Part shown: positions 1 to 64,000 of the stretch, in pieces
How positions within the stretch are numbered: position 1 is the first letter of the stretch
Layout of the letters: each line of letters starts with the position of its first letter
From: Deroplatys truncata
Lineage: Eukaryota; Arthropoda; Insecta; Mantodea; Mantidae
Length of the DNA: 64,000 bases
Assembly (NCBI GenBank): GCA_030765065.1
Contig: CM060984.1
Span: 97,631,488-97,695,487 of the forward strand
Direction: 5' to 3'
Translations under genes and position numbers: made by a program
Notes under the pieces: generated by a model
The model's database searches: none
What the model was told of the DNA's origin: nothing
The model's input: the letters and a program-made list of their open reading frames with translations, nothing else

Positions 1-57
1 GTTTGTAAAATATACTTGCACAAGAGTAGAGAAACTCATGTCAGTGTAGCACATCCT
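1..57 (-). repeat. Family A fragment at the window edge
   Basis: Reverse complement of the left end: AGAGTAGAGAAACTCATGT followed by GTGTAGCACATC. The rest is outside the window. Confidence 0.7.
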
Positions 58-144
58 ATTCATATGTCGATAGTAGTATAGATAAAGTGTCTTCAGGTGA
101 AGCACAACTCCGAATGCTGGAGAATTTAGTGTCGTGTCGGCATG

Positions 145-370
145 TTGCCATGGTAGCTCAATGTTTAGAGCAACCGGACGGAGAGGGGGGATCCGTGGTT
201 CAAATCCCGGCTTGGTATTGAATTTTTCAGTCATCTTATTCTACCTTTCCAACCCTGTCCAACACACGGCTTGTGTGGAAGAACAATTAATTTCATTATA
301 CCCGGATAGTTTTCCCGGGGATGTTCCTTATCCCCAGAAGACGAATGTCGGGTAGCTTTCTGTGGACACT
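145..370 (+). repeat. tRNA-derived SINE (type 1)
   Basis: A-box TAGCTCAATGTTTAGAGCA and B-box GGTTCAAATCC are spaced as in a tRNA, followed by CCGGCT...GAATTTTTCAG and a non-tRNA body. Related to 18635-18755 and to the fragment near 40204. Confidence 0.62.
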
Positions 371-480
371 GTAGTAATGTGAACATTATTTCACACATTT
401 TGTTCATTCATTGTCCAACATTAATTATTCAGTTAAATGACAGTTTCATACAGAAAATAAAAAAGTATTGTATTAGGTAT

Positions 481-1311
481 AAAAATCTGATGTGTTACAT
501 CCGTATCTTTCTCTACAGATTCTTCAAGAAACTATTATTACTAAGCCTTAATCCTCTAACTGCTTCATTTTATTCGAGATAAACATTTGCAAATACTATT
601 TTATTACGCATTTCTTTGTAGGTGTAAGAATATTAGGGGAATACAGTATGTTAAGCGATCATCAAATCTTTTAAGAGCGAGTCGGTATCTGATGGCTTTG
701 AAATTCCGTTTTCTTTTCATAACCACGAGGGAGGTAAAATAAAAAGAAAAAATTATAGCAATTTTCCACGGGGAGAAGTAAAAGTATTTGAAAATGCAAA
801 CCAATTACAAAGAATGTCCCGGAGATGGTTAACTCAACAAAAAAAAACTATTTAGCAGAAATTGTGTGCCTTAACAAGATTTGCATTTTGGTGTAATAAT
901 GCTTAGTTTGTCTCTTGCGGTTTATCAATTATTCACAGAAAATTCAATATATGAATTTTATTTTGCATGCAAATATCTTAAACATATAGTATTTTAATCA
1001 AAATTGTTACAGCCATTTTTGAGAAAATCAAAAATAACGAAATATTTTCCATGCAAAGGGGAATTTTTTGGGTGAGGGTATTTTATTTAAAATGTTGATG
1101 TGGTATCCTTAGAATATGTCAAACTTAAATACCAAGTTTGGTATCGAACCTACTTTTACTTTTTGAGTTATGCTGTTCAGACATACAAACGGATCTTTTT
1201 CGAATTTTTTTATTCAGAGGATCTCAAAACGTGTATTTCTGCATATATAATTTTTTGGTCGAATGCAATACTTATTCCACTTATTACGTATAGGTAAGCA
1301 GTAGAGAAAGT
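481..1311 (+). repeat. Family A copy, diverged
   Basis: Starts AAAAATCTGATGTGTTACAT and ends ACGTATAGGTAAGCAGTAGAGAAAGT. It lacks most of the CA tract and is clearly older than the 11-kb or 60-kb copies. Confidence 0.72.
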
Positions 1312-3322
1312 GTTCATTGAAAGTGTTCATTAAGTTATCCCAGTTGAAGATTTCTTTGATGCTCCATCTGTATTAACATATACCAAAGAGTATGTTATAT
1401 TTGTCTTTCTTTCTTTCTTTCTTTCTTCGCACGGGCTTATTGCTAACAAAATAGAATGCTGATGTAGGCAGTTATTATTGCTTAATTTGAAAACTTCTAG
1501 CAAAAGTATTTCTTGCAATTAGCGTTCAACGTATAGAAGAATTATTTTTTATGCGAATAGTAAAAGAATATCTGTGGATGGTTAGTAAATGTTAAACGTC
1601 TTATTTTAATGCATTGTAAGTATAAACTAAATTGCAAATTGGTAATGTTACAGAGATGTTTTAGCAGTAATGGATAGCGTAGTGTGCGAAAAGTACAGTA
1701 ATGTACTATTAAGAATTCTCTGCGAATTTGTGACAACCTTCTGTAGAGATAGGAATTAGGAAATGACGTAACCATTATTTTGGAATGGTCGAAAATGAAA
1801 CAGCCAAATGGAAAAAAGAAACAGAGAGGATAAATAGAAAGTCCAGCTATACAGTTCCAAAATGACAGCCGCCCAACTTTGCACTCACTCGAATATTTTT
1901 ATAATCGCTTCGAAAGCAATTCCTTGCTCATGTAAGTGTGTAAGTGATGCAAGGCTTAGTTACCGTTTGTGCTTCTAATTCCAATATAGTGTGCCCTTAC
2001 ACAGAATTTATGCATACAGCACATAGACACACCGTGGCACATAAAGGGTTGAATAATCTATTGAGTATTGTACTTTATTTAAGAGTACTCGGTGCTGATA
2101 TACTAATTCCCACAACTTTCAACCAGTTTAGCTAAATTCTTATCACAGCTTTGTTCAAAATAATTATAGTAGAAAATTAATTTCCGTGGTCATATTTGCA
2201 CTCCAGTGCAAGAAAAAACGCGCCGATGCTTTTGGTTTCCAGTGTGTTTTTTGTTTAATGTTGACAGAATCCTCTTACCAGTTGTGTTCTACAGCTAACC
2301 GGATGTGCTAATCTCTTATTAGTTTGAACAAAGTAAGCGGCGAAAGGTGTTAGAGCAGAAGTATTTTACCTGAATGGCTGCAAGGTACTCGCCAGACACT
2401 CGCCAAATCTGTCCGTCTCTTATTGGTTTGATGTCAAAAGTCTGACACTCAAAGCCTAACCAATGAACACAATGGTCGATTTCCGGTTCAGGAGTGAGGG
2501 AAGCTGGGGTGAGGGGATAAGACAAACATTATATGACATATATATATATGTATTTTTATCTTGTAGAGTTTACAAGCCATATGATAAATCATATAAAGTT
2601 ACAACTTAGAATTAAGTACATGCAAATCATAAGGGAACACTTTAATTACAAGTAATTAATAAAGTGAAGTGGTTGGATGAAATTAGTTTGTAAAAAATCT
2701 CCTCTTTATTATATGTCATTTGAAAGTAACAAAGTATATGGTCAACAAACCGACAAATATTGCCCTTAATGAGAAAGATTATAGCGCAGCGAGGGCTGCA
2801 AGTTTTTCCAAGAACAGCATCAAACTGGTGGAAGAAATACCACGAATGTCATGACTGGACACGTAAACCAGGTGGCGTATTTAATTGCAAATGCATAATG
2901 CACTCCGCACGGCAGCGGAGGCTTAAAAAACAAATCAGAACGGGATACAAAGCAAAATTAAAGGAGATGTGAAGAAAAAGTTTAATAAACAAAGTTTTCA
3001 AGAGACATAAAAAGTATTTTACTTTGAATAACTCATTAGGTTAGATTTTTGTGGGTTCTTTATTATTAATATTATTATTAGTTTCTACTTATAATAATTG
3101 TTTGCAAAGCAATAAGAGAAATAGAATATTCAAATATATATTCGAAAAGAAACGCGTAAAACGAAAGAGCCTTACAAAAAAGTCGCAAAACTAGCGTTTT
3201 CCCGTTACTTAAAAGGGTTTGAAACTTTGCTTACATTCCTTTTCTTGCAAAAATCTGATAATCAATTTTATTTAAGATAATACTAATTCGAATTAACTTT
3301 GGAAAGGTAGAACCAGAATAAG
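1312..3322. other. Unassigned AT-rich interval
   Basis: No gene. It contains a (CTTT)n tract at about 1402-1426, a short (TA)n at about 2540, and the weak Tc1-like fragment at 2768-2972. Confidence 0.5.
2768..2972 (+). pseudogene. Possible Tc1-like HTH fragment
   Basis: The short frame reads RTASNWWKKYHECHDWTRKPGG, reminiscent of the second HTH of Tc1-like transposases (RT...W...Y...G...RKPGSGRP). The GRPR motif and everything downstream are missing. Weak call based on one segment. Confidence 0.3.
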
Positions 3323-4146
3323 AAAAAGAGCTGATGTGTTACATTCAGATGACTTTCTCTACCCTCTATATCTTATTAGGGGGTATACAATTTATTCTAA
3401 CAAAAGCATATCTTCCTATCTACTTAATTTTAAGCCAAATAAACGGTTCTGATAATGGCTGCTTTACACATTTCGTTGTTATAGATACAAAGCAAACAGT
3501 GATACTCAAATGTTTTAGAACTGGACGCTCCACGCTGGTCTTAAAACTCTTTGTATAACATCGCATGGAACAACTGAAAATCGACAGGACTTGAAAAGAA
3601 TTGAACAATTCAAACCATTAATAACGGATATCTCGGAAATGGCTAATGTTACAGTAAGTTTTTTGAAATAAATTGTGTTTTAAAGAGATCTATATTTCTT
3701 GTATAATATTTTTTCGTCTTATCGCTTAACGTATACCCGTTATACAGGATTATAGAACATTCCTTCCGAATGAAAATGACTTCAAAGGCTATTTCCAGAA
3801 AATTAAAGATATACATTTTATTTTTATAATAGACATCTTTAATATATGTATTTTAATCAAACTCGTTAGTCATTTTTTAGAAAATCAAAGATTTCAAAAT
3901 ATTTTCTATGCAAAGATAGTTTGGTGGGTGAGGACATGCTTGAAAATCCTTGTGTCGTATGTTTGAAAGGTACTGAACCTAAATACCAAGTTTGGTGTTT
4001 ATCCGACTTTTCATTTTTGAGTTATGCGGTGCACAAATACACACACGGACCTTTTTCTAAAAAGGCTGTTTTTATTCAGGGACCTCAAAACGTGTATTTC
4101 CGGTAAAATATCGGTATCAAAATTTTGGGTGGTAGAGAAACTAAAA
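3323..4146 (+). repeat. Family A copy, diverged
   Basis: GAGCTGATGTGTTACATTC start; ends GTAGAGAAACTAAAAG after losing the palindromic stretch normally found just before the terminus. Confidence 0.72.
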
Positions 4147-4154
4147 GTTATATG

Positions 4155-4285
4155 TTATAGTCGGGATTCCAGCCCCGATTGTCACCTTCCCGTACCACTG
4201 CCCCGCCGTCTGAGCTACGATGTCGATATAATAACACGCCATGAAATTCTCCATGTGACTCCAATTTTCTCGATAAAACACAAGG
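4155..4285 (-). repeat. tRNA-like SINE head, minus strand
   Basis: The minus strand reads TAGCTCAGACGGCGGGGCAG and then a degenerate B-box (GGGCTGGAATCCC). Probably a decayed SINE rather than a tRNA gene. Confidence 0.45.
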
Positions 4286-4498
4286 CATCCTTTACTTCTC
4301 TTGAGATAAATACCCAATGTCAACTTACATATTTTTCATTCTGATTCTACCTTTCTAGTCTGCGGAAGGAGAATTAATAAAACTGAAATAATTGTTTTCT
4401 CAATGAATCTAAAACTTCCTCTGGTGCATATCCGCCATCGTGAAAAAAGAAAACGGTTATGCAAAAGCCGCCAATCAATTTTCGTTTCTAGATCTAAA

Positions 4499-5484
4499 CT
4501 GTATTCACTCTTAGGTTGATCCGCGTCAAAACAAACCGCAGGTGGCCAGTGCGACGCTATAATGTATCCTTCCGCCATTCGCGCTGGAAATACTGTCATG
4601 CTTTCAGACCATGTGGCTAGTACAAGCGCTACGCAGTGCAAAAAGGAACAGAGCCCTTATTTCGACAACTGAAACGGTGACTAGCATATTCTATTAAGGG
4701 GTAAAGGTGATCAGATTGATAGTTGCAACAAAATAAACGTTTGCACATATAATAGTAGTTCATTCTAAAATAAATGAGCGAAAAATAAAGTAACAGGTAT
4801 GCGATAACTTAATTTATACGCTCTCTGGAAGCGGCACTTTATTAACTGATGGCGGCTTATTATAAAAAAGAAATTGTGCTCTGTTACGCGAACTACATTC
4901 TTCTTAAAATCACTACATTCTTGCATCGCGTATTTCATATGCTGTCATAAGTGTAATCACTTTTCCCATTTCACAAGTTTATACTTGTACTCGAAACACC
5001 GGTGAACTCAGAAGGTAATTTCACCATTTCTTTCGCGGAAAGTGTTGGATATTTCTCACAATTGGATATTTCTAACCTATAATAAAAATTCAACACTATT
5101 ATTTTTTCACCCCTAGTCAATGGTTTACGCGGCTAATGCTTCACATAATTCGACGAAAACAATGGAGCAAATTCACCGTCCTCCATGATACTAAACACAA
5201 CTGCTGGCTTCTGGCTGTAAACAATATTCTGCGCCTACCCGGATGTCAGGTGACTCATACGAATTGCATCATGGGACTTGTAGCTCTGTTTTACGGCATT
5301 AATCAGCGTTAAATAAAACCTTAGGTATTTGTATAGAATATTATGCTATTTAAGGATAAATTAATTCTAAAATTCAGAGATTAGCATGGGATTACTTTCC
5401 TGCGCGCATGTCTACCATGTTGTACCACGGTGCACTGACCACGTAGGTTTGTTTTGCCGCGGATCAATCTAAGAGTGAATACAG
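4499..5484. mobile_element. DNA element with about 60-bp inverted ends
   Basis: CTGTATTCACTCTTAGGTTG at 4499 onward is mirrored by GATCAATCTAAGAGTGAATA...CAG ending at 5484. The arms stay similar for about 60 bp, through the CGCGTCAAAACAAACCGCAGG region. The interior of about 860 bp has no transposase. No convincing target duplication, so superfamily is open. Confidence 0.7.
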
Positions 5485-6172
5485 AGTAGGTAAGGGTTCG
5501 GTAGGAGCCATGAATGGGGAGGAGTTGCTTTTCTAATCCCTTACCAACTTAATGCGCAGTTCATTATATCGGCACCTTTTTTGCACCAAAGGATACATAA
5601 CTTATCGAGAAATTAATTTAAAAAAGAATAAATCGAATCTCATGAGAAATACGTGGTAAAAATTTCCAAACTTTCAACTTTTAAATTTTTCCATTACTTC
5701 TTAAATAGATTTCTTTATAATCAAACATAATTTTGGTTAACATTAAAAATTTTTTAAAACTAATAAACTGTATAATACTTCTAATCTTCTAAATACTAAT
5801 GATATATTAAATTTTGAAAACCTTAAATCCAAAACTATAGTTGATATCGAACAAAAGCCATTATATCTCTTCATCAACATTAAAATTATATATTGAAAGT
5901 CTAAAAGAAACTAAACAAAAATTGCGTAATGGGGAATATTTTAAACTAGCAAAACCTGAGAAAAAGGTTTACGAGAAAATCACATTTTAAAATTTCACGT
6001 GCTGTTTGCACACGGCTACCCACGTGCCTCTACTACAATGCCTGAGAATGTTTTTGAGAACATCTTCATATATAATGCGGAAAATTCAGTTTCGAGTACC
6101 CTTAAACATGCACCTTATACCTAGATGTATTATTTCCAATATTATTGGAACGGAACGAAGACTAAAGTATTT
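5485..6172. other. Unassigned AT-rich interval
   Basis: Very AT-rich, no open frame or known repeat recognised. Confidence 0.4.
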
Positions 6173-7046
6173 AAAAAATCTGATGTGTTACACTCACATG
6201 ACTTTCTCTACTCTTGTACAATCTAATTTTACAAACGCCTATTCTCCATATGCTTCATGTTAATCGAGATATCGAGATGTCAATCTTATTGGTAATTTTC
6301 TTGTAGATGCAAGGGAAATATGGTAGCTTTTAAGCGATAGTCAAATATTTTAACGCTGGTTGCTATGTGGCGCATTCCATTCTCTTTGCATGTCCAGGAC
6401 ATGACAAAAAAAATCAATAACGCATTTGAGAAAAAGTATAAGTATTGGAAAATTTAAGGAAATAATAAGCAATATCTCGAAAACGGTTCACTCAACAAAA
6501 GAAATGTATATGACATAAGTTGTGTATTTTAACGCGATCTACATTATTTGTGTAGTAAAATTTTGTCTATCTCTTATGGTTTACCAGTTATGCAAAAGTC
6601 GTTCACAATGAAGAATACTTTTGGAGACATTCCCAGAAAATTCGAGATATACATTTCATTTCTCATGACATTATGTTAAACATATGATATTTTCATCAAA
6701 ATCGTTAGAGCCATTTTGAGAAAATTAAAATTTTCGAAAAATGTTCCATGAAAAGGGTAATCTGGGGTGGTGGATTTTCTTGAAAACCATCGTGTCGCAT
6801 CTCTGGAACATACTGAACCTAAATTCCAAGTTTGGTGTTTATCCGACTGTTCGTTTCTGAGTTATGCTGTTCACAGACACACAGACAGACAGACAGACAG
6901 ACACACACACGCACATGTTTCCAAAAATGCTTTTTTTGGATTCAGGGGATCTCAAAACATGTATTTCCGGTGAAATCTCGGTATCGAATTTTTGAGTGGA
7001 ATACAATACTTCCCCTAATACTATACGTAGTAGAGAAAGTAAAAAA
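6173..7046 (+). repeat. Family A copy, near full length
   Basis: Starts AAAAAATCTGATGTGTTACA and ends TATACGTAGTAGAGAAAGT plus an A-run. The microsatellite is (GACA)n followed by (CA)n at 6879-6911. Confidence 0.9.
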
Positions 7047-7668
7047 GGAGTCAGACAAAATAACAATACACCAAAGAATATTTTACTGCTATGGTTACTC
7101 GTGGTCTCACCTGATTATTATTTTGGAACAGTAATGTGGAACCTAGTGATACTGGAACCGGAACGGATGGAACTAGTGAAATGAATTTCCCCACCGCTAT
7201 TCTGTTATACTGTAATGTGCAGAGTGTTACCTCAACTTTGAAATTCTGAGAACAGCCTACATTTCGGATTATCCCATTTGGCACCACTCTGCATCAACTC
7301 CCCTCCTTCCCTACTTCGCTCCGTTCGAATCAATGACTTCCGACGTGCTCTTCTTTTACGAGTTTTGTCAGCTGCCTTCTATTTTTAAATGGAAAGAATG
7401 GTCTTTGTTTTGCAAGGCTGTGGAGTGCTCTACGTTATTTATACGTGGAGATGACAGGCCAGGAAGATGTTGCCAGAACATCACATTACTTTATGATTGA
7501 CATTTGTGTGCACTTGAGCCTTCACATTGTAATACTTGTATGAGATGCCTACTTCTCTGTTGGAGACTTCATAAGCCATTCTTACGCAACGAATTCTGCT
7601 ATTTCAGTAGCTGCACTCAAGATAACACTTGTGTTAGTGCTGTGAATGTTACTACATATCTATATTCA
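7047..7668. other. Unassigned interval
   Basis: Moderately balanced composition, no recognised gene or repeat. Confidence 0.4.
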
Positions 7669-8156
7669 TAAAAAACTGATGGCGTGTTACATTCACATGA
7701 TTTTCTCTACTCTTCTATTAATTAGTTTTACGAAAGCTACCTACTTCAGGTTAATCTTGATAAATCTCTGCAGAAATGGTTTTCCCAACATTGCATTGTA
7801 GATACAACAGAAATACATTAGGTTAAGCGATAATAAGACTCTTCCACCCAAAAATTCGAATTCTAGATTTCACCGGAAATACATGTTTTGAAGACTTCTG
7901 AATAAAAAGAGAAATTTTTAGGAAAAGGCCCATGTGTGTGTCTGTAAACAGCATAACGCAAAAACGAAATCTAGGATAAATACCAAACTGGGTATTTAAG
8001 TTTAGTATCTTCCAGGGATGCGACACCCTACCCCAAAGTACCCTTTGTATGGGAATATTTCGTTATTTTTTATTTTATAAAAAATACGCTATGTTTTAAG
8101 ATATTTGCATGACAAATAAAATGTATATCTTTCGTTTTATAGGATTGCGCTGTGAA
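7669..8156. repeat. Family A composite: plus left part joined to minus right part
   Basis: 7669-7841 is a plus-strand left end (CTGATGGCGTGTTACATTC). At about 7842 it switches to CCACCCAAAAATTCG, the minus-strand right region, which continues to about 8156. Confidence 0.7.
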
Positions 8157-8597
8157 ATTCTGACGATTCTGTGTGAGTTTTGTATTTAAAACTCATAAAC
8201 TACAAAACTAATATTAATAACAATAATAAAATCATAAACCAAATATTTATTTTCATTTTATGAGAAAGAATTTGTTCAAACCAAAGCTTTTTTTTAATTA
8301 AAAGTGTAATTTTATAAGAGAATATAAAGAAATTCATTTTTTTAAAAAATAAGTTATAAACTTAATGAAAGATTTAAAAACATCGTTTCTTGAATAAAGT
8401 TAAGAAATTGAATTTTTATTTGCATCTTAGAATAATTTGGCACATAAAAGACAGGCAAGAACGTCCTACATAAAATGTAGGCATCATTAAATCTCACAAT
8501 TTATGTCGAACATTTTGTGTGGCATTGTACATAATTCAATATTGGTTTGAATTGTCAAGTACTTGTGTTTTTATCCTACTATTAAGTCGCTATTCCC

Positions 8598-9126
8598 TTT
8601 TTACTTTCCTTACCATCCACCTGTAGTAGATAAGAGGAAGTACAGTATTCTGTCCGAAAATTCGACACGAAGATATCACAAATCACGTTTTGTGGTCCAC
8701 TAAATAAAAAAAAACGTGTTTTGAAAAGGCTGTGTGTGTTGTGTGTGTCCATCCGTCCATACGCCCGTGAGACTGTGAATAGCATAACTAAAAAACTAAA
8801 AGTTGCTTATATACCAATCTTGGTATTTAAGTTCAGCGTCTTCCAAGGTTACGACACGAAGATTTTCAATAAAAACCCCCAACTAAACTACCCTTTACAT
8901 GGAAAAATTTCCGTTTATTTTTTTATTTTCTCAAAATGACTGTTAACGGTTTTGATTAACATGCCGTATGCTTAAAATATTTGCATGTAATTGAAATGTA
9001 GGTTTCCAATTTTCTGGTTTCTCTTCATTCTGAATAACTATTGGGTAATTGATAAACCTAAGAGATAAACAAAACCTTACCACACAAAAATGAATATATC
9101 GTTAAAGCACACAATTTATGTACTAG
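8598..9126 (-). repeat. Family A copy, 5' part of an inverted composite
   Basis: TTTTTACTTTCCTTACC start (minus right end), microsatellite TGTGTGTTGTGTGTGTCC, running to the internal TCTACATTTTTTGTG-homologous region near 9126. Confidence 0.7.
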
Positions 9127-9382
9127 TCGCTCAGAATGAAGCGGACTTCCCAACGTTTTCGCAGAAAATTTAAAGTATAGCTTTTATTTGGCATGTAAAT
9201 AACTTAAACATATATTTTAATGCAAATAGTTGGAGATTTTTGGCCTATGCGATTTACACACACACATTCTTCTAACAAAGTTTTTGTTTTGATTCACTTG
9301 GTCTCAAAATATGTATTTCCGGTGACATTTCGGTATCGAATTTTTGTGTGGAACTTACTATAGGTTAGTAGAAAAAGTAAAA
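9127..9382 (+). repeat. Family A right-end segment inverted relative to 8598-9126
   Basis: Plus-strand right half ending TTAGTAGAAAAAGTAAAAG. With the preceding copy it makes a unit whose two outer ends are both family A right ends. Confidence 0.7.
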
Positions 9383-10770
9383 GCAGTTGAAACAGTGTTT
9401 CAATTGTAATAATTGAAGGAAAAATATCACAATATGCAGAAGAGGAAATCATAAACATTAGCTATGTACTTAGAAATATTGAGATATCTTATTTTTTTTC
9501 GCTTGCGGTTATAAGGTAACCCTTCTAGATATATATGAGCGATTTTTAAATTTAGGTTCGTTAGCTTTTAAGCTTTTAGAGATATTATCTTTTAAAAGCT
9601 ACTTGTAATATTTTGGTAAAACCCTTCCACGATGGAAATATTAAAAACTTTATGCATATTATGATATAAGTAACGATTCTTAAGTTTCGTGTCTTAAAAA
9701 TGAATAATTAATTGAAAACAAATTAGAGGTATATTACTATTAATGATAAAATTGAGTTATATTCCAATTAAGAAGGTGTGTTAATCGAATATAAGATAAA
9801 GGATGATTTCAAAATAATAAGATAATTCTAAGAGTTAAACTTACAAGAATTATTTATTATTTATTTCTTATGGTTTTTCAGAATAATAATAGAGAATGTC
9901 ATTCGTATTCTAAACAAAAAAGACATTTTATAAATAAAGCTATGACTACGAAACTGTTTGAAGCACGAAAAAAATAACCTTAGATTTCCTTTCTGATTTT
10001 ATTAACACCTGAGAATTTCACACACATCGAATGACAACTCCATGTGAAACATTTACAATGATCAAAAATGGTTAAAAATAATACCTCCAATTTAACTTAT
10101 CGGAATACTATTTAAATATCACAGTGCAAGGAAAATTAAAAGGAAGGAGTTAAAATTATAAATAAATTGTAAATCTACAAGGTTTTAGAGATTTTTGTTA
10201 GCGTAAAAGGAAAAGTGGTGATGTTTTTAAAGACAGTCCCAAACATTCAGTGAAGCATTCCCTTAAAGTCGCTTCAACATCTTTGGTTTTGTTGCGATTG
10301 TTTCCTGTAGCTTCTTTGATACACATTCAATGAGTGCCCAACAGATGGTGTTAGTTGCGTATTTGACTTTCTGTACAGTCTTCTTGAATAACTTATTGAT
10401 AGACTGACTTACTTGCCGTCATTCTCTGCTAGCTGGTCTTCTGTGATCGTGTGATTGCTGATCTGTGATTACGTAATCAGCATAATTCCAGACATCTCAT
10501 AGTGGCCTTCCCGTACCACCTGCAAGGTAAATTTTTGGAAGATGGCCTTAATTGTGTACTCGCTTTCCTGTACCATTGTTTTTTTCCGTTTTTACTAAGG
10601 GTATATCTTTATGGGGTGGTTTTGGGTATCCAATCTAGTATTTGTTTTATCTAGGGGAACCACAAAAAATAAATATATAAAAATAACAGTAAGACTGCCA
10701 TTACATGGGGTATGAACCACGACCTCAGAAGTGAGAATTATATATTTTCTCGCTTCTAGCGTCGTTATGA
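9383..10770. other. Unassigned AT-rich interval
   Basis: No gene recognised. A small inverted repeat (GCTGATCTGTGATTACGTAATCAGC) lies near 10458-10482. Confidence 0.4.
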
Positions 10771-10789
10771 GATGAAGTTTAATAGAGGA

Positions 10790-10985
10790 ATTCCAAAAAT
10801 ATGTTATCTCAACACTTGGCAGACAAATCCGGAGATCCTGGGTTTGATTCCGAGCTGAAGGACGGGAATTTTTCTTTAATCAGGATTATTCCTTAGTCTC
10901 CCTAGTCTGGAAGTTTGAATGGGAGTGTGAATATGTGTGTGAATTTAATGTAATAATCAAAAGTAATACCAACCTAATGGTTAAC
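10790..10985 (+). repeat. SINE (type 2)
   Basis: Degenerate B-box (GGTTTGATTCC at about 10851), then GGAATTTTTCTTTAATCAGG, ATTCCTTAGTCTCCC and a TGTGTGTGAA tail. The body matches 24786-24907 and the minus copy at 56338. Confidence 0.55.
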
Positions 10986-11100
10986 ATCACTATAAAGCGA
11001 GTGAACATCATTACCAATGAGAAATTGTTCTTAAGGTAAAAAGCCACCGCCGATATTACTCGAGATGTTAAAGGCGGCATATAAATGCAGACCCCACCCC

Positions 11101-12029
11101 AAAAAAAAATCTGATGTGTTACACTCACATAACTTTCTCTACTCTTGTACAAACTATTTTTACAAACGCTTATTCTCCATCTAGTTCATGTTAATCGAGA
11201 TAAACTTTTGCAGACCCTATCTTATTGCTAATTTTCTTGTAGATGTAGGGGAAAATATATTTACAAGGGCAATATAGAAAAACAGTAGCCTTTAAGCACA
11301 TATATATATCTCTTAATAGCTGGTTGCTAGGTGCAGCACCATTCCCTTTGCCACAGATTATAACTCTTTGCATATCCAAGACAAAAAAAATGAATAACGA
11401 ATTCCCATTTGAGAAAATAAGTATTGAAACATTTAAGGGAATAACAAGTAATATCTCGAAAACGGTCCACTCAACAAAAGAAATGTATATGACATAAGTT
11501 GTGTATTTTAACGCGATCTACATTTTTTGTGTAGTGAAATTTTGTCTATCTCTTATGTTTACCAGTTATGCAAAAGTCGTTCACAATGAAGAATACTTTT
11601 GGAGACATTCCCAGAAAATTCGAGATATATATTTCATTTCCCATGACATTATCTTAAACATATGATATTTTAATCAAAATCGTTAGAGCCATTTTTGAGA
11701 AAATTAAAGTTTTCGAAAAATGTTCCATGTAAAGGGTAGTCTGGGGTGGGGGGAGTTTCTTGAAAACCTTCGTGTCGCATCTCTGGAAGATACTGAACCT
11801 AAATACCAAGTTTGGTGTTTATCTGACTATTCGTTTTTGAGTTATGCTGTTCACAGACACACAGACACAGACACACACACACACACACAGACACACGGAC
11901 ATGTTTCCAAAAATGCTTTTTTGGGATTCAGGAGGTCTCAAAACGTGTATTTCCGGTGAAATCTCGGTATCGAATTTTTGGGTGGAATGCAATACTTCCC
12001 CTACTTACTATACGTAGTAGAGAAAGTAA
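11101..12029 (+). repeat. Family A copy, full length
   Basis: Complete from the A-run plus TCTGATGTG to ACGTAGTAGAGAAAGTAA. The microsatellite is at 11855-11898. Confidence 0.92.
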
Positions 12030-12182
12030 CAAACAAAAAACACACACACACACACATACACACACACACACACACACATACATATTTGTCAGTCGCAATG
12101 CTTCATCTGCCTGAGAAGTATGCACATATTTATTCAGCGTATTTTTATGGTTGAATCTTAAATAAACAGTTTTATATAATTC
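12030..12182. repeat. (CA)n microsatellite and short spacer
   Basis: (CA/TA)n at about 12040-12085 directly after the family A copy. An 18-bp AT-rich motif at 12160-12177 recurs at 13442-13459. Confidence 0.6.
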
Positions 12183-12333
12183 TTTTTACTTTCTCTACTA
12201 TGTATAGTAAGTAGAGGAAGTATTGCATTCCACCCAAAAATTCGATACCGAGATTTCACCGGAAATAGATGTTTTGAGACCCTCTGAATCCAAAAAAAAG
12301 CATTTTTGGAAACATGTCCGTGTGTGTGTGTGT

Positions 12334-12422
<89 letters not shown>

Positions 12423-13117
12423 CAGCATAACTCAGAAACGAACAGTCGGATAAACACCAAACTTGGTATTTAGGTTCAGTATCTTTCAGAGATGCGACAC
12501 AAAGGTTTTCAAGAAAATCCCGCCACCCCAGATTACCCTTCACATGGAAGATTTTTCGAAAATTTTAATTTTCTCAAAAATGGCTCTAACGATATTAATT
12601 AAAGTATCATATGTTTAAGATATTGTCATGACAAATGAAATGTGTATCTCGAATTTTCTGGGAATGTCTCCAAAAGTATTCTTCATTGTGAACGACTTTT
12701 GCATAACTGGTAACCCATAAGAGATAGACAAAATTTTACTACACAAAAAATGTAGATCGCGTTAAAATACACAATTTATGTCATATACATTTTTTTTGTT
12801 GGGTGAACCACTTTCGAGATATTGCTTGTTATTCCTTTAAATTTTCCAATACTTATACTTTTTCTCAAATATGTTATTCATTTTTTTTATGTCCTGGACA
12901 TACAAAGAGAATGGAATGCGCCACATAGCAACCAGCGCTTAAAATATTTGACTATCGCTTAAAACCTACCAATTCCCCTTGCATCTACAAGAAAATTAGC
13001 AATAAGATTGACATCTCGATATCTCGATTAACATGAAGCATATGGAGAATAAGCGTTTGTAAAAATAGTTTGTACAAGAGCAGGGAAAGTCATGTGAGTG
13101 TAAATCATCAGATTTTT
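12183..13117 (-). repeat. Family A copy, full length, with compound microsatellite
   Basis: Reverse copy from TTTTTACTTTCTCTACTATG to GTAAATCATCAGATTTTT. The internal tract is (TG)n(TC)n(TG)n at about 12319-12420, much longer than in its relatives. Confidence 0.92.
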
Positions 13118-13660
13118 AAAATCTGATTGCAATGGGTTCTGAATTGCAAGATGATCACTTATAAAGGTATTACTGTCACAATGTTTTTTTGATATAGCAA
13201 TAATTACCATTAAAGTGGTTTTTGTAAGCTTAGAGCAGGTATGACGAAAAGAAGACATGATTGCAGATTTTGGTCTTCCGATGTCCTACCTCTCTGACCA
13301 GCTGTCTACTTGTATTCGATTATTCTATTTGTTGCTAGGTAGTGTTAAGAGTGTTGCATGTGTGGCGACTGACTCGCCAAACTAAGGTATTTTGCCATGC
13401 TTGGTTTAAAGGGAAACATATTTATTTAATATGTAGATTAAAAATAAACAGTTTTATATCGTATTAATCGACTTTATGAAAAGATAACATTCATGTTTAA
13501 AAAGAGAGGGGAGAGAGAGAGAACGCTTGCGTATGACGTGCTTAGCAAAGATATAGGACCGGACATATACGCGTTCTCGATATTCGGATATGTGACATAG
13601 ATGGAGTGAGTATATGGCCGCGTAGAGGCAAGCGAAACCGGTCAATTTATTTGGTTCATT
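13118..13660. other. Unassigned interval
   Basis: No gene. Includes a GAGAG tract at 13505-13522. Confidence 0.4.
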
Positions 13661-14000
13661 TCTGACCAGTTGAGGGGCTTCACAGCACTAAGCGGAGGAG
13701 TGATGACGCGAATCTGACTGAGAGCGGACTACGGAGGCAGGGAAGGTACAAGGCAAATCTGGGTGATAGTGAAGTATGGAAATATGTAATGCTAGTCTTG
13801 AATGAGAGCGGAATGCAAAGACAAGGCAAGAAACGAGTTGGCAATCCCCAAGGCAATTTTGAGTGAGAGCGGACTGTGGAGAGAAGGCAAGGCGAGTCGA
13901 GAAAGAGAACGTTGCGAGAGCGGATGGACTAGGAGGCAAGTTATGTCGAGTCTGAATGAGAGCGAGTTATGGAGTTTGGCAAAACGGATTTGAGTGAGAA
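13661..14000 (+). repeat. Imperfect tandem repeat tract with GAGAGCGGA motif
   Basis: GAGAGCGGA occurs at about 13730, 13804, 13865 and 13916, with a degenerate copy at 13958, interspersed with GGCAAGG and CGAGT motifs. Purine-biased on the plus strand. It could be the transcribed leader of an LTR or gene; no frame is convincing. Confidence 0.5.
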
Positions 14001-15576
14001 AGTACATTAAAGTCTTTGCGTTTAATTTTATCCCCTTGTAACCATACTTACGAAAAACTTGTCTTCATACGGCCATAAAAACGGATAGATACACTTATCT
14101 GGAGGTACTAGAATCACTTCTGGCATTTACGTCCCAAACAATCCGTGCCGCATTTTGGGTAGCTAGGAAAGGTAGGTTGATAATGTCTGCTCTTTTCACA
14201 CGTCCAGAATGGTTCTAAACCACTGGAGTGTTTCTCAAGGAAATTTTAGGTACAAAAGCCTTAATATTTGTTAAAGGCAGGCCAAGCAGCGTGAGGACAT
14301 GTCAAACAATTTGGGAAATTCTTTAACATGTAAATTATCGAATGTTTGTGAAAGATGGCAAACAATTGCATCTCTGTCTTTATGAAGCAAAGAAAAGTTC
14401 ATTGACGTAAGCCCACAGTAGTGAGAAACCTATATTCATATTCAAATATGTTATAAAAATTCAAATAATAACAACGTTGCCTCATATGTGCATGTAATAG
14501 CATAATATTCTCTACATAGTTAGAAACGTCCAACACCAGGAATCGCAATGATTTGTGCGTAGTAAGCGTATCATTAAAGCTGCATGAAAGGACCTGGCCG
14601 CGAGCTTTTGTGTTTATTTTACTTTTGCACTGTACGTGTATATGCAATCACTGAGAAATTTTCTTTGGAGTCCTTTGGACTTAAGGTGCGTTAAAATTTT
14701 TATTTAAAAAATAAATTATAGCTTAAGTGTTCAATACACACACACACACACAAAGAACAGCAAATGTGCCGTATTTCTCGGGTGAGTATATCTAGGATAG
14801 AGCAGGGGGTGAATTCGCGCCAAAAATTGTGCTGCGCACAGGCGGGAAAAAATGTAGCCTTGTGGCGCAAGGTATTAGGGATCCAGTAGCAAATACAGCG
14901 AGGGGCAACGGATTAAGAACATCGATGATAATATATATATATATATATATATAGATCTTTTGCAAATAGTTTCGATACTACGACACGACACAAGAGTAAA
15001 GAGCTTTGCTCGGATGGTATAATAAGCTTGTACTTTTTGCGAGCTTAGCGTTAATCACAGCTGGAGCCTTTCCATGGCCAACTGTATTATATCAATTAGT
15101 ACGGTTTAATGATTGCCGTGCCCAATAATCGTTATTGAAACAGCCGATTCGCTCTGCTTTTATTTACTTTGTAAACTCTGAATCTGAAGCAAAAATATCG
15201 GTACGTAACTTTTCATACAAGGCACGACCACAGATACTAGAGCAGTTATTACAGTAGCGTTATTATAAAAAAGAACATTTAAGTGCTTTATCTCTATAAA
15301 AAAACTTGTGAACAAAAGATACATTCCGCACATTATTGGACAGCAGGGATGGAGGCATTAAGCACTATGTGAGCATTTTTCACGACCAGCATCAAACAGG
15401 TATTTTAGTTTTTGCCACATTAGCTGGTCCCTAGATATTTTACAGCCTCGAACTTACTGTGGCGCAGCGACTATTACCCAAGTTTATCGGCAGGTCGGCA
15501 CTGGGCAGTGGAGAGGTGTAGCTCGCTCAGCGCGTTCATCCAGCTTAAACATCGAATCGCTATTGCCAGATAGCCA
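14001..15576. other. Interval upstream of the heat-shock promoter
   Basis: No gene recognised. (CA)n at about 14736-14752; (TA)n at about 14932-14953. Confidence 0.4.
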
Positions 15577-15668
15577 GAATCTTCTGGAGGTTTCCTCCTC
15601 TCCACCTCTAGAATGTTCTGGAACCCTAACCACCGGCTATATAAGCGAGCGCCCCCGCAAATAAGTAA
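15577..15668 (+). promoter_or_regulatory. Heat-shock-type promoter: two HSE arrays plus TATA box
   Basis: The first array, at 15577-15594, reads GAA-nn-TTC-nn-GAG-nn-TTC (four units, one imperfect). The second, at 15611-15623, is a perfect GAA-nn-TTC-nn-GAA. TATATAAG follows at 15638-15645. With a start about 30 bp after the TATA box, the arrays fall near -91/-74 and -57/-45, closely matching the two proximal HSEs of Drosophila hsp70. A long purine-rich leader with GTGAGTTAGTGAGG-type repeats follows. No Hsp frame is present downstream: the first ATG (15723) opens only a four-codon frame. It could be an hsp70 promoter fragment, a heat-induced non-coding RNA promoter, or the U3 of an LTR. Confidence 0.62.
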
Positions 15669-15960
15669 GTAGCGAAGTGAGTTAGTGAGGGAGTTAGCGA
15701 GTGCATTTCTGGTGCGACGAAAAATGCTGCTCTCTTAGCGAGTTGGTGACGTGTAGTGAATGCTAATACTGCAGGAGAGATTGCAGAACTACTGTGTTCG
15801 ACTCCTCAGTGAGACGTGAACTGATAGTGAAGACTAAATGAGTGGCAGTGAAAAGTTAACTAGATCACATTAGCGAAGTGACAATGAGATCTCAGAGAAG
15901 AGACAATTTGTTCAAAAAACATCTGGACAAAGTCACACCCTGCATACGTTTGTAACTATA
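15669..15960 (+). ncRNA. Putative untranslated transcript downstream of the heat-shock promoter
   Basis: Purine-rich sequence with repeated GCGAAGTGA and GTTAGCGAG motifs (about 15671-15702, and again near 15873-15884). It has no open frame longer than a few codons on the plus strand. Such leaders are typical of insect hsp70 5' UTRs and of some LTR R regions. The extent is arbitrary. Confidence 0.3.
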
Positions 15961-16127
15961 GCCTTTCTTCGTCTTGTTTATTGCTAATCTTCCAAATTTG
16001 ATGAAGATTTGCTCCACTAATATTAGATTAGTTTAAACGGATACTGTTGTGCGTTATTCATTATGAGACCTCGGCTTCAAGAGAAAGACCACTAAACGAA
16101 GATACGCATTTTGGAATGACAAAGTCT

Positions 16128-16300
16128 AGATTAACACCTTAATGAGATAGCAAAATGGAACTTGGGATCCCTGGATTGAGAAGATTCTGGGGGGCGGGTA
16201 TGTTGATTTAATTAGAATCATTCCCTCCTCTGTGCAGAGTTTGAAATTGTGAACGTGTTTCCTAACGAAAATGAATAAAACAAAATTTAAAAACAGTCAA
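16128..16300 (+). repeat. SINE-like remnant (type 2)
   Basis: GGATCCCTGGATTGAGAAG then ATTAGAATCATTCCCTCC and GAAATTGTGAACGTGTTT. A decayed relative of 10790-10985. Confidence 0.35.
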
Positions 16301-16366
16301 CGCGTTAAAAATACCATCTGTTGCTTCTCATGTCAAAGCCTCTGGCCTTAAAAGATAAAGAAAGCT

Positions 16367-16735
16367 AAAAAAATTCTGATATGTTGCACTCACATGACTT
16401 TTTCTATTCTGTACACACTATTTTCCTTCTTCATCATCTTCCTCCATTCAAGTTTTAGGACTTTCGACCTATTCCGAAGTTAACTAAACTGGTCACTCCA
16501 TCTCCTCCGTTGTCGTCCAACATTTCTTCTTCCTGAAGGTCTGTAAAATAAAGGTTGCTGTGGATACCTTTATTACAAGAAACTATTTTTGCAAACGCTT
16601 ATTCTCTAACTTATTGCTAATTTTCTGTGGGTGCAAGGGGTATATGGTAGCCTTTAAACGATAATAAAATCTCTTAAGAGCTGGTTCCTATGTGGAATAT
16701 TCCACCCTCATTGCATGTCCAGCACATTACACAAA
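16367..16735 (+). repeat. Family A left unit only, carrying a retroposon insertion
   Basis: Left-end sequence from AAATTCTGATATGTTGCACTC to GCATGTCCAGCACATT, then straight into the next copy. 16435-16581 is foreign. Confidence 0.8.
16435..16581 (-). mobile_element. 5'-truncated retroposon with (GAA)n tail
   Basis: Flanked by the 8-bp duplication ACTATTTT at 16427-16434 and 16582-16589. The minus strand ends in a GAAGATGATGAAGAAGG-type tail. The preceding AAAGTCCTAAAACTTGAATG is in the style of LINE or SINE 3' ends. The empty site matches intact family A copies. Confidence 0.7.
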
Positions 16736-17590
16736 AATCTGATTGTTACATTCACATGACTTTCTCTACTCTTGTAAAACTATTTTTACAAACGCTTATT
16801 CGAGATATCGAGATGTTAATCTTATTGCTAATTTTCTTGTAGATGCAAGGGGAATTGGTAGGCTTTAAACGATAGTCAAATATTTTAAGAGGTGGTTGCT
16901 ATGTGGAGTATTCCATTCTCTTTGCATTATCAGAACAAAAAAAAATTAATAACGAATTTGAGAAAAAGTATAAGTATTGGAAAATTTAAGGAAATAACAA
17001 GCAATATCTCGAAAATGGTTCACTCAACAAACAAAAGTATGACATAAATTGTGTACTTTAACGCGTTCTACATTTTTTGTGTAGTAAAATTTTGTCTATC
17101 TCTTATGGTTTACCAGTTATGCAAAAGTCGTTCACAATGAAAAATACTTTTGGAGACATTCCCAGAAAATTCGAGATATGCATTTCATTTGTCATAAAAA
17201 TATCTTAAACATATGATATCTTAATCAAAATCGTTAGAGCCATTTTTGAGAAAATTAAAATTTTCGAAAAATGTTTCATGTAAAGGGTAATCTGAGGTGG
17301 GGGGATTTTCTTGAAAACCTTCGTGTCGCATCTCTGGCAGATACTGAAGCTAAATACCAAGTTTGGTGTTTATCCGACTGTTCGTTTCTGAGTTATGCTG
17401 TTCACAGACAGACAGACAGACACACACACACACACATACATACAGACACACACACGGACATGTTTCCAAAAATGCTTTTTTTGGATTCAGGGGGTCTCAA
17501 AACACGTATTTCCGGTGAAATCTCGGGTTCGAATTTTTGGGTGGAATACAATACTTCCCCTACTTACTATACGTAGTAGAGAAAGTAAAA
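16733..17590 (+). repeat. Family A copy, full length, second unit of the array
   Basis: Left end AAAAATCTGATTGTTACATTC at the boundary; right end GTAGAGAAAGTAAAA at 17577-17590. Microsatellite (GACA)n(CA)n at 17406-17455. Confidence 0.9.
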
Positions 17591-18209
17591 AAGAAGAAGA
17601 ACGAATTCCTGTTTGAGAAGAAGTATAGGTATTACAAAATTCAAACAAATATAAAGGAGCATCTCGGAAATGTTTCACTCGACCAAATAAAAATGTGCAC
17701 GACAGAAATTGTGTGTTTTAACGAGTTCTACATTTTTTGTGTAGTTAAATTTTGTCTATCTCTTACGCTTAACAGTTATGTGAAAGTCATTCAGAGTGAA
17801 GAGGAATTTTGGGTACCTACATTCCCAGAAAATTCAACATATAAATTTCATTTGCTAGTAAATATCTTCAAAATTTGATATTTTAATCAAAATCGTGGGA
17901 GCCATTTTTGAGAAAATCAAAGAGTAGTTTGCGGTGGGGGATTTTCTTGAAAATCTTCGTATCGCATTCTTTGAAGTTACTATACTCACATACCAAGTTT
18001 GATATTTAACCGACTTTTAGTTTTTGAATTATGCTGTTCACAGACAAACACACAGACGGACATAAACACACACACGGACATGTTTGCAAAAATGATTTAT
18101 TTTGATTCAGGACACCTCAAAGCATGTATTTCTGGTGAAATCTCGGTATCGAATTTTTCAGTGGAATGCAATGCTTCCCCTACTTTCCATGCGTAGCAGA
18201 GGAAGTAAA
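17591..18209 (+). repeat. Family A right unit, third in tandem
   Basis: Begins at the internal A-run junction (ACGAATTCCTGTTTGAGAAG) and ends GTAGCAGAGGAAGTAAAAA. It lacks the left unit entirely. Confidence 0.85.
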
Positions 18210-18596
18210 AATGAACAATGAATTCCCATTTGAGAAAAAGCATAAGTATTGGAAAAGTAAAAAAAATAACAAGGAATATCTAGGGAATGGTTCACTCGAC
18301 AAAAAAAGTGTATATGGCATAAGTTGTATGTTTTAACAAGATATACAGGTTTTGTGCAGTAAAATGTTATCTATCTCTTACGGTTTACCAGTTATGCAAA
18401 GGTCATTCAGAATGAAGAGGACTTTTGGGGACATTTCCAAAAAATTGAAGATATAGATTTCATAAAAACACCTTAAACATATGATATTTCAATCAAAATC
18501 GTTAGTCACTTCTGAGAAAACCAAAAATATCGAAAAATATTCCATGTAAAGTGGTCTAGGATGGGGGAATTTTCTTGAAAATCTTCGTGTCTTCGG
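18210..18596 (+). repeat. Family A right unit, fourth in tandem, 3'-truncated
   Basis: Starts at the same internal junction (ATGAACAATGAATTCCCATT) and breaks off after TTGAAAATCTTCGTGTC. Confidence 0.85.
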
Positions 18597-18634
18597 ACAT
18601 TGAATTTCCACAATGACGTTCTACCAGCATATTA

Positions 18635-18755
18635 TCAAAGGTTAGAGCAACCGTACGAAAGTGGGGGAACTTTGTTCAAATCCCGGCTATGACGTGTTTT
18701 TCAGCTGGGTTAATATAACATTGCCTAGCCGGGCAGGTCGTTAAAAGTATAATTA
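18635..18755 (+). repeat. SINE (type 1)
   Basis: GGTTAGAGCAACCGTACGAA then B-box GTTCAAATCCCGGCT and TTTTTCAG, matching 145-370. Confidence 0.6.
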
Positions 18756-18788
18756 ACTGATTTTATATTGTACATAATAAATAATAAC

Positions 18789-19101
18789 TGGTATTTAAGT
18801 TCAGCATCTTCCAAGGGTACAACGCCAAGATTTTAAATTACCCATTATTTGGAAGTATTTTCATTATTTATTTTCTCAAAACTTGCTCTAATATTTTTAT
18901 TAAAATACTATATGTTTAAGATATTTAAATTTCGAAATGTATATCTTAAATTTTCTGAACAATCAATCTCGCACATGCGTTATTGGGAAATCATAAGACA
19001 TAGAGGAAAACATACTACTGTGGCCATGCAAGGAGTATTAAATTTCAAAGCCAGTATATAGCGACCTACTAGAGAAAGTCACATGAATATAACTCGTCAG
19101 G
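18789..19101 (-). repeat. Family A copy, internally deleted
   Basis: Minus-strand right-middle sequence joined to a left end (GAGAAAGTCACATGAATATA). Confidence 0.65.
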
Positions 19102-19149
19102 TTCTTTGCTGCTAAGTCGCTTTTCGTTTGTTTCGTGTGGTTCGTGCAA

Positions 19150-19925
19150 AGAATATGGAATATCAAACCCAGCATATAGCGAAACACTTTATAAATCTGA
19201 CTATCGCTTCCTCTCCTGTCTCCTTCTACCTACAACTAATTACTCTATAAGGAAACAATTTCTGCAAAGGCTTATCTGGATTATCATGAAGTAGGTAGAT
19301 AGTAAAATCCTCAACTGTAAGAATAGAAGGATAAAAGTAGAGATATTCGCGCTATTGGTCTGAATTTTCCAAATACTTTATAATAATTTAAAATGTCAAG
19401 TCACCATGTGTTTCTTGCACTCATATAAAGCGTATTGAATTCAACAGCCAGCATATATAGGTCTACCAGAAAAAGCAATATAAGTAATACATCAGATATA
19501 TTGGTGCTAAGTCGTCATTCGTTTGTTGCTCGTGGTCATAAAATGAGTATGGGATATCAAAGCCAGCATATAGCGATTTAAATTTTAAAGCTGACTAAAG
19601 GTACTTCATAGTATTCAAATAATTATAGAGCAGTGAAATAAATAGCTAAAGGATAGTAAAAATTAATCTTTGTGAGCCGGTAAGGATGCTGGACTATATA
19701 CAATTTTTTAACCATGTATAGCTGCAAGTTAACTGAAAATTATAATTTCGCTTCACCTCCTGTGCCCTTTTACCTACAACAAAATATAACGAAAATTTCT
19801 GCAAAACGTTTATCTGGATTAGCATAAAGTAGATAGAAAAATACGCTTTTGTAAAAATAGCTCGTGAAAGAGAGATAAAAATAAGGTAGCGGGCAGGCAA
19901 AGTCACGTGAATGTAACACATCATA
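19150..19925 (-). repeat. Serial family A left-unit fragments
   Basis: Three minus-strand stretches (about 19160-19350, 19560-19600, 19740-19925) repeat the CAGCATATAGCG and TTTCTGCAAA..TTTATCTGGATTA motifs of the left unit. The last ends GTCACGTGAATGTAACACATC. Confidence 0.6.
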
Positions 19926-20154
19926 TTTATATATTATTTGAAGTATTATCCTACTGCGATTTGAAATATATTTCGCGCTGTGTATGTTGGTAAACATACA
20001 TTGCTGAAAATAACAGCCACTGAAATACCTAGTTCTACTTTCGCATTGCTTTGATTTTGAAAAGAAGCACATCGTATGGAATACAAAAGTCAACTAACCG
20101 AAACGCTCTGACACTAAACAATGAGTATGTTAAAGTTAGGTTAGGATATTAACG

Positions 20155-20650
20155 GAGGACATCTCACGCACTGCGACCTACATAGATTTATTGTGGCTAA
20201 CACCCCCAGGAGGAAGGGATTAAGTGAAGGAACCACAGGAGGCTACAGGCCACAGAGACGCGGAGAAGTCTCTAACAGTTCAGGCTCAGACCCGTCCCAC
20301 TGCTGGAGCTGCCTAGAGAGGGCGATGAGCGATGCATTAAGCAGATCCGTCGACCAGCAGCCTTCTAGTGCCCACGAGGAGTACTCTTTCCTTTGAGCAA
20401 GCATCCGCGCCATCCATCCGACACCGCCATACGCCACGAGACTAGAAGCACATCTGAAAAATGAGAAGGTAACAGAATGAAAGGGAAATAATGGAAAATA
20501 ACTCATAGTAGAGGAGAAACCACCCCATCATTCGCCTACCGACCAGGGAAAACCATAAACAACCCAAGTTAGTGGGCGAACTACGGGAATCGAAGCCGGG
20601 ACTTTCCGAATGCAAGCCTTACACGTTACCGGGTGCCATATATTTCGGTT
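20155..20650 (-). repeat. Long tRNA-headed SINE (type B)
   Basis: The minus strand has a head with B-box-like GGCTTCGATTCCC (about 20588) and then the body with the CGAATGATGGGGTGG motif and a GC-rich distal part. The distal 300 bp match 25808-26105. Confidence 0.72.
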
Positions 20651-21726
20651 CATAATGGATATCAAGAAAACGACTCGGAGCTTCTATAAACAAAAATCTA
20701 GATTTTTTGTTAATTTTGGCGAGAAATTAGTCTCGTTCAAGTGGGAGCGGCACAAATAGTTTATCTTGCAAATTCTCGATGAAATGGTATTGTTTTCGAA
20801 GAAACTGTATACATTGCTTATGGGAGTGTATACTTCCCATTATGTTTCTCTGTGGGCGCAGTGATATGACATTACTTTGCTTAATGGGAGTTAGCTAGTT
20901 TTTTTTTCCATTATGCGCTCTATTTATGGGTCCATTGCACAACATATCGAACCCGACTAGTAGTATTTTGCAATAGCGTCGTTAATGAGTTATAACAAAA
21001 GAAAGTAATAATTCGTTGTGTAAATTTGTAAAATACGTCCTTTGTCAATCTAACACAAGCAAATTCATTTAAACGTTATTTGTTTCTCGTGGAAGGGAAT
21101 TAAAACAAAATTAATTTCGCGTTTTCACAGCATTAAATGCACAACTTGTCTCGTACTGACGAAGAGTAGAAATCGTATCTCAGGGCGGTGGTTACTCTTT
21201 TATTCGTGCACTATATGGGGTAAGCTCAAGTTTTTAAAGATTACTCGTCTCAGGAATATCCCGGAGCTATAACTCTTCGTTACATCCCGTCTTTTAAAAC
21301 TCTGACGTTTACATCTTCTTTTAAACATGCCTGGTTATTTTCTTAAGACAGACGGAAGATAAAACTCAAATCCAAAGTTAAATTTTACTTAAGTATAGGG
21401 CATATAAACGCATTTTAGAAAGAAAACATCGGCAATTTCTGCTGTGAATGACTACTTTAAATACTAAATACCTATTGAATACCTACTTTATAGTTATTAT
21501 TTTTAGGAAAAGTGATGCGATTTCAAAAAGCTTGTGACTACTATTTTCTCCATTATTTACTCAGGATAGAACATTTGTTAAACTCGACCCAAACATTGTA
21601 TATCAAGGTTACACCGGACAAACTTGCATTGAGAAGACAAACAACAATCTCAAAAATAAATAAATTACCTTAAGTGTGTGCAACTGTCCAAAAAGAAAAC
21701 ACTTCAGAGAAGAATCAAAGAGAACA
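20651..21726. other. Unassigned interval
   Basis: No gene or recognised repeat; only short shadow frames. Confidence 0.4.
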
Positions 21727-22185
21727 TTTACTTTGTCTTTCTCTCCCACCTACATATACAGGGTAGAGGAAGCCTTGTATACAGATATTTCTCTAAAAGA
21801 AATATAAGCCTTGAGGCCCATTAAATATAGAAAGATTTTTTAGAAAAAGATTCCTGTTTGTTTCATCTGTATGTTTGCACCTTCTGTAAATAACAGAATT
21901 GAAAAATTCAAGAAAATTGTCCCATACAAAATTAACTCTTAGAGGGTAAAATTCTTACCAATTATTTTCTCAAAATAGTTTTTCGATTTTAATTTAAATA
22001 TAATATATCTAGGATATTAATGTCACAAATTAAATACACATCATTAATTTTCTGTGAACAGCCTATGAAGTCCTTCTTAGAACTTGAATTTTTTACAATT
22101 ATTTTAATCATGAAATAATAGGAGATAGATGCAAAACAGGAAAAAGCGTACATCTTATTAAAATGGGTAATTTGCACACTCTTTC
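21727..22185 (-). repeat. Family A copy, old
   Basis: TTTACTTTGTCTTTCTCTCC start; traces of the middle region up to about 22185. Confidence 0.5.
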
Positions 22186-22255
22186 GTGAGGCTTTTGTAT
22201 CTCTTGAAAATGTTTACACATTTCCTGATAGTTGACATGGCTGAAAGTTTGCGAT

Positions 22256-22475
22256 TTTTACTTTCTCTTGTACCCATCTACTTATATTAGGTATATAGAG
22301 AAATAAAATTATGCAAAAACAGTTGTAGAGCTATTAAAAACAAACTATAGCTAGAGAAAGTCGTATGAATGTAACACGTCTTTCGGGTGTTTCCGATGAA
22401 ATCTCGGTATCCATTTTTTGTGCACTGCAATACTTCCTCTGCTTACTATAGGTAAGTGGTAGAGAAAGAAATGGA
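22256..22475. repeat. Family A composite of three end fragments
   Basis: Minus right end (TTTTTACTTTCTCTTG), minus left end (GAGAAAGTCGTATGAATGTA), then plus right end (GAAATCTCGGTATCC to GGTAGAGAAAG). Confidence 0.65.
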
Positions 22476-23340
22476 GGAAATATCTAAAATATTAAAGTAT
22501 AAGACGAGAAATTGTTCAGATGTTTTACCGTAGCAGAAGGACGAAGAAGCGTTTCAAAGTTTGATGGAAGAAATACAGCTAGGGAAATGAAGACCAGACA
22601 GCAAAGCGAAGTGATGGAATCCCCAGGAGCTAGTTAAAAGTCATGATGAAAGAAAGAAGAAAATTCTAAGTCCGCAATCCAATTTAAGTAATGGCGTAGA
22701 ATTTTCCAGCAATGAATCACATTCTCCCATGTTCAGGGTGATTCAATGAAACGAAGTTTTTACTATTAAACTTGCTTTCTTATTTATGCAAGCCAAAAAA
22801 TATATGAAATGAATGTCAATAATGCCAATTGATTCAATGAAAGAATATTTAATTCCTTGAAAATTACGCTCTGAAATTACCTTCATTTCTAGATGATAAT
22901 AATCTGCGATAATCATGCATAATGTCAACGTCCTTTATAACATTTGAGCTGGAATGGCATTAATTTATATGTGAATATCATATTTAAGGTGATCTAACAC
23001 CTTACAGTGTTATAGACCTTTAAGGTACACAAGGATTTGTGAACAATTGGGAGAAACCTTGTTTTTTAAATATCCCCTGTGAAGGTAGTTACAGAAAGAG
23101 AAATGTGGAGTTTGTTTCATAGAACTCGACAGGCGTGACAGTTTTGATAATTACACAAAATCTGACAGTTTTGCAACATGTATGACAATGTTATGTTTCA
23201 TAAACTTACTGTTTTAACTTGCATGATAAGCATAAAATTGTAGATTTTTCCTCTTTATTTATTTTACCTCACCTCGTGGCTGGGTATGTGGCGAACAGTT
23301 AACTTTCCAGGTCTATCCCTGTACCACATCATCTTGCTCC
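22476..23340. other. Unassigned interval
   Basis: No gene recognised. Confidence 0.4.
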
Positions 23341-23343
23341 GTC

Positions 23344-23477
23344 ACGTGTCCACAGAGGTGTTAGTGCTAGACAACTGTACCTCTGCTTCTACACGTGACG
23401 GGCAAATGCAGCTTCGATACGTGTCCACAGGGACCTTAGTGCTAGCTAACTGTACCTCTGCTTCTATGCGTGACATG
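23344..23477 (+). repeat. 75-bp tandem duplication, two units
   Basis: ACGTGTCCACAG recurs at 23344 and 23419. The unit length is a multiple of three, so a plus-strand 64-codon frame (23286-23480) reads a duplicated VST..LVL.NCTSAS.RD block. There is no other sign of coding. Confidence 0.7.
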
Positions 23478-23656
23478 TAGATGGCATTAGGGTGCCGTCC
23501 AGACTACCTTTGTTTATTATCTGTGGATAGATAGCAGAGTATTCGCTGTTATCATCTATTTTAATTTTTACTAGTATTTTAGACTTGAGATGGAACTTTG
23601 AGTCGTGGTATTAAATACGAAATCCGATATTACCTTGGTAACTGAAGGAAACCACG

Positions 23657-24600
23657 AAAAAATCTGATGTGTTACACTCACATTACTTTCTCTACTCTTG
23701 TACAAACTATTTTTACAAACTCTTATTCTACATCTATTTCATATTAATCAGGATAAATATTTGCATAAAAGATCTTTTGACATGCAAAGAAAATTACATT
23801 TTACACATAGCGAACAGTTCTAAAAATATTTAACCATCGCTTAAGGCCTACTATGTTCCCCTTGTTTTGTATTTGCAAGGGCAATATAAGCACAGACATA
23901 TACCTTAATAGCTGGTTGCTATGTGCAGCACCATTCTGTTTGCCACAGATTAATACTCTTTGCATATCCAATACAAAAAAATTAATAACGAATTCCCATT
24001 TGAGAAAATAAGTATTGAAAAATTTAAGGGAATAACAAGCAATATCTCGAAAATGGTTCACTCAAAAAAAAATGTATATGACATAAATTGTGTATTTTAA
24101 CGCGATGTACATTTTTTGTGTAGTAAAGTTTTGTCTATCTCTTATGGTTTACCAGTTATGCAAAATGCGTTCACAATGAAGAATACTTTTGGAGAAATTC
24201 CCAGAAAATTCAAGATATACGTTATATTTGTCATGAAAATATCTTAAACATATGATATTTTAATCAAAATCGTTAGAGCCATTTTTGAGAAAATTGAAAT
24301 TTTCGAAAAATGTTCCATGTAAAGGGTGATCTAAGGTGGGAGGCTTTTCTTGAAACACTTCATGTTGCATCTCTGGAAGATACTGAACCTAAATACCAAG
24401 TTTGGTGTTTATCCGACTGTTCGTTTCTGAGTTATGCTGTTCACAGACAGACAGACACACACACGGACATGTTTCCAAAAATGCTTTTTTTGGATTCAGG
24501 GGGTCTCAAAACATGTATTTCCGGTGAAATCTCGGTATCGAATTTTTGGGTGGAATACAATAATTCCCCTACTTACTATACGTAGTAGAGAAAGTAAAAA
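23657..24600 (+). repeat. Family A copy, full length
   Basis: AAAAATCTGATGTGTTACAC start, GTAGTAGAGAAAGTAAAAA end; short microsatellite at 24445-24466. Confidence 0.92.
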
Positions 24601-25217
24601 TACTTATATGGCAAATAAAACCCGTATCTTGAATTTTCTGGGGTTAGCCTGTGAAGTCCTCTTCATTCGGAAGGAATTGTGTATAATCTAGTATAACTAG
24701 TAAATATTAAGCGATTGACGAAAACGTACTCATAAAAATGCGTATCTCTTTAAAGTACACATTTAGCTCAAATAGATTTTTTGTGCCGACTTCGTAGCTC
24801 AATTTAGAGTACCTGCCTACTCTGTAATTCCCGGTTCGATTCCCGGCTGGGAGTGGGAACTTTTCTCTATCCAAGATTATGCCTGGAAATATGAATGAAT
24901 GTGTGTGTTTTTTGTGTCATAAGCCATTTCGAGATATGTTTTTAATGTTTCGAGATTGTTCAATAATTTACTATTCCTTTAAGTCCTTCCGGTATTCAGT
25001 TATTTCACGCAGCTGCATGGCCAGTGTATAACGTCCAGTTCTTAAACATTTGACCATTGTTATTCCCTAACTATAATGAAATGCGTAATGTAGCTATTTC
25101 TGTTTATTTTGAGTTTAAATGAAGTAGGTGTGAAAATAAACTCGTAAGAATAGTCTGTATACCTACTAATAAACCATAGAAGTTAGAGAAACTCACGTGA
25201 ATGCAACATTGTGTGTG
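24601..25217 (-). repeat. Family A copy, older subfamily, interrupted by a SINE
   Basis: The minus-strand middle and left units run from ACTTATATGGCAAATAAAAC to GAGAAACTCACGTGAATGCA. A SINE splits it at 24786-24907. Confidence 0.8.
24786..24907 (+). mobile_element. SINE (type 2) with perfect target duplication
   Basis: 122 bp: A-box TAGCTCAATTTAGAG, B-box GGTTCGATTCC, a body ending GAATGAATGTGTGTG. It is flanked by a perfect 9-bp duplication TTTTTTGTG at 24777-24785 and 24908-24916. Confidence 0.88.
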
Positions 25218-25460
25218 CATAACGTAAAAACGAAGATTCCGGTAAATACCAAGCTTGGTATTTAAGTTTTTGAGTTAGGTGTTCAGAGACAGACACGCAC
25301 ATACAACACGGACCTTTTTCTAATTTTGTAGGGGGAGGGTTTCAGTGGATCACAAAACGAATATTTCGGATGAAATATTTATATCAAATTTTTGGGTAGA
25401 ATACAATACTTCCTTCTTCCTACTATAGTACCCTGTAGCTAAGTAGTAGAGAAACTTAAA
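25218..25460 (+). repeat. Family A right-end segment attached in inverted orientation
   Basis: A short minus piece turns at the palindrome AATACCAAGCTTGGTATT (25247-25264) into the plus right end, finishing AGTAGTAGAGAAACTTAAAG. Confidence 0.7.
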
Positions 25461-25807
25461 GTTCAGTATACAAAACCTGCTATACGTAAATCAATATAAA
25501 TGAAGAATTTATTTACAAAGCAACATTCTCGGTTATGTTGGCCCGGACTCTGACGATATGTCATGTTAGATTAAGAAAATGCATATTTATTAGGATTTTT
25601 GTAATAATTTTGGTCTATTTTCTACTTTTACCCTTTTGTGTGTTTTAAGTCATTTTTTTTCATTAAGTCAAAGTTTTTATTAAAGAATCACACTGCTAGG
25701 GAATCAGGTATCATTATAGCTACATATTCGTGATCAAAATAGGGATGAGACAAGTCAGTTCTCCTGTTTTCGCTTTAATAGGTGGAAGTATAGATATAGG
25801 TTACACA
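25461..25807. other. Unassigned interval
   Basis: Nothing recognised. Confidence 0.35.
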
Positions 25808-26109
25808 ACGGAGGGGGACACCTCGCGCACTGCGATCTACATAGATCTATTATGGCTACCATTCCCAGGAGAAATCGATGAAGTGAGGGAACCACAGGAG
25901 GCTACAGACCACATAGACGTGCGGAAACTCCTAACAGTTTTCCAGGCTCGAAGACCCGTCCCACTGCTGGAGCTGCCTTGAGAGGGCGATGAACAAACCG
26001 TCGAGCGGCAGGCTTCTAGTGTCCACTGGGAGTACTCTTTCCTTTGAGCAAGCATCCGCGCCATCCATCCGGCACCGCCACACGCCACGAAACCTAGAAG
26101 CACAGTTAG
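25808..26109 (-). repeat. Type B SINE, distal body only
   Basis: About 300 bp matching 20155-20450 (shared AGACCCGTCCCACTGCTGGA and GTACTCTTTCCTTTGAGCAA); the tRNA head is missing. Confidence 0.75.
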
Positions 26110-26111
26110 TG

Positions 26112-26405
26112 TCGAAGGTCTACCCGGAGCCGAAGCCATACTAGTCTCTAGTTCCCGAAATCGCGGGTTCAAACCTGGCAAAGGGCGATTATTTTATTTT
26201 TTTTGTCGTAAAAATCCTTAACATGGCTTCCTTCGGAAGAGAAGTAAAGCCGGAGGTCCCGTGTCGTAGCTTTATGGCACGTAGATGAACCTCGAACCTG
26301 TTAAACAGGCCTCTGAGCAGAATTTCTGGTCATTCACGCCCAATATATACAGAATGAGACGCTAAGAAGCGTAGCAGTTAAAAGCGTCCATAAATAAAAC
26401 AGTTT
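26112..26405 (+). repeat. SINE (type 3)
   Basis: B-box GGGTTCAAACCTGG at about 26165, then GGGCGAT..TCGTAAAAATCCTTAACATGG, the CCCGTGTCGTAGCTTTATGG segment and a 3' part ending GTCCATAAATAAAACAG. Same body as 31579-31810 and minus 47760-47945. Confidence 0.75.
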
Positions 26406-26494
26406 TTTTAAAGAGCCGAAGCCCCCTTCTCATCCCAGGGGAAGGCGTCATCCCAGTGACACTCACGCCCGCTGGTTTCCATTAGGCCAATGCC

Positions 26495-27085
26495 CGATTA
26501 CTTAAAAAGCCCCCCCCCCCGCTTACGCAGGGACGGAAGTGGATACATCACTTAAGCGCGTCAACCTCAAAGGGAAGACTACCGAAAACTTCGGTAGGGC
26601 TGACAGCAATCTAGCACTTCATCTACCAGCTCTTCAGGACATTGAGACGTGTCACAACCCCGCCTGCGCATCACTGCCCAGACGTACTCAGTCTCCCACG
26701 GGTATCGGCAACCACTGCCCCGTCGAGACCAACCCAATGCGAACACCTCCCTTGCGGGAGGGACTCACAAGTTCGGCCCGAGGTATTTCTAGTAACGCCA
26801 GAAGTACCACGAGTGCTAGGGGTACGCAGCGCCCGCACTGCGGCAGCTGAAGGAATCGGAATCCCTCCCCTACGGGAACCTAGAAGCACACCTGAAAGGT
26901 GATAAGGGAATGGAATGAAAGAGAACTGAAGGAAAGGAAACCGTGGTAGATGAGAATCCACCCCAGCATTCGCCTGCCGACTAGGGAAAACCAAACAAAG
27001 CCAAGGTCGAGTGGGCAGTCGACGAGAATCGAACCCGGAATGCGAGCCTCAGACGTTACCGCGGGGCCATCTCGCTCGTTTTCGT
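26495..27085 (-). repeat. Type B SINE, longer GC-rich copy
   Basis: Minus-strand head GAGATGGCCCCGCGGTAACG with B-box GGGTTCGATTC, then the CGAATGCTGGGGTGG motif and a GC-rich extension. Overlapping short frames here (26539-26994) are by-products of the GC content. Confidence 0.78.
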
Positions 27086-28059
27086 GTTAATAAGTGCGTA
27101 CATCTGGATTGCTTTGTCTTTATCCTTAAGTCGTGCCATAGACTGTAAATTGACTACAAATTTTATGTAATCTTAATAATACAATCCGGGTCCTGATGAT
27201 AAGGCTCCAGGGTTGGGACATTACGAGACGTTTCAATATGAGTACTTATGTACTAACAGCAGCGTGACTGTTAACCATTAGATTTGTGAAAACGAATGAT
27301 ACTCGTGTAATTTAGCCAAAGGAATGATCCTAAGATCTGCGGCATAGCTATTACTAGTACTACGCTATCTCAAGGCATCAGAATATTAGGTACATTGTTA
27401 CAAGAGGTAGGGTCCCCGCGGTCACAGCTGCGTTAGAAGCCGGGACACTCAAAGGGCAGGAGAGGATAGTCGTGATTATGGTCCATTTGCCCACCGCAGG
27501 TTCATTACCAACATAACTGCCGGAGGACAGTACCTAATAATGCTAATTATCAGACCTACATCACCAACAACCACAAAATTAGAATTATGCGCTGTATTTT
27601 ATTAATAATGCTGCTAATATCGGAGTGGTGCCAATTACCTACCTAACCGAGCTGTATATATACCATCTGCATTACGTTTGATCACAGAAGCAATTGTGTT
27701 TGTGTAATTAGATATGAAAGAGCGAATGTATTACATTTGTTTCTAACTTGCGTGTTAGGTGTATTGCAAACCTAGCAGAACAGCAATTCTGATATTGTTT
27801 GTTGCCTATCCCTTTATATTCGTATCTATCTCTCTGCAACATAGGCATTAGTTCTTGTGGTGTTTCCAAAATCGATAACACAACCGTTTTTTCTTAAGTT
27901 ATTCTTACCTTCTCTAAATAATCTAAGGCCAAAGATTTCAGTGTTGAGATTTTACCGAAATAAACCTCATATCATGCCCCCTGAATCCAAATATCTACAA
28001 ATTATTCTTATAAAACTGTATTTATTTGTCTACTTCTTGATAGTCGAGATTTAGCTTTC
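27086..28059. other. Unassigned interval
   Basis: No gene or recognised repeat. Confidence 0.4.
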
Positions 28060-28337
28060 AGTATACATATTTACAATTTCATTTGAGGTATCAGAAGATA
28101 CAGTAGGCTAAAGCGATAGTCAGATTTTTAAAAAGCCGATCGTTATGTCATGACTTAGAAATTGCATGCTCTTTACATGACCATGAAAAATAACAAATAG
28201 TGACTTACGACTTAAACATAGCATATTTGAAAATTCAATCCTATAACAAAGAATATCTAAAAATGGCCAAAGCCACAAAAGGTTTGATATATATTGTGTG
28301 CATTAAGGAGATGTTCATTTTGAAGAAGTTATTTTGT
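28060..28337 (+). repeat. Family A left portion, old, ending at the LTR remnant
   Basis: Left-unit and junction motifs (AAGCGATAGTCAGATTTTT, TTGTGTGCATTAAGGAGATG) stop where the LTR-associated sequence begins. Confidence 0.55.
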
Positions 28338-28371
28338 TGTAGGAGTTTGCACCGCGCTTTGGGCGTCAATT

Positions 28372-29191
28372 TGAAGTAATTTGTATTGGATGAGTTGTAT
28401 GATATTTCAACTGTTGGGGAGCCGAACTTGTAGTAGTTGCAACCGCACGTATAGTAAAGTTTTCGGTAGCCTTCGCCCCAAATGTACCTTCAGGTGGCCT
28501 TTGCGCCAATTTTAAAAATATATTAACTTTGTAATTACACTGTTTCTTTAAATAATTAATATTTATGTTTGCCTCGGTTGCGTCACTTTATTTTAGAGAC
28601 ACGTTTCTCTTAGCAGGGTTGTGATGCGACAAAATGTAGACTTACACAGATTATAATGTTACTTCACTCCTTTTATTAATACTTGATACGATTTAAATAA
28701 CACTTCACTGATATAGAGAGCTATGAGATTCTTTTTTATTAATTAATTACACTTTTTAGCACGTAAACTTATTTTTCGTCTCACACACGAATACATAATA
28801 TATTTCTTGAGGACGTGTCTCTCATCCGGTTACAAACACTGTTTACAGGCAACTGAACTCTAAATTTGTAAAATTGTCTCCTTTTCAGTTTCTGATTGGC
28901 TAATCCTACTCCAATAGAATACCTTCATTTAACTAAAGCTTTTCCTAGTTGTTGATTGGCTATTTTATAAACTGACACTAAAATTACATTATTGTTACTC
29001 CAAGAATCACAAGTAGTACTGTTAAACTTTCTTGCTCATTATTGACTCAAGGTTACCTCATTGTTACCTCATTGTTAGCAACTTTAAACTTATTATTCTC
29101 ACAGCTCCTACATTATTAAATTATGTAGTACATTCACATAACATTATTAAACATGAATACAATAATATACGCATATGCAATGACTGTTACA
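28372..29191 (-). repeat. Second Gypsy-like LTR, related to the one at 51.9 kb
   Basis: A decayed tRNA-Lys primer-site-like sequence (28349-28368) is followed by ATT and then TGAAG..., the same spacing as at 51892-51916. The far end reads CTGTTACA (29184-29191), close to CCATTACA of the other LTR. Both LTRs share a CAGGGTTGTG motif about 230-245 bp in (28614 and 52143). An alternative edge pair, TGTAGGAG (28338) and CTCCTACA (29105-29112), is also possible. No second LTR is visible. Fossil fragment. Confidence 0.45.
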
Positions 29192-29248
29192 TACATTTTA
29201 CAAATTATTAGATACAGATATTGCTTCAAGGTGGGCTGTTATTGAATT

Positions 29249-29291
<43 letters not shown>
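29249..29291. repeat. (TA)n microsatellite
   Basis: About 43 bp of alternating TA. Confidence 0.95.
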
Positions 29292-29294
<3 letters not shown>

Positions 29295-29304
29295 GACTGA
29301 AATT

Positions 29305-29795
29305 ATTCAAGTGTTAAAAATACTGCCTCAATTTTTGTGAAGTAAGATTTCGTTTATCTCTTACGGTTTACCAGTTTTACAAGGTTCATTCAGAATGAAG
29401 AAACCATACAGGTTATTCCCAGAACATTCAAGATGTATGTTTTGTTTATTATGTAGGTATCTTATGAATAATTGATTCTGGTAAAAATCATTAGAGAAAA
29501 TAAAAAGTAACGACCATTTTTTTCATTTAAACAGTAGTTTGGGAGATTTTCTTGAAAATCTTCTGTCGCATCCTTGGAAGATTCTAACTTAAATGCCAAG
29601 TTCGGTGATTAACCGAATTTGTGTTTTTGAGTTATGCTAATTACAGATACATACAGACACCTTTTTCTAAAATACTTTTTTTGGTGTGTGTTCAGAGAGA
29701 CTTGTAACGTATATTTTCGATGAAATTACGGTATCAAATTTTTGGATGGAATAAAATATTTCCCCTACTTACAGGTAAGTAGTAAAGAAAATAAT
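29305..29795 (+). repeat. Family A right unit
   Basis: From ACTGCCTCAATTTTTGTG to GGTAAGTAGTAAAGAAAATAA; followed by a short left-end fragment (CTTGACGTGTTACAATC) at about 29800. Confidence 0.7.
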
Positions 29796-30094
29796 AGGAA
29801 AAAAACTTGACGTGTTACAATCATTGATACCACTTTCTGTGCCCAATATCATTAATTTGCATATCTTATCTATAAATTGTTCACAAAGAGGTGCTAAAAC
29901 AGTTATTTAATAGAAATTCTATATAGCGTTCTACATTTTTCTGTGGTAATGTGTATCTCTTGCGGCTTATGAACACTCGCCAATGCTCGTTATAGTCGCT
30001 AATCAAAATGGTGGTATCATCGATAGAGAAGGCATATTGTGTCTAGAAAACGCAGAGATAATCTGTCCCGATATGCTGTCTCAGTGATTGATGT

Positions 30095-30215
30095 GATTGT
30101 TTTTGGAAACATGTCCGTTTGTGTGTGTCTGTGAACATAACTCATAAACGAAAAATCGGATAAATACCAAACTTAGTATTTAGGCTTAGTGTCTCCCAAA
30201 GATGCGACACGTATT
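30095..30215 (-). repeat. Family A fragment around the microsatellite
   Basis: GGAAACATGTCCGTTTGTGT to CCCAAAGATGCGACACG. Confidence 0.7.
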
Positions 30216-30721
30216 AGTATTGTCGTATGCCTCTCTTTAAATTACTTTACAAGAACAGACGGGAGCTACTCGCTTGCAAGAGGTACGGGCAAATTAAACA
30301 AGAACTTCACATGCGAGGCTACGACGAGGGACGCAGCTAAAGAAAGTACATAAAATAATGGCTATTCCAACATAATACCTGGCTTTAAAGGAGAGGAAGG
30401 ACACTACACTACCATAATTAAGACTCCAAAAGAGTGGTTGGCTAAGGGTTTACTGAGATAGAAACTGGTTACATTACTTACATTCCTTTCCCATTGTCTA
30501 CCGACGAGGACATCGTGCTTTAGCAGTCGCACTTCTTTCCTGCACGGAGCTTACTTACTGACTGTTAAAAACAACGCTAAACTCAGGCGTCACTGACGCT
30601 ATCCCCTCCCTAATACTTAGTTCCCCTAACACCTAGTTCCCCTACTCCCAGGCAGACTGCTGTCACGGATCCCGGTGCCCAGAGAGTCGTGTACCCATCA
30701 TCTTAGGCATACGCCACAGTA
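30216..30721. other. Unassigned segment splitting family A sequence
   Basis: About 500 bp of more GC-balanced sequence between two minus-strand family A pieces. The second piece begins a little upstream of where the first stops. No recognised family. Confidence 0.4.
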
Positions 30722-31115
30722 TGTTAACCACATAATTCAAAAACAAAATGTTGATTAAATACGCAATTCGGAATTTAAGTGAAGCAAATCTCAAAGATAT
30801 GACACGAAAATTTTCAAGAAAATTATCCCCGCGTAAATTTACGTTCTACTTGGAAAATTGTTCGTTATTTTCTTATTTTCTCCAAAATGCCTTTAACAAT
30901 TTTGATTATATACCTATGCGTTTATCAAATGTATGTTTGGTCCATTGACATGAGAAATAAAATGTACATACTGAATTTTCTGTGATTAGTTTGTGAGTTG
31001 TCCCTTCATTGGATTACATTTTGTTTAATTAGTAAACCATAAGAGATAGGCAACAATTCTAGAGCTCATTAAAATACATATTTTGTGGAAGAAAACTGTT
31101 TTCCTAGCGTAAACT
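30722..31115 (-). repeat. Family A middle region
   Basis: CATAATTCAAAAACAAAATG through GCAACAATTCTAGAG..ACATATTTTGTGG. Confidence 0.65.
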
Positions 31116-31127
31116 GTTTTGACAAAA

Positions 31128-31430
31128 CGAGGTAGCGCCGCGGTAACGTGTGCAACTCGCATTCAAGAGGTTCCGGGTTCAAACCCTCTGGGCCTACAAA
31201 CCTAATGGAAGGTATTTTCGGGATTTTCCTTGGTCACTAGGCGAGTGTTGTATTGGATAATTTGATCTGCATTTTTTTTTATCCCTTTCATCACTACATT
31301 TCATTTCCTTCTTTTTCACCACCATACCAGGCTTTGGCTTTTAAGTTCCTGGGGGTGTAAGTCCTACAAAGATGAAGGTAATTCATTGAAGAAGAAGTAG
31401 AAGAAGAAGAAGATGATGAAGAAGTAGATT
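31128..31430 (+). repeat. Type B SINE, plus strand, with (GAA)n tail
   Basis: A-box region GGTAGCGCCGCGGTAACGTG, B-box GGGTTCAAACCC, then TTTTCCTTGGTCACTAGGCG and a long body ending in a (GAAGAA)n tail at about 31392-31425. Confidence 0.72.
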
Positions 31431-31578
31431 GTTTTGAAACATGTCACAAATGGACGTTTTCGAAGTATAATGTAACGGATATGCCTGAAGGCGTACGATT
31501 ATTTATTCTTTTTCTTTTCTTTCTGTGTAAGAAAAAAAATACTGTTTCAGAGTAGATTACAATATTTTCTGTACTTAG

Positions 31579-31810
31579 ATGAGTAAGCGGTCGAACCCGG
31601 CGGTGGGCGATGGAGTTTTTCGGGCATAATCCTTAGCATGGATTCCTTCACAAGGAAGTAAAGCCGATTGTCCGTGTCGTAGATTTACGGCACGTAAAAG
31701 AAGCTCAAGCCTGATAAAGATGCCTCTGAGAAAAATGTGCGGTCTTTCACGTTCAATACAGAATGTGATGCTAAGGACCATAGTAGTTAAGGAGCGACTA
31801 TAAATAACTC
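31579..31810 (+). repeat. SINE (type 3)
   Basis: GGTCGAACCCGGCGGTGGGC, then TCGGGCATAATCCTTAGCAT, GTGTCGTAGATTTACGGCAC, ending GAGCGACTATAAATAACTC and a T-run. Confidence 0.75.
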
Positions 31811-32544
31811 ATTTTTTTTGGTCGGAAAGTAATTAAATCTATTTTATTTGTACCATGGCTGTAAATATTAATGTGTGTTCATTGCAGAACTCTTCAACTC
31901 TTGATATTTCCTTTTGTCTTCAAATGAAAGACAGAGACTGATGATAATAATACCTAAAATAAACAAAAGTAAGCCACTAAACCAAGCCACTGTATACCAA
32001 AGCCGTGCCCAAATCAACAACTTCATTTGGACCTGCAGGGAGCATTGTGAGACATAAAGCCTGAATACGAACTAGAAAAGAATTGTCTATTCATGACGTA
32101 AAGCCACAGTGGAAATTCATTCCCAAGAAGGATCTTGACAGTTACGTAGAAGAGACATTTGAAAAGAAGTCTTGTCGCATTAATAGTCTGCTTTACTGAC
32201 CCGCAGTATTGCATGTACGGTTTCCGAAGCACTGCCTTAAGATATCCATCTCTGTTACTCGCTTCCCTCTTGTTTTTCTCCGTTTCTCTTCCGTTACACG
32301 CATTTACATCTTCCGCTGCTGCTTCCTCTGCTCCAATAGAATGGCTACCCTACTCACGTGACTCAAATACTTCAGTCTTTCCCCAAACGGTCTCGAAGAC
32401 TCCAACAGTGAAGTAACTACATATACTCTTAAGTGTAGGCGGAGTGAAGCCAGATGTTTCAAATAAAATTTCGGGATTATACAGTGTCTCAAATTTATTC
32501 ATATAGACTACTACTTGAGACACTACGAAATGAGACAGAGATAC
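31811..32544. other. Unassigned interval
   Basis: Short frames only (for example 32159-32416, an 85-codon frame with no recognised domain). Confidence 0.35.
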
Positions 32545-33400
32545 ATTTTTACTTTCTCTACTACGTATAGTGTTTAAGTATTATATTCCACCCAAAAATC
32601 CAATACCGAGATTTCACTGGTAATACATGTTTTGAGGCACCTGAATAAAAAAAAACATTTTTAGAAAAAGGTCCGAGTGTTTGCGCATGTTCGTTTGTGC
32701 GTATGTGTGTGCCTGTAAGCAGCATAACTCAAAAATGAAAAGTCGAATAAATGCCAAATGTGGTATTTAAGCTTAGTACTTCTAAAGATACGACACGAAG
32801 ATTTTTAAGAAAATCCCTCCACCCCAAACTACCCTTTACGGGAACATTTATCAAAATTTCGGTTTTCTCAAAAATGGCTCTAGTGATTTTTATTAAAACA
32901 CCATATATTAAAGATATTTATATGACAAGTAATGTATATCTTGAATTTTCTGGAAACAGCCTGTATAATCCTCTTCATTCAGAAGGAATTTGTTATAATC
33001 TTGTATAATTGGTAAACGTTAAACGATAGACGAAAACGTACTATACAAAAACTTAGATCTCTTTAAAACACACAATTTATTTCAAATAACTTTTTTGTGG
33101 CAGTAGCCGTTTCCGAGATTTCCGGTTTTAATGGTTCAATTTCGTCAATACTTTGTCATTCATTTTTAAGTCCCGTTGATTTTCATTGTTTCCCGCGGTT
33201 GCATGGAAACAATATGGAATTTTAAGGCTAGCGTGTAGCGTCCATCCTTAAGCATTTGACTATCTCTATTCCCTTTTGTATCTATAACAAATTGTGTAAT
33301 GTAGCTTTTCTGCAAAAGTTTATTTGGTAAGAATAGTTGTGCACCCACTAATAAACTATAGAGAGTAGAGAAAGTAATGTGAATGCATCACTTCAGTTTT
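32545..33400 (-). repeat. Family A copy, full length, older subfamily
   Basis: TTTTTACTTTCTCTACTACG start to GAGAAAGTAATGTGAATGCA end. The short GT-rich tract lies at about 32677-32715. Confidence 0.88.
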
Positions 33401-33470
33401 TCTTGTTTGTGATTCAAAAGGTAATGGAAAGCATAGAAACACGTTTACCTGTTTATAAACGAACCTGACG

Positions 33471-33791
33471 GTGCATTTATTGTTCGATGAACGTAAATGG
33501 GGATTGAAATGCTATTGGAAAGTAGAGAATGTTGTTGAGGTTAAACGACGTTGGAGGGTTGAATTTGGTACACTACCAACAGGGTTAACAATCACAAGAA
33601 TGCAGGATAAGTTTGAAGTCGATGGAACGGTGCATGATGTGCTAAAAAGGCGGTCAGGAAGAAAGAGAAATTCCACCGATAGCGAGTGGGAGTGTACCAT
33701 GGCAGAAGGGGACATTTTGAACATGTACGAATTTAAGGATTACAACACAAAGGTACCTGTGACTCTACAGCTAGACAACGGAATTCTATAA
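33471..33791 (+). pseudogene. Transposase-type HTH fragment (DUF4817-like)
   Basis: A 106-codon open frame contains KWGLKCYWKVENVVEVKRRW, then TITRMQDKFEVDGTVHDVLK and RRSGRKRNS. This is the helix-turn-helix pattern (...YW-x-EN...V...RW...FG...P...TI-x-R-x-x-DKFE-x-x-GTV...SGR) seen at the N-terminus of Tc1/mariner-related transposases and of many insect transposon-derived proteins annotated DUF4817. The first few residues upstream look non-homologous, and after about residue 65 the similarity ends. No DDE domain follows. I read it as a fragment of a DNA transposon rather than a host gene. The unbroken frame suggests it is not very old. Confidence 0.6.
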
Positions 33792-35939
33792 TGACATTCA
33801 TACTTGGAATATTCAATGGAGGGTTCAAATGAATTCACAGAAATCACACGTGGTTAAATTCACCTATAAGAAGAAAATTACACATCATCCAGTAACGCTG
33901 CATAATGTCCCAATTTCTACATCCGCGTCAGTGTCTCGCCCTGGTCAGCAAACTCACATGGTCAAAACACATTACATCAACAAATAGTAAAAGGCACAAC
34001 CGCATTCATCAGTTGAAGCATCTAATATGAAGATCATAACCACTCTCTCTCTCCCTCTCTCTCTCTCTCTCTTCATAATAAACGTCTACTTTATCTTTCG
34101 TTAATAAAACCAATCTGACAATATAACTGTGCTATATGGGATGCTGCTTCATCCTCACAAGTGAAAAGAATCCAGGTGCAGCTAAAACAGAATTCTTAGA
34201 CTCATAACTGATGCTCCATGGTACAAGGAGCACCAAAGAAAACCTTCGGCAGATTTTGTATCCTTTCTGGGGTCTTTTAAGCATGTCCTTCACCTTATCT
34301 ATCGCAGAGCGCGGTGGCTTGATAGCACAGCTATAAGGGGGGAAAAGAGGAGAGGTTGATGCCTTTTCTTTTTCTGGTCTTATTGAAACCAAAACATGTT
34401 TATTGTCTCAGAACCAGTCATGCCGTATACTGGGGAAATTACTCGTTGACGTATCGTGGGTATGTGGGAGGCTGATTGCACTGTTACAGCAATTTCAACA
34501 GCAGTGCATAGAAGTGTTTTATAGTAAATTATTGGATAAAATATTCCAGGAAAGTGCGAAAGAGATCCACATATTCTTCAGAAAGTGGGCACTCCCCGTA
34601 AAACATCCACAGATGATGATATTCCTTTCTAGATGCAAATTACTCTTTTGTTGTAATTGACTGAATATGTTAAGAAACTAGAGATAAATATGTATATGTA
34701 TATGGTTTACCGAAGATGACATACATATTATGGCAATAAAATTAGGTTATATTTTTGTTTATAACCCTGTTGTATTCCTATGATCAGCAAAATGTTAGGA
34801 AAGGTATATTAACCAATTATAGTTTGAATTAGGGGAGAAAACACGCTGCTTTATTTATTTATTATTGAGTTATGATTGCTTCTATGCAGCAACAAGCATT
34901 GATACCACCGTGTTTATTTTTTGTTATAAAGTGCTGCCTGCTATGTATTTAATGAATACCATTCAAGCTTTAATTTGCACCCCCTGAAAATCTTCTCACA
35001 CTACACATTCTACATTTCGCTAACCTGGGCGCTCATCAAGTTTTCCCCTTAGCTTTTAACTCTTTAAAAGGCGTGTCCTGCACTAGCCGATAAGGTATTG
35101 GCTACCAATCACGATAGGAGGTCTATATGACAAACTGAATACACTCACTCTACCTCTTTCTCTTTTAGCCAATACGATCGAAAGCGTAAACATATATTTC
35201 GTTTCTACGCCATTTTGGAACTTTTGTGTGGTTATTGGTGTAACCATTTAGCAGAAGGAGTGGTGCATCCTTGTACCGTGGCCTAAACAAGCAATGAAAT
35301 GGCTATGGCTTCTCAAGGACACGTACAACGATAAATAATGTGACATAGACGCGAGATTTTCTTTGGCGCTCTTTGTACATGCGAAACACCTCTCTACACA
35401 GCGTCTTAGGCATTTCTGAAGTGACTTCTGCCCTCTCTCATCAGCTACACCAGGCTCTACCTGAGCTTACTCCAACATATGAATCTTCTACTGCAGAGAA
35501 TACCTCACAACAAGCCGTGACCGATATCTAAGAAGACTGAAGAGAAAAAGGTACATAGACCTATGCATAGACACCTGGGCATGACCACTACACTCTCGGG
35601 CTTACCAATGGATAATGTCCCGAATACACGTATCATGTAAACTACTGTGTACTCTATTAGGAAAACTATAATGTATGTTTATACAGCAAAGTTTCCATAA
35701 AATAATAATAATAATACTAAATAACACAACAATTTTATTTCAGCTACATTTGTTGCTGAGAAACAGTGTTTTGAAGAGTGTAAAACGTAAAGATAGGGAC
35801 GAACGAAGGGCTCTGGTAACCGGGGCAGAGCCTACAACGACCCTTTTTACTTCTACCGTGACCTCTGGGAGGGAGGGAATAGGGGAGAGACCGAAAGGGC
35901 AACCACATATAGGATAACAAGGGCACAAGTACGGAGAGG
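33792..35939. other. Unassigned interval
   Basis: No gene recognised. (CT)n at 34046-34072. An 85-codon plus-strand frame at 34403-34660 has no recognisable domain. Confidence 0.4.
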
Positions 35940-35944
35940 GTTCC

Positions 35945-36345
35945 TAACGTTTCCAGATCGAATTCATCTGTCTTCCGAACCCACCTACAAGCCTCAACTT
36001 CTGGGGTCCCCCAAAGGGGCGCCAGCCCGAGAGCACCCGGGGGCGAATCCTAACTGAAAAGTTCCGCAACGACACTAGGGAAGAAAACTCTTTACAGGCT
36101 ACATCCACCGCCCAGCCGCAACTCGCCAACACCGCGCCTGGTCCTACAACCCTGAAACAAATAACAAGATAATGGGTACAGAAAATGAGGTGCAGAAAGT
36201 TGTGGTAGAAGATGAAGCACCCCAGCATTCGTCTGGCAACCCGGGAACGCCACGAAAAACCCATGAGTCATAGTGGGAGGTCGCCGGGATCGAATCCAGG
36301 ACCTCTCGAATGCTTCACACGTGTTACTGCGGCGCACGCTCGCGG
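35945..36345 (-). repeat. Type B SINE
   Basis: Minus-strand head GTGCGCCGCAGTAACACGTG with B-box GGATTCGATCCC, then CGAATGCTGGGGTGC and the distal body. Confidence 0.72.
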
Positions 36346-36924
36346 TTCGAAGAGCGTATACATTATTTTGAGATACACTGCATATTGCTCATTGGGCCGT
36401 ATTTTCTGTACTTAGACCCTTTAGAAAACAGTTCTAAACAGACTCCGCATATAAACTGCTCTTAAATTTCTGTCGATTTCAAACAAATTACCTCCATGAA
36501 TATTCACTTAGCATTCTCTATTTAACACACTTGTTCTCTCATCATTTAAATAATACCAACCAATATGTCGTTTCATTAATTCACGAGTGCCCAATTTGTA
36601 CTTTGCATTGCTGCATACATGAGTGTTGTCATAGTACAGGGTGGTTTCTAAATTTATGGGATTCCCTAGGCTTTATTTACTTTTAATGTTAGAGTTTGTA
36701 CTGATTTCATTATGAAGGTATCTTAAGGACTGCCCAGGAAGACCTGGCACTTCAGAGCGCCTTCCGATGGCATTGAGATGTAAAAAAGACTAATTATTTC
36801 ATGGAAATACATTTAAAAGAAAAAACATAGTTTTATCCATCAGTCAAGTTGCAAATAATTAACTTCTTCTTATCTATTATCATTTAACTTCAAATAGCTT
36901 CTACAAACTATTCTTAGAAAGCGT
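36346..36924. other. Unassigned interval
   Basis: Nothing recognised beyond low-complexity AT. Confidence 0.35.
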
Positions 36925-37501
36925 ATTTTTTCTACTACGTACACTAAGTAGGGGAAGGACTGCACTCTATCCAATAATTCTATGTGGAAATTTCACCGGA
37001 AATATATGTTTTGAGGTCCCTTGAGCCACCAAAATCATTTTTATAAATAGGTCTATGTGTGTATCTACCTATATATATATATATATATGTGTCTGTGAAC
37101 AGCAGAGTCGAATAAATACCAAACTTGGTATTGGTATTGCAGTTCAGTATCTTCCAAAGATGTGACAGGAAGATGTTCAAGAAAATACCTCAATCCAAAA
37201 CTACCCTTTTTATTTTCTAAAAACTGGCTCTAACGACTTTTATTAAAACACCCTATATTAGAGATATTTACATGGCAAATAAAATCTGGGTATATCTTAA
37301 ATTTTCTAAGAATGGTCTGTGAAGTCCATTTTATTCGGAAGGAGATTTGCATAATCTTGTATAACTGGTAAACTTCAAGCAATAGACGAAAACGTACTAC
37401 ACAAAAAATATGTATCTCTTTGAAACACACAATTTATTTAAAATACGTTTTTTGTGGCATACGCCGTTTCTGAAGGTTATTAAAGGTTTGAATTGTTCAT
37501 T
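36925..37501 (-). repeat. Family A copy, first part (split by BEL and the TTAA element)
   Basis: From TTTTTCTACTACGTACACTA to TTTGAATTGTTCATT. The copy resumes at 43156-43164 and 44832-45090. Confidence 0.85.
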
Positions 37502-37506
37502 TCTTG

Positions 37507-37668
37507 TGTCGTGAGATTAGCAGCAATAAAATACACACCATTGTTGCTTTCTTCTTCATTCCAAACCCATCACTAACAAGAAGAAAAACATTTTTTTTAC
37601 AATCATAAGGAACACATGTGAATATCGATAATAGAATTTAAGAAAGAAATGTGATACATTTCCCGACA
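37507..37668 (-). repeat. BEL/Pao LTR (3' LTR of the minus-strand element)
   Basis: 162 bp, TGTCGTGAG at one edge and CCCGACA at the other. It matches the LTR at 42987-43150 along its whole length with scattered substitutions and small gaps. The minus-strand internal side is a purine-rich stretch (37669-37682), which fits a polypurine tract. Confidence 0.88.
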
Positions 37669-37699
37669 TCCTCGCCATCCTGGTCTACCTTTAGGTGTA

Positions 37700-38970
37700 C
37701 TACCAGCTAGGTGCGAAGGCATAGTGTTCTTATTCTTCCATCCCTTCGCGACAGTACGCTATCTATTCTGGCTCTTTTCCACATACAACGTGGGCGCATA
37801 TCTTCATGTATCAGAACCACATCTACAGGGCGACATTTAATGTATCTTCCGGATGGACGTTGTACTTCATGGAAACTCTTAAGCTCCAGGAGATATTTCC
37901 TTGTCCACCTTTTCCAGAAGTCGTCTGATAGCTTTTGTTGCAACCTAACTTTTGTTAAATTTTGCTTGGTAACAGGTTCTGGTCCTGAAGTTACTGCGAG
38001 GAATCTCCCACCACAGAGAAAGTGTGCAGGAGTTACGGGTCAGTCTGCTCCTTGAGAAAGGGGGTCTCGAATTGGCCGCGGCTTCAATACTTATCAAGGT
38101 GGTAGTGAGTTCTTCTGTAACCCTTAAATATTCTAACACTTTGCTAAGACACCGTTTAATTGTCCCTTCCCACCATCTCCCAACCAAACTGCTCTTGTTA
38201 CGATAAATTTCCAGCTAATCACGTTTTTGACGAGGAACTGGTGGTTTTTAGGATTAGTGATTGACTTCCACAACTCATTGTGCTCAATGTTTGCAGCCTC
38301 AAATGTTCCATTGTCCTATCCTTATGCAGAGGGTTTCTCTAAGTCTGTGTCTGTAATAGTAAATGGTTTTGAAGGCTTCATTTTATCAGGTGGAGGTGTT
38401 TCTAATTGTTGTCCTCTTGCATTCTTTTGGACCTTATAAGGTAGACATGTGTGTAGACCTTTCTTGACGGCTTGGCGAGTTCTCAAAATCCAGAATTGAG
38501 TACGAAGTTCTAATGAAACAACACGAATCCCAAAATGATGTAATCTGATATGCGTTTCTTTAATAAGTAATGTAGTGAATAGTGGGAGCCTCGAGAAGTA
38601 AAGGGCGATGTTCCTTGGCTATATCTGCACATTGGAGTCGACCCTCTAAATGGATAAATCCATCTTCCAGGAAAGGATTGAATCGTACAATTTTAGAATC
38701 CTTTGCTGCTATACGGCAACTTTTGATGAAGTACCTGACGTTTTGTGGCGAAACATCCTCTTTGAACTGATTTAATCCAGTAAGTACGTGCTTTTGTAAG
38801 CTCTGCAGCCGTTAAATCTCCAACAGAAACGAAAAACCAAGCGGTTGTATTGAATAGTTTCCAGTATGAACTGAATCTGTATGCAACCAGAGAGTTTGTC
38901 GGCGTATTGACAATTATAACTTGCTTGACATTTTTCATTTCTTCCGTAGATGAAGAGCGCACCGGAAACT
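37700..38970 (-). pseudogene. Integrase-region remains of the BEL/Pao fossil
   Basis: These are the clearest coding remains. Minus-strand 38693-38962 matches the linker before integrase (LTAAELTKARTYWIKSVQ-like). Minus-strand 37945-38187 carries the end of the integrase core (the segment before AAANSRP). Minus-strand 37707-37943 carries the C-terminal domain typical of BEL/Pao (FWKRWTRKYLLEL, DVVLIHEDMRPRCMWKRARI). Broken. Confidence 0.85.
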
Positions 38971-38999
38971 TATTTTGTGGCCAAAATTCCTCTGGCTTG

Positions 39000-40890
39000 G
39001 AGAGCCAGTAGGGTCCATGTCACCACGGATATAAATTTTGAATTTGATTACCCATAAGGCCTCGTGACAAGATGTCTGCTGGGTTGCCTTTCCCAGGGCA
39101 GTGTTTCCATTGGGTTGGATTTGTATATGTCTGTATCTCAGTCACATGATTGTGAACGAACATTTTCTATTTGTTTGGATCGCTCTGTATCTAATTCAGT
39201 GCCACAGTAGCGGCGGTCTAAAGTTGCTTGAGCGGTGCCGAGTGCTGTGGCTTTGTAGAAGTAGTGCAGTAGTCTTGCCCCTAGAAGAACTGCAAAAACC
39301 TCAAGTCTCGGAAGAGCTTCTTTTTTATAGGAGAGAGTGTGTTTTTACTCATTGCTAGGCGGACCGAAGCGTTGTTCGCTCTAGTATTTCGAGCATAAAG
39401 AACCGCTTCATATGCCCTTTCGGATGAGTTGCAAAATACATGAATTTGGTTAGCCTCAAGTTTGATGTTGCTAATCATCGAGGAAGAGATTATAAACTCG
39501 AAATACACTGAATCCAGTGAGTCCCAAGTCATGAGGTAAGATTTCGTCCCATTTTATACCTCTGCACCAGGTATCCGTTATCACCCCAGGAGCAGTGTGG
39601 AGCTGGTCATTTTCTGTATCCCATGGGAAGCCTAGGACTTGAGTTTTTCTGTGAATACTTGGCCTTCTGTTCTCCAGATGTCCTTTATAGCTCGGAATTC
39701 GTTTCGTTTGCCAGGGATAGTTTAATTAGTCTCATCATTGCAGTAAGCTCACAGTAAAGTGTAATTGAATTGTCACTTATTGTGTTAACCACGAAGTCAT
39801 CCATGAAAAGGCTTGATCTATCAGTGGTACAGCATTAGGAAATGTATTTTTGTGTCTTTCGGCGTTTTTCCTGACTACTGCTGATAACAGGAACGGACTA
39901 CATGTGAGACCAAAGGATAGTCCAGTGAAACCATAAGTTATGACTATCCGTCATGTGGTAATTTCCCCTACTGTCTTGGGTGACGTCGTACCATAGAAAT
40001 CTTGTCAAATCTCTGTCCTCTTCATCCAAGATAATTTGTAAGCAAACTTGAGTGATGTCGTTGGTGAGAGCCACTGGATGCTTTCTGAATCTGAGTAAGA
40101 TAGCAGGTTTTACTTTTTGTTATTATTATATATAAATTAATTATACCTTTTATAGACCTTAACCTGATCTTGGCAAGTTTTTAATATAAAGTCAACTGAA
40201 AAATTCAAATCCCGGCTGTGGCGTTGAATTTTTCAGTTGACTCTATAATAAAAAGATAAAAGTTTTGGTCACATTTCTAACAAATCTTTAAGGGAGGGTG
40301 TACCGATTTCGTGAGTAGAAGCGTTGAACACTATTCTCCATTTCGTAATGTCCTGCTTAATCTTCTTTACAGCCTGATGAAGAAGGTAATCGGTCCTCCC
40401 TTCTTTCTCTTCAATAGAAGCTATTTCCACTTGTGTTTTGACGATGTAGTCAATATCTCTTTCAAGGTTTCGTTACTTCTCAATTTCTTAGTCAAGCCTC
40501 GAGTTGTGCTTCAGCATTCTGTTTGTTACTTGGCAAAATTACCTTGTCCTTTTTGGGGAGAGAAAGCACTCTCCGTTCATGCTCTACTCGGTAAGACGTT
40601 TGGAACTTTTAAGAATTTCCGAATCTCCTTTATTAATTGAATTTTCAAGGTTGGCTGCTATGTCAATGGTTTCAAAGTCCCAGAAGCGTCTGAGGTCGTC
40701 ATCTGAAGTCGAGAGAGACAGAGAGAGAGAGAGAGGAAGAGAGAGTGTATGTGTGTGTGAAGTCAATGAAATTCACCATTACTGAATTTACAGTCATCCC
40801 GGTTCTATTTCCGCTAAGTACCCAACCAAATATTATAGGAATCAGTATCATAGTTGAAGAAATACGTATAGGAATAGCATTATTCATTAC
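39000..40890 (-). pseudogene. Reverse transcriptase / RNase H remains of the BEL/Pao fossil
   Basis: The minus strand carries short RT- and RNase H-like stretches in the order expected between protease and integrase. The region is interrupted by a purine microsatellite at 40712-40745 and by a foreign segment at about 40110-40290 that contains a perfect hairpin. Broken in many places. Confidence 0.6.
40110..40290. repeat. Segment inside the BEL fossil with a perfect 18-bp hairpin and SINE-like loop
   Basis: GTCAACTGAAAAATTCAA at 40191-40208 and its exact reverse complement at 40224-40241 flank a 15-base loop reading ATCCCGGCTGTGGCG. The loop plus right arm (AATCCCGGCT...GAATTTTTCAG) matches the post-B-box stretch of the SINE at 145-370. 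It looks like a SINE-tail fragment whose end was copied in inverted orientation, lodged in the fossil's RT region. Confidence 0.6.
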
Positions 40891-40899
40891 TCTCCAATT

Positions 40900-41300
40900 C
40901 CAGTCACCTACTATTAGGACTCCAATAGGAAGATTTTCTCCATCTTTCGCATCTGCCAGCTGTAGTTTTTTTATGTGCGTTAAGACACCGACGTCTTGAA
41001 CAGTCGGATGTGGTGCAAATGCGTGGTCGCTTTTGATGGCTGTGAAGCTTGCGCTACTGCTGTTTGGTGCTGTTTAAGCTAAAGTTTACGAGTCGGCGAT
41101 TCCTGGGCACAGTCGAACGTGATTCAAGATCGTTCATCGTCAGATCCTGAATTTCCTTAGTCTCCAACTTTAATTCGTCTATCAAACTCTTCACAATGAA
41201 GCTGGATTGACCTGCAAATAGCACACATCGGGTGAGTTTACCTACACCCGTTGGTCCCAAAATCCTTACACAAGCGGTATGTAAATAAGTGAAGTTCTGT
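40900..41300 (-). pseudogene. Protease-region remains of the BEL/Pao fossil
   Basis: A minus-strand stretch around 41050-41260 has the layout of the BEL/Pao aspartic-protease region (an AGxQSSFI-type segment), just downstream of the knuckle, where the protease should lie. Recognition is by position and pattern; the stretch is decayed. Confidence 0.5.
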
Positions 41301-41399
41301 GAAACGAGTCAGCTTTGCCGACCGAAATGGTGTTGCTTTATGTTTCTGACGGCTTATTAGTCTCTAGGTCTGAGCAAATGGACCTATGGGTTTTTTTCA

Positions 41400-42573
41400 G
41401 TCGCCATATTGGACCTTGTCTTTCTTACTGCAATTCATGACAGAATGTCCACGATTTATGCAAAGAAAGCAACGACTGGTGTTCTTTAGCTTGTTAATTC
41501 TTTCAACTACATCTACTAATTGTTTGCAGTCTTGAGTCCAGTGACCATGTGTTTCATAAAACACGCAGATGGGTACAAATTTAGTCTTTTTGTTTTTTAC
41601 TGTCTTCCCTGCTTCAGCGCGAACATGGTGCTGTCGGAATATGTGCGTAAGGATGAGCTAATTATCCTCGAATCTTCTGAGATATAAGGGCTCCCTCTAC
41701 TTCCTCACCAAGAAATTCCATTGGTTTAAGTATGTCGCCTTCTAAATGTCCATTCCTCTTCGCATAAATTATCCATCCGCGACAGATGACGTCGGGGAAA
41801 ACACGGAAAATTTTTGGTGTTAGTACACGGCCATATAACTTGAGTCCTCTCCTAGTCCTCTAAGAGCTTGGATTCGTCAGTTACATTCGATGTATGTGGC
41901 GTTCAGTGTCTCTAGAGTTGCACACCAGATGGGTTTAATGCCTTAGATATAATCCAGATGGGCCTGTATTCGGCTTTTTTGTCGCCGTATCGTACGTGTA
42001 GCATTTTGTTGGTCTCCTCGTATGCATCGGCAATTATAGAAATGCCCTCTACAAATTACTTCGGTTCACCCTCTAGATAGCCTCTGAGAAACACATGTTT
42101 GTTTACTGTGGAAATGGTGGGTACTTTATCAATCGAAGATTCGAACTGTTGCCAGAATCGAGGGCATGACTCGACGTCACTGCTTAATGGGTGGTAATTT
42201 AATCACATGGACGACTGCTGCTGCTGATACAATAGGTGTGGGCATATTTGAATGATGATGTGTCCTGGCCGCTGCTTGCTTTTTTCTATAGCTTCTGTGG
42301 CCTTTAGAACGGACCGTTTTGAGTTATTTGTGTATTCCTTACATTGCTGGATGTCATCTTCATATTGCGCGTCGGACAGTAGATCTTGTATTGTGTAATT
42401 TACCAATTAATTAATTAATTGCAAGTTTCTTGCAGTCGTCCTCGGTAATGTTTATAGTCTTCGAGGGAAGTTTCTTCGTTGAAATTTTGTACTGTAATTA
42501 AGAAACGTGTTATATTTCCGCCGCGTTTTCTCCTTAAATTGCGCATTTGCGTTTGTGCATCTGATTCAGACAT
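41400..42573 (-). pseudogene. gag-like remains of the BEL/Pao fossil
   Basis: The minus strand shows a gag-like start near 42573 and, near 41431-41471, a CCHC zinc-knuckle pattern (C-X2-C-X4-H-X4-C) as found at the gag C-terminus of BEL/Pao. The region is broken. Confidence 0.7.
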
Positions 42574-42970
42574 AATCAGCGAAAAAATGAAATCTTTGTT
42601 TTATTTGATTTTTATAAAGTTGGCGACACTGTCAACTCGTAACACTAATTTATCTTAAATATAGGAGGTCCTGCAGATGGGCGTCTGATGTACTAGTAAT
42701 ATATTTTTAACCTATATTCTTGCGTAGATTGCACAAATTCCTCAAACTTTACTTTCCACTGCACTCTATTTATGAATCACAAGGTTTGGAATGGCATTAA
42801 TGGTTCGTAATTACCTATCTGCTTCCATAGGTGATGTAATATGTTAGTGTTTGTGCGTCTGATCGCTTTATGTGGTGTAGTGTAACTGCTCGTGCGCTTT
42901 ACGTATTGTAACTTGCTGTTTCTCCGTGTATAAAAGGCCTGGCATTTATTAAGTACCCTTATGGGTGCTT

Positions 42971-42984
42971 AGGTTTCGGCACCA
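42971..42984 (-). promoter_or_regulatory. Primer-binding site of the BEL/Pao fossil
   Basis: On the minus strand this reads TGGTGCCGAAACCT, immediately inside the 5' LTR. This is the form seen in many BEL/Pao elements, where a tRNA 3' end primes minus-strand DNA. Confidence 0.75.
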
Positions 42985-42986
42985 AA

Positions 42987-43150
42987 TGTCGTGAGATTAG
43001 CAGAAATAAAATACATCGCCATCATTGTTTTCCTCTTTATTCCAAAACTCGCCACTAACAAGAAACAAAACATTATTTTTAACAATCACAAGGAAAAAGT
43101 GTGAATATCAATAACAGAATTTAAGAGGATAGGTGATTCATTTCCCGACA
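42987..43150 (-). repeat. BEL/Pao LTR (5' LTR of the minus-strand element)
   Basis: 164 bp, with the same TGTCG/CGACA ends as its partner. It is separated by two bases from the primer-binding-type sequence at 42971-42984. Confidence 0.88.
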
Positions 43151-43164
43151 TCTTGGTCATTCTC

Positions 43165-44831
43165 TTAATGGGACCTAGGACAGATTATATGATTTTCTAC
43201 AATTTTTTTCAATCTTTTTAAAATTTTGTATGTTGGATTTTCTCATTCCTCATTCTATGTGTAAATTTCAATGAAATTGACGAATTAATTTTTCGGATAT
43301 GAGTTATTTTCTGTTTTCCATATCACGATATTTGAAAATTATGGAATACTCCTTGCGGGACAAAGTTTATTTTTCATCAGTACCACTTTGTCACATTAAC
43401 ATTTGAGCTCCTAACAAATTATCCTAGTATTCTTTTTTGTGCTTTGAATAACAAATTATTAATTATAATCATTAATGCAGATATTACAGCCTAAAAAGTA
43501 AAAATATTTAGGATTAATAGCCCACTGAGTCCAAGTTTTACGTAGTAGTCCAAAAATGATACTAAAACTTCTTTAGATAGAACAGTAGAACTAATATGCC
43601 AAGTTTCATGCAAAACTAAGGAAAACTGTTCCGCACGGCACATTTGACAACCTATTGAAAAATGTCGTTCTGAGAAAACTTAAATTTTATATTGAAAACC
43701 TTTATACTGGCTAATGTACCTGGTGTAAAGGGTTAAAATTGTCCAGAACCATAGCTCTTGTCCTCCTCCTTCTTCTTAACCTCCTCTGATTGCAATTTTA
43801 ACACCTTCTTCTTTCTGGTGAATTTATGCTGTTGTAATGTGGTTATTTTGAGCTCCTCTCTTCCTCTTCTTGGGCCTAGCCTTGTCACAAATTATTTGAG
43901 CTGCTTTTTTGCCTCTGAGAGTCGACGTCTTATCATTTTTTAAAAATGCTGTCTTCATATTTTGACCAGTTTTGATACCCACTTTTTGCATAAATTTAAG
44001 CCACTTCATTCTTCAAGGATACCCAATGAGGTGAGGTGTATTCTTCTTGGAGTAAGAATAAAAATAAAAAAATGTTACTTTGGAGCGCAAACCTCTGACT
44101 ATGCAACGTAGCCATATCATGTCACAATGCATTTTACCGGGTTTCGGTCCTACGATCCTTGGTTTTGATAGGTTAGCTACTCCTATCGTAGCATGACCAT
44201 AAATTCCGATGTCGAAGTCAAGTTGTAGATGGAAGCATATTGCAGTGTATAGCAGAATGTTCAATGCACGCGCTAAAATTTACCCCATGTCAATCGAATC
44301 TGTGTTCGTTCAGAAATTCTAAGCGAGAGAAATCTACTAACTCATTGTGCATGAGGTTGTGGAAGATGGGGGGGGGGGGGCGTGACCTTGCGCCGCCATA
44401 TTTAAATTACCAATTTAAAGGGCTTACTAACCGTGTAACATACCATGTTATAAATATCATTTTAAAACTAAGGAGTTTGTACTTTTTTATAGAATAGAAA
44501 ACAAAAAATCAATATTTTCGCGGAAATTCACTTCCCGGTGTCCTGAATCCTGTACCCATCCTCTTGGCACACTGACTATGGCGCAAATTTCGATGATTTT
44601 TTGGAAAGAAGGTAACTATTTTGCAAGCGAGAACAAAAATAACCGTGGCAGGCATTTAAATTTCCGTGCATGGTTTTTAAAAATGCCTGCCAAACCCTTT
44701 AAAAAGGTTTTTATCACCATCAAACACATTTAAATGTTTGAGTAACATTATAAAGAGTTAATTTTTGCATAAATCAAAAAACTGAAAATGTTGGCCATTT
44801 TGATTAAAAACGCTGTCCTAGGTTCCCTTAA
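43165..44831. mobile_element. TTAA-flanked DNA transposon, piggyBac-like candidate
   Basis: The inverted termini are GGGACCTAGGACAG (43170-43183) and CTGTCCTAGGTTCCC (44813-44827), flanked by TTAA at 43165-43168 and 44828-44831. TTAA target duplication is the hallmark of piggyBac elements, although their termini usually begin CCC rather than GGGA. The interior is about 1.66 kb. A short minus-strand frame near 44013-44264 (DIGIYGHATIGVANLSKPRI) vaguely recalls the GI-x-x-TGT-x-R-x-NR segment of piggyBac transposases, and a lysine/arginine-rich frame lies at 43824-44009. No full transposase remains. The flanking sequence joins cleanly into one family A copy when the element is removed. Confidence 0.68.
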
Positions 44832-45090
44832 AGTCCTTTCAACATTCAATTGTTTCTCGTGATTGCATGGAAACAGTATTGAATTTTAAGGTCAGCATAT
44901 AGCATCCAGTGCTTAAACATTTGACTACGCTGTTCTCTTTGTATCTGAATGAAACGTGTGATGTAGCTATTTCTGCAAAGGTTTATTTAAATTAAAATAT
45001 AGTAGATAGAAAAATAAGCTTCACTAAGAATACTTTGTATACACACTAATAAAGATGGTGGGTTTAGAAAGTTATGTGAATGTATCACAT
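44832..45090 (-). repeat. Family A copy, last part beyond the TTAA element
   Basis: AGTCCTTTCAACATTCAATT to AAAGTTATGTGAATGTATCA, the minus left unit in register with 36925-37501. Confidence 0.85.
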
Positions 45091-45196
45091 TAGATTTTTT
45101 CATTCAGAGATCCAACGTCGAATTTTTGGATGGAATACAATGCTTCCTGTTATCTTACGTAACCTTCTCATACGTAACTGTCACAGAAAGTAAAAT
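45091..45196 (+). repeat. Family A right-end segment, inverted against the preceding copy
   Basis: AGATCCAACGTCGAATTTTTGG to CACAGAAAGTAAAATAG. Confidence 0.7.
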
Positions 45197-46435
45197 AGTT
45201 TAATCCATTAAGGCTTAATAAAAATCACCCCAGTGTTAATGGAGTCAAACTTCGATCTCGTTCGCGACAAATGAGAGCACAAACCATTATACATCACAAT
45301 TCATTGTATTCCACTTTTAATGTTAATAAAATTAAATAATAAACAAACGGCGCATTCATTCCCCTCCACCGGTTCGCAGTCAATTACCTATCTATTTAAT
45401 TGGAACATACTTCTTTTAACCAACTGAGTTTCAAAGTCTTTGCCTCAGTTCTGAAAGATCTAGCTTGGCCTCCATTCTAAGGCTATATATTTCCTTCCAT
45501 TTTGTACCAATTATGCAAATTTGAAGTATATGGACAACTTTTTTTTAACTAGTACATATTGTGTTCAACTCAATGCATGCACTAGTTACGTAACCTGTGT
45601 AAATGTGGGGGAAGTACCGCATTTAAATTCTTTTGTAACGGTTTCAACCAAATTCGGAATGTGATGATAAATTTAGTTTAAATTTACGCATAACATTTAA
45701 ATTCCGCGTATGTAGTGGTTGACTTAAAAACTGAAAATCCGTAGCACTCTTTCCATCTAAAATATTAATTTTATCCGATTTAAATCAAATTGTAAATATG
45801 TCCACAGATTTTCTACAAACTCCTAAATATAAAATTGTAACTGCGTACCCGCAGGGGTTGGCAAATTGTTTCATGCGTACAGACGGACAGGCACAAAGTG
45901 ACGCTAATGTATACTTTACAACAGCGTAGGCCCCTAAAATATCATTGAGATAAATAAGGTTGAAGACTTAGTTTTATATTCCCTGTTAGAATAACTTCTC
46001 TTTTCGGTTTTAAGAAAACTGGTTTAAAATTTCCATTTGATTTATCAAAATAATAGAAAAACTAGTTTATTGTATTTATCGTAAGTATTCCTTATTTAGT
46101 ATTCGAATGTCATGTGCCTTTCTTCATTAGAACTCTCTTCTAGATGTTAAAGAAATTAGTATGTATTAAATTATTAATGAATCCAATATTGAATTGTGCA
46201 CGAATAAAAAAGTCACATATATCATAGATAACAAGTCTTTGTGAATATAATTTTGTGTTACGAATGTAAAATAGAGTTTTAAAATATGTATGTCTTTGTT
46301 TTCAGGTATGATTTTCTTGCTGTAGAACGCAACAATGGTAAGGACTTGAAATTTGTTAATTTCCTGTAGCATACTGTCTATAACAAGGTGAAGTAACTAT
46401 ACATTTTATTTGTTAACATAACGCTGCTAAATGGG
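45197..46435. other. Unassigned AT-rich interval
   Basis: No gene or repeat recognised. Confidence 0.4.
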
Positions 46436-46439
46436 AGTA

Positions 46440-46978
46440 GCCTTTAATATAGGGGAATGGAATGAGAAGCGGAGGGGATTTCAGCACTGATCCAGGGAGT
46501 TCGGAGATTGTACAAGGGGGCGCCCCTGGGAGGAAGGTATGAGGTGAAGGGAGACACCGGGCGGCCGGAACCAGGAGTGACGGCACAGCAAATGACAAGA
46601 TCACTAAAGTTTCCAAATATAAACACCCCGGCAGACGGATAGGCAGACCGGGTACCCTGCCCACATGGGGTCTAACGTCCCCGCCGAGGGCGGTCCTTAA
46701 ACCCCGGCAATCAGCCGAAGGCCGAGGGATGGAAAAGATTCACAGCGTATCCTTTTTTACCTACCACGCTACACCGAATCTCCATCGCCGACACTTCCAA
46801 CCCTGAAACAGAGACCAAACGGAGCGAAGGATGAATGAAATTATTAATGGAATGAAATGAGGAACAGCAAAATTCGGGAGAGGTAGTGATCCTTCCCAGC
46901 ATTCGCCGAAAAAATCTATGGGTCAGGAAGGTCGCCACAGGCCACAGGCGCAACCGTTGAGCCATTCCGCTCGGTATA
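46440..46978 (-). repeat. Type B SINE
   Basis: Minus-strand head ACCGAGCGGAATGGCTCAACGG, shortened before the B-box, then CGAATGCTGGGAAGG and a GC-rich distal body. Frames at 46413-46664 are by-products. Confidence 0.7.
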
Positions 46979-47081
46979 TAGGAGAAAGTATCCTAAGATT
47001 CCATGGGCTGGCAAAACTTCATATATGGTGTTCCCGAAACGTTGTGCACTTTGTTCGAATAGGCAAACCAAATGAAATAGT

Positions 47082-47132
<51 letters not shown>
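47082..47132. repeat. (TA)n microsatellite
   Basis: About 50 bp of alternating TA. Confidence 0.95.
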
Positions 47133-47134
<2 letters not shown>

Positions 47135-47727
47135 CTTTATCATTATAATACTAGGACTAAACGCTTTTGTTTCAGTTATTTTATTTAAAGCATTCTGATC
47201 AAACATTCTAACACCGTCACCGCGTACGAGGCAAGTGTATTTAGTGTTTACTTTTATCCATACTGTATTGCTATTTTTTTTTCAGTACCTTTACTCATAA
47301 AATATCATCAGGGATAAAGGCTTTACTAAAATCATACATTTTTTACCACTTTCCCCAAAGCTTACATGTTAGATGTTGTGGATAATCTTTAAGTTATTTT
47401 TCCATTTTCTTTATTCTTTTCGTTTCAATTTGAAAGCATTATATAAACCAACATTATTATTGATACACTGAGCTAATTTAAGGGATCAAAAATAAATTAA
47501 TGTTTTACACAATTCAGATTAGGTGTTAACTGTTTAGGTAGCATGAAGATTACTGCACAGTAGCGATTAACCGATCGTTAATAGATATGGCCTGTCACCT
47601 AGCCATGTAACCTGGCAATTTGCGGCCCTATTAAATGTACAAGGTATTCTATAGCAGCAGGACTATCCTCCACTGAAACACTCTAATTTCAAACATAACG
47701 ACGAAGTCTATTATTTTCTCAGAATGT
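47133..47727. other. Unassigned AT-rich interval
   Basis: Nothing recognised. Confidence 0.35.
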
Positions 47728-48707
47728 TTACTCTCTGTACTGCGTATAGATAGGGGAAAAAATTAAATTGAATTTTATTTATAGACGCTCTTTAATTGCT
47801 GTCCTTAGCGTTCTATCTACATCGGCCGTGAAAGACCAGTAATTTTGCTCAGAGGCCTCTTTATCAGGCTTGGGGTTCTTTTACGTGACGTAAATCTGCG
47901 ACACGAGACCACCGGCTTTACTTCCCATCCGAAGGTAGTCATGCTAAGTAGGGAAAGGTTTGTATTCCACCCAAAAATTCTAATTCGAGATTTTGCCGGA
48001 AATATATACTTTGAGGCCTCCTGAACCTTAAAAAAACGAAAAAAAAACAGATTTTTAGAAAAAGGTCCGTGTGTGTATCTGTGAACAGCATAACTCAAAA
48101 ATTAAAAGTCGGATAAATACCAAACTTGTTATTTAAGTTCAACATCTTCCAAAGATTTCCAAGAAAATGCTCTCACCCTAACTACCCTTTATAAGGGACA
48201 TTTTTAGAAATTTTTGATTTTCTAAAAAAATGACTAACTAGTTTTATTAAATTACCATACATTAAAGATATTTACATGACCTTCATTCGGAAGGAGTTTT
48301 GTGTAAGCTTAAAGCATACTACAAAAAACATATCTTTAAGACACAAATTATTTCAAATAACTTCTTTTTATGACATCGATCATTTCTGAGATATCCGTTA
48401 TTAATGATTCGAATTGTCCATTACTTAGCTCTTCTTTTAAAGTCCTGTCAATTTTCAATTGTTTCTCGCGATGTTATGCAAAGAGGATGGAATTTTAAGG
48501 TCAGTGTATAGCGCTCAGTTGTTAAACATTTGACTATCGCTGTTCCCTTTGTATCTATAACGAAATGTGTAATGTAGCTATTTCCGGGAATGTTTATTTC
48601 GATGAAAATGAAGTAGATAGGAAAATATACTACCGAAAGAATAATTTGTATACCCACTAATAAGCGAGAAAGGGTAGAGAAAGTCATATGAATGTAACAG
48701 ATTTTTT
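47728..48707 (-). repeat. Family A copy interrupted by a type 3 SINE
   Basis: TTTACTCTCTGTACTGCGTA at the start, then the SINE (about 47760-47940), then AAGTAGGGAAAGGTTTGTAT and on to GTCATATGAATGTAACAG. Confidence 0.85.
47760..47940 (-). mobile_element. SINE (type 3) inserted in family A
   Basis: Minus strand carries GTGTCGCAGATTTACGTCAC, CTCTGAGCAAAATTACTGGT and ATAAATAAAATTC. The TAGGGGAAA and TAGGGAAAG flanks look like a diverged target duplication. Confidence 0.7.
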
Positions 48708-49535
48708 TTACTATGAAGTTGTGTTGTTAATTCAGGAAACTTATTCTATTATTTATTGTAAATCTAATACTAAAGCAGGCTGGGTGGAAAGTAAGTATAA
48801 ATACTGTAATAGACCTACAAATATAGAATGTTTGTAAGTTGAAATAAATATAAATTTTAACTCGATTTCTCGTTTTACATTGTTAAATAAACACGCAGTT
48901 AGTAATTTTAATTTGTTAATGTTAAGATGCAAAACAAGCAGATTAATTTTGAAAATATTACAAAAAAATTAATGCTCGATAAAACACAATTTAAAATATT
49001 GGAATATTTTATTCCAACACAATTGGAATAAAAGTAAGAAAAAATAAGGAAGACGTTTTCTTTTGCAGATAAAGGTTTCGCTTAAATTGACATTAAATTT
49101 GAAGTTTTACTGCAGAAAGCTTTTGAGAAAAGAGAAATAAAAATCTAGAGATATAATACCAGGGTTGAGATTACTGACAGTACAAGTTAGAATAGGAGCG
49201 CGTTATCACGGGCATAAGTATTGAGGGGTTGTACAGTACAGTCAGAAGTAGAAATCATGCCAGACGTACAAAAGGGCGTTCACTGGCGAGCGGAAACTTC
49301 ACTTCTAGTAAATTAAAACCATAATGTATTACAGTACCTGATATGCACACTCATGTAAAATAAGTAATGAGGTCATTATGAGAACCAACATGTAGAAACA
49401 CAGACAGAATTCGGTATAAAATAGAAATAAAATGTTTCTTACTTGGAATAGCAATTTAAATATTAACGTAGTTGATATTAGTATTGTGGTAATTCCATAA
49501 TATCTTTCGCTTTTATGCAATTAGGATATGATAGA
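48708..49535. other. Unassigned AT-rich interval
   Basis: Nothing recognised. Confidence 0.35.
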
Positions 49536-49539
49536 GTTA

Positions 49540-49992
49540 GAAGCGGAGGGGGACTTAGAACGTCGACTTACGTAGATTTGAACATCTGCAGATTTGAACT
49601 CTCCGGTTGCTGGCTGGTACAGCCGGCTGCCCCCCACCCCTGTGGGCTTAAATATCCTCGGGGGACCCGGGATCCGAAGACCCTTACTATCCGGGGGTAC
49701 GAAATTTTCCTCAAAGCATCCTTTTCCCCTGCCATGCGCATGCCGAGCTCTCCCACCGACACTTGCAACCCTATAAGAGACCAAACAATGAAAGGTGAAG
49801 TGAAATGAGAATGTAGGTGAAATGGAGGGACAGAAAATTCGGGGGATGTAATGATCCTTCCCAGCATTCGCCTAGTGACCCGGGAAAACTCCCGAAAAAA
49901 ATCGCATGGGTCAGGAAGCTTGGCCACGGGAATCGAACCCATGAATCTCGAATGCGAGCCACAGACGTTACCACCTGAGCCAACCCACTTGG
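49540..49992 (-). repeat. Type B SINE, best-preserved head
   Basis: Minus strand reads GTTGGCTCAGGTGGTAACGT (A-box) and GGGTTCGATTCCC (B-box), then TCGGGAGTTTTCCCGGGTCA, CTAGGCGAATGCTGGGAAGG and a GC-rich distal body. Confidence 0.82.
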
Positions 49993-50513
49993 TTTTTATG
50001 CAATTAATATTTTCTCAATGGAGTTTTATCATGGAGCAAAAAGCTCTTCCCCTGCCCCCTTATCTTTCCCTCCTTCCATCTAGCTTTTATGTACATATTT
50101 CTACATTTACTCGTTTCAGTTTCATTATATACTTCATTTGCTGTAGGTAACGATAAACCTATGGTGCTCAATTATTATCATTGTCGATATTAATTGCGAT
50201 ACCTTAAGTGATCATATGCTGATATTTGGATGTTAGATTTTTCCATAATTAGGTATATGTTTATCTCGAATCCTTTGTTATTTCAGTACAAATTCTTCTT
50301 CACCTCTCCTCCCTCCCTCCCTCCCTCTCTCTCTCTCTATATATATATAGTCGAATAGGCGCTTTCGGAGTGCATAAAATAAATTCACATATTTACCTTG
50401 TTAGGTTTTTTTTTTAATGCTCCATGTCAAAACGTTTTACGCCTAATACTTCTAAGAAGTCTTATTATTTGTAGCAGTTTTGTAGGATGCATATTTAAAC
50501 AGTTATAGCAGTT
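49993..50513. other. Interval with (CCCT)n(CT)n(TA)n tract
   Basis: A compound microsatellite lies at about 50307-50349; otherwise nothing recognised. Confidence 0.5.
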
Positions 50514-51389
50514 CTTTACTTTCTTTGCCACGTACATAGTAGGTAGAGAAGCTATTGCATTCGATCCAAAAATTCCGTACCGATATTTCACCGGAAATAC
50601 ATGTTTTGAGGTCCCTTGAATCCATATAACGCATTTTTAGAAAAAATGTCCGTGTGTGTGTATGTGTCTCTGTGAACTGCGTCACTCAAGAAACGAAAAG
50701 TCGGATAAATACTAAATTTAGCATTTAAGTTCAGCATCTTAGAAAGATGTGACAGGAAGGTTTTTAAGAAAATCCCTCCACCTCAACTGCCTTTTACATG
50801 AATTATTTTTTCAAAGAGTTTTGGTTTTCTAAAAATTGGCTCTTACAACTTTGATGAAAATTGCCATACATTAAATTTATTTACATGATAAATAAAATTT
50901 ATATATTGAATTTTCTGGGAATATCCTATGAACTCCTCTTCATTGGACATCAATTTTGTATAACCGTGTATAAACTGATGTACGTTAAGCGTTAGACGAA
51001 AACGCACTACACAAAAATGCACATCTTTTTAAACACGGAATTTATTTCAAATAGCATTTTTGTGGAGTAAGCCATTTCTAAAATATCCGTTATTAATTGT
51101 TCAATAGTTGGTCATTATTTAAAGCACTGTCAATTTTCGTTGATTCTCGCAATTGCATGAAAAGAGAATGGAATTTTAAGGCCAATATATAGCGTCCACT
51201 TCTTAAACATTTGACTATCGCTGTTTCCTAAGTTTGTATAACGAAAAGTGTAATGTAGCTATTTCTGCAAAGGTTTGTCTAGATTAAAATGAAATAATTA
51301 AGAAAATAAGCTTTCGTAGGAATTGTTTACATATCCACTAATAAACAATAGAGGGTATAGAAAATTATGTGTATATAACACATCAGATT
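50514..51389 (-). repeat. Family A copy, full length, older subfamily
   Basis: TTTACTTTCTTTGCCACGTA to TGTATATAACACATCAGATT. Confidence 0.88.
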
Positions 51390-51891
51390 ATCTTTGGTAG
51401 TATTAGTATATGTTTACTGACCACCAGGAGAAATGCGGAATTTATCCTGTATGATACGACTGAAGGCCGCCGGGTCTGACCGCAGCAAGTATGGAGTTGA
51501 ATGACCTCGCTCTGCGGTAGCCCAGTTCACGCAGCTACGGAGGGAAAAAGGATTTTCAGTTCATCTAATGTTATGGGAATAACTTTATGTGAAGCTATCT
51601 GTTGGTTGTGTTTGCTGTGTTAGTTATTAGGAAAACCTGTGTTTATTGTGTCGAGTTTTTCTCGAAAGGAGCCACATGTGGATTGTAAGCTTCAGTTTAT
51701 GCAGAAATTCCCTGGGGGTTTCCCTTTCTAACAAATCCATTTATAGGTTGTTAGATATATTTAAACTCAATGGGTGTGTTAGGCAGAAATAAACACAGTT
51801 AGCAATTCTAACCGAGAACTTAGACATAAGATATAGACCGTCGTGGAAAGAAGTTCAAGAAATTCGCTGTCTTTGTAGTGGTATTAATGTA
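51390..51891 (-). other. Possible leader/internal remnant of the Gypsy-like element
   Basis: This sits between the end of a family A copy and the primer site, where the leader and gag start of the element would be. I see no coding pattern in it. Confidence 0.3.
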
Positions 51892-51910
51892 GCCCCACGT
51901 TTGGGAGCCA
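51892..51910 (-). promoter_or_regulatory. tRNA-Lys primer-binding site beside the Gypsy-like LTR
   Basis: The minus strand reads TGGCTCCCAAACGTGGGGC, which is TGGCGCCCAACGTGGGGC (complement of the tRNA-Lys(CTT) 3' end) with one substitution and one extra base. Confidence 0.68.
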
Positions 51911-51913
51911 ATT

Positions 51914-52904
51914 TGTAACGGTATTACTTACAATGTTGATGCTTGTGATGTTTGTGTATGTGTTTACTTCATGTGAAGCCATCTTGTGACGTCATTAATT
52001 TGTTCGGTTTGTAGCTCCATCTGGTGTTAGCAATTTGCAGCAGTGTTCGTGTTCGTTTGAAAGAACGATATTGTTATCTTAATTAATTTTGGTTTACTGT
52101 CCTCGGCTAGCTATTATTTCTCGGTCGAACATATCTCTTGATCAGGGTTGTGTAAACGGAAAGGAATCTTTTATCCAAAAAGAACACTGATGAAGAAATT
52201 TGTTTTATACTTTTATTGTCGAACACGTTAACTATCACATTCATACATTGATCTTAACACTCGCCAAACTGAAACTGTTATAACAACTTCTTACTGATAA
52301 TTCTTTTAATCCACGTACTTCAATCTTTTGTATAATTAACTTTACCATACTTTAGATCTTTCATAATTCTGCTGCGCGTAGCTTGTGAATCTATATCCGA
52401 TGTATGCCGTACTAATACTTTCGACGAACTGACGGGAATGCGACGTGTAGTATGCAAAGAATTTTGATGAACTGACCGACTGAAGGACTTTACCTCTAAA
52501 CTAGCTTCTATTTATACTCCCACTCCCCGATATGCCTAAAATTATAACTGAACTGCAATTGGCTAATAAAACGCGCCAACATTAGCGTCTATTTTAATAT
52601 CCAATGAAAATTATGAATACATATGCTCTAGGGAAATATTCCAGAAGGTTCTCAACGGAAAAACGCGCCAACATTACGTAACTTCCTCGTTTCCAATAAT
52701 GATAAACAGCTCACCCACCCTCGCTGCATTATTGCACGCTATTATTGACAGTTTCAGTAAGGTCGTATAAACTTACTTATCAACAATAATTACAGTCAGG
52801 AAACATCTCAAATCAATGTCACATAAAAATGCATATTCATATTACAATCATTATTTACATTTAAGTAATTTGTGATACAAATTACTGCATCATCTTCCAT
52901 TACA
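51914..52904 (-). repeat. Gypsy-like LTR, minus orientation
   Basis: About 990 bp, starting TGTAACGG and ending CCATTACA, so the ends form an inverted repeat with one mismatch. On the low-coordinate side, three bases separate it from a tRNA-Lys-type primer site, which makes it the 5' LTR of a minus-strand element whose body and second LTR I cannot find. Minus-strand promoter features are TATAAATA at 52509-52516, a CCAAT motif near 52558, two copies of a 17-bp motif (AAAACGCGCCAACATTA at 52568-52584 and 52660-52676) and a heat-shock-element pattern at 52639-52651. Fossil fragment. Confidence 0.66.
52639..52651 (-). promoter_or_regulatory. Heat-shock-element pattern inside the Gypsy-like LTR
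   Basis: TTCCAGAAGGTTC: three perfect alternating units (TTC-nn-GAA-nn-TTC), about 125 bp upstream of the minus-strand TATAAATA. HSF trimers bind this layout. Function is untested. Confidence 0.45.
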
Positions 52905-52928
52905 GCTTGTATTTTGATAAAAGAATAA

Positions 52929-53439
52929 GGGGCCTTTCACAATGAAAATTAATCATACGAATACACGTAAAACCTACGCATAAACGTAATCCGATATGTT
53001 GTCATCCACAGCCACAAATATATGAGAGCATGAAACAACTGAGCTAATAAGGCAATCTACAAAGCGACCACCGACAGTGTACACGGCAAAAGCGGTTACA
53101 CGTCGTGTATCAATTGAACAAGAGCTAGAGCTATTCGGTTAAAGTACGTTAAACTCACAAAAAGCACTATCTAGCATCACAATTCGTTTAGCTGCGATTT
53201 TTATAAATACACTATTGATTCCTGGCCCATGTTCTTATGCAAAAAGGCAGTTAGCGTGTCAATACGGCGACAGAAACTCTTGTGTGAGATGGCAGAATAA
53301 TCACGTGATGAGAATCGGTCTCTGATTGGCTAGTTTCTCATATTGGACACAAACATAAACTTGAAAGTTTTGATCTTGCAAGTTTACGTATAATTCAATG
53401 TTTATTTTTATGTTTACGTGTTCCATTGTGAACGGTATC
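52929..53439. mobile_element. Short inverted-repeat DNA element
   Basis: GGGGCCTTTCACAATGAAAA at the left is mirrored by TTCCATTGTGAACGGTATC at the right (13 of 15 bases in CCTTTCACAATGAAA), with shared ACACGTAAA nearby. About 510 bp, no coding capacity. Confidence 0.55.
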
Positions 53440-54507
53440 ATTACATATCATCTAGTTTTCAAGTTAAGTTATGTTTACGCTTAATGGATTGGTCAGCTGT
53501 TACTCTAGAACTAAATCCATGCAATTATTATCTGTGAGGAATGTTTAAAGATAAAGTTTATGAGCATATCGCCATACACTCGACGAATAAGACGACAGTA
53601 TCTGCGTACCTAATTTTTGGCTGCACAAATTTGTCGAGAGTTCAATAATGCGTTCAACAGGTGCCAAGCTTGTATAAACGCAGAGGGGCGTATTTTCAAA
53701 CATTTCCAGCACAGAAAGATAAGTGCAATACATTAATAATGTTTCGCATTGTTGGAATTATCCAGCGGAGAAAGGGCTGGCCGGCCCACCACTACTACAT
53801 TAACGGATTTGTATAGCAGAACAGTAGGAGCAGCGGGCTACCAGTCGAATGTTTCAAGAGACATCCGATTTTACAGATATTACACTTCCTCATCACACTA
53901 CAATCGAGTTTGTATAGAAAAAGCAGTAAGAATACAATGCAACAAGACCATAATGGAGTAATTAAGAGGCAAGTGTGTTTATGAAACGAGCGGTAGCAGG
54001 TTTTATAATTTTCATACCAGCGTCTTAATTAGCATTATAGTTAAAAATTAACATTATGGTTAACATTATTATTATTATTATTAGTGCTTATAATTAAATA
54101 CTCGCAGAACCTGGCCTTCTGTTGCACAACTCGCAACACGCGAGTAGTTACAAACTACACTAGTGCAACAGATGGTAGTACTATTGAGTCCATGCCGTAT
54201 TTATAGACTTTTTACACGTAACGGGAAAATAAGACATTTTAAAGCAAAGGAAATGAACTCAATTTATTAGAATATTAATATTACAATGAACAGAATTTAT
54301 TTTATTTTAAATACACACATTTCATTGTTTATCTGAGGAATTGTTCCCAGTGGACTGCTGCCTTGAAGGTGTTAAAAGGTATGGGAGAGCTGCTCGCACA
54401 GCCTAGTAAGATCATAATGAGTCGCTGAAGCTTAATGGATGCCATTCTAGTTTAGTTACATCACATGTAATCAGCGTACTATAGTGTGGACGATCAAAAA
54501 GCATATT
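53440..54507. other. Unassigned interval
   Basis: A 70-codon frame at 53749-53961 has no recognised domain. (ATT)n lies at about 54067-54083. Confidence 0.4.
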
Positions 54508-55154
54508 CAGGGTGGACTATTTAAGTTGAGATTGTGCAATACCTCCAAGACTAAGCGTTGCAGAAAGAAATGTATTTAATAAAAGTTGCTTGATATTATA
54601 GAGGAAAGTAAATGCCATTGGTCATGTTTTGTTTGCAGGAGGTTATGATGGTCACTTTAGGGTCAATTTGTTTATTTTTTAAATGGGAATCTACGTTTTG
54701 TATGCTGTTTTCTCATTAGAAAATGGTTTATCAGAAGCTGTTTATTTTTGATGAGAAATAAGGAAACAAAATAAAAAAATGCTGGTTTCCAATTACGAAA
54801 TGTAACTTGACCCTCAAATGATAATCAATGGATGGTCCAACATTCATTGCGCTCTTAGTATACAGCAATTTAGAATTTTCGTTGTTATTTACTTTGGTGT
54901 AAGAACAACTGCAAAGTGCTTTATACACATGTTTAGTTTTTATGTGGAGTGAGAAAGCAACATAAAAAATGTACGTTCCCATTTAAAAAAATTAAATTGA
55001 CCCTAAAATGATCATCACAACGTCCTCCAAATAAAACGCGACTAATGGCATTTACTTCCCCCAATAATATCAAGCAACTCTTATTCAAGACATTTCTTTC
55101 TACAGCGCTTAGTTTTGGAAATATTGTACAGTCTCAACTTAAATGGTCCACCTG
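54508..55154. mobile_element. Long-inverted-repeat (fold-back) element at a TA site
   Basis: CAGGGTGGACTATTTAAGTT at the left is mirrored by AACTTAAATGGTCCACCTG at the right. The arms pair over about 210 bp, leaving little unique centre. TA lies outside each end, two or three bases off. A third, shorter copy of the arm tail lies inside at about 54757-54825 (TTGACCCTCAAATGATAATC). No transposase. Terminal style and TA site suggest a Tc1/mariner-type MITE. Confidence 0.75.
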
Positions 55155-55829
55155 TATAATACCTTTTGTAATGAGTGGCATTTTCAGGGAAGGTTTCCTA
55201 CACATTTCTCCATTTCGGAGAAATAAGCCAACACCTGAGGTATCTCTGAAAGCATCATAGATTTAAAACCAAACACGATCGATGGAACATACTTTCTAGG
55301 GACACGAAGGGTTTATTGAAAGTACGCCTTGCAGGGAGTCTGCAGATAATTAAATGAGATATATAGAGCAAACAGGTCGCAGCGTGGGAGTGAAATTTGG
55401 AAGCAAAGCAAAACCAGTCAGTACGATGTATGTGAAAGTTAGATGACTGGCGGGCAAAGCCTCCACAAGTTGAAAGAGCCGCTTGATTGACACGTTTATA
55501 TAGGAGGCTTTGGAGTATTAGAGATGACTAATGTTGATTGCGTCAACAACTCTATACCAGCTTTCTAACTCAAAAGTTTGGGGAAATTTTGCTTTGAAAG
55601 GCATTTCGTATTTTAGTGAATGCAGTTTTACAATGTTTAAAAACATTTTTTTTTATATTTAGAATACAAAACTCAGTCGTGTGTATTCTGAATTTGGGTT
55701 CAAAAGACCCTTATTAATCGCGCTTTGCAAAAAAAAATTAATTTTTAGGCCCTTTGAAAAGAATTAGACTAAAAAATGCCTGTTGTGTAATCCGCCATAT
55801 AGGGATTAAAAAAACTTACTTCAAATTAT
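55155..55829. other. Unassigned interval
   Basis: Nothing recognised. Confidence 0.35.
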
Positions 55830-56140
55830 GAATTACAGGAAAGACGTGTATTTTTCATTATCTCAAAAACGGCACCAATGACTTTGATTAAAATATATCT
55901 GAAACATTAATCTGACATATTAAATGTATGTCTTGAATTTTCTATGAATTATCTGTGAATTCCTGTTAATATAGAGCATTTTGATAATTGTGTATATCTA
56001 GAGAATCATAAGAGCTAGACAAAACCTTATAGAAGGAAAATTTTATTGCAAAGTTTATTAAAATACAGAATTTAGGTAAAAAATATTTTCGTAGAGTTAA
56101 CAGTCTTCTAAATATTTCATGTTGAATACTTATACCTCCC
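55830..56140 (-). repeat. Family A middle region, old
   Basis: TTACAGGAAAGACGTG..ATTATCTCAAAAACGGC to AAATTTTATTGCAAAG..ACAGAATTTAGG; ends missing. Confidence 0.55.
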
Positions 56141-56337
56141 AAGAGCGATTCTTTTTTTCTTTTCTTCACAGCAGAAATTTGCTATAATTATTGTTTATTT
56201 GTTCATTTTACTTTTATTTTATTTATATAGCCGCCTTTAACTACTCTGGCCATCGGGCGGCTTTACCCTTAGAAATAATTTATTTGGTATTGTTGCTTGT
56301 TGACGGTGGCACTTTACATATTACATTTATAACTTTC

Positions 56338-56450
56338 AAACAAACTCACATTTACTTTCACATTCATACTTCCAGACTCTGCTAGGGTTGTGCAGTGATT
56401 CTAAATCCCGCACAACAACCGGAAATTGAATCCGAGATCTCTGGGATTTG
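56338..56450 (-). repeat. SINE (type 2), minus strand
   Basis: Minus strand carries a degenerate B-box (GGATTCAATTTCC) and ACCCTAGCAGAGTCTGGAAG, ATGAATGTGAAAGTAAATG. Confidence 0.5.
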
Positions 56451-56599
56451 AATATATTCTTCCTTTTGATGAAACCTTTTACTGCAGCTTCCGCATGTAC
56501 CTGTACACTTATAGCTCGATTCCAAATAATGTTTGAACAAAAAGTGTCGTAATTAAGGCAATACGAATCCTGGAACATAGAGGCTTCTTTTGATAATAC

Positions 56600-58160
56600 A
56601 CTCTAGGAATGTATAGTTTTGGCTGCACAGAAGTTGGATAAATTCTATGCTCAGGAGCAGAAAAATTACAGTTGCCCTCTTTGGGGAAACAAGAGGGATC
56701 ATCGGCATGAGGGATTGCCCGCAAGGGGAGTTTTCTCTTCCCTGCTTTGGAATATTGTGGTGGACTGTGTACTCAAAGGTATGATCCAGTAGGGATGTTA
56801 CATACAAGACTATGAGGATTACATGACACTGGTTATCTTTGGGAAATTTCCCAATACAGCCTCAGATATGATGAATCGTGGACTGAGAAAAATTCACAAC
56901 TAGCGTATGCAGGAGGGCTTTTCATCAAACCTAGCGAAACAGTTGTTATTCCTTTTACCAACAGAAGGAATTTAAAAGGCCTAGGAAATCTTAAACTAGG
57001 TAATACACCCCTGGAATATTCAGAGTCAGTAAAATATCTGGATAAGAAACTGACCTGGAACGAACACATTGGTTTTACTCTCCGTAGAGCTAGATAGCAG
57101 CCCGTAACCACCAAACGCACTATTGGTATAAACAGGGCATGAAGCCACACATCAGCCATTGGTGCATGTTGCAATGGTTAGACACAAGCTTCTAGGACCA
57201 TCGTTTGTTGTGAAAAATACTACATCCTACTGTAGCAAGTAAGTTTATCAAGCTACAGAGACTGTCATGTCTTTGTATTACAGGGACTACACAAGTACTC
57301 CAACAATCCCATTGGTGACGCTTTTGATATTTCCTCCCATAGACATTTATTTACAAGTGGAGGCTAGTTACTGCCTACCGCTTAGTGCAAACAGGGAACT
57401 GGAGAGAAGCTTCAAAAAGTGGACACACCTCTATCCTAAATTTCGTGGATATTCCAGTATTGAGTATGCGGTATGATCTAACGAATACTTTATATGTCCT
57501 TTCCCTCCATTGAAGAACTCTCGGATCTCGAGAATATTGCATTGAAGGAACTACGCCTTATAGAATGTGACCAACACAGATGGATCCCGTATAGGGACAC
57601 AATCGGGCGCAGGCATATATGGCTTATCTGCGAGGACAAATATCAGTATAAACCTTTGGAAATATTGCAACATTTTCCCAGTCAGAAGTATTTACTATTA
57701 TTAGCTGTGCTCTAAGAGTTCTGAGAAAGGTTATAGTGGTAAAAAATTCTCTTCCTCACAGACAGTCAAAGTCCTTTAAAGCCACTCTCTTCAGATCAGG
57801 TAAACACTGGTATGGGAATGCCTAAATGTCCTGACTGTCCTGTCATTTCGCATTAGGCTCAAAATGCGGCGAGTGCCGAAACATCAGGACATCTAGGGAA
57901 ATGAAAAGGCTTTTCAGCTGGCTAAAAAGGGTACTGAGATATTCTTTGCTGGCCCTGAACCTTGGGTTGGAATTAATACATGTACAGACAAAAAAAACAG
58001 ATGGAAAACTTATCCTGGATAAACACAAGTCAGGAAACTGGTCTTAGGTCCATACAACACTCTTTCCTCACCTCTCCTGAAATTGGTAGAACAGGCATAA
58101 GGAAAGTATTTAGTTGCATTAATTTCTGAACATGGTCACTTCAGGAAACATCTGCGTACA
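56600..58160 (+). pseudogene. Jockey/I-type LINE ORF2 fragment: RT and RNase H
   Basis: The plus strand carries a decayed LINE polymerase. RT palm segments include WINSMLRSRKITV (about 56626), RDCPQG (about 56711, for RGCPQG) and QDYEDYM (about 56806) in place of the YADD active site, so the catalytic aspartates are degraded. The thumb region reads GLFIKPSETVVIPFTNRRN and KYLDKKLTWNEHI (56916-57075). A connection segment, CITGTTxSTPTI (about 57277), follows, and then RNase H-like LTDSQSPLKPLSSDQVN (about 57757). The tail GHFRKHL is at about 58135. Several frameshifts and stops separate these pieces (at least five frame changes by eye). The upstream endonuclease and ORF1 are missing, so the copy is 5'-truncated. 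Confidence 0.82.
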
Positions 58161-58257
58161 CTACAAGGATAAACCCATTTGTAGAATGCACAAATAATGC
58201 ATATCCTCTAAAAATGAAATAATATACAACTCATTTTCATTTAATATACAATCCAAA

Positions 58258-59047
58258 TAAAAAAATGTGATGTGTTACACTCACATGACTTTCTCTACTC
58301 TTGTACAAATTATTTATACAAACGCTTATTCTCCATCTACTTCATGTTAATCGAGATAAACATTTGCAGACTCTATCTTATTGCTAATTTTCTTGTAGAT
58401 GTAAGGGGAATATATATTTACAAGGGCAATTTGGAAATACAGTAGCCTTTAAGCACATACATATCTCTTAATAGCTGGTTGCTAGGTAGCACCATTCCCT
58501 TTCCCACAGATTAATACTCTTTGCATATCCAAGACAAAAAAAATGAATAACGAATTCCCATTTGGGAAAATAAGTATTGAAAAATTTAAGGGAATAACAA
58601 GTAATATCTCGAAAATGGTTCACTCAACAAAAAATGTATATGACATAAATTGTGTATTTTAACGCGATCTACATTTTTTGTGTAGTAAAATTTTGTCTTA
58701 TCTCTTGTGGTTTACCAGTTATACAAAAGTCGTTCACAATGAAGAATACTTTTGGAGACATTCCCAGGAAATTCAAGATATACATTTTATTTGTCATAAA
58801 AATATCTTAAACATATGTTATTTTAATCTAAAATCGTTAGAGCCATTTTTGAGAAAATTAAAATTTTCGAAAAATGTTCCATGTAAAGGGTAATCTGGCG
58901 TGGGAGGATTTTTTTGAAAACCTTCTTGTCGCATCTCTGGAAGATACTGAACCTAAATACCAAGTTTGGTGTTTATCCGACTGTTCGTTTCTGAGTTATG
59001 CTGTTCACAGACAGACACACACACAGACACACACAAACGGACATGTA
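58258..59047 (+). repeat. Family A copy inserted in the LINE, right end lost
   Basis: AAAAAAAATGTGATGTGTTACA start; runs to CACACAAACGGACATG and stops there, short of the final 130 bp. Confidence 0.88.
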
Positions 59048-59059
59048 ATTTCATTTTCC

Positions 59060-59240
59060 AAAATTTAATATTCATGAAATTGCTGTCAATAAAGCAACAT
59101 CTCATATCCTCTTTGACTGCCCATTTCTGGCAAGAAAGAGACTTACTCTTTCTATAACCAGGGAAGATCTAGGGAAGGATGCTGACATTGGAACCAACAT
59201 ACTGCAACTTGTTCAGGGAACATATTTTGGAAAACGATGA
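59060..59240 (+). pseudogene. C-terminal end of the same LINE, beyond a family A insertion
   Basis: Translation gives KATSHILFDCPFLARKRLTL and then GKDADIG..NILQLVQGTYF, the usual C-terminal segment of Jockey/I-type ORF2 (HLLFDCP-x-LA-x-x-R). It follows the 58160 fragment once the intervening family A copy (58258-59047) is disregarded. Confidence 0.75.
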
Positions 59241-59455
59241 AGGCATCCTTTCCAATGAGGTCGTACAATAAACCTTTTTAGACTGACGTGCGGGAGGTCA
59301 ACAAATCTCTAACAAAGAATCCCCGTTATCTATCTAACGCAATACGAATAGAAGAATCACTTTTTAACGACTACTGTAAGGTATGTTATCGAATTTGTGA
59401 TGTACGAGTATGGTGAAAGCTTTATAACAACACACACACAGAGTTGTACTTCTGT

Positions 59456-59693
59456 TTATAGGTAGAAATATGGCATTCCATCTAAAAATTCGAAATCGAG
59501 ATTTTCCGGAAATACATGTTTTGACGAACGCAAAAAAATTTGGAAAAAGGTATGTAGGTATAAGTGCGGTGAGCACCATAACTCAAAGACAAATTGTGAG
59601 GTATATACCAAATTTTATATTTAAGTTTAGCATCTCCCACAGGTGCTACGAGCTCTTCAAGAAAACCCCCATACTAATACTATTCTTTATATG
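59456..59693 (-). repeat. Family A right-end segment
   Basis: GGTAGAAATATGGCATTCCA to AACCCCCATACTAATAC, directly abutting the next copy. Confidence 0.7.
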
Positions 59694-60396
59694 AAAAAAA
59701 TCTAATGTGTTACACTCACATGACTTTCTCTACTCTTGTACAATCTATTTTTACAAACGACTATTCTCCATATGCTTCATTATAATCGAGATATCGAGAT
59801 GTCAATCTTATTGGTAATTTTCTTGTAGATGCAAGGGGAATATGGTAGCTTTTAAGCGATAGTCAAATATTTTAACGCTGGTTGCTATGTGGCGCATTCC
59901 ATTCTCTTTGCATGTCCAGGACATAAAAAAAATGAATAACGAATTTGAGAAAAAGTATAAGTATTGGAAGATTTAAGGAAATAACAAGCAATATCTCGAA
60001 AACGGTTCACTCAACAAAAGAAATGTATATGACATAAGTGGTGTATTTTAACGCGATCTACATTTTTTGTGTAGTAAAATTCTGTCTATCTCTTATGGTT
60101 TACCAGTTATGCAAAAGTCGTTCACAATGAAGAATACTTTTGGAGACATTCCCAGAAAATTCGAGATATACATTTCATTTCTCGTGACATTATGTTAAAC
60201 ATATGATATTTTAATCAAAATCGTTAGAGCCATTTTTGAGAAAATTAAAATTTTCGAAAAATGTTCCATGTAAAGGGTAGTCTGGGGTGGGGGGATTTTC
60301 TTGAAAACCTTCGTGTCGCATCTCTGGAAGATACTGAACCTAAATACCAAGTTTGGTGTTTATCCGACTGTTCGTTTTTGAGTTATGCTGTTCACA

Positions 60397-60439
<43 letters not shown>

Positions 60440-60593
60440 ACACACAGACACACACACGGACGTGTTTCCAAAAATGCTTTTTTTGGATTCAGGGGGTCTC
60501 AAAACATGTATTTCCGGTGAAATCTCGGTATCGAATTTTTGGGTGGAATGCAATACTTCCCCTACTTACTATACGTAGTAGAGAAAGTAAAAA
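59694..60593 (+). repeat. Family A copy, full length, reference copy
   Basis: Left unit 59694-59924, internal A-run 59925-59932, right unit 59933-60593. Microsatellite (CA)n with CAGA interruptions at 60398-60457. Confidence 0.94.
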
Positions 60594-60603
60594 TATATTC
60601 CAT

Positions 60604-61344
60604 ATTTTGAGAAGTGTATGGATCAAAACAAGAAAAAATGTCCACTAAACATGGGCTCTGAAATGCATACCTTAAGAGCTATGAGCACTTGTTTATCTTC
60701 GCTACTGTGAAACGTCTCTTGTACTGCAAACTCTTTGCTACATACAACCTACAGAAGACAGCAAACAAGTGAGGACTGTTATTGTTCCTGGATACAGCAT
60801 GCAAGTAAACATCTGTTAGTGTTGTTACTGTAAACCATGTTTACAGTTCTGGGTAAGTGCAACGCATATTCTTATTAGTTCTAATGGAATTAGTTTGTGT
60901 TTTGATAACTTTGTGAGGTGCCTTACATTGTAGTTTTATCTTGAAATTTTTGGTGTATGCAACCCCATTAATGATGTGTAATCACTAACACAAGGCGTCA
61001 TCAATGCCCGCCAGAGCATCTGTGGCCAACCTGGAGTCTTTCAGAGTGCTTGATTCCCTAAGAAGACATCGGACAGAAGTATGCCTTAATATGAATGGAC
61101 ACCACATCTCCTTTAGCAATGGTTTACAAGTGCAGGTCGTAGGTAATTGCAAGAAGATTGCATTATAAGCTATGCTGTTGCACACTAACAGTGTAATGTG
61201 TCCTCATTTATTTACTCCATTCTGTAGGGCATACGTAATAGCAAAGAGCTTGCCGTAGAAGAGATGTTTCACAGTAGCAAAGATGAACAAGTGCTCATAG
61301 CTCTTAAGGTATACATTTTGGTCCATACTATCACCTCTCAAAAT
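60604..61344. mobile_element. Long-inverted-repeat element
   Basis: ATTTTGAGAAGTGTATGGAT...CATACCTTAAGAGCTATGAG...GAAACGTCTCTTGTACTGCA at the left is mirrored on the right by GCAAAGAGCTTGCCG...CATAGCTCTTAAGGTATACA...CCTCTCAAAAT. The arms are about 110-145 bp, with roughly 480 bp of unique centre and no coding capacity. Confidence 0.78.
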
Positions 61345-61374
61345 TTTAAATCCTTTTTTTTAACATTTGTATAT

Positions 61375-61890
61375 GATTAGACCAAAAAATGTATGCCAAA
61401 TATTTTTTTTGCGTTCACCACTTTCTAGATATTCTTTATTATTAGTTAACTTCAAATACTATACTTTTGTCTAGTGGAAAATCGCTTTTCATTATTTTCT
61501 CGTGGTCATGCAAAGAGAACGGAATTTCAAAGCCATCACGTCTTAGCGACCCGATCTTAAAATATTTGGCTATCACTTAAACATACTTTATTTCCCTAAT
61601 CCCCTTGTACCTACAAGGAAATATGTACTAAAACCATTTCTGCAAATGTTTATCCCGATTAGCATGAAGTAGTTGAAAGAATAATATTTTGTAATAGCAG
61701 TTTGTTAAAGAATGGGTAGAGAAATATATTTAAATATGTTTTGTTTGTTAACGACGCTGTCAATTGCCAGGATCATATCAGCGCCGCCGGTGTGCCGGAA
61801 TTTCGTCCCGCAGGAGTTCTTTTAGGTGTTATTAAATCTAGTAACTTGGGGATAGAGAAAGTCGCGTGAATGTACCATGTCCTTTTTTTA
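61375..61890 (-). repeat. Family A left part, old, in two pieces
   Basis: GACCAAAAAATGTATGCCAA to GGGTAGAGAAATATATTT (61375-61735), then GATAGAGAAAGTCGCGTGAA at about 61853. Confidence 0.65.
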
Positions 61891-61964
61891 AGATAGGTCA
61901 TAGAAGAGATATAAAATAACTAACAGTAGGTAGTGGAGGTCTTGTAAATATAATACATCGGGTA

Positions 61965-62094
61965 TTTTGTTTTATTCAGGAGCTTTAAAGCTTATATACT
62001 TATTCAGTGAAATCAAGAAATCAAAGAAATGTGTTTTGGGGAGTGGGAAGCGAATGAAATTCTTGCTTTTTCTTAGAGGCAGAGAAAGTAAAAA
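61965..62094 (+). repeat. Family A right-end fragment, old
   Basis: TTTTATTCAGGAGCTTTAAA to GAGGCAGAGAAAGTAAAAA. Confidence 0.55.
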
Positions 62095-62292
62095 TTGATA
62101 ATGACTCAGTAGGTACTAAATGTTTCAATTGTACCTTTCTAATGTATAAATGTGTGGTGATTTTTTTTCTACCCGCATTATAGTGGCATATTTGAAAATA
62201 TGCTTTGGGTTTGCGTCAGTTGGTCACGATATGAGTGTCCTTGGAGAGGGCGCCACTGTTTTTGTTGACAATGCCTAACGTCATCAAGGCTA

Positions 62293-62553
62293 GGGGCGAT
62301 ATGCACAGTCATTACCTTAAAGATACCTTAAGGTTTCCTTAAGGAAACGAAAAGGATAGGCGAAGGTATGATTTCGTATGCAGAGACGATTCTTAAGGAC
62401 TCCTTAGCCTTGCGGATACCTTGAGGAGCGCCTTCGGAAATACTCGGAAAATGTCCGTGAAACTATTTGAGTGTTCATAATTCTCATACGAATACGTCAC
62501 TTTCAGCCAATAGGAAATATTCATAAGCATAAACAATACGCACATCAATAAGC
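62293..62553 (+). promoter_or_regulatory. Candidate 5' terminal region and promoter of the Harbinger-like unit
   Basis: The stretch begins GGGGCGATATGCACAG and holds a dense series of CCTTAAGG-type motifs, including the 16-bp palindrome GTTTCCTTAAGGAAAC at 62333-62348 and further TTAAGGA and CCTTGAGG copies to about 62435. It ends just before the Myb-like exon. GC-starting terminal repeats with subterminal short palindromes are common in PIF/Harbinger elements. The matching 3' terminus would lie beyond the window, and the flanking three bases (CTA) cannot be tested as a target duplication. A CCAAT motif (AGCCAATAGG) lies at about 62507. Confidence 0.42.
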
Positions 62554-62721
62554 ATGGCGGGTGAAACTCCTCACAAGGTGTTTTCTCCAGAAGAAAAGTC
62601 AATTTTAATTGATCTAATCAAAGAGAAGCGAATTATTGAGGATAAAAGAACGGACATTGTAAGTGTTGCTAAGAAGAAGGAAATTGAACACCGATTTAAT
62701 AGCAACAATGCCAAGTTCAAG
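62554..62721 (+). CDS. First coding exon of a Myb/SANT-like DNA-binding protein, probably Harbinger ORF1
   Basis: A 56-codon open frame starts MAGETPHKVFSPEEK and ends ...NNAKFK exactly at AAG|GTAAGA, a consensus splice donor; unspliced, the frame stops three codons later. The pattern (FSPEEKSILIDLI, then EDKRTD, then KKKEIEHRFN) fits the first half of the Myb/SANT-like domain family (Myb_DNA-bind_5 type), which is found in the accessory ORF of Harbinger transposons and in domesticated relatives. In those, the protein binds DNA and helps bring the transposase to the nucleus and termini. The rest of the three-helix domain should lie in a later exon; I found none before the window ends. About 260 bp upstream is a candidate terminal sequence rich in CCTTAAGG palindromes. 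The alternative is a host gene of the same domain family. The exon is intact and reads as protein, unlike most frames here. Confidence 0.68.
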
Positions 62722-64000
62722 GTAAGAAAATAAGTTTGGTTAAGTATGTATTACAACAACTGCAAATATCAAACAGCATTTGTGGTATAATTTATTCAAA
62801 TGTAATTACTACAGTTTCATGGAGTATTCTAATTTTTTAAATACACTTACTATATTAAATGGAAGCTCAACACGATTTGTCAGTGAAGGTTAATGCATCT
62901 GCCATTCAATACGGATTGGTGTTATAAAAATATGCATCGAATTCAAAACTATTTCGATACACCAAGTAATTTATATTTTAACGTTTGCCAAAAATAACTG
63001 ATTAGGAACCTTAAGTTCCATATTGAAATGACTTCAATACGTATTGAGCCCACCTTCCTAGAACATTGATGGCGTGTATGTTTGTTCAAAATTATTATTG
63101 TTATTAATTTAATTACAGTTTTGATGTAATATCTAATTATGGTGTAAGTAATTCATTTACTTCAAAATAAAATGTTAAACATAGATACACCAGAAACATG
63201 TAATAAAATAGTTTATTTGCCTGTTTTATACACTCTGATTTTCAGTATTACAAAATTGGTTACATATATATTGTTGAGGTTTAACATTCGTTAACCTTGT
63301 ATGTAGGTCATTTCAGACGATAAATGTATGAAATATAAATGATGCTCAAATTTATACACATTTCGTGATTAATAATTGTTTGCATATTTAAATTATCTAG
63401 TTAATCGCATTGCTGAGAGGGACACAGTTAAAAACAGAATACCCCGTGTTACATACCGTCACTGAATAAACAATATTGCGCAACTGACATTTTAATAGTT
63501 TTTATTTTATATTGTTATGATAACCTTGCTTGAGTTGTCAGTATTTTTGCAAGTGGTTTCCTTTTTAGGCATGCGAATCTTTTCTTCCACACTCCATTCG
63601 CTCTATTATGTTCCTTATTGATTAGAACTCTATATATGAAATGAAAGGAATAATATAAAACATTATTTTTTATTGTTGCAAAAATGTAGCTTGTGTAATT
63701 ACAGAATACTAGCATACTAAAGAGCACACAAAATTATCTCCTAAAGCTGATATGATATAGATAACCTGCTGATTTACCAAAAATGTAACATGTAATAGCT
63801 TTCCTTCACACTTTATCCATGCTTAGGACTGGCAGCAAATATACTGGCGTGTTTAAAAGCTGGAAGAATTTCCGCTGTCAAAATCTTAGGCTAAATCTGG
63901 TTCACAGAACGTATTTACACTACGTACACTTCCAGATAACAAGATAAACAAAAACAGAAAAATTGCAACTCTGTTGTTAAAAGTACATTTTTATATGTTT
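62722..64000. other. Probable intron of the Myb-like gene; no exon recognised
   Basis: AT-rich sequence after the splice donor, with scattered poly-T and (ATT)n tracts (for example 63093-63107). I looked for the second half of a Myb/SANT helix pattern and for a DDE transposase on both strands and saw neither. No family A copy is evident here, unlike the rest of the window. Confidence 0.35.

Follow-up and report, generated by a model that had tools for sequence, protein, structure and literature searches.

HINE-type repeats in the genome of Deroplatys truncata: a probable Helentron partner, T-tract targets and nested copies

The features of Helentrons and of their associated HINEs are defined in PMC4067079, which, in the part of that article consulted here, also proposes that the endonuclease guides the choice of T-tracts. 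The autonomous Helentron described there encodes a Rep, a PIF1 helicase and a C-terminal AP-type endonuclease, carries an S in Rep motif 2 and has its termini in common with its HINEs. The same account treats the HINE or DINE-1 elements found in mite, Culex and Drosophila as deletion derivatives of such an element; they bear subterminal inverted repeats of ~12–15 bp, a 3´ palindrome and microsatellites, and occupy T-rich targets without duplication. DINE-1 additionally has an inner repeat beside its 5´ end. The Cg_HINE of the Pacific oyster combines HINE ends, an inner repeat and a microsatellite with T-rich or TT targets that are not duplicated (PMC7492417, in excerpt). Canonical Helitrons terminate in CTRR and use A|T as their target (PMC4067079). 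Composite forms are on record for the FoHeli Helitrons of Fusarium oxysporum, in which two 5´ termini share one 3´ terminus, and were explained by self-insertion followed by transposition from the outer 5´ to the first 3´ terminus (PMC5148889, in excerpt); plant Helitron arrays with multiple 5´ ends and single 3´ ends have also been described (PMC12628747, in excerpt).

The repeat family described here, family A, was followed from a stretch of 64,000 nucleotides (the window) on contig 10 of the 4.29-Gb genome of the mantis Deroplatys truncata. It shares the repeats, the 3´ palindrome, the microsatellite and the T-rich targets of the mite, Culex and Drosophila elements, the inner repeat of DINE-1 and, probably, their origin by deletion. 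It resembles Cg_HINE in the same way, although the satellite-like central array of the oyster element was not seen in family A. The mite repeats lie 38–60 bp from the 3´ end, compared with 22 nt between the 3´ repeat and the T-run in family A, and this repeat is not itself palindromic, unlike its counterpart in HINE/DINE-1 as portrayed in the consulted part of PMC4067079. Family A also differs from the mite, Culex and Drosophila elements in its number, with at least 173,596 exact 5´ 20-mers. Its ends show neither the 3´ CTRR nor the A|T target of canonical Helitrons, which share with its putative partner a rolling-circle Rep-helicase.

Ends, copies and abundance of family A

The copies and end features at 11101–13117 are as follows.

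11104–12027, minus strand: family A HINE copy 1, with its 5´ end at 12027 and the 3´ hairpin at ~11114–11131, followed by a T-run
12016–12027, minus strand: 5´ subterminal inverted repeat of copy 1, ACTTTCTCTACT
11132–11143, minus strand: 3´ counterpart of that repeat in copy 1, reading AGTAGAGAAAGT on this strand
12188–13117, plus strand: family A HINE copy 2, with an intact 5´ repeat and a decayed 3´ subterminal repeat and hairpin
12188–12221, plus strand: 5´ subterminal repeat of copy 2 with the complementary inner repeat (5´ hairpin)

Elsewhere in the window, HINE sequence includes the following.

6170–7040, minus strand: complete family A HINE copy
16733–17586, minus strand: complete family A HINE copy, set into an older one at its internal T-tract region
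17587–18206, minus strand: 5´ part of that older HINE copy, split by the 16733–17586 copy; remainder pieces at ~16369–16737
18207–18591, minus strand: 5´ part of a HINE copy of yet greater age, next to which the 5´ end at 18206 comes; remainder not found
23657–24595, minus strand: complete family A HINE copy, matching the first 849 bp of the autonomous element at 88.8%
32551–33401, plus strand: diverged relative with a 5´ end of the same type and a variant 3´ end, 27.3% from the majority
58259–59046, minus strand: HINE copy without a 5´ end
59695–60588, minus strand: complete family A HINE copy, used as alignment reference

Copies 1 and 2 form a head-to-head pair spaced by 160 bp. Copy 1 is ordered ACTTTCTCTACTACGTATAG...AGTAGAGAAAGT-TATGTGAGTGTAACACAT-CAGATTTTTTTTT; subterminal inverted repeats of 12 bp, within the 11–15 bp range, are present near both ends (ACTTTCTCTACT and AGTAGAGAAAGT), a palindrome (ATGTG-AGTGTAA-CACAT) lies near the 3´ terminus, and the T-run starts 22 nt beyond the end of the 3´ repeat. 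Copy 2 ends with AGCAGGGAAAGT, in which the hairpin partner is broken. The terminal sequence of the family is CAGATTTTT, sitting in T-tracts, and a typical copy starts with ACTTTCTCTACTACGTATAGTAAGTAGGGGAAGT and ends with AGTAGAGAAAGTCATGTGAGTGTAACACATCAGATTTTT. The first 12 bases of this start can pair with an inner near-complement, and the resulting 5´ hairpin, in the commoner form of the 5´ end, folds better than its shuffles (DNA z −2.8); the 3´ hairpin, which is short, shows no folding advantage over its shuffles (DNA z −0.7 and −0.4). Complete copies have a median length of 876 bp and diverge from the majority sequence by a median of 4.0% (range 2.2–27.3%; 27 copies for both values).

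An earlier note on this DNA had ascribed Helentron-associated, HINE-like ends to family A, and the ~0.88-kb copies with 12-bp subterminal repeats, a 3´ hairpin and T-runs on both sides bear this out. The order of start, inverse repeat, ATGTG-AGTGTAA-CACAT hairpin and T-run is found in copy 1 as the note gave it; its extension to each copy fails at copy 2, where the 3´ repeat and hairpin have decayed. The internal microsatellite is a CA repeat. The head-to-tail arrays of the note are absent at 11101–13117, which holds an inverted pair, and occur at 16369–18591 and in 8,715 junctions of the genome. The window indeed lacks a Rep/helicase: the partner protein described below gives no tblastn match there at E≤1, the window copies contain no ORF of ≥130 codons, and the sole stop-to-stop ORF of that size in the window encodes 148 aa.

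HINE-type sequence accounts for 14,541 of the 64,000 window bases at E≤1e-6 (reversed queries, 0), and the 12-mer with at most one mismatch occurs 24 times against a shuffle mean of 0.37. The 3´ ends at 3331–3363, 33362–33401 and 48673–48684 differ in what precedes the repeat (CCCACTAATAA or similar) and keep nearly the same terminal hairpin; they probably belong to a second family.

Across the genome, the exact 12-mer was counted 537,760 times (267,484 + 270,276), one per ~8 kb, and its backwards control 2,012 times (1,038 + 974). The backwards control was 0 for every pattern longer than the 12-mer, including the 34-mer with the 3´ palindrome (57,121 + 57,751 exact matches). In ten 4-kb spots taken at round coordinates on ten contigs, a small sample, HINE/Helentron-type sequence made up 6,000 of 40,000 bp (15%) and was found in 8 of the 10 spots (bootstrap 95% interval, 6.7–24.2%; reversed queries, 0). 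HINE repeats have filled a sizeable share of the genome, partly by jumping into one another. A Helitron-type share of ~15% is not unheard of, because Helitrons make up 16.7–21.9% of morabine grasshopper assemblies (PMC7754599, in excerpt) and 7–20% of gomphocerine grasshopper genomes (PMC7486953, in excerpt). Near the start of contig C1 (20511–119361; L001–L008), 29 matches lie nearly all ~3,408 bp apart, and the one unit of this tandem array that was read includes a family A copy. Contig C16 measures 707 Mb, compared with 134–339 Mb for the other large contigs seen.

The probable autonomous Helentron partner

Matches to PF14214 number at least 152 in the genome. Thirty Rep loci were divided by motif into 10 with RGSPHEH, 11 of the RGLPH type and 9 with neither. 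All ten RGSPHEH loci (L029–L038), as well as an element on C9, carry the motif YYQRVEFQMRGSPHEH; the ten have no stop within the match and open frames of 428–2,441 codons. Rep motif 2 of the partner has an S where canonical Helitrons have an L (RGSPHxH, Helentron-type), a distinction that serves in PMC4067079 to tell Helentrons from Helitrons. The canonical-type RGLPH motif of the 11 other loci sets them apart from the partner. All 11 of these Helitron Rep copies (L009–L012, L014–L017, L019, L024 and L026), which share the genome with the long-frame Helentron, contain stops inside the match.

The C9 element has an ORF of 2,324 codons, and its Pfam matches comprise PF04843, DUF6570, Helitron_like_N, PIF1 and UvrD_C_2. 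The PIF1-family helicase (PF05970) scores 100.1 bits in the same ORF in this one scanned copy. In the C-terminal 251 residues of this copy, the endonuclease match PF14529 scores 28.1 bits, just above its cut-off of 27.4, and PF03372 stays below its own cut-off. A search of solved structures with the endonuclease gave a sole match at E 0.44, which is not an endonuclease. No cut-and-paste transposase or reverse-transcriptase domain is among the Pfam matches of the scanned copy. PF04843 is presumably a domain of the cysteine-protease type. We infer that it corresponds to the OTU-like protease of Helentrons (PMC4067079). The scanned copy thus has the same set of Rep, PIF1 helicase and C-terminal endonuclease as the Helentron of that account, and the partner resembles it further in the S of Rep motif 2 and in termini common to its HINEs.

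The ends were examined at 11 loci: the C9 element and ten others chosen for long frames (2,108–2,543 codons). The same 3´ hairpin and T-run are present at all 11, and the 3´ end lies 4,977–5,005 bp past the start of the Rep match at ten loci, with an equivalent position in the C9 element. Given one HINE 12-mer per ~8 kb of genome, mere proximity would be weak evidence; the ends are linked to the Rep gene because the distance is fixed across loci. The own 5´ end of the element is seen at 10 of the 11 loci, and the piece from the remaining locus, L045, begins at element position 53. The usual nesting is reversed at L045, with a HINE copy lodged in the 5´ region of the autonomous Helentron.

Six of six window copies match the start of the partner at 88–93% identity over the first ~650–850 bp (one copy in two pieces) and its end at 86–97% over the last 33–42 bp. 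Family A keeps the first ~650–850 bp and the last ~33 bp of the partner and is devoid of the coding region. Among 11 copies, four of them shared with the loci examined for ends, the DNA of the Rep region is 96.5–99.8% identical (55 pairs), which suggests that the partner has moved recently.

T-tract targets, nests and composite units

For the analysis of flanks, 85 exact 12-mers were collected, 15 from the window and 70 from 40 regions within the first 9 Mb of one contig, C1; the 29 matches of the 3.4-kb tandem array and C1:9072982 were excluded. Simple rules sorted them into 43 5´ ends (two of which, L074 minus and L078 plus, are doubtful by eye), 39 3´ ends and 3 that are neither. In all 27 complete copies, at least two Ts precede the 5´ end (median 5) and at least two follow the 3´ end (median 6). 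The two flanks share only Ts and at most one non-T base in 27 of 27 copies, a pattern with which an all-T duplication would be compatible. Five of the 27 (L061, L062, L073, L078 and L085) are composite units with HINE sequence on one side only, and two represent a single duplicated site (L076/L077); these copies and the remaining 20 give the same result. The partner, like family A, lies in T-tracts with no duplication beyond the Ts.

Filled and empty sites could be compared at several places. In the window, the 16733–17586 copy interrupts an older one in its internal tract region, and the HINE internal T-tract is also the insertion site at L102 and L105. The autonomous unit L049/L050 splits the T7 tract of an antisense HINE, leaving six Ts on each side compared with seven in the intact tract, and L089/L106 has diverged antisense HINE sequence on both sides. 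The L076/L077 site is a single unit in a row of ~50-bp minisatellite units and is an approximate match: four of the five visible neighboring units have a G after the T-tract, which the filled unit lacks. Filled HINE tracts have gained about four to five Ts relative to empty ones, either the element's own or a duplicated tract, which look alike because the targets are themselves T-tracts.

The number of Ts at the 5´ end has a sharp peak. Exactly five Ts precede 100,260 of the 173,596 exact 5´ 20-mers in the genome (57.8%), six precede 23,479 (13.5%) and four precede 7,069; other lengths account for 42,788 combined. These counts include nested and duplicated copies, so not all are independent insertions. 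The 43 sampled 5´ ends follow two (4), three (1), four (3), five (24) or six (11) Ts, and none follows a longer run. Neither this peak nor units with one 5´ end and several 3´ ends were met in the surveyed part of the Helitron-type literature, in which neither was searched by name.

Each check that the earlier note had called for turned out in its favor. Its T-rich junctions without clear duplication recur in every complete copy, ends are now defined on 43 5´ ends, 39 3´ ends and 27 complete copies, and empty sites are available, cleanly for the HINE T-tracts and less so for the minisatellite. The autonomous partner that it placed outside the window is represented by a Rep-helicase-endonuclease element with the same termini. 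Neither of the findings that it had named as contrary was made: no consistent target-site duplication appeared (at most one shared non-T base in 27 of 27 copies), and the C9 partner bearing the same ends encodes Rep and PIF1, with no transposase or reverse transcriptase among its Pfam matches.

T-tracts within the family's own sequence are used as targets. A preference for its own sequence as such is not supported: by reading of the listing, 11 of the 43 5´ ends (26%) lie in or directly behind HINE-type sequence, which makes up 23% of the window and 15% of the spot sample. Another internal tract, with the sequence AATACTTATACTTTTT or one close to it, has likewise received 5´ ends (L095, L096, L063, L064 and L086), and at L095 and L096 two 5´ ends are ~478 bp apart. 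Mirror-image pairs of ends with identical or nearly identical flanks lie a few kilobases apart on C1 (L063/L064, L091/L092 and L095/L096; 244/248 kb, 7.368/7.376 Mb and 8.177/8.187 Mb), as if within large inverted repeats or owing to assembly fold-back.

Copies nest in the T-tract of older copies, and some units have 5´ or 3´ ends in excess. The junction of nested copies, GTTATTCATT...ACTTTCTCTACT, is present 19,546 times in the genome and the tandem, head-to-tail junction 8,715 times (4,369 + 4,346); both backwards controls are 0. In L105, two 5´ parts precede a full copy and two 3´ parts follow it, and L102 is a nest of two levels. Three 5´ ends and two 3´ ends are found in L104, one 5´ and two 3´ ends in L085 and L073, and one 5´ and four 3´ ends in L089/L106. 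Composite units combine the ends of different copies.

The autonomous loci are for the most part composite as well. At 9 of the 11, the fetched piece contains two 5´ ends: a HINE 5´ part of 626–679 bp comes first, and the element's own 5´ end follows behind GTTATTCATTTT, in this case with four Ts. This arrangement is unlike that of the Helentron in the consulted part of PMC4067079. The inner 5´ junction has nearly the same sequence every time, which suggests one inherited event and not nine. Downstream of the Helentron's own 3´ end, the HINE remainder is present at six loci and absent at five. The L049/L050 unit, with two 5´ ends and one 3´ end, seems to have been inserted whole, because a single antisense HINE target lies half on either side of it, as judged from its two end pieces with a gap of ~8 kb between them. 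L057 is the simple autonomous form with one 5´ end. The two 5´ termini and one 3´ terminus recall the FoHeli composites; the family A nest junctions, however, run into thousands, and there are units with one 5´ end and two or four 3´ ends, unlike in FoHeli. The fungal Helitrons, for which the consulted part of PMC5148889 reports no endonuclease, have target sites other than those of the partner Helentron.

Origin of the family and of its composite units

Family A is best explained as a HINE, that is, as a non-autonomous derivative of an endonuclease-encoding Helentron in this genome, a reading to which we assign a probability of about 0.95 on the basis of sequence comparison. Inverted repeats near both ends and a very high copy number would also suit a MITE whose 12-bp repeats are recognized by a cut-and-paste transposase, and such elements were formerly classed as MITEs (PMC4067079, in excerpt). 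The flanks of 27 of 27 complete copies, which have nothing in common except Ts and a single further base at most, the asymmetric layout with a 3´ repeat 22 nt inside the T-run and the hairpin next to it, and the Rep-helicase-endonuclease encoded by an element with the same ends leave this origin next to no probability. A LINE or SINE was rejected, given that there is no shared duplication and no reverse-transcriptase domain among the partner's Pfam matches. It is also very improbable that the partner is of the Helitron2 type, a Rep-helicase devoid of endonuclease, and not a true Helentron: the C-terminal 251 residues give a PF14529 match that passes its cut-off (the PF03372 match does not), and the Rep motif has the Helentron-type S, against which stand the absence of an endonuclease among the Pfam matches up to residue 2290 and a target of several Ts that resembles the Helitron2 rule in the consulted part of PMC5148889.

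The rivals for the arrangement of ends carry more weight. Units whose 5´ and 3´ ends differ in number could stem from recombination between nested direct repeats instead of transposition that pairs different ends. Nests place 5´ parts of ~610–680 bp and 3´ remainders of ~210–240 bp in direct repeat, an arrangement from which unequal exchange could remove one member. Such an origin fits poorly with the C9 element, L049, L051 and L055 (4 of 11), where the two-5´-end unit ends at the Helentron's own 3´ end and other sequence comes next, with the mere ~33–42 bp that this 3´ end shares with the HINE end, and with the antisense HINE matches on both sides of L049/L050 (~8 kb between them unread). We regard recombination as unlikely to be the general source of these units, and it remains a rival for some of them. 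Head-to-tail arrays, in turn, may arise by bypass of the terminator during rolling-circle replication, an explanation of arrays offered in PMC4067079, and not by repeated insertion into T-tracts. The 8,715 head-to-tail junctions are what bypass would leave behind, with exactly five Ts in 55 of 100 listed (hand count). Nests such as L105, in which 5´ parts stand in order and 3´ remainders follow the full copy, are not a bypass product, and junctions at the internal tract outnumber tandem ones (19,546 compared with 8,715, a rough comparison of unequally strict patterns). Bypass as the source of the arrays is possible, if rather doubtful.

For the preferred reading of family A as a HINE, the following course of transposition can be proposed. 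The partner's Rep would nick at the 5´ end, its helicase would peel off one strand up to a 3´ hairpin, and the peeled strand would be joined into a T-tract that the endonuclease had opened. A 5´ end may also pair with a downstream 3´ end from another copy, and nests would thereby yield chimeric mobile units. In its full form, which we advance tentatively as a possible and not yet a probable account, the family would carry its own landing site and its ends would act as separable start and stop signals. Joining would take place after the fifth T, often in the tract of an older copy, and later transposition could run from any 5´ end to any downstream 3´ end, bypassing up to three stops, so that nests would continually release chimeric units, including the commonest autonomous form examined. 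If this is true, the T5 position would be the footprint of the endonuclease.

Elements of this kind are already known; the scale of the family, its matched long-frame partner, the sharp five-T peak in the flank and the legibility of the nests are unusual. In the published accounts, as far as the consulted parts go, the choice of targets and ends by Helentrons has so far been inferred from sequence. More than 170,000 exact 5´ ends, a long-frame partner, a five-T peak and readable nests come together here in one genome, and such material makes the role of the endonuclease in the choice of T-tracts and that of the 3´ hairpin as a stop signal testable by counting and in cells. It also illustrates that one family can occupy a noticeable part of a multi-gigabase genome.
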